Shown in pieces: positions 1 to 24,756 of a stretch of DNA of 24,756 bases. Source of the DNA: Baffinella frigidus (Eukaryota > Cryptophyceae > Cryptomonadales > Baffinellaceae); contig MU646318.1 of the NCBI GenBank assembly GCA_026770585.1, forward strand, positions 152,264 through 177,019. Direction: 5' to 3'. Each line of letters starts with the position of its first letter. The stretch's first letter is position 1. The position numbers were made by a program, and so were the translations under genes. The notes below the pieces were generated by a model, which was given only the letters and a program-made list of their open reading frames with translations, did not search any database and was not told the origin of the DNA.

Positions 1-33
<33 letters not shown>
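1..33. other. Poly-G run at the sequence edge
   Basis: The first 33 bases are all G. A pure homopolymer at a contig edge is more likely a sequencing or assembly limit than biology. The N gap further on also begins directly after a G run, which supports this. Confidence 0.85.
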
Positions 34-309
34 CGGAGTGCTAGGAAGGGCCCGCCTCGGGCCCACCTCGGGATTACCCCAAATGTAAAGAAAAAAGGGG
101 GGGTCGTCAAAATGCAGCCTACTTTCCTGAGGTGAGTCAAGTAAAGTCAATTTGGGGAGGGTGTTGGTTTTGCAAAGCTAATGTTCCTCCTACCTCGCCC
201 TGAACCCTGAACCTTGAGCCCTGAAACCTAAACCCCAAACCCTAAAGCATTCGGGGTGGGGGTTGGACCGTGCGGAGAGCGTGTTCACTGACCGGAAAGC
301 CAGGGTCCC

Positions 310-740
310 GGCTGTGAGGGTTTGGGGTGTAGGGTTTAGGGTTTGGGGGTTGGGGGTTAGGGTTCAGGGGTTGGGGTTCAGGGTTTGGGGTTTGGGGGTG
401 AGGGTTCAGGGATCAGATGTCCAACCCCCGTTTGACCTTGCTCGGATAGCGAGGGGTTAAACGGATCTTTTCAATTCGGGTACGAATTCAAAAATCTGTA
501 CGAGTCGTGTCCAACTTGTGGGCGCTAGACTGCACAAAACTGCAGTCTAGCCAAAAAATTACCCGATCCATTTAACTCCTCGCTATCCGAGCAAGGATAC
601 CGTAGGCGTCTACCGGGAAGCCAGGGTCCCGGCTGTGAGGGTTTGGGGCGTAGGGTTTAGAGTTTGGGGTTTAGAGTTGAGGGTTTGGGGGTTTGGGTGT
701 GGAGTTTGGGGATGAGGGTTGAGGGTTGAGAGGTCTAACC
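310..740 (+). repeat. Degenerate telomere-like repeats around a foldback
   Basis: Two blocks (about 310-417 and 640-740) are built of variants of TTTAGGG such as GGGTTTGGGG and GGGTTGAGG. Each is preceded by the same short sequence, CCAGGGTCCCGGCTGTGAGG (298-317 and 621-640). They flank a foldback at 436-596, so the repeat block appears duplicated on both sides of it. No gene is supported here. Confidence 0.75.
436..596. repeat. Foldback element
   Basis: The left arm starting CCTTGCTCGGATAGCGAGG is repeated inverted at the right end (CCTCGCTATCCGAGCAAGG type), about 32 bases per arm with few mismatches. The centre has a second small inverted repeat around CTAGACTGCA. There is no coding capacity, as in non-autonomous MITE or foldback DNA. 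Confidence 0.8.
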
Positions 741-960
741 CCCGTTTGAATACTATAGGAGCCTGGGTAGGATCGCACCTTTTCGGCTATGGGATGCCCA
801 TCTAGACTCTTCCAGACTGATCTAGACTCTTCTAGATGCGTTCTGACTGGTCTAGATCCACCCCTACGCGCGTAGGATCGCACCTTTGCGGGAGCGTCTC
901 CCCCTAACGGGTTATTCGCAGCTTAAGTGGCACTGAATTCCAGGGTAGGATCTCATCTGG
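741..960. repeat. Copy of a minus-strand exon-edge repeat
   Basis: This stretch contains one copy (about 787-890) of a repeat seen again at 1573-1658. Both have TCTAGA-rich sequence followed by GATCGCACCTTTGCGGG. On the minus strand the latter ends in CGCAAAG|GTGCGA, resembling the donor edge of the exon-like repeat at 1772-1830. No complete gene is visible. Confidence 0.5.
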
Positions 961-961
961 A

Positions 962-1191
962 CGAGTATTTATGATGATACTCGCCGGCAACGAAATTTAC
1001 TACACCACTGCTTTAATAATTGTCTTCGTATACGTTGTATACTCGGTGATATATGACTCTGGGTAGGTGACTCTCTAGAGCATCTGTCTGCTCTCGCGTG
1101 TCTTGAGCCAACCAACCCTGAGTCTATCACCAGTACGATCCATGTGTTTAGTGACTTTCGTTGCCGTGGGGTATGTATCATAAATACTCGC
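962..1191. mobile_element. Foldback MITE, ACGAAATTTACTACAC family, copy 1
   Basis: The arms run CGAGTATTTATGATG at the left and CATAAATACTCG at the right. The inner part starts GGCAACGAAATTTACTACAC, the core shared with at least six other copies in this window. It encodes nothing. Confidence 0.7.
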
Positions 1192-1273
1192 CGCGCGTAG
1201 GATCGCACCTTTTCGGTCGCGTCTGACCCTAACGGGTTATTCACAGCGTAAGGGACGCTGAATTCCGGGGCAG

Positions 1274-1340
1274 GATCGCACCTTTCCGGGCGCACGCGGG
1301 AGCGCCCCCACTCCATTTCTTCGAACAGGACTGACAGCCT
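1274..1340 (-). pseudogene. Copy 3 of the 'FEDMEWG' exon-like segment
   Basis: Read on the minus strand it gives LSVLFEEMEWGRSRVRPER, closely matching the segment at 1772-1830. It has AG before the shared frame and AAG|GTGCGATCC at the 3' end. It is one of three copies, and which is functional (if any) cannot be told. Confidence 0.4.
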
Positions 1341-1505
1341 AGGAGGGTCCAATGAAACATGAGGTCCCAGGGGCCCTACGGCCTACCGTAGGCAATACCG
1401 TAGGCCTCACTACCCGGTTTACAGGACGTTCGCCTATGGAATTGTCAAACACGACCGCTGTACGCCAGGTGGTAGAGTGTGTCTCATAAATACTCACCGC
1501 GAGTA

Positions 1506-1572
1506 GATGGCACCTTTCCGGGCGCGCGCGGGAACGCCCCCACTCCATGTCTTCGAACGCGACTGACAGCAC
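1506..1572 (-). pseudogene. Copy 2 of the 'FEDMEWG' exon-like segment
   Basis: On the minus strand this reads LSVAFEDMEWGRSRARPER, again ending AAG|GTGC. The 5' edge differs from copy 1, being fused to a TCTAGA-rich repeat. It is therefore best read as a partial duplicate. Confidence 0.4.
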
Positions 1573-1654
1573 CTTCCAGACTGATCTAGACTCTTCTAGA
1601 AGCGTTCTGACTGGTCTAGATCCACCCCCACGCGAGCAGGTTCGCACCTTTGCG

Positions 1655-1727
1655 GGCAAAATTTACTACACACAGAGAACGATCTTTACTAGTAATATTT
1701 AAGGAAACGTGTAGTAATTTTCATTGA
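1655..1727. mobile_element. ACGAAATTTACTACAC family fragment, copy 2
   Basis: GGCAAAATTTACTACACA at the left is mirrored by CGTGTAGTAATTTTC at the right, with TTTACTAGTAATA at the centre as in other copies. Only the core is kept. Confidence 0.6.
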
Positions 1728-1771
1728 ACTCCAGTTTTTTAAATTAAAAGAATTTTCACATTAGATCGCAC

Positions 1772-1830
1772 CTTTCTGGGCGCTCGCGGGAACGCCCCCA
1801 CTCCATGTCTTCGAACGCCACCGACAGATC
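1772..1830 (-). CDS. Possible 59-nt exon, copy 1 of three (unknown protein)
   Basis: On the minus strand a segment bounded by CAACAG| and AAAG|GTGCGATC reads DLSVAFEDMEWGRSRERPE plus two bases of an Arg codon. It has plausible splice sites at both ends and high third-position GC. Two similar copies lie downstream on the same strand (1506-1572, 1274-1340). I do not recognise the protein. The triplicated arrangement matches the partial exon copies seen around better supported exons in this window. Whether this is a live exon is uncertain. Confidence 0.4.
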
Positions 1831-1840
1831 CTGTTGGCAA

Positions 1841-1950
1841 AGGTTTTGGGGTTTGGGGTTTGGGGTTTGGGGGTTGGGGGTCGGGGGTTGGGGTGTAGGG
1901 TGTAGGGTGTAGGGTGTAGGGTGTAGGGTGTAGGGTGTAGGGTGTAGGTG
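1841..1950 (+). repeat. Telomere-like tandem array
   Basis: The array starts with GGTTTGGGG units and then has about eight tandem GGGTGTA heptamers. Homogeneity of one variant over this length indicates recent local expansion. It directly replaces the 5' end of the adjoining TIR element copy. Confidence 0.8.
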
Positions 1951-2049
1951 TAAGTTGACAAGCTGGGTGTACAGTACAAATCCGTTAACTTTGGAGCGGA
2001 AACGACCCCGGGCGCACCAAATTGGTGAGGCCAACTAGGCTGAGACAGA
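1951..2049 (-). mobile_element. Truncated CTAGCTCTGYCTC-family TIR element
   Basis: This matches the reverse complement of the complete element at 19969-20106: the part with GTTGACAAGCTGGGTGTAC, then AAATCCGT..AACTTTGGA, then the GAGACAGACTAG terminus. One terminus is lost into the telomere-like array. Confidence 0.7.
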
Positions 2050-2050
2050 C

Positions 2051-2177
2051 TAGCTCTGTCTCCGTTAAATCGGGCTCATCCTTTGCAACTCAAAAGTTGA
2101 TTTCCCTGTACAAATCCGTCAACTTTTGCCGTGGAATCCGAGAAAATGATGAACCCGATTTTACTGAGACAGAGCTA
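2051..2177. mobile_element. Small TIR element, TAGCTCTGTCTC termini
   Basis: The left terminus TAGCTCTGTCTCCGTTAAAT and right terminus ATTTTACTGAGACAGAGCTA are inverted copies over about 30 bases, ending in GGGCTCATC / GATGAACCC inside. It is about 127 bases long, with no coding capacity. It shares its outermost bases with the larger elements at 6689 and 19969. Confidence 0.75.
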
Positions 2178-2297
2178 TACTCGCTCGAGAATGCTGGAGG
2201 GTCCTATTTATATGTGGGGTTGTAAATATCTGTACCTGGATAAGGTGTTCCAACCTCGTGACTGGCCAATATATGGCTAGTTACGTGACCAATCAAC

Positions 2298-2330
2298 GAA
2301 AGTTACTACACAAATGCCCGCTTTTAAAAG
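2298..2330. repeat. ACGAAATTTACTACAC family remnant, copy 3
   Basis: ACGAAAGTTACTACACAAAT matches one arm of the family. No second arm is evident. Confidence 0.45.
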
Positions 2331-2405
2331 CACATTGGTTTTAAATAGGGCCCTCTAGCATCCTCGTGTGGACAGACCGTATCACCCGATTTTACTGAGA
2401 CAGAC

Positions 2406-2553
2406 CACCAGCCCTCAGAGTGGGAGCAAATCGTTTTTTCGAGTCCCTTGGTTTGTACCAGAGGTCGTCGAAATCCGACAGCCTTCAGTACAAATCAAGG
2501 GGATTGAAAAAGGCGATTTGCTCTAACTCCCAGGGCTGGTGGGGGCTAGACAG
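2406..2553. repeat. Foldback element with ~53-base arms
   Basis: The left arm starts ACCACCAGCCCTCAGAGTGG and the right arm ends CCCAGGGCTGGTGGG. The arms remain complementary through GAGCAAATCG and GGTTTGTAC with scattered mismatches. The GGCTGGTGGGGG end recurs at 5773 and 6040. It is bordered on the left by a CTGAGACAGA fragment of the TAGCTCTGTCTC family. Confidence 0.75.
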
Positions 2554-3079
2554 ACCTTATCGCGCGCGATCTTGGGCAGCATCGAGGACGAGGGCGACGC
2601 CCTGCCCACACGGGAAAATGCCGGTTATTAAATTCGGCGTTTATGTTGACGAAGGCACCGATAGTGGAGGGGGGCGCGCCGCTTTATGTGGGGGGGGGGG
2701 CGAGTTTTACGGTTCCTACGGATACGGTGACGCAAAGTCGGTGGGCCATCCGCCGAAAACCCCTTCGTAGCCCGCTGTGTGGGGAGGGGGAGGCAGCGCA
2801 CCTGCGGGCATCCGCCTCCCTGCATCTTTATGGGGGGGGGGGGGGCGGCGGTACGAGCGTATATGAAGGGGGGTTAGTAGGGTTTATGGGGTTAGAACCT
2901 GCGCGCGGCTGCCTGGGAGACAGGGCTCCGGCGGTGCTGGAAGGAGGGGGTCCCCGGGGGCCCGAGCGGTGAGGGCGCCTGGTCGTAGCCCCTGCAAGCG
3001 TTGAGGAGGTGAGAGGTTTATTTCCCCTATGTTACGTATTTTACGCATCGTCTTGATCCTCTTAATTGTATTTTCCTAG
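2554..3079 (+). other. Intron-like stretch upstream of exon 3080
   Basis: This contains long G runs (2693, 2829) and a repeat beginning GCCCGAGCGGTGAGGGCGCC, which recurs at least five more times to 4320. Its end has a branch-point-like CTTAAT and TTTTCCTAG just before the exon at 3080. Frames here are interrupted or shifted by homopolymer runs, and I support no separate gene. Confidence 0.5.
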
Positions 3080-3313
3080 GTGCGGAGGCTACCCGCGCCA
3101 CTTCGGACCCCATCGGGTTGGGTCGGGGAGCGCATCCGCAGATTGTGGAACAGCCCCGCCGGCAGGCTCGTGAACGCCCATGTGACCGGTCACGCGGACG
3201 CCGAAGCCAGACGGTCGGTCGTGACTGCCTTGCGTGTACGGGGGGCGATGGTGCGCCGTCCAACCCCCCACCCCAACCGTCTCCTCAAGAGCGAGGCGGG
3301 TGTGGCCTTCGAG
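3080..3313 (+). CDS. Internal exon of an unidentified gene (78 codons)
   Basis: The segment lies between an excellent acceptor (TCTTAATTGTATTTTCCTAG|) and a consensus donor (GAG|GTGAGTG). It is open in phase 0 from edge to edge, with high third-position GC. The product is Arg-rich and basic, containing IRRLWNSPAGRLVNAHVTGH near the middle and HPNRLLKSEAGVAFE at the end. I do not recognise the family; the LWNSPAG piece recalls mitochondrial pyruvate carriers but the sequence after it does not follow them. Neighbouring exons were not found. The acceptor region is duplicated about 510 bases downstream (3560-3593). Confidence 0.6.
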
Positions 3314-3476
3314 GTGAGTGTAATACACAGCACCACAGCTCCACGCTGCCCATGCAGATGTCCATGGTCACCTGACTTGGCAGGTTGACCCTTGTTTTTC
3401 GGTGCTGGGAGGAGGGGGGGCCCGGGGGGCCGAGCGGCGAGGGCGACTGGTTGCTGCACCTGCAAACGTTCATAGG

Positions 3477-3566
3477 GTTTCCCTTATTTTGCGTATCTCC
3501 CTTATTTTACGTATTTCCCTTATTTTCCGTATTTCCCTTATGTTACGTATTTCCCGTCTCGTCTTG
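3477..3566 (+). repeat. Tandem ~20-base repeat in the intron after exon 3080
   Basis: Four to five units of TTTCCCTTATTTTACGTA type, with small variants, lie inside a diverged copy of the acceptor region of the preceding exon. Confidence 0.75.
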
Positions 3567-3594
3567 GTCCTCTTAATTATATCTTTGCTAGGTC
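3560..3594 (+). repeat. Acceptor echo of exon 3080
   Basis: The sequence from CGTCTTGGTCCTCTTAATTA to TTGCTAG repeats 3049-3079 with few changes and also ends in AG followed by GT. It could be the next real acceptor (an open stretch VPSDEGAWSLALQG follows) or a non-functional duplicate. Confidence 0.6.
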
Positions 3595-3700
3595 CCGAGC
3601 GATGAGGGCGCCTGGTCGTTAGCCCTGCAAGGGTGAAGGGGTGCAGGGGGTGAGAGGTACATGGTTGAGGGTTGCGGGATCCCTCACCCCTTCGTTACGC

Positions 3701-3852
3701 AAGCTTCCAGCCCTGGATGGCTTTTCTGGGCCCTGAAGCGGATCAAATCCCCTTTCGGGGCCTGAAAATTTTCAAAGTCTGAAAAGGGGGTGAGCGTAGA
3801 GGAGATTTGATCCGCTTCAGGTCCCAAAAAAGCCCATCAGGGCTGGAAGCTT
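3701..3852. repeat. Foldback element with ~49-base arms
   Basis: AAGCTTCCAGCCCTGGATGG at the left is mirrored at the right by CATCAGGGCTGGAAGCTT. The arms continue through CTGAAGCGGATCAAATC / GATTTGATCCGCTTCAG. It splits a copy of the local CTGGTCGTAGCCCCTGCAAG repeat. Confidence 0.85.
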
Positions 3853-3854
3853 GC

Positions 3855-4320
3855 CAAACTACCCTGGTCGTAGCCCCTGCAAGGGTTCAAGGCGTTGAGA
3901 GAACGCCCGTGTCTGGTTGATGGTCAACCTCTTTCGGGGTTGAGGAAACGCCCTGACCGAGGTTGAGGGTCAACATCTGCAAGGGGTGAGGGGGTGCCCG
4001 GGGGGGGCGAGTTGATCTCCATACAAGTATTAATTAATTTCTTTCTGGCAACGAAAATTACTACACGGTTTGCTGATACAAGTAATAGTAGAGCATTTGT
4101 GTAGTAAATTTCGTTGCGCCAAAAGCAATTAATTAATACTTGTATGGAGGTTAGAGTGGCGCGGGCGCCTGGTCGTTGCCCCTGCAAGCGTTCAAGGGGT
4201 TCTAGGGGTGAGGGGTGGAGGACAAGCTCTGAAAGGGGTGAGGGTCAAACCCAAAAGCTCTGAAAGGGGTGAGGGTCAAAGGGGGTTCCCGGGATCCCAA
4301 GCGGCGAGGGCGCCTGGTTC
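3855..4320 (+). repeat. Interspersed ~50-base intron repeat
   Basis: Several copies of GCGAGGGCGCCTGG plus TCGTAGCCCCTGCAAGGG occur at about 2965, 3430, 3598, 3862, 4157 and 4301. They are separated by GGGGTGAGGG-type runs and inserted foldbacks. No coding exon is supported. Confidence 0.65.
4017..4149. mobile_element. Complete foldback MITE, ACGAAATTTACTACAC family
   Basis: This is the best preserved copy of the family. It starts CTCCATACAAGTATTAATTA, ends TAATTAATACTTGTATGGAG, and has GCAACGAAAATTACTACAC and its mirror inside. At 133 bases nearly its whole length is two arms around a short centre. Other copies are at 962, 1655, 2298, 5811, 6062 and 20944. Confidence 0.85.
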
Positions 4321-4485
4321 AATAGGGTAACGGCCTGAAAATGGGGTAGTTAGGCCTACGGGATTGCCTAGGACCTCCTACCGTAGGCCGAGACTTTTTG
4401 GTCCTAGAATCCCTCGGCCTACGGTAGGAGGTCCTAGGCAATACCGTATGCCTAACTACCCCATTTGCAGGCCGTTAGACTATGA
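4320..4485. mobile_element. Foldback element with GGTT target duplication (copy 1)
   Basis: The arms include GGTAACGGCCTGAAAATGGG and CCCATTTGCAGGCCGTTAG. The middle is the palindromic CCTACCGTAGGC / GCCTACGGTAGG block around GACTTTTTGGTCC. GGTT is present on both sides (4316-4319 and 4486-4489). Removing the element restores a GGGCGCCTGGTTGC..CCCCTG repeat like its neighbours. A nearly identical copy lies at 23317. Confidence 0.85.
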
Positions 4486-4658
4486 GGTTGCTGCCCCTGA
4501 AAGGGGTGAGGGATACAGGGTTGAGGGTTGCGGGGCCCCTCAACCCTGCCCACTGAGACACACGTCGAGCGTGGAACGTCTCAACGCGAACGCGCAAGCT
4601 CCGTCAACTTACGTAACGCGTCTCCACGCAAAAGTGGACCATCCGTTAACTTAGTCAC

Positions 4659-4861
4659 ACCGTGAGTTTTTGCGGATGACGGACGACGGCGTGCCCCCCC
4701 CCGACCCCCCCCACCCCTGCGAGCCCGTGCTCTCCCCCCTCCCCGTCGACCCAGGCCCCGTCGATCGCGTCGACGCACTGTCGCCCCGCACGGTAGAGGG
4801 CCGCGAGGACGTGAGGGGCGTCCGGAGGGAGGAGGGCGGCGTCGGGCCCCGCCCCTTGGAG
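4659..4861 (-). CDS. Possible GC-rich coding exon (unknown)
   Basis: The minus-strand frame from about 4858 down to a TGA near 4659 is open and nearly every third position is G or C. It reads GPDAALLPPDAPHVLAALYR, then AGRQCVDAIDGAWVDGEGGE, then a Gly-rich tail. The plus-strand frame (starting MTDDGVPPPDPP) is also open, so strand is uncertain. The last codons before the stop, ACG|GTGTGA, could be a donor. No family is recognised. Confidence 0.35.
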
Positions 4862-5470
4862 GGGGGTTAGGGGTTAGGGTTCCAACCGTTTCAGGGTTTA
4901 GGGTTCAGACCCTTCAGGTTGTTCAAATCCTGTAGGGTTTAGGGTTTAGGGTCAAACCCTGTAGGATTCGAATCCGTTAGGGTCCAGCCCCTTTAGGGTT
5001 TAGGGTGTGGGGTGCAAAACCTTGAGGGTTTAGAGTTTGGGGTTCAAACCGTTCAGGGTTTAGGGTTTAGGGTGCAAACACTCAAGGGTTTGGGGCTTAG
5101 GGTTCAAACCGTTGAGGGTTTAGGGTTTAGGGTTCAAACCGTTTAGAGTTTAGGGTTTAGGGTGCAAACACTTAAGGGTTTAGGGTTTAGGGTGCAAACC
5201 CTTTAAGTTGAGGGTTTAGGGTGCAAACCGTTTAGGGTTTAGGGTGTAGGGTTGAACCCCTTTGGGTTTAGGGTTTAGCGATCAACCCCTTCACGGTTAG
5301 GGTTTAGGGTTCAGCCCGTGCACGTTTAGGGTGTATGGTCCAGACTTTTGAGGGGGGGGAACCCTGAAGGCTTCCTTTAGGGTTTAGGGTTCAGGGTGCA
5401 AACCCGTTAGGTTTAGGGTGTATGGTTCAAACCGTGCACGTTTAGGGAGTATGGTCCAGAGTGATTTAAA
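4862..5470 (+). repeat. Large telomere-like array with higher-order units
   Basis: About 600 bases of TTTAGGG variants are punctuated by CAAACCGTT, CAAACACTT or CAAACCCTT. They form longer units of roughly 35-40 bases (AGGGTTTAGGGTTTAGGG plus a CAAACC spacer). The higher-order structure argues for local tandem amplification rather than a captured chromosome end. Confidence 0.85.
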
Positions 5471-5590
5471 TTCAAATTTTGCAGTACAAAATGGTGTTTA
5501 CTAATAATTACGGTCCATCTAGAAGTTCGCAATCTCGCAAGTTCGAACTTCGCTTTGGCCAAGTCCTACCAGATTGGCTCTATGGTCCAG

Positions 5591-5657
5591 ACCTTGGAGG
5601 GGGAGAACGTCTCCTCGCGCGGAGGGGCGCGCAGCGATCCGTCTGGGGAGTGGGGGG
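5591..5657 (+). CDS. Weak candidate exon with acceptor echoes
   Basis: TATGGTCCAG| precedes an open GC-rich stretch starting TLEGENVSSRGGARSDPSGE and ending at a GT in a G run. TATGGTCCAG|ACTTTTGAGGGG at 5335 and TATGGTCCAG|AG at 5452 look like upstream copies of this edge. Family unknown. The exon call rests mainly on that duplication pattern. Confidence 0.3.
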
Positions 5658-5810
5658 GTCATAACAAAGCGTTCAGCCCTGGGTGTCATTTTCGGACAGA
5701 AGTTAGGAGAACGCGACGGGTGATGGGTCAGGCGGAAATCGAGAAAGCTTCAATCGGGAGTTGGTCCACTTCGGAGGGCTGGTGGGGGGAGTTCAACTGC
5801 GGAAACGGTT

Positions 5811-5917
5811 GAAAATATTTCTTTTCTGTCAACGAAAATTACTCCACAGATGCTTTACTATCATTAGTCAGACCCAATTGTGTAGTAAATTTCGTGTCCA
5901 GAAAGAAATATTTTTAT
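5811..5917. mobile_element. ACGAAATTTACTACAC family, copy with altered ends
   Basis: The core TCAACGAAAATTACTCCACA and its mirror TGTGTAGTAAATTTCGTG are flanked by AATATTTCTTTTCTG / CCAGAAAGAAATATT. The outermost family ends are missing or diverged. Confidence 0.75.
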
Positions 5918-6061
5918 TCGTTTTCACAGTTGAGAGTCCAGGGTTCGCACCCGGGTTCTGGAGGAAATCATCGTCCGAGGCTTGCCAGGCGGAAATCGAG
6001 AAAGCTACAATCGGGATTTGGTCCGCTTCGGAGGGCTGGTGGGGGACTCTAAACTCCGTAA

Positions 6062-6193
6062 AAGTATTGATTTGGTGTTTGGTGCTTTTGGGCAACGAAA
6101 ATTACCACACAATCGGATCGTACTAGTAATAGTGAAGAATTTGTGTAGGTATTTTCGTGGCGACGAAAGCAATTAATAAATACCCTTACGGAG
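6062..6193. mobile_element. ACGAAATTTACTACAC family, copy in composite repeat
   Basis: GGGCAACGAAAATTACCACA is mirrored by TGTGTAGGTATTTTCGTGGC, followed by AGCAATTAATAAATACCC, a decayed form of the complete 4017 copy's right end. Confidence 0.75.
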
Positions 6194-6258
6194 TCCGAGG
6201 TTCGCACCCGGGTTCTGGAGGTGATCATCCTCCGAGGCTTGCCAGGCGGAAATCGAGA

Positions 6259-6336
6259 AAGCTACAATCGGGATTTGGTCCACTTCGGAGGGCTAGTAGG
6301 GGGCCTCCGAAGTGGACCAAATCTCAATTGTAGCTT
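6259..6336. repeat. Hairpin formed by an inverted part of the composite repeat
   Basis: AAGCTACAATCGGGATTTGG..CCACTTCGGAGG is followed after about 11 bases by its inverted copy ending CTCAATTGTAGCTT. It has near-complete 33-base arms. Confidence 0.85.
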
Positions 6337-6419
6337 GCACACTACTCCGGGGTTCGCACCCGGGTTCTGGAGGTGATTATCCTCCGGAAGCAGGAACATC
6401 ACTCGCGCCGTCCTGCGTT

Positions 6420-6630
6420 AGGCGTTCGGGTTTGGCGTTTGGGGTTTGGGGTGTGGGGTTTGGGGTTTGGGGTGTGGGGTTTGGGGTGTGGGGTTTGGGG
6501 TTTGGGGTGTGGGGTGTGGGGTTTGGGGTTTGGGGTTTGGGTGTGGGGTATGGGATTTGGGGTGTGGGGGTTGGATTTAGGGTCTAGGGTTTAGGGGTTT
6601 TGGATTAGGGTTGAAATGTTAGGGTGTGAG
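6420..6630 (+). repeat. GGGTTTGGGGTGTGG tandem array
   Basis: About 170 bases of GGGGTTTGGGGTGTGG-type repeat, then TTTAGGG variants. Open frames here (FGVWGLG repeats) are low-complexity translations and not genes. Confidence 0.85.
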
Positions 6631-6688
6631 GTCCTCCTGCTGCCGCCGCCGAGGATAGATCTTCGGGTCACGGCAGTCGCAACACTAG

Positions 6689-7191
6689 CTAGCTCTGTCT
6701 CAGTTTATCCCTTATCTGCCGAAAAAGGTACGTGATCATTTTTTTTAGCAGGAATCAGGTGTAGGGATCTGAATTTAGCGGAGGACGGTTTTCCGGGTCT
6801 CATAAATCAGGAATTTCTCGGGTCGTTTAGCACCAATTTAATCCCGTCGAGTATTCATGATGAATACGATTTTGGTGTATCTTACGGCTCTAAATGAAGT
6901 TTAGATAGACGACTGTCTTATTTTTACCCCTTAACATACACCAAAATCGTATTCATGATGAATACTCGACCGGATGAAATTACTCAATTTGTTCAGCTTA
7001 GCGAGCCTGACAAGCTGGTGTTTTTTTTATAATTTTCCATTAAGAGGCGGCTTAATTAAAAAATGCCAAAGTTGACATTTGAGCCTTTTGACGTCTCAGG
7101 ACGTCGCAGGCACTTAAGGGATATGGGCTGACCAGTTTGGTGAGCCCGGCAACTTAAGAATAGTCGGTCAACCCAACTGAGGCAGAGCTAG
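6689..7191. mobile_element. 503-base TIR element, CTAGCTCTGYCTC family
   Basis: The left terminus CTAGCTCTGTCTCAGTT and right terminus AACTGAGGCAGAGCTAG are inverted copies with one mismatch. Flanking ACTAG / ACTAA is a near-perfect 5-base target duplication. The right part (CAGTTTGGTGAGCCCGGCAA onward) matches the smaller element at 19969. A nested inverted repeat lies at 6855-6972. There is no transposase frame, so it is non-autonomous. Confidence 0.8.
6855..6972. repeat. Nested foldback inside the 503-base element
   Basis: GTCGAGTATTCATGATGAAT..ACGATTTTGGTGTA is mirrored by TACACCAAAATCGT..ATTCATGATGAATACTCGAC. The arms are about 36 bases, nearly perfect, around a roughly 45-base centre. 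It looks like an independent insertion. Confidence 0.85.
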
Positions 7192-7217
7192 ACTAAATCC
7201 CACAACTCGGGGGGTGT

Positions 7218-7238
7218 ACGAGGTTGCGGCGGGGAACG
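7218..7238 (-). pseudogene. 3'-edge echo of the exon at 7463-7566
   Basis: Read on the minus strand, CCCCGCCGCAACCTC|GTACAC repeats the end of the exon at 7463-7566 (CCCTGCCGCAACCTC|GTACGC), including the donor. It lies downstream in the gene's direction, on the far side of the foldback at 7267. Confidence 0.7.
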
Positions 7239-7266
7239 CTCTTCGAGCCAAGGCAGGCGCAATACT

Positions 7267-7438
7267 ACCACCAACCCTCACGCAACGACCAAATCGATGA
7301 TTTCGACTTGTTCCCAAAAATGGATTGTGTACCAAGATTGGGACTGAAGTTAACACTGCCAGGCGAATTCGCCTGGCTGGCAAGGTAAATCCGAGGTCTG
7401 AGAATCGAGGATTTGGTCTTTCCGTGAGGGTTGGTGGT
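7267..7438. repeat. Foldback element in an intron of the minus-strand gene
   Basis: The arms ACCACCAACCCTCACG..ACCAAATCGATGATTT and AATCGAGGATTTGGT..GTGAGGGTTGGTGGT have about 36 bases each. The central GCCAGGCGAATTCGCCTGGC is a perfect 20-base palindrome. It sits between the exon at 7463 and its 3'-edge echo. Confidence 0.8.
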
Positions 7439-7462
7439 GGAAAAAAAAGCTCGGGGGCGTAC

Positions 7463-7566
7463 GAGGTTGCGGCAGGGGACGTGGCACGGGCGAGCAGCTC
7501 CTCCTCTGTGTAGGGCGATTTCTCTGGCGCCATGGCGGACCCGCCATCCTCGAACATCCACATCAC
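7463..7566 (-). CDS. Exon 2 of unidentified minus-strand gene
   Basis: After TGCACTGCCAG| the frame opens in phase 0 with VMWMFEDGGSAMAPEKSPYT, then EEELLARATSPAAT. It ends at ACCTC|GTACGCC, phase 2. It follows the exon at 7793-8104 across a 226-base GT-AG intron with matching phase. It is acidic and alpha-helix-prone in EEELLARA. I do not recognise the family. The 3' edge is duplicated at 7218-7238. Confidence 0.55.
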
Positions 7567-7792
7567 CTGGCAGTGCACGGATCACGGTGTGCTCGCGTGT
7601 GCGCGGCGGGTTTGTTTTGGGGGGCGCGGGGGGGGCTGGACGGCGGACACGGCAGAGTCGAGAGCTCGACGCTATCCAGCTGGGCCAGCCCCCTGCCCGA
7701 ACAAAGACCCCGACGAGCTGCCACCTCAATGTCCACTGCTCGTTCTAGGCTGCACGTCAGAAGGTCTGACGCTCTCGGCTATAAGTTCGTAC

Positions 7793-8104
7793 CTGCTGCG
7801 TCTGGGTGACCTCCGTCCGTTCGAGCAGCGCCGCTCGCACGCCCTCCATTACCAGGTCATGCACTTCGTCGTCGTCCCCGCCACCCAGCGATGAGCCGTG
7901 CAGGCTTGAGTCTGCAGTCCCGGGTGCGACCCTCCCACGGGAGGTTGTGCGAGAGGCGGGAGTGCGCACGCGATCCATGTCTGCAGTGCCCGGCAGCGCA
8001 CCCCATCCACGCTTGATGCCCGAGCCCGCATTCGATTTGAGACGCAAGTTCTTGAGTTTGGCGTCTTTTTGTGTCATAAGCTTGGCGTCCTTCTCCATCA
8101 CCAT
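7793..8104 (-). CDS. Exon 1 of unidentified minus-strand gene
   Basis: On the minus strand an ATG at 8104 opens 104 codons, MVMEKDAKLMTQKDAKLKNL and onward, running to CAG|GTACGAAC at phase 0. It contains a doubled KDAKL, a doubled PGTAD segment (around residues 40-44 and 63-67), and an acidic helix-like GGGDDDEVHDLVMEGVRAAL. The PGTAD doubling places GCACTGCAG|AC and GGACTGCAG|AC side by side as possible acceptors. The true exon could therefore begin at the second, with the rest intronic or an echo. The frame is also open upstream of the ATG. It diverges from the RING gene, with starts 328 bases apart. Confidence 0.5.
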
Positions 8105-8149
8105 CACGGGGACTGGCGAACGGTCAATGCACACCGTGTGTGGCTAGAG

Positions 8150-8350
8150 CACCATGCCCGGTCGTGAGGGGAGAGCCCCACTGTCCCCCAGCCGTCGGGC
8201 CTTTTGCCTAGCAAACGTCAAAAGTTGCACTAGGTTCACCAGGCTAGTTACACCATGCCCAGTCGTGAGGGGAGAGCCCCACTGGCCCACAGCCGATTCC
8301 CCTTCGACGGGCCGTTTGCCTGTCAAAAGTTGCAGCAGGTTTCCAAAGTG
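8150..8350. repeat. Tandem duplication between the divergent genes
   Basis: CACCATGCCCGGTCGTGAGG..GGAGAGCCCCACT starts at 8150 and again at 8251 with modest changes, so the period is 101 bases. It occupies most of the interval between the starts at 8104 (minus) and 8433 (plus), the likely shared promoter and 5' UTR space. No TATA box is obvious. Confidence 0.75.
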
Positions 8351-8432
8351 GACGATTTTGACAAGTATGACATGACGAAACGTTTGACCAGTACCGCAGT
8401 TTCCTAGAGCTCCTCCGCCCCTGCCCGCAAAC

Positions 8433-8577
8433 ATGGCGAACCGGCCGATGCCCTCGTCCTCGGACTTCCTCCCGATGACCGACGACTCCGACGAAGAGCC
8501 GACCGACAGAGAAGCCGGTCCCTCGGCCACCCGCTCTGACAGACTCCCTCTGCCTTCAACCTCGTCTTTAGACGAGG
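8433..8577 (+). CDS. RING gene exon 1
   Basis: The ATG at 8433 lies in a good initiation context (CAAACATGGCG). It opens MANRPMPSSSDFLPMTDDSD and an acidic Ser/Thr-rich stretch ending SSLDE, with very high third-position GC. The donor after 8577 (AGG|GTTGAC) is weak. It is chosen because phase 1 fits the next exon; without splicing the frame stops at 8582. The minus strand is also open here but lacks a comparable start. Confidence 0.6.
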
Positions 8578-11500
8578 GTTGACGACAACATGCCCCGTCC
8601 TATCCCCCCCTGCAACCTCAACACCCAGCGCTCTGCCCCCTTTTGAATCCATCCACATGCCACGCCCTACCCCGCTGCTATCCGAGTGGGTGGGTTCCTC
8701 ACGCCAGTCTACCGTTAGGCGGGGCATATTGTTGCTGCTAACAAAACGCGCCGACGAGCAGCGTGCTCCACCAGGCAGCTCGAGCGCAGCGCTCGCGCGC
8801 ACAAGGAGCTCAAGAAGAGCGGGGGGACGGTAGCCCCTAAAACCTGACCCTCAACCCCTAAACCCTAAAAACTAACCCTAAAAGGGGTCTTAGAACGTGC
8901 TCAGGCTTGTCCTGCAATCAATAAACTCTCTCTCCTAAAAAACCGTCGGCGGGCAGTCCGGGCAATTCCGCGAGGGGCTAGCGCGTCTTGCGCGTGCTGA
9001 CCCTAAACCTCTGGTCGGCGGGCAGTCGGGGCTCTTCCGTGAGCGGCTGGCGCAGGCGCAGACGTGGGGGAAGATGGAAGACATCGAGGAGCAGGCGAGT
9101 CCAAGTCCCGCTCGCTCAGCTCAGCTGTGTGCACTCGTTTCATCCTGCCCCACACGCGTTGCAGCGTGCCCTGAGCTGACCACGTCACCCACCAGCAACC
9201 AGTGGCAGCCTATATCGGGTAGTCGCAAGGATTCGGGTATTCTATTTGTTTTAAATCTTTCCTATGACCCTACACCACGCAGGGCTGGAGGGGGGGGTAT
9301 TCCAAGGTCATTTTTTGAGGGAAAACGGTACTCAAACGTCAATTTTGAGAACAAAACGGCTCCAAGGGCGCCCCAATGGCTCAAAGGGCGCCCCTGGAAT
9401 ACCCCCACGTAGCCCCCTGTGTGGGCAGGATGCCGAAGGGACCTGAAATTGCTGATGGGAGATACCGAAGAGATTTCTTCGGTTTGGTTGAAAATTACTA
9501 CAGTACCCGACCCGGTTATAAGTTGCTACGGATTGCTGGTGGACTTTTGTGCACAAACTTGGGGAAGAGGGGGGACATCGAGGAGCAGGCGAGTCCAAGC
9601 TCAACCCTAAAGTCTAAAGCCTAAAGTTTAAAGTCTGAAGTCTAAAGCCTAAACACTAAACACTCACTAAACCCTACAACCTAAAACCTGAACCCCAAAC
9701 CCTGAACCCTTAACCCCAAACCCCAAACCCTAAGCCCCGTCCTTCGGGTCCTTGAGGTTGTTTACCTCCCACCATACGCGGAAGCGAGACCTTGTTCTCG
9801 ACCAGCCTTACCACCTACTAAGCTCGTGAGGCGATCCCAAGCCCCGTCCTTGAGGTCCTTTCGGTTCTTTTAACTCCCACCACAGGATGAAACTGGAACT
9901 TGTTCTCGTTCGGGCGAAGCGCCCTTCGCTCAGCGAGTCCAAGCTAGAGACAGAGTTTATGGATCACAAGACCAGCCTGATCACGTAGTAAGCTTCGTTC
10001 GGGAGAAGCGCCCTCAGCGCTTGCGCTCAGGTGTGGGACTGCATCCGTTCCAGGCTGGTCGGGTAATCAAGAAACTCTCTCGTTTCAGCTTACCCCGTAC
10101 GAGCTGACCGCACCACATGCGTCGCCTGATACTCTCGTCACATGTGCAGGGGTGGGCGTATGTTCTGAACACTTACGCGATACGGCAGGTTCAAAGATAG
10201 GCGTATGTTCGCGCGCCACATGCGCCTCCTGATATCCGCATAAGGCTAATTTATGGAGGGGGAAGATGGAGGCGCATGTTCTGAACAAATGCACGATTTT
10301 ACTGCGGCAGATCTGCTCTGTCGTGGGGCAGCTGGGGCGGCTCCACGGCGCGCTCACGCAGCGCAGCGCCCGGGAGGAAGCTAAGAAGGTGTGAATGACT
10401 CCTCGTTAAATTCATTTAGATGCTCTTTGTACTGAAGCGTTTCCGCGGAATCTTGCTGTTAATGGCGTGCTCACGCAGCGCAGCGCCCGCGAGAAAGCCA
10501 AGAAGGTCTAGCATCGACCGAAACCACCGAAGACAGTTTCCCTCTTTTACGTGTTGCGCAGATTATTGAGGACGTCCGAGTAGAGGCGCAATCGCATGCG
10601 CGGGTATGGCGTGAAGATGTATCTAGTTATGAAGAACTTAGATACATTTAAATGCTCTTTGTACTGGAGCGTTTCTACGGAGTCCTGGTCTAAATGGCGC
10701 GCTCGCGCAGCGCAGCACCCGAGAGGAAGCCAAGAAGGTCTCTCTGTTTTTATTTTGGACAGTTCTTTCTTGTTCTCTGCTTTTCTAAGAAAGTCTCTCT
10801 CCTTTTCTCATTACCCCAAAAATGATTCTCGTTTCCCGCCGGCGTGTTTCCTGGGCAATAAGCTCTGATGATGACCGTGGATTTCTAGAGTTGCCGTGAC
10901 TCATTCCATTCCTCCCATTTCAACTGCCAACACCCCCCCAAACACCTCGCAAGAAAAAAGTCAGGGCATTGATGTACCCTCCCACACACCACCAGGACGC
11001 CTCCGCGAGGGACCCGCCGCCCCCCGCAGACTGGCAAGCCCCCACCTCTGGAACCCCTTCCCAGAAGTCTGTGTCAGAACCCAGGTTGACATGCTGGGGT
11101 CTTTGCCAGACCCCAGCAAGCTCAACCCTACAAAACTTTAGGGTTCAGCTTGGACAACTTGACAGACCCCAATTCGACAGGCCCCCAGGCGAGCCACTCG
11201 AGCGCTGACAGGCGTCACTGAAAGTGGCGACCCCCCATCGTCGGAACCCTGGCTCTGTCTCACACTGATTTGGGGTTACTTTTCTGGCGAGTCCGGGCTC
11301 GGTTTTGCTCCTCATAAAGACTGGCAAGCCACACGAGGCTATCCATGCGAACAGAATAAAATAGCATTTTAAAATTTGTGGGGAAATGATCACGTTTCCG
11401 TACGGATGTCCGTACGGAAACGTGATCAAATGCTGACTTTTGGCGTGTTTCCTGGGCAATAATCCAATAATTAACTTATGAATCTGTTCGCATGGATAGC

Positions 11501-14500
11501 CTCGTGTGGAGCCCCCACGCCCCCGCAGACCCGAACCAGGTCTCAAAAATGTTTTGCAGAAACTACAAGCTCTGACCTTTAGCCTGTGAAGGCATTGGCG
11601 GCATTTCTTACAACCACCTCCTGCCTCCGGACCCCCCCCGAAAAGTCTGTTTGACGAATCTAAGGTGGGAAATAACAGAGAGCTCGCCACCCCTCACCCG
11701 CGGCGGCACTCTGGGCGGCAGGGCCAGCGATTCTGATGTCCAGGGTCGGAGGTCCCAATCCTACCCTCCTACCTAGAAAGCACACTGCCCCTGACCCGCG
11801 CAGTGGACGGCAGGGCCAGCGACAGGGAGGGGCTTCTACAGGCCAACCGCAACCTGGTCGCCAAGGTACACTGCTCTGCACCAACTCTTAATCCTCTTAT
11901 TGGCATTGTTATACGTTAGTCCTTATGGTCCTTATGTTTCCTCTTAATCCTCTTAATATATTCTTTTCTGAGACACGTGCGATGGCGTTCACACCAAGGG
12001 TTTGGCGAGCTACCCTCCTTGAATTTAGTCCTCTGGCTGAATATAGTCGCGCAACAGGTCCGTTGGAACGCGTAGGTGTTTGTAAAAATGTGTGATCTCA
12101 CTTCAGCAGCACCGATGCTCGTGAAGCTGGGGTCGGTTCGTGACGTCACTCACGAGCAACGCCTGTATGCAATCCATCAACACTGCTATTCTTAGCCCCC
12201 CCCCCCTCAATGTCGCGCACAGACTGTTTCTCCTTTCTCGATCTCTCGCTCTCGCTCGCTCTCTCTCTCGCTCGCTCTCTTTCTCTTCTCTCGCTTTCTC
12301 TCTCGCTCTCTCTCTTTCTCTTCTTTCGCTTTCTCTCTCGCTCTCTCTCTCGCTCTCTTCTCTCGCTTTCTCTCTCTCTCTCTCTATTGATTACTACGAA
12401 ACCCATCCGGTGCGTGATCACAAGTTCTTACTCCGTGCCTCGTGTGCGCAGACCGAAGAGCTCTAAACTGTCGAACGCACATAATCCTTCGCCCTTCGTA
12501 AAGAGACTTTGCGTGAAGCGACTGTAAAAGGAGCTCTCGAAGAGGAACGTCCGTCTCTCGATCATCCTTTTGGCACCACCATTTTTTAATTGTAGAAAAC
12601 GTTACACCCAGCGAAAGCTCGGTTCTAGAACCGAGCGCCCGTCTGCGGCTTAGGATCGTTTGCAGGGTCTAACGTCTTCTAGAACAGATCGAGGAGCTCT
12701 CGAAGCGAAACCTCCGGCTCTCGAAGCAGCTCGACGAGCAGACCACCTGCAAGATCTGCTACGGGCAGGTGAGATCCTGCTCAGACATAGCCTCTCAGCC
12801 GACTGTGGTTTACCTCGATCAGATTACTACTGCTGTCTCGGTGTTGTCGGAGTTCTCCTCCCACTCACACAGACCACCTGCAAGAACTGGATACAGAATT
12901 AAGATATACCGCGTGCTCAAGAAGTAAAAGAATGAATCAGTTTGGATTTAATACAAGCATCATTATTAAACCAGAAGGCAATACTAACTTTATTAAAAAC
13001 ATTAAAAGAAAATTAACCGCATATGTGAAGAGTGACGATGAAAAGAAATTAAGAAATGATTTGGATATTAAAACCATCATTGATAAACACCAAAAACAAA
13101 AGGGATTATGTGCGCTTTGTTCTTGTGAATATAGTTGTTCGAATTACTCTAAATTTAGTAACGATCAATTTTCTATAGATAGAATTGATAGCAAATTAGG
13201 ACATACCAAGTCCAATTGTCAAATGGTTTGTTTTGGTTGTAATAGACAAAAAGGAAATGCGATATAAAAATGATTCAATAAAGTATATATGTAATATGAC
13301 AGATGATAAAATAGCATTGATAGCGCAAATTATAGATGGTGTTTTTACATTTTCAGGGTGCTACACGGCCAGGTGAGATCCTGCTAGAAACAAGAAACGG
13401 TGCATTTATTGCTGATCGAAACCAACATGGCCATCATGTAGTCCCTTCCGTAGGACCGAAACGCCAACTGCTTAGACACAACCTCTGTGTGGGTGTATCC
13501 CTTAAGAGGCCAGCGGGTCATATTTGCCCCCCAGCAGGTTGTAGGTCTCTGCTTCAATAGGCCTAACTAGGATACTCAATACTTGAAGGATGCATGGCAG
13601 CCGTGTCGGTATCAATTATTACAAGGGTATCAATTATTACGACCGCCCCTAGAGTGGTCATGTGCTCCAAAGACTAGCCCCAGTTTATGGTTTATGGTTT
13701 ATGGTTTATGGTTGAGTGGTTAGGGTTTCGGGACGAGTCTATGTGCTTTTCAAGTCGCGAAATAATTCAAAGTCACTTTATTGACTTTGATCTATTTCCA
13801 AACCACATGGCTTCAGCCATAAAACAATTTTCAGACGGGAATCATGTCGAAACGTTGCGTGTATTAAAAAAAATTGCTGCTAAACTTAATTCAATTAAAT
13901 TCGCAACGTTTCATTATATTTCACACAATTCGAGCTGAAAGTGGCCGTAAAACGTTTTAGGGCAACTTTGCATTAAGAATTCTGTATTTTGTCACAACAT
14001 AGATACCAGCCTTTGGGTTTAAGGTTTAGGTTTTAGGGTTTAAGGTTGAGGGTTGAGGGTTGAGAGTTGAGGGTTGAGGGTTGAGGGTTGAGGATTTAGG
14101 GTTGAGGGTTTAAGGTTTAGGGTTTAGGGTTTAGAGTTCAGGGTTCAGGGTTTAGGGTTAAGGTTTAAGGTTCAGGGTGTAGGAACCTGCATCGGTGCAC
14201 CTCCTTACTTTCGAGTAACCCCTGTACCGTCTCTTTATGACTTACCGACTGAGAATTGACCACCTGCGAGGTCAACCCAGGGCTCATCTGTCGTTTACTC
14301 TGCTCGCTCTGACAGTCCATCATCTGTCCTCTCCTCTCCTCTCTCTGACAGACGATCTCGGCACTGCTCCTCCCATGCCTCCACATGGAGCTCTGCCTCA
14401 CATTCCCCTCTCAGATTTGGAGTCGGAGTTCCCCTCCCAGAGTCGGAGCCGGAGTTCACATCCTACCCACACCACCCACAGGGCTGCGGTGTAAATCCGT

Positions 14501-15824
14501 CAACTTTGGAGCTGAAAAGAGCCCAAATAGTCAGTAACGGAGCCAAGTCTTTCTTTCTGACAGACGATCTCGGCACTTCTCCTACCGTGCCTCCACATGG
14601 AGCTGTGCCGCCCGTGCGCCCTGCGCGTCGAAGGGTCCGGCGCCGCCTGCCCCTTCTGCAAGGTGCGCCCTTTAGGTCCTTGATGTTCTTCGAGCTCCCA
14701 ACATAGGCGGACACCGGAACTTGTTCTGCAAAAACGCCATGCTTTCTTTCGGATCACATTCATGCCCCCCGATGCAAAGGATCGCGCCTACGGTTAAGTT
14801 CAAAGTGAAAAAAATTAATTTAGATTCGACTAGAATTGGCTTTTCTACAGAACAAGTTCCGGTGTCCGCCTATGTTGGGAGCTTGTAGAACCTAAAGGAC
14901 CTAAAGGATTGCCTCTCTCACAAGGAGACGGCCCCTCCTAGGAGCCTACGGTGTATTCCGTAAGTGGCGGCCCTACCGTAGGGCCCTAGGACCTGCCTAG
15001 GACCTCTTGGCTGTCAATTTTGACCGCCTCGCCACTTAAGGCGTCGAGGGCTCGGGGGCCTGCCGCTTCTGCAAGGTGAATTCCCGAAAGCCTCACCCGT
15101 GTGCACGGTGTAATCCCGAAAGCCTACGCTAGCGGTGGACTTTCGAGCGGAAAGTAGCTCGGGCTCACCAAGTTGGTGAGCCCAAATAGCCTGAGGCAGC
15201 GCTACAGGGGTACCTAGGTCATAAGAAACTGCCCCCCCGTAGGACCCTATAGTAGAGTCCTATGCCTAGGGCCCTATGGTGTCCTAGGGGGGGGGGGCGG
15301 TTTCATATGAACGAGGTACCCCTGTAGGAGACAGCTCCTCATCACCAACGTAGTGCGTCATTCGATTCCGTCTCTGCAGTCTTTTTTACGGAAGGGCGTG
15401 TCGTTGGGCTATGTTGGGCGAAATCAAATCCTAAAGGACCTAAAGGACGATGCCCGTCCCGTTCAAAACACTGCAAGGTACCGTGTGGAATTCTTGCCCA
15501 AGAAACACGCCAAAAGTCGGCAATTTGCCACGTCCCACCCCGAATTTCCGGGGAGGGACGTGCCCAGTAGCTTACCGAGTGGTGATGCATGCCCGCGAAG
15601 TCCGACGTTCCAGCGTACAGGGGTACCTCGCTCCTCAGAACCCCCCCCCCCCCCTAGGACCACCGTAGGGCCCTAGGCATAGGCCTGCTGTAGGGTCCTA
15701 GGGGGGGGCGTTTTCTTATGAGCGAGGTACCCCTGTAAAATAATTCGGGTGATGGGAGCAGGTCAAGGTCCGCGGGGTGCTCATCGCGAGGTCGTTCCAC
15801 GATCTCTCCCCGACGTGCCCGTGA
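8433..15824 (+). CDS. Coiled-coil protein with C-terminal C3HC4 RING finger (multi-exon gene)
   Basis: Exons placed by frame, splice sites and phase: 8433-8577, 8762-8829, 9026-9094, 10311-10388, 11804-11865, 12688-12768, 14564-14662 and 15762-15824. The exon at 11804 needs one preceding base while the previous exon ends in phase 0, so one small exon between 10389 and 11803 is probably missing here. The product (over 220 residues) has an acidic Ser/Pro-rich N-terminus, then charged helical segments that likely form a coiled coil. It ends with a RING finger whose metal ligands are CKIC, CLH, CRPC and CPFC, the C3HC4 order. RING proteins of this build are usually E3 ubiquitin ligases; substrate and location are unknown. 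Almost every exon has partial copies in the adjoining introns. Splice assignments are inferred without transcripts. Confidence 0.75.
8762..8829 (+). CDS. RING gene exon 2
   Basis: A branch-point-like TGCTAAC sits 20-odd bases before GACGAGCAG|. The exon then reads CSTRQLERSARAHKELKKSG, and ends ACG|GTAGCC in phase 0. Basic, helical, coiled-coil-like. A nearer AG at 8774 or 8778 is an alternative start. Confidence 0.55.
8830..8943 (+). repeat. Intron with short telomere-like tract
   Basis: AACCCTAAA-type repeats (8838-8881) follow the donor directly. The remainder shows no feature apart from AATCAATAAAC. Confidence 0.6.
8944..8982 (+). pseudogene. 5'-edge echo of RING exon 3
   Basis: CGGCGGGCAG|TCCGGGCAAT..TCCGCGAGGGGCTAGCGCG repeats the acceptor and first third of the exon at 9026 with substitutions, about 70 bases upstream of it. 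Confidence 0.75.
9026..9094 (+). CDS. RING gene exon 3 (GC donor)
   Basis: Reads SGLFRERLAQAQTWGKMEDI then EEQ, phase 0 at both ends, from GGCGGGCAG| to GAGCAG|GCGAGT. The donor is GC rather than GT but otherwise fits the extended consensus, as known for the minor GC-AG class. The same GCGAGT is preserved in the 3'-edge echo at 9559. Confidence 0.65.
9287..9408. repeat. Imperfect inverted repeat in intron 3
   Basis: GGGGGGTATTCCAAGG is mirrored by GCCCCTGGAATACCCCC. The interior holds a doubled CAAGGGCGCCCC / CAAAGGGCGCCCC. This is a probable decayed foldback. Confidence 0.5.
9559..9599 (+). pseudogene. 3'-edge echo of RING exon 3
   Basis: TTGGGGAAGAGGGGGGACAT..CGAGGAGCAG|GCGAGTCC copies the end of the exon at 9026 with its GC donor and the first intron bases. 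The 23 bases from GACATCGAGG are identical. Confidence 0.85.
9600..9733 (-). repeat. Telomere-like repeats (CCCTAAA strand)
   Basis: CCTAAAGTCTAAAGCCTAAA-type, then ACCCTAAACCC-type units, run in the orientation opposite to most arrays earlier in the window. Confidence 0.8.
9734..9990 (+). repeat. Direct duplication in intron 3
   Basis: AAGCCCCGTCCTTCGGGTCC..CTTGTTCTC (9734-9800) recurs at 9838 as AAGCCCCGTCCTTGAGGTCC..AACTTGTTCTC. CGACCAGCC..CTAC and GACCAGCCTGATCACGTAG are matching right parts. The second copy carries an inserted GCGAAGCGCCCTTCGCTCAG segment. It is related to the AACTTGTTCTGCA end of the foldback at 14667. Confidence 0.6.
10154..10186 (+). pseudogene. Acceptor echo of RING exon 4
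   Basis: GTATGTTCTGAACACTTACG..CGATACGGCAG resembles GCATGTTCTGAACAAATGCA..CTGCGGCAG just before the exon at 10311. Here the AG is followed by unrelated sequence. Confidence 0.5.
10311..10388 (+). CDS. RING gene exon 4
   Basis: Bounded by TGCGGCAG| and AAG|GTGTGA, phase 0 throughout, reading ICSVVGQLGRLHGALTQRSA then REEAKK. Amphipathic helix. Its 3' half is copied twice downstream. Confidence 0.65.
10464..10507 (+). pseudogene. 3'-edge echo of RING exon 4, copy 1
   Basis: GGCGTGCTCACGCAGCGCAG..GAGAAAGCCAAGAAG|GT matches the exon's last 40 bases. It is preceded by TTTAGATGCTCTTTGTACTG, which also precedes copy 2, so the duplicated unit includes intron sequence. Confidence 0.85.
10696..10739 (+). 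pseudogene. 3'-edge echo of RING exon 4, copy 2
   Basis: GGCGCGCTCGCGCAGCGCAG..GAGGAAGCCAAGAAG|GT is a third version of the exon's end with donor. It has a different set of substitutions from copy 1. Confidence 0.85.
10740..11328 (+). other. Long intron segment, no gene assigned
   Basis: This has pyrimidine-rich and AT-richer sequence, then C-rich sequence with several possible acceptors (CCCCCGCAG at 11026, GTGTCAG near 11083). The missing small phase 0-to-1 exon of the RING gene may lie here or in the following 450 bases. I could not choose one. AGACTGGCAAGCC at about 11027 recurs at 11318. Confidence 0.5.
11329..11509. repeat. Foldback with nested perfect palindrome
   Basis: The outer arms CCACACGAGGCTATCCATGC..GAACAGA and TCTGTTCGCATGGATAGC..CTCGTGTGG are about 30 bases. 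Inside, 11388-11427 is a 19-base perfect inverted repeat with a 2-base spacer (GATCACGTTTCCGTACGGA). The flank AGACTGGCAAGCC..CCCCCAC also exists uninterrupted at about 11027-11045, apparently an empty site. Confidence 0.85.
11434..11463. repeat. GGCGTGTTTCCTGGGCAATA motif, shared
   Basis: The same sequence occurs at 10843-10862 and inverted at 15489-15516 (TTGCCCAAGAAACACGCC), so it is part of a dispersed element. Confidence 0.6.
11691..11731 (+). pseudogene. 5'-edge echo of RING exon 5
   Basis: CACCCGCGGCGGCACTCTGG..GCGGCAGGGCCAGCGA resembles GACCCGCGCAGTGGACGGCA..GGGCCAGCGA at the start of the exon at 11804, about 105 bases upstream of it. The acceptor AG itself is lost. Confidence 0.65.
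11804..11865 (+). CDS. RING gene exon 5 or 6
   Basis: From ACCCGCGCAG| to GCCAAG|GTACAC, 62 bases, phase 1 in and 0 out: one split codon, then DGRASDREGLLQANRNLVAK. Charged, helical. The entry phase implies an unplaced exon before it. Confidence 0.55.
11866..12529 (+). other. Intron with CT-rich microsatellite
   Basis: No exon is supported. TCTCGCTCTCTC-type repeat fills 12236-12388, and open frames over it (SLSLSL on plus, RERERE on minus) are artefacts. TCCTCTTAATCCTCTTAAT near 11938 resembles the acceptor region of the exon at 3080. Confidence 0.7.
12530..12563 (+). pseudogene. 5'-region echo of RING exon 6
   Basis: GGAGCTCTCGAAGAGGAACG..TCCGTCTCTCGATCA repeats GGAGCTCTCGAAGCGAAACC..TCCGGCTCTCGAAGCA of the exon at 12688. 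It lacks a usable acceptor. Confidence 0.7.
12688..12768 (+). CDS. RING gene exon with first zinc-ligand pair
   Basis: 27 codons in phase 0 to GGGCAG|GTGAGA: IEELSKRNLRLSKQLDEQTT then CKICYGQ. A leucine-heptad helix leads straight into the first Cys pair of the RING, typical of C-terminal RING proteins. The acceptor used here (GAACAG|ATCGAG) is the one that keeps phase. CTTCTAG| five bases earlier is an alternative if the previous phase differs. Confidence 0.7.
12870..12885 (+). pseudogene. First part of an interrupted echo of the CKICYGQ exon
   Basis: CAGACCACCTGCAAGA is identical to 16 bases of the exon at 12688. The copy stops here and resumes at 13359 beyond an AT-rich insert. Confidence 0.8.
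12886..13358 (+). mobile_element. 473-base AT-rich viral-like insert
   Basis: The insert is much richer in A+T than either side and interrupts a duplicated RING exon. Nearly all of it reads as one plus-strand coding tract in two frames: a short helicase-like tail, an HNH domain, and after a frameshift a further 33 codons. No terminal repeats or clear target duplication are seen, so capture of a DNA fragment during break repair is as likely as transposition. Confidence 0.75.
12932..13267 (+). pseudogene. HNH-nuclease domain, frameshifted, giant-virus-like
   Basis: The 111-residue frame has a zinc-ribbon HNH layout: C60-x2-C63, then FSIDRIDSKLGHTKSN (residues 80-95), then C100-x2-C103-N. This matches HNH endonucleases often found in large DNA viruses of protists. 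The frame is open upstream of the ATG and there reads RYTACSRSK (12902-12928). This resembles motif VI of superfamily 1 helicases, so the piece may be the tail of a helicase-HNH fusion. It stops at 13265. Similar AT-rich coding sequence continues in the next frame from 13254 to about 13353 (including NMTDDKIALIAQIIDGVFTF), indicating a frameshift. Probably a non-functional endogenous fragment. Confidence 0.75.
13359..13385 (+). pseudogene. Second part of the interrupted RING exon echo
   Basis: TGCTACACGGCCAGGTGAGA..TCCTGCT matches TGCTACGGGCAGGTGAGATC..CTGCT at the exon's end and donor (12757-12782). Together with 12870-12885 it forms one exon copy split by the insert. Confidence 0.8.
13386..13734 (+). 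other. Intron segment, no gene
   Basis: No exon is supported. There is a doubled GTATCAATTATTAC (13609, 13627) and a TTTATGG tandem (13685-13713). Confidence 0.6.
13735..13960 (+). other. Second AT-rich island with open frame
   Basis: From about 13738 the composition turns AT-rich and a plus-strand frame reads SREIIQSHFIDFDLFPNHMA..SAIKQFSDGNHVETLRVLKK..IAAKLNSIKF, ending at 13938. No family is recognised. GAAACGTTGCG / CGCAACGTTTC form a hairpin within it. It may be another foreign fragment like the one at 12886. Confidence 0.45.
14010..14185 (+). repeat. Telomere-like array
   Basis: GGGTTGAGGGTTGAGGG, then GGTTTAGGGTTTAGGG variants, lie inside the intron between the two RING half-domain exons. 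Confidence 0.85.
14345..14397 (+). pseudogene. 5'-edge echo of RING exon with second half-domain
   Basis: CTGACAG|ACGATCTCGGCAC..TGCTCCTCCCATGCCTCCAC..ATGGAGCTCTGCC matches the exon at 14564 and its acceptor at 49 of 53 positions, then diverges. If its acceptor were used, the RING would be truncated after the His ligand region. Confidence 0.9.
14478..14535. repeat. Fragment of the CTAGCTCTGYCTC-family interior
   Basis: AAATCCGTCAACTTTGGAGC..TGAAAAGAGCCC matches the middle of the elements at 1951 and 19969. No termini remain. Confidence 0.55.
14564..14662 (+). CDS. RING gene exon with remaining zinc ligands
   Basis: Bounded by TTTCTGACAG| and TGCAAG|GTGCGC, phase 0, 33 codons: TISALLLPCLHMELCRPCAL then RVEGSGAACPFCK. 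It supplies C-x-H, C-x2-C and C-x2-C, completing C-x2-C-x11-C-x-H-x3-C-x2-C-x10-C-x2-C with the exon at 12688. Confidence 0.8.
14667..14907. repeat. Foldback element just after a donor
   Basis: CTTTAGGTCCTTGATGTTCT..CCCAACATAGGCGGACACCG..GAACTTGTTCTGCA is mirrored by TACAGAACAAGTTCCGGTGT..AACCTAAAGGACCTAAAG. The arms are about 70 bases. It starts four bases beyond the donor GTGCGC. Single-arm relatives are at 15838 and, more distant, 9747 and 9852. Confidence 0.85.
14908..15040. repeat. CCTAGG/CCGTAGG-rich imperfect palindrome
   Basis: CCTAGGAGCCTACGGTGTAT, then CCTACCGTAGGGCCCTAGGA, flanked by GTAAGTGGCGG / CCGCC..CCACTTAAGG. It has the same core as the foldbacks at 15205-17660. Confidence 0.5.
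15041..15080 (+). pseudogene. 3'-edge echo of the CPFCK exon
   Basis: GCGTCGAGGGCTCGGGGGCC..TGCCGCTTCTGCAAG|GTGAAT copies the end of the exon at 14564 (VEGSG..C-x2-CK), with donor and a short deletion. Confidence 0.85.
15100..15202. mobile_element. CTAGCTCTGYCTC-family fragment carrying a nested insertion
   Basis: GAGCGGAAAGTAGCTCGGGC..TCACCAAGTTGGTGAGCCCA then CCTGAGGCAGCGCTA is the family's right part. The TA-flanked foldback at 15205 is inserted at its terminal TA, so it arrived later. Confidence 0.6.
15205..15324. mobile_element. TA-flanked foldback, CAGGGGTACC family, copy 1
   Basis: Begins CAGGGGTACCTAGGTCATAA and ends GAACGAGGTACCCCTG, with TA on both sides. The centre is rich in CCTAGG / CCCTATGG. 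A TA target duplication fits Tc1/mariner-like mobilisation of a non-autonomous element (known for that superfamily; inferred here). Confidence 0.85.
15618..15735. mobile_element. CAGGGGTACC family, copy 2
   Basis: CAGGGGTACCTCGCTCCTCA to TTATGAGCGAGGTACCCCTG, TA on both sides, a 14-base C run and the CCGTAGGGCCCTAGG core. It ends about 25 bases upstream of the acceptor of the last RING exon. Confidence 0.85.
15762..15824 (+). CDS. RING gene last exon
   Basis: After GGGAGCAG| the frame reads VKVRGVLIARSFHDLSPTCP and stops at TGA 15822. A downstream copy of its second half (16075-16110) offers an alternative. A splice from GCGAG|GTCGTT to the AG at 16073 would give almost the same C-terminus. 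Confidence 0.6.
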   Translation, partial: VKVRGVLIARSFHDLSPTCP

Positions 15825-15837
15825 CTCCACGCCCTTG

Positions 15838-15898
15838 AGGTCCTTTAGGTTCTTCGAGCTCCCAACATAGGCGGACACCGCAACTAGTTCTGTAGAGA
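15838..15898. repeat. Single arm of the 14667 foldback
   Basis: GGTCCTTTAGGTTCTTCGAG..CTCCCAACATAGGCGGACAC..TAGTTCTGTAGAG lies directly after the RING stop codon. The second arm is not nearby. Confidence 0.7.
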
Positions 15899-15915
15899 GG
15901 CCACGCTCTGAGAAG

Positions 15916-16032
15916 AGTGAGAGAGCGAGCGAGCAAGCGAGCAAGCGAGCAGAGTGAGAGAGCGAGCGAGAGAGAGAGCTGAGTGAGAGAGCGGGAGAGA
16001 GAGAAGATTGAGGCGAGCGAGCGAGCGAGAGC
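15916..16032. repeat. GAGAGCGAGC microsatellite
   Basis: GA-rich low-complexity tract. Open frames across it are artefacts. It separates the last RING exon from its echo. Confidence 0.85.
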
Positions 16033-16074
16033 ACATCACCACGGTGCGGTGCTTTCTGACGGGCGCTTCGCAGT

Positions 16075-16110
16075 TTTCACGACCTCTCCCCGACGTGCCC
16101 GTGACTGCAC
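16075..16110 (+). pseudogene. 3'-part echo of the last RING exon
   Basis: TTCACGACCTCTCCCCGACG..TGCCCGTGACTGCACG matches 15795-15831 including the stop codon, and is preceded by CTTCGCAG. It may be an alternative terminal exon. Confidence 0.75.
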
Positions 16111-16136
16111 GCACGCGCGCGAAAACGCACGACTGC

Positions 16137-16251
16137 AGGGGTTACTCGAAATCAAGGACACTTACCGCCCCTAGGGTGGTTCTATGCTCATAGGACTGGC
16201 CCTATCCTAGGGTCCTAGGGCGGAGCGTGTCCTTGATTTCGAGCAACCCCT
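16137..16251. repeat. Foldback with CCTAGG core, different arms
   Basis: AGGGGTTACTCGAAATCAAG..GACAC is mirrored by GTGTCCTTGATTTCGAG..CAACCCCT. The inside has the CCCTAGGGTGG / CCTAGGGTCCTAGG core seen in elements with unrelated arms. Confidence 0.85.
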
Positions 16252-16254
16252 CTA

Positions 16255-17262
16255 CAGGGGTACCTCTACTATAAGGAACGGTCGCCATAAGGAACAGGGC
16301 GTCTTTGGTGTCTGAGTTCCTTAATAAATAAGGAACGGAGGGCGGGCGTTCCCACTGAGTTCCTTAATAATTAAGAAACGGAGGGCGGGCGTTTCCACGG
16401 AGTTTCTTAATAAACAAGGAACGGAAGGCGGGCGTTTTCTCGAACAAATTTGGGCCTATTCTCCTGCAGGTCTAATAGCATTATAATCACTTTAGAACAT
16501 CTTTTTTGGCCTGTAGTATCGATTTTTTTCAGCAGAATCTGGAGCTGACGGCCAAATCTCGAGGATCTGCGCTTTCAGATTTGAAAAAAGATGAAATTTA
16601 GGGGTGAAATTCAGCAGAATTCCCGAAATATAGATGGACACTTTATTTTTCAGACCTGCAAGAGGATAGATTGCTTACCCCCCCGGAGAATGGAGCTGGC
16701 CAATTTTCGAGCCGAAAAAATGCCAACATCTTCCGAGAAAAACGGGTTCCCGAGGGGTGCAACTTGCAAATTTTAGTGATTTTCGGGCACCTGCAGGGCG
16801 GCTCACGTGTGTTCACCCTACACTTGTACCTTTGGGGGGGGGGGTGCGGTTCAAACTGGCTCAGAATCGTGGGGTTATCTAGTTCCAAATATCTAGAGCA
16901 CGTGTTATTACTAGGAGCCGATCACAGGTTAACCTACATGTACTGGGCCACTTTAGAGATTTGTGGGCACCTGCAGGGCGGTTCACTTGTGTGCACCCTA
17001 CTCTTGTACCTTTGGGGGGGGGGTTGCGGTTCGAACTGGCTTACATTCGTGGGGTTATCTAGTTCCAAATACCTAGAGCACCTGTTATTACTAGGAGCCG
17101 ATCACAGGTTGTCCTACATGTACTCGGCCACTTTAGAGATTTGTGGGCACCAGCAATAATTAAGAAACAGAGGGCGGGCGTTTCCACGGAGTTCCTTAAT
17201 AATTAAGGTACGGTGGGCGGGCGTTCTGAGATCCCCGGTTCCTTCAGAACGAGGTACCCCTG
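16255..17262. mobile_element. 1008-base member of the CAGGGGTACC family
   Basis: Termini CAGGGGTACC and GGTACCCCTG with TA on both sides, as in the 120-base copies. The interior is about ten times longer. It holds several GTTCCTTAATAA..AAGGAACGGAGGGCGGGCGT modules at both ends and a 180-base direct duplication in the middle. No transposase frame is present. Confidence 0.8.
16785..17150 (+). repeat. 180-base direct duplication
   Basis: GGGCACCTGCAGGGCGGCTC at 16785 recurs at 16965. The two copies stay similar throughout (GGGGTTATCTAGTTCCAAAT, TATTACTAGGAGCCGATCAC), and a third copy begins at 17145. Its long open frame (162 codons) is shared because the period is a multiple of three, but G runs and lack of family likeness argue against a gene. 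Confidence 0.9.
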
Positions 17263-17539
17263 TACACGCACGAGACCGCACTCGCGTCCGCGAACACGCA
17301 CTCACGACCGTGTCCGCTCGAACACGAAAACGCACGATTTCGCGCACGCGCGTCAGCGGGCTGACCGGCGTCCGGGGCTTAGAGCAGTCGCTGGTTGAGC
17401 ATTTGCGTTTTTTTTAATACCGCAGCCATCTATGCGCCCACGCGACCCGGCCCACCCACTCTTCAAATTACAAGCCATCTGCTTACGCCCCCCCCCCGCC
17501 CTCTCGCTCGCCCACCAGCGCACTTGCATCTTACATGTA
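17263..17539 (+). other. Sequence between foldbacks, no gene
   Basis: CGAAAACGCACGA at 17327 repeats a segment after the last RING exon (16119). The rest is CG-rich without a supported frame. Confidence 0.5.
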
Positions 17540-17660
17540 CAGGGGCACTTCGCTCATGAGAAAGCGCCCCCCCCCCAGGACCACCATAGGGCCCTAGCTA
17601 GGCATGGTCCGACTGTAGGGTCCTAGGGGGGGGCGGTCTCTTATGAGCGATGCACCCCTG
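17540..17660. mobile_element. CAGGGGTACC family, copy 4
   Basis: CAGGGGCACTTCGCTCATGA to GAGCGATGCACCCCTG, TA on both sides, with the CCATAGGGCCCTAG core and G/C runs inside the arms. Confidence 0.85.
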
Positions 17661-17697
17661 TAGACAAGGGCGCCGCGGTGGATTACAGGAACCTGGG

Positions 17698-17802
17698 CTA
17701 TCCCTCAAGTGACCACAGGGTGAATATTCACCCTCGCTCGTCCTATGCCGGTCATAGGGCCCTACCGTAGGGCGTCTGCGCCTACTGGTCACTTAAGGGA
17801 TA
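17698..17802. repeat. Foldback with CCTAGG-type core, third arm type
   Basis: CTATCCCTCAAGTGACCA is mirrored by TGGTCACTTAAGGGATA. The inside has CCTATGCCGGTCATAGGGCC and CTACCGTAGGG. Confidence 0.8.
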
Positions 17803-17875
17803 AGAACACGGATGCTCCGTCATTGGTCGGTGTCTGTTTTCTTAAGTTAGTACCAGCGGGTTGACTCATACAAGC

Positions 17876-19066
<1,191 letters not shown>

Positions 19067-19306
19067 GGTCGGTGGTGGTGATGGTTGTTGTCGGAGTTCG
19101 GATTCTGGTCTTGTCTTCAGATTTTGTCAGTTGGCTGACATAAAGTCAATATATTGTCAAAAGTCACATGCTCATGGTCAAATTGATGGTCAAGTTTCAT
19201 TTTTTTTCAGCTCAAGGTCGATCTCAAACTCAAGGTTCTTGGAGTTCCGACATCGCTTCCAACGATCTTTAGAGCAGCCCTGACTCCCCAAGTGGCGGTC
19301 CTCTCA
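19067..19306. promoter_or_regulatory. Shared intergenic region of the divergent LC8 / signal-peptide pair
   Basis: Only 240 bases separate the two start codons. It contains GTCAA/TCAAG-rich sequence (GGTCAAATTGATGGTCAAG) and TTTCATTTTTTTTCAG at 19196-19210. The latter could be the acceptor of a 5' UTR intron for the plus-strand gene. No TATA box. A bidirectional promoter is inferred from spacing only. Confidence 0.5.
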
Positions 19307-19972
19307 ATGAGGGGCGCGCGCTCCGTGCCGGTGTTCGCGCTGGTTCTGTGTTTGGCCTGGATCCCGCTGCGCTGCGCCGCGCCAAGAAGCGGGGCGCTGG
19401 AAGCTTCGCGGGGAGGGGCACAGCGACATGGGCTTGGGGACCAGCGGTCGAGTGTATCCATGCGGTGTCAGACGGGGGGCGGTGCGGCCTCGTCCCTGCA
19501 AAAAGCCGAAGAGGGGGGGGATGCTCCGCGAAGGCGGGCAGATGAGCGAGGAGGGGGGGGCTCATTGGAATGCATGCATTCCATGCTGCGGCTGAGGGGC
19601 GGGGTCTTCAACACAGAGGACATCTTCGCGCAGATGGATCGCGCGGCGGCCGGCGACTTCATCGAGGACGATGACGACGCCCCGGCCAACTCCCGCGGAA
19701 AGGATCAGGGCCTGCAGAAGGCGGCTCCGCGGCGGAAACGCGCGCCACCCTCGCCGCCGCAGGAAGAGAGTGATAAGGGCTCGGAGAACTCCGAGGTTCA
19801 GGCGGCTGAGAAGAGGCTGTTCGGTGGGGATGACGCGAAGCAGCAGGGGAAAGTGCAGGCGGCTATTGCGGCTACGCCGGAGGGCGAGATGAGTATGGAC
19901 ACCATGACGGCCCTCTTGTCGCAGATGGGCACCGACAAGCCGCCAGAAACCTTCAAAATGCCTCAGGTCTAG
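19307..19972 (+). CDS. Signal-peptide protein with internal LRLRGG motif
   Basis: From ATG 19307 the frame encodes up to 221 residues. Residues 1-27 look like a signal peptide (RGAR, hydrophobic VPVFALVLCLAWIPL, then CAAP). A low-complexity Gly/Arg region follows to about 92, then SMLRLRGG at 92-99, identical at its end to the ubiquitin C-terminal tail. After that come FNTEDIFAQMDRAAAGDFIE, an Asp run and basic and acidic linkers. Near the end MDTMTALLSQMG looks helical. The family is not recognised. Secretory, plastid or other endomembrane targeting is inferred from the N-terminus. The frame stops at TAG 19970 only inside a TIR element, so the true exon probably ends at CAG 19966 and the message is spliced onward. 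Confidence 0.7.
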   Translation: MRGARSVPVFALVLCLAWIPLRCAAPRSGALEASRGGAQRHGLGDQRSSVSMRCQTGGGAASSLQKAEEGGDAPRRRADERGGGGSLECMHSMLRLRGGVFNTEDIFAQMDRAAAGDFIEDDDDAPANSRGKDQGLQKAAPRRKRAPPSPPQEESDKGSENSEVQAAEKRLFGGDDAKQQGKVQAAIAATPEGEMSMDTMTALLSQMGTDKPPETFKMPQV

Positions 19973-20109
19973 CTCTGTCTCAGTCTTTTTGGTCCCCCCA
20001 AGTTGGTGAGCCCAGGCACTTTTCCGTTCCAAAGTTGACGGATTTGTACCGCACACCCAGCGTGTCAACTTGAGAATAGCCAGCCAACCCGACGAGGCAG
20101 AGCTAGCAG
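19967..20109 (+). other. Candidate intron formed by a TIR element
   Basis: GTCTAGCTCT..GAGCTAGCAG has GT at its start and AG at its end, 143 bases, entirely made of one TIR element plus one target-site copy. Removing it joins PQ to VRGVLAQ and a stop at 20134. Alternatively the same donor pairs with a later acceptor such as 21335. Confidence 0.5.
19969..20106. mobile_element. 138-base TIR element with 5-base target duplication
   Basis: Starts CTAGCTCTGTCTCAGTC and ends CGACGAGGCAGAGCTAG. CAGGT lies immediately outside both ends (19964-19968, 20107-20111). Same family as 6689-7191 and 1951-2177. No coding capacity. Confidence 0.9.
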
Positions 20110-20240
20110 GTGCGCGGGGTGCTAGCGCAGTAGAGGTGGCGCGGTGTGTGTGGTGGCCAGAGCAACGTAGGGCACGGGCGCTGGCGGGTGGGCCAAGTGT
20201 CGGTTGTCCTGGTTCAGTATGAAGCGCGACCCTCTGACCC

Positions 20241-20472
20241 ATGGCGACCCGCGTAAAACCTATACGCTATACCCTGACCCCTGAACCCTAACCCCTAACC
20301 CATGAACCCTTACCCCTGAACCCTGACCCTAAACTCTAAACCCTCAAGTGTCGGTTGTGTCCCGGTTCCGTGTGAGCGTCAGGGTTCAGGGTTCAGGGGT
20401 TAGGGGTTAGGGGTTAGGGTTCAGGGGTTAGGGTATAGCGTATAGGTTTTACGCGGGCGTGTCGCCATTTCT
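20241..20472. repeat. Foldback built of telomere-like repeats
   Basis: GGCGACCCGCGTAAAACCTA..TACGCTATACCC and then CCTAACCCCTAACCC units are mirrored by GGGTTAGGGG..GGGTATAGCGTATAGG..TTTTACGCGGG..GTCGCCA. The arms are about 90 bases and most of each is telomere-like repeat. Confidence 0.85.
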
Positions 20473-20522
20473 GACGAAATGCTCCTCTGATTCATCGCGA
20501 CGCGCCCATGTACGCACACGCT

Positions 20523-20743
20523 CAATGCTCAACGCTAAACCCTGAACCCCCAACCCCCAACCCTCAACCCAAGGCCCTTCGCCTTAAACCCTTCACCCTA
20601 AACCCTTCATCCGCCACCCTTCACCCCTCATCCGTCATCCGTCACCCTTCACCCTACACCCTTCACCCGTCACCCCAAACCTCAAACCCCAAACCCCAAA
20701 CCCCAAACCCCAGACCCCAAACCCCAACCCCCAACCCCTAAAA
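20523..20743 (-). repeat. CCCTAAA / CCCCAAA array
   Basis: AACCCTGAACCCC, CACCCTTCATCCGCC and CCCCAAACCCCAAACCCC variants, in the orientation opposite to the earlier arrays. Confidence 0.85.
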
Positions 20744-20889
20744 TAGCTGCCAGGGTGGTCCGTCCAAGGCCGCCCCTCAGTGCAATCCCCAAACCCGAAC
20801 CACACGAGGCTTCCACAAAAACTCGAAAATTGACTTTTGCAGAACCCCCCATCCTGCGTGGGTTTGAGCGCGCTCCGCTGACCCGTGGC

Positions 20890-20914
20890 GACGCCCGTGC
20901 AGCTGCCTGGGCGG
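20890..20914 (+). pseudogene. 5'-edge echo of the exon at 21336
   Basis: ACGCCCGTGCAG|CTGCCTGGGCGG resembles ATCCCCGTGCAG|CTGCCCGGGCGC at the exon start. An ACGAAATTTACTACAC-family element lies between the two. Confidence 0.7.
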
Positions 20915-20943
20915 CGAGTCCACGGCCGCGCCTGAACCCTCAT

Positions 20944-21086
20944 CTCCGCAAAAGTAATTAATTGTTTTAATTAATTGTTTTTGGCGCAACGAAATTTACT
21001 ACACACATGCTTTACTATTACTAGTATGACCCAATCGTGTAGTAAGTTTCGTTGTCCAACAGCAATGACTTAATACTTGTATGGAG
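20944..21086. mobile_element. ACGAAATTTACTACAC family, copy 7
   Basis: CTCCGCAAAAGTAATTAATT to TTAATACTTGTATGGAG, with CGCAACGAAATTTACTACAC and its mirror GTGTAGTAAGTTTCGTTG inside. Confidence 0.85.
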
Positions 21087-21187
21087 ATTAACCCACGACC
21101 GCGCCTCGTCACATCATCCCACCACCCCTTGCGACATCCCTCACACCATTCCACTCCGATCCACAAGATTTCAGCTAAGTCAACCAG

Positions 21188-21292
21188 TTCACCTAAGTCA
21201 ACTTCCCCCTGATTTCGTGTAGATGGACCCTGCCACCATGGCCGGCATTTGACTTAAGGCGCTGGTTTTCAGGGGGAGTTGACTTAGGCGAA
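21188..21292. repeat. Foldback with CCTAAGTCAACT arms
   Basis: TTCACCTAAGTCAACTTCCC..CCTGATTTC is mirrored by TTTTCAGGGGGAGTTGACTT..AGGCGAA. The arms are about 27 bases. Confidence 0.8.
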
Positions 21293-21335
21293 ATGTTCTG
21301 GATCCGAGTGCATTCCTCACATCATCCCCGTGCAG

Positions 21336-21488
21336 CTGCCCGGGCGCTCCGTGAACAGAGGGACGCTCCCGAGCCGCGCCTCGGGCGGAGACGCGTCGGA
21401 TCTCGCTGCGGCGCTCTTGGAGGAGGATCATGAGGCACCGGATGATGCCGACGACGGGATGGGGTACACCCTGAACCCTGACGAATGA
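21336..21488 (+). CDS. Acidic exon, possibly of the signal-peptide gene
   Basis: After CATCCCCGTGCAG| the frame opens in phase 0 with LPGRSVNRGTLPSRASGGDA, then SDLAAALLEEDHEAPDDADD. It either stops at TGA 21486 or splices at GATGGG|GTACAC (21463). The second is more likely because telomere-like sequence starts at once after it. Its entry phase matches the CAG at 19966. The composition (acidic, Ala-rich) resembles that protein, so it may be its next exon. Not recognised. Confidence 0.5.
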   Translation: MPGRSVNRGTLPSRASGGDASDLAAALLEEDHEAPDDADDGMGYTLNPDE

Positions 21489-21496
21489 ACGGGGGG

Positions 21497-22256
21497 NNNN
21501 NNNNNNNNNNNNNNNNNNNNNNNNNNNNNNNNNNNNNNNNNNNNNNNNNNNNNNNNNNNNNNNNNNNNNNNNNNNNNNNNNNNNNNNNNNNNNNNNNNNN
21601 NNNNNNNNNNNNNNNNNNNNNNNNNNNNNNNNNNNNNNNNNNNNNNNNNNNNNNNNNNNNNNNNNNNNNNNNNNNNNNNNNNNNNNNNNNNNNNNNNNNN
21701 NNNNNNNNNNNNNNNNNNNNNNNNNNNNNNNNNNNNNNNNNNNNNNNNNNNNNNNNNNNNNNNNNNNNNNNNNNNNNNNNNNNNNNNNNNNNNNNNNNNN
21801 NNNNNNNNNNNNNNNNNNNNNNNNNNNNNNNNNNNNNNNNNNNNNNNNNNNNNNNNNNNNNNNNNNNNNNNNNNNNNNNNNNNNNNNNNNNNNNNNNNNN
21901 NNNNNNNNNNNNNNNNNNNNNNNNNNNNNNNNNNNNNNNNNNNNNNNNNNNNNNNNNNNNNNNNNNNNNNNNNNNNNNNNNNNNNNNNNNNNNNNNNNNN
22001 NNNNNNNNNNNNNNNNNNNNNNNNNNNNNNNNNNNNNNNNNNNNNNNNNNNNNNNNNNNNNNNNNNNNNNNNNNNNNNNNNNNNNNNNNNNNNNNNNNNN
22101 NNNNNNNNNNNNNNNNNNNNNNNNNNNNNNNNNNNNNNNNNNNNNNNNNNNNNNNNNNNNNNNNNNNNNNNNNNNNNNNNNNNNNNNNNNNNNNNNNNNN
22201 NNNNNNNNNNNNNNNNNNNNNNNNNNNNNNNNNNNNNNNNNNNNNNNNNNNNNNNN
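21497..22256. other. Assembly gap (760 N)
   Basis: No sequence. Frames reported across it are meaningless. It is preceded by GGGGGG. Confidence 1.
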
Positions 22257-22560
22257 CGCCCCACCGAAATGCCTATCCCCGGACTGGCTCCTCGGACCAG
22301 GATTCGTGCGACAGGGAGAGTGACGGCGATACTCAGGCGATACCCCCCCCCACTTAGCAGCCACCGGGGCCTTCGATGATGTGTCCATCTTAACGATTCT
22401 GGTACAAATTGCAATCCATTTCAGGATAAGGGGCTTGGAATGATCCCCGGAAATCCGGCCCAGACAGAACTCGGGCGCTGCGAAGTGGTCCCGAAACGTC
22501 CATGCCTTAGCTGGACCGTTTTTGTTGGATTTGGCACGTGCCAGTCTGCACTCCTCAGCG
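22257..22560. other. Sequence after the gap, nothing assigned
   Basis: Mixed GC sequence without a supported exon, tandem repeat or inverted repeat; a short C run at 22344. Confidence 0.5.
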
Positions 22561-22636
22561 CGGATTAGTTATCGACCACGCACGAACCCTGTCCGTTTCA
22601 GTTAACCATCGTGCGGGGAACTCCGTGGCACTGCCC
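22561..22636 (+). repeat. Left arm of a 1.2-kb inverted-repeat block
   Basis: CGGATTAGTTATCGACCACG..TTAACCATCGTGCGGGGAAC..TCCGTGGCACTGCCC has an inverted, moderately diverged copy at 23706-23780. A third partial direct copy (CCATCGTGCGGGGAACTCCG) is at 23020. Confidence 0.8.
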
Positions 22637-22970
22637 TCAACCCCGAACCCTGCACCCTCAACCCTCAACTCTCAACCCTAAATCCTAAACCCCAAATTCT
22701 AAACCCTCAACCCTATACCCTCAACCCTATTTCCTATTTCCTAAACCCTAAACCCTGAATTCTAAACCCTAAACCCAGCACCCTAAACCCTGCACCCCAA
22801 ACTCTGCACCCTAAACCCTGCGACCTAAACCCTGCACCCTGCACCCTAAACACCAAACCCGAAACCCCAACGCCTAACCCCCAACCCCTAAACCCTAAAC
22901 CCTAAACCCTAAACCCTCACCCCTAACATCGAACCCCTAAACCCTAAACCCTACACCCCACACCCTACAC
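22637..22970 (-). repeat. CCCTAAA-type telomere-like array
   Basis: ACCCTAAACCCTGCACCC and CCTCAACCCTA variants, with four pure CCCTAAA units near 22886-22915. Confidence 0.9.
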
Positions 22971-23013
22971 CAGGCGACGGGGATGGACTTCTTAGCCAAC
23001 GAGCGAGAACGAC
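22971..23013 (+). pseudogene. 5'-edge echo of the exon at 23131
   Basis: CAG|GCGACGGGGATGGACTTC..TTAGCCAACGAGCGAGAACG copies the acceptor and first 35 bases, then runs into a repeat of the 22561 arm. The duplicated unit is thus arm part, telomere-like repeat and exon start. Confidence 0.85.
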
Positions 23014-23130
23014 ACTTGACCATCGTGCGGGGAACTCCGTCCCATCAACCCTAACCCCTCAGCCCTTGAACCCTCACCCCTCACATCGAACCCCTCAACC
23101 CTAAACCCTGCACCCGAAACCCGAAATCAG

Positions 23131-23184
23131 GCGATGGGGATGGACTTCTTAGCCAACGAGCGGGAACGACTCGACGAAGCAAAG
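23131..23184 (+). CDS. Short coiled-coil-like exon (unknown gene)
   Basis: Between ATCAG| and GCAAAG|GTACAC, phase 0 at both ends, 18 codons: AMGMDFLANERERLDEAK. Charged and helical. Too short to assign. It is the only complete copy among four related segments. It might belong to the gene carrying the exon at 21336, but phase and the gap leave this open. Confidence 0.5.
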
Positions 23185-23212
23185 GTACACCGGAGTTAAT
23201 TAAATCTGCGTA

Positions 23213-23300
23213 CAGGGGCACCTTGCTCATAAGAAAGCGCCACCTCGTAGCACCCTTCGGTAGGGCTATGCCTAGGGCCCTATGGTGGTTCCAGCGAGGC
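23213..23300. mobile_element. CAGGGGTACC family, copy 5, right end missing
   Basis: GTA|CAGGGGCACCTTGCTCA..TAAGAAAGCG, then the TATGCCTAGGGCCCTATGG core. The right arm is lost near 23300, where the next foldback starts. Confidence 0.7.
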
Positions 23301-23316
23301 TTTCCTCTCCGACATT

Positions 23317-23482
23317 AATAGGGTAACGGCCTGAAAATGGGGTAGTTAGGCCTACGGCATTGCCTAGGACCTCCTACCGTAGGCCGAGACTTTTTGGTCC
23401 CTGGGATCCCTCGGCCTACGGTAGGAGGTCCTAGGCAATGCCGTATGCCTAACTACCCCATTTTCAGGCCGGTAGCCTATGA
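23317..23482. mobile_element. Foldback, near-identical second copy of 4320-4485
   Basis: AATAGGGTAACGGCCTGAAA to CAGGCCGGTAGCCTATGA. It differs from the copy 19 kb away at only a handful of positions, indicating a recent common source. Confidence 0.85.
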
Positions 23483-23622
23483 GATTCCTAGCGCTATCCC
23501 GGTCCACTCAGCGGACTTCGAAGGGGTTTTGAATAACCCCTAAGCGATGAGACCTACGACTCTACGGTAGGCAATCCGTAGGGACATAGGGGGGGTTCCT
23601 ACGGATCAGGTAACGGGCGTAA

Positions 23623-23665
23623 CCAGACGATGGGGATGGACTTCTTAGCCAACGAGCGGGAGCGG
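23623..23665 (+). pseudogene. Second 5'-edge echo of the exon at 23131
   Basis: CCAG|ACGATGGGGATGGACT..TCTTAGCCAACGAGCGGGAG, then telomere-like repeat. It may be the first half of one exon copy whose end is at 23809. Confidence 0.85.
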
Positions 23666-23705
23666 ATTTAGGGTTGAGGGTTGAGGGTGCAGGGTTGGGG
23701 GCTAA

Positions 23706-23780
23706 GGGTAGTGCCACGGAGTTCTCCGCATGATGGTTAACTGAGCCGCCCAGGGTTTGTACGTGGACGATAACTAACCG
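23706..23780 (-). repeat. Right arm of the 1.2-kb inverted-repeat block
   Basis: Inverted copy of 22561-22636 (GGGTAGTGCCACGGAGTTCT..GATAACTAACCG). Confidence 0.8.
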
Positions 23781-23808
23781 CCAGATTCCTAGCGCTGTCC
23801 CAGTCTAT

Positions 23809-23828
23809 CGGCGAAGCAAAGGTACGAG
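23809..23828 (+). pseudogene. 3'-edge echo of the exon at 23131
   Basis: CGGCGAAGCAAAG|GTACGA matches CGACGAAGCAAAG|GTACAC at the exon end and donor. Confidence 0.65.
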
Positions 23829-23899
23829 GGGTCCTATTATGAAACGTTTGTTACTGCAGAGAGAAACCTGAGTTGTCTCTCGAGTTTTAGCTTGAACGC

Positions 23900-24040
23900 C
23901 TCTGCTAGAGTGGATTGTTCTAGAGCGGTTTCTCCTACGGAGGTTTCCTCTAGAGCCGATTCTTCTAAGGCATTTTTTTCCAGAGCGGTTTCTTCCAGAG
24001 CGGTTTCTTTCAGAGCGGTTTCTTTCAGAGCGGGTTTTGC
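23900..24040 (-). repeat. 15-base minisatellite encoding A-L-x-E-T pentapeptides
   Basis: About eight units of GAGCGGTTTCTTYCA type. On the minus strand they read ALKETALKETALEETALEKN and onward in a 79-codon frame from 24076 to 23837. Strict 5-residue periodicity with conserved third-position changes could be a helical repeat protein or a plain minisatellite. No splice context or family is recognised. Confidence 0.6.
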
Positions 24041-24155
24041 ATTTTTTTGGCCACGAAAACAGTGAAACAATGCCACAAGTTAACGAATCAGTACCAGCAC
24101 GGTCAATTTTGGTTTTTTTGTATCGTTTTTGTTCGACCAACAGGTGTGAAGGCCA

Positions 24156-24370
24156 GTTTTCTGGGGGGTTTGATACCAAGAGTGACACAAGGTACCAGCA
24201 TCCCTGTAAAGTCAGTTGATAGTTACGATTTGGGGGTAGATAAGTCACTCGGGTGACTTATCTATCCCCAAATCCGAGTGACTTATGTACCCCCAAATCG
24301 TAACTATCAACTGACTTTACAGGGATGCTGGTACCTTGTGTCACTCTCGGTATCAGAACCCCCGGAAAAC
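24156..24370. repeat. Long inverted repeat
   Basis: TTTTCTGGGGGGTTTGATAC..CAAGGTACCAGCATCCCTGT..AAAGTCAGTTGATAGTTACG is mirrored almost perfectly on the right up to CCCCCGGAAAAC. The arms are about 90 bases. The centre holds a second hairpin (GATAAGTCACTCGGGTGACTTATC). Confidence 0.9.
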
Positions 24371-24756
24371 TGAGAAGCAGGCCGCGGTTGCAGGCCTCAT
24401 TTCACTACGAGAACCCCTGACACGCCTGATACCAGATCCCCCAGAAAACTGAGAGGTGGGGCGCGGTTGCCAGAACCCCCAGAAGAATTTCACTACCAGA
24501 ATCCCTGACAAGTTTGGTACGGAACCCTGAGACAACTGAGTGGCGGGGCGCCGCCCGAGTGGCTTAAGTACCCCCAAATTTCAACCGCCGACTGACTTGA
24601 CAGGGATGCTGGTACCTGTTGACACTCTTGGTACCAGAACCTGAAAGGGAAACTGAGAGGTGGGGCGCGGTTGCAAAACTAAGTGGTGGCGCCTGAGCGA
24701 CTTCTGAGAACGGAGCGGCACTCTTAGTACCAAACCCCCCAGGAAAGTGAGAGGTG
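24277..24756 (+). repeat. 280-base direct repeat, diverged, to window end
   Basis: GAGTGACTTATGTACCCCCA at 24277 recurs as GAGTGGCTTAAGTACCCCCA at 24557, with CTGACTTTACAGGGATGCTG / CTGACTTGACAGGGATGCTG following. Between them smaller units of CCCAGAAAACTGAGAGGTGG..GGCGCGGTTGC occur three to four times. No gene. Confidence 0.8.

Follow-up and report, generated by a model that had tools for sequence, protein, structure and literature searches.

Partial copies of exons are found beside the exons themselves in the genome of Baffinella frigidus, on the same strand and in a polar order, the copies of the front part of an exon lying upstream and those of its back part downstream of a single intact exon. 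The pattern was recognized in the window, the whole stretch of 24,756 bases that was analysed here (contig C16 of an assembly of 382 Mb in 1,364 contigs), and again around exons of the kinesin motor family on other contigs. Frequent and roughly uniform local tandem duplication, combined with selection keeping one intact exon, is the probable explanation, and the pattern resembles common duplication noise that selection has sorted.

Partial copies of exons within the window

Exon models of the window were predicted from open frame and splice context. Upon joining of the predicted exons, a RING-finger gene (Pfam zf-C3HC4_3, 5.3e-12) was identified on the forward strand and an LC8 dynein light chain gene (Pfam Dynein_light, 6.7e-44) on the reverse strand, together with at least two more candidate genes, to which Pfam gave no support. 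The homologue of the RING gene, P0001 (76% identity across 48% of the query), spans the end of exon 4 through exon 6, and that of the third gene, P0002 (56% across 63%), ends at the same point beyond the donor of this gene. Since exons 3 and 4 of the RING gene do not agree in phase, a small exon between them may be absent from the model. No Rfam match was obtained at gathering scores in the whole window. The scan of viral contigs with the MITE end, LC8 and RING queries confirmed relatives for none of them, and that of genome contigs with the MITE end gave a single match, in Acinetobacter.

By self-BLAST, pairwise alignment and ungapped matches, partial copies on the same strand were identified beside six of the seven RING exons (weak in the case of exon 4), the last exon of LC8 and the candidate exon at 23131 (Table 1), in agreement with a preliminary description of the window, in which nearly every RING exon and also LC8 had been proposed to be flanked by such copies; exon 1 of the RING gene (8433) has no copy. 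The content of individual copies differed in part from that description. The copy at 10154, taken as acceptor plus exon 5' part, is a genuine repeat, but of the intron and acceptor, with 10109-10131 matching 10212-10234 and 10155-10171 matching 10271-10287 (16/17). The copy at 12530 includes the 5' part of exon 5 but is devoid of the acceptor, while those at 11691 and 21336 are detectable but weak, the latter containing only about 10 exon bases. Among the copies assigned as 3' part plus donor, that at 16075 carries the 3' end of the last exon, but this is followed by the stop and 3' flank in place of a donor, and that at 13359 includes the 3' part and donor as described but represents only the right half of a copy, of which the left half is located beyond an AT-rich insert.

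For the exon at 23131, the upstream copy is polar as proposed, and repetition extends 5' of this copy (22885-22943 against 23041-23100, partly telomere-like), but the downstream copy includes the whole exon and is thus an exception to the polarity. The two downstream copies of exon 3 have in common 58 bp of the preceding intron (10406-10509 against 10638-10741, 88/104). For the candidate exon 7463 on the other strand, self-BLAST gave a match of 29 bp (89.7%) at 7210-7238.

Table 1. Predicted exons of the window and their partial copies
Feature	Position	Strand	Evidence or remark
RING exon 2, intact	9026..9093	+	open frame and splice context; GC-type donor by inspection
RING exon 3, intact	10311..10388	+	open frame and splice context
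RING exon 4	11804..11865	+	phase mismatch with exon 3
RING exon 5, intact	12688..12768	+	within coverage of the P0001 homologue
RING exon 6, intact, RING core	14564..14662	+	Pfam zf-C3HC4_3
RING last exon, intact, carries stop	15762..15824	+	predicted
LC8 last exon, intact	17880..18013	-	Pfam Dynein_light
Fourth-gene exon, intact, candidate	23131..23184	+	open frame and splice context only
Exon 2 (9026) acceptor and 5' part, upstream copy	8945..8984	+	34/40 identical
Exon 2 (9026) 3' part and donor, downstream copy	9561..9599	+	36/39 identical
Intron and acceptor preceding 10311, upstream tandem copy, essentially exon-free	10109..10188	+	3' limit by inspection
Exon 3 (10311) 3' part, downstream copy 1	10464..10507	+	40/44; 52.0 bits
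Exon 3 (10311) 3' part, downstream copy 2	10696..10739	+	40/44
Exon 4 acceptor region and about 17 exon bases, weak upstream copy	11677..11730	+	40/54 gapped; 30.2 bits, equal to shuffle maximum
Exon 5 5' part, upstream copy without acceptor	12529..12561	+	29/33; 34.2 bits
Exon 5 3' part, downstream copy, left half	12870..12889	+	score 35 against 12739-12758
Insert, AT-rich (71%), HNH-type open frame, interrupting the exon 5 copy	12890..13358	+	
Exon 5 3' end and donor, right half of copy	13359..13388	+	pairwise alignment
Exon 6 acceptor and 46 exon bases, upstream copy	14340..14397	+	53/58; 60 bits
Exon 6 3' part and donor, downstream copy	15041..15078	+	34/41 gapped; 28.2 bits, below shuffle maximum
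RING last exon 3' end, stop and flank, downstream copy	16075..16112	+	35/38; 46.1 bits
LC8 last exon 5' part, upstream copy 1	18236..18262	-	ungapped match, stuttering screen
LC8 last exon 5' part, upstream copy 2	18431..18463	-	48.1 bits
23131 exon, acceptor and 40 exon bases, upstream copy	22944..23013	+	62/70
23131 exon, complete downstream copy interrupted by insert of about 143 bp	23618..23825	+	23618-23664 (43/47), 23808-23825 (17/18)

Polarity of the copies

The screening of exon copies was adapted from Hron et al. (PMC12954441), using blastn-short, a cut-off level of 42.1 bits and 50 shuffled sets, with the introns of all the window genes and the two flanks of the RING gene as targets (two introns of the 23131 gene being partly in view). 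A total of seven sense matches were identified at 42.1 bits or more, all adjoining their own exon, while the 50 shuffles peaked at 30.2 bits; neither distal nor antisense matches were detected at this level in the window. The seven matches are located in five of the 11 introns and, in one case, in the 3' flank of the RING gene, and in all seven the copied source lies within 1 base of the exon border. Six of them are polar (p = 0.06). By decreasing the cut-off level to 30.2 bits, 11 of 12 sense neighbouring matches were polar (p = 0.003), two of them standing exactly at the shuffle maximum, and the polarity noticed in the preliminary description was thereby supported; one antisense neighbouring match and one distal match also appeared at this level, both from an exon with a telomere-like end.

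When exon edges were counted at a score of 28 or more, copies of the acceptor were found upstream in 7 of 10 and downstream in 1 of 10, and copies of the donor downstream in 5 of 10 and upstream in 1 of 10, both of the wrong-side copies belonging to the short exon 23131. None of the 20 exon edges in the window had an antisense copy at this score.

A score of 30 or more was reached by 23% of the real 40-mers across the window as against 0 of 1828 shuffled comparisons, indicating that local repetition extends beyond exons. Likewise, among random stretches of the genome (6 of the 20 drawn were not entirely N), 26.5% of 761 scorable 40-mers had a local direct repeat.

Exon copies at kinesin loci

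A profile search for the kinesin motor family across the genome gave 83 matches, and the table of these matches already included repeats of single exons, such as four in succession on C123 near positions 83-113 of the kinesin. The sample used consisted of 35 exon cores on 14 contigs, of which 11 (5 contigs) were chosen for repeats at the profile level and 24 (9 contigs) were without such repeats. A comparison with shuffled sequences had been suggested in the preliminary description for exons with transcript support across the genome; for these kinesin exons it agreed with the proposed polarity. Around the 35 exons 34 copies were identified: 17 of the front part of an exon, located upstream of it, 16 of the back part, located downstream, and one arranged otherwise, so that 33 are polar (p = 2e-9); antisense copies were not detected for the kinesin exons, and 350 shuffles gave none. 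Within the unselected set, copies were found at 6 of 24 exons on four of nine contigs, all nine matches being polar, and were absent from the other five contigs. The locus L034 on C123 includes a single intact exon, preceded by four copies of its front part and followed by one of its back part.

Altogether, copies were present on 10 of the 15 contigs checked (C2, C16, C23, C101, C112, C123, C197, C249, C506 and C657), and were not found on C131, C481, C739, C834 and C941. Two candidate exons chosen by eye in a random stretch (L026) had no copy. The term genome-wide, as used for this pattern, covers the kinesin family and the window.

Tandem organization of the copies

At four of the seven copy-bearing kinesin loci examined, the length of homology exceeds the spacing of the copies and takes in the exon edge (ratio of homology to spacing, 2.28 for L034, 1.33 for L035, 1.23 for L036 and 3.62 for L038), indicating that these are true tandem arrays. 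Successive units agree in 204 of 271 and 184 of 268 columns at L034 and in 219 of 253 at L035, and the location, by inspection, of a foldback element inside the repeat unit of L035 indicates duplication of the entire stretch. The preliminary description had proposed that tandem duplications follow one another, each with a breakpoint in the exon and another in the intron. This organization is apparent in the four kinesin arrays but is clear for few pairs of the window, namely on either side of the exon 10311 and for the copy preceding 23131.

Upon testing 15 window pairs for a tandem junction, seven showed nothing and eight gave p <= 0.01, but among these eight two are attributable to telomere-like repeats (and one more in part), one to a foldback element and two to one common 18-bp match. 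In many of the window pairs the homology is only 29-58 bp long and the copies are 29-573 bases apart, and because the intervening sequence is not repeated, some of the pairs can be described equally well as short repeats around filler. Such a structure is expected from staggered breaks, or from insertions with long target duplication: once two nicks at a distance of 30-60 bases have been filled in and the ends joined through foreign filler, short direct repeats remain on both sides of the inserted sequence. A break close to a splice site would then be tolerated, since one of the two repeats restores the exon. The short homology of most window pairs and the seven of 15 pairs devoid of any repetition between copies agree with this model, and overhangs of 43-50 nt are described to yield small tandem duplications in mouse cells (PMC8355091). 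The multi-copy arrays of full span at four kinesin loci and the tandem geometry at 10311 and 23131, however, speak against it, and staggered breaks are unlikely to be the main source of the pattern. Staggered breaks and tandem duplication can both be in operation.

Rates of duplication inside and outside exons

Within the window, 5 of 13 exons were found to have a local copy at 42.1 bits; among 150 intronic pseudo-exons there were 8 with such a copy, and among 150 non-genic pieces 46. The exons exceed the intronic pseudo-exons (p = 0.0013, with repeat-masked targets for the pseudo-exons only) but show no excess over the non-genic pieces of the window (p = 0.55). Since the window was picked for this very pattern, the kinesin loci provide the fairer test of rates. 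Copies were as frequent for random non-exon 90-mers as for exons at the unselected kinesin loci (35 of 132 and 6 of 24, respectively; p = 1), and the same holds for the selected loci (49 of 72 non-exon pieces and 8 of 11 exons; p = 1). The implication of the preliminary description that exons are special in being copied thus did not survive, and targeting of exons was rejected.

The same comparison bears on a mechanism directed at splice sites or the edges of exons, such as transcription- or splicing-coupled breakage, by which introns would be actively expanded. It would account for the excess of window exons over intronic pieces, and for the intron-side ends of most window copies, which are no more than about 30 bases away from the splice site. 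Enrichment, however, was observed neither at selected nor at unselected kinesin loci, and the non-genic pieces of the window are copied at about the rate of exons, making such a process very unlikely.

The difference between exons and other sequences resides in the polarity. The ratio of polar to non-polar copies is 33:1 for kinesin exons, whereas the non-exon pieces give 113:104 (p = 8e-8). This non-exon control is uneven, with 43:66 at the selected and 70:38 at the unselected loci, because pieces of one array are not independent, and the contrast at the unselected loci is therefore modest (9:0 for exons against 70:38; p = 0.03). Copies of the whole piece were found in 1 of 34 exon matches and in 34 of 217 non-exon matches (p = 0.06).

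Divergence of the copies

The copies are 75-100% identical to the exon, and form arrays of up to five per exon. Some of them include stops, indels or inserts, the last of these in a copy of exon 5 and in one of the exon at 23131. Codon differences between the window copies and their exons consist of 17 non-synonymous and 21 synonymous changes.

A bad join of two alleles, with divergent haplotypes or read errors placed head to tail, would also yield polar partial copies, and the evidence comes from one assembly; the range of identity, the stops, indels and inserts and the presence of up to five copies per exon argue against such an assembly artefact, which we regard as highly improbable. That the copies function as alternative exons or splicing decoys, as the intact acceptor or donor in many of them might suggest, is scarcely credible in view of front copies devoid of a donor and back copies devoid of an acceptor (by inspection), the non-synonymous changes, indels and inserts, and the equal copying of random non-exon pieces.

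A codon-position signal, which would indicate that the copies had stayed coding, was considered and rejected: by scripted count the differences number 7, 11 and 23 at the three positions, a distribution significant against one third (p = 0.002) but not against the 46% expected for a dead copy (p = 0.13), this value being our own expectation for a dead copy compared with an exon changing only silently.

A model of duplication and selection

Under the preferred model of local tandem duplication, exons and other sequences would be duplicated at similar rates, in pieces of tens to a few hundred bases. If such a piece includes the edge of an exon, this edge would afterwards be present twice, once in the intact exon and once stranded in the intron, upstream in the case of a front edge and downstream in the case of a back edge. 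The stranded copy, missing one splice site, would probably be skipped by splicing, and would then decay and be broken up by later insertions. Duplications that fall within an exon, or that cover it completely together with its two splice sites, would alter the protein and be purged by selection. Because exactly one intact exon must survive, the polarity would remain. Selection probably acts as a filter on the products, and the duplications themselves might arise from replication slippage, template switching or the repair of staggered breaks.

Relation to known systems

The preliminary description knew of no described process of this kind, but two such cases are already in print, and the claim fails. 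Exon stuttering was described on the dot chromosomes of chicken by Hron et al. in February 2026 (PMC12954441), the only source of this term in the literature searched; the account reports it in birds, with mention of gerbils. In chicken it affects 3.4% of dot-chromosome introns, is mostly limited to these small GC-rich chromosomes, gives 1-44 copies per expansion (median 4) and makes intron length vary between individuals, and tandem repeats cover 7-93% of the introns by chromosome median (PMC12954441). The coverage by Tandem Repeats Finder of the 11 window introns is 0-39%, with a median of 8%. In a potato gene, one tandem duplication spanning an intron-exon boundary was reported in 2016 (PMC4974935).

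As in the description of chicken stuttering, the copies found here are sense partial copies of exon edges together with a splice site in the adjoining introns, detected above shuffles, with the source within 1 base of the border and with direct imperfect tandems (four kinesin loci, 10311 and 23131), the coding exons stay intact and intergenic sequence is also affected (PMC12954441). The exon part has a median of 36 bp in chicken, and is 32-46 bp in six of the seven window matches at 42.1 bits or more and 27 bp in the seventh. The two systems differ in incidence, copies being present here in 5 of 11 window introns, at 6 of 24 unselected kinesin exons and on unrelated contigs of what seems to be a protist genome, against the 3.4% of chicken, and in copy number, with 1-5 per exon here; the account of chicken stuttering, as far as cited here, does not give polarity as a rule (PMC12954441). 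Chicken stuttering is the nearest counterpart found; we think that the pattern works like it and belongs with such cases, and it looks like a new case of the stuttering type outside vertebrates within the literature searched.

The potato duplication crosses the boundary in the same manner, but there the extra edge gave rise to a new exon and intron, whereas here it was stranded, and many times (PMC4974935). Intron gain of the Rogers type from AGGT-containing exon duplications (PMC3443670) is likewise fed by local tandem duplication, but a new intron is made from a duplicated exonic segment, while here existing introns grow. Introners (PMC9860276) also enlarge introns by insertion, but as dispersed families, whereas the source here is the next-door exon; within the window, distal introns, in which such dispersal would place copies, gave no exon copy at 42.1 bits or more. 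Staggered-break duplications also produce short direct repeats, but the report cited describes experiments in mammalian cells, with no exon pattern in the part considered here (PMC8355091).

Implications for intron growth

The growth of introns is poorly understood. The combination of equal duplication rates in exon and non-exon sequences with a polarity nearly exclusive to exons separates mutation from selection directly, and the polarity rule provides a simple test for other genomes. Since the copies resemble exons in domain searches, they are also a warning for gene prediction. That the introns of the whole 382-Mb genome were largely built by local tandem duplication, every exon carrying a polar fossil record, is a tentative extension, to which we give somewhat less than even weight. 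If it is true genome-wide, the polarity would serve as an annotation-free marker of true exons and as a clock of intron growth in unstable genomes.

Elements within and beside the exon copies

An AT-rich insert carrying an HNH-type open frame was identified between the two halves of the partial duplicate of RING exon 5. The Pfam HNH match of this frame (0.00099) was below the cut-off, and a match to PHROG endonuclease VII was obtained at 1.5e-11. Two homologues, with 82-83% identity, were found on contigs of 1,108 and 900 bases, and in both of them the frame extends further upstream. The insert is possibly of viral or mobile origin.

Insert and repeat features of the window
Feature	Positions	Remark
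AT-rich (71%) insert with HNH-type open frame	12890-13358	within exon-5 copy
Foldback element, about 180 bp	11321-11512	
Copies of one foldback element	14666-14908; 15830-15907	
Telomere-like repeats, example sites	4863-5460; 14012-14186; 22634-22971	
Local repeat family, six copies	2932-4320	beside possible unannotated exon 3080-3312 (by inspection)

Many further genomic copies of the foldback element of about 180 bp were detected at 95-99% identity, and for this reason the element has probably been active recently. The two copies of one foldback element start only a few bases from the homology ends of two exon copies, one 3 bases past a donor and the other about 6-8 bases past a stop.

Degenerate telomere-like repeats (CCCTAAA and variants) are present across the window in many introns and also in non-genic parts, and at some sites directly adjoin exon copies and precede acceptors. 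In mammals, telomere-like arrays are described as being put in at repaired breaks (PMC2246262).

RING introns and local duplication

P0001, a homologue of the RING gene, forms a single open frame across the sites of introns 11866-12687 and 12769-14563, and the agreement ends at the donor that follows these introns. P0001 thus represents either a relative lacking both introns or an RNA-derived record.

Since the six-copy repeat family adjoins a possible exon, the region tallied as non-genic is suggested to hold further exon copies. The insert at 23665-23807, which divides the downstream copy of exon 23131-23184, resembles, by inspection, an inverted local copy of about 22561-22700; given this apparent inversion, both orientations may be open to local duplication.
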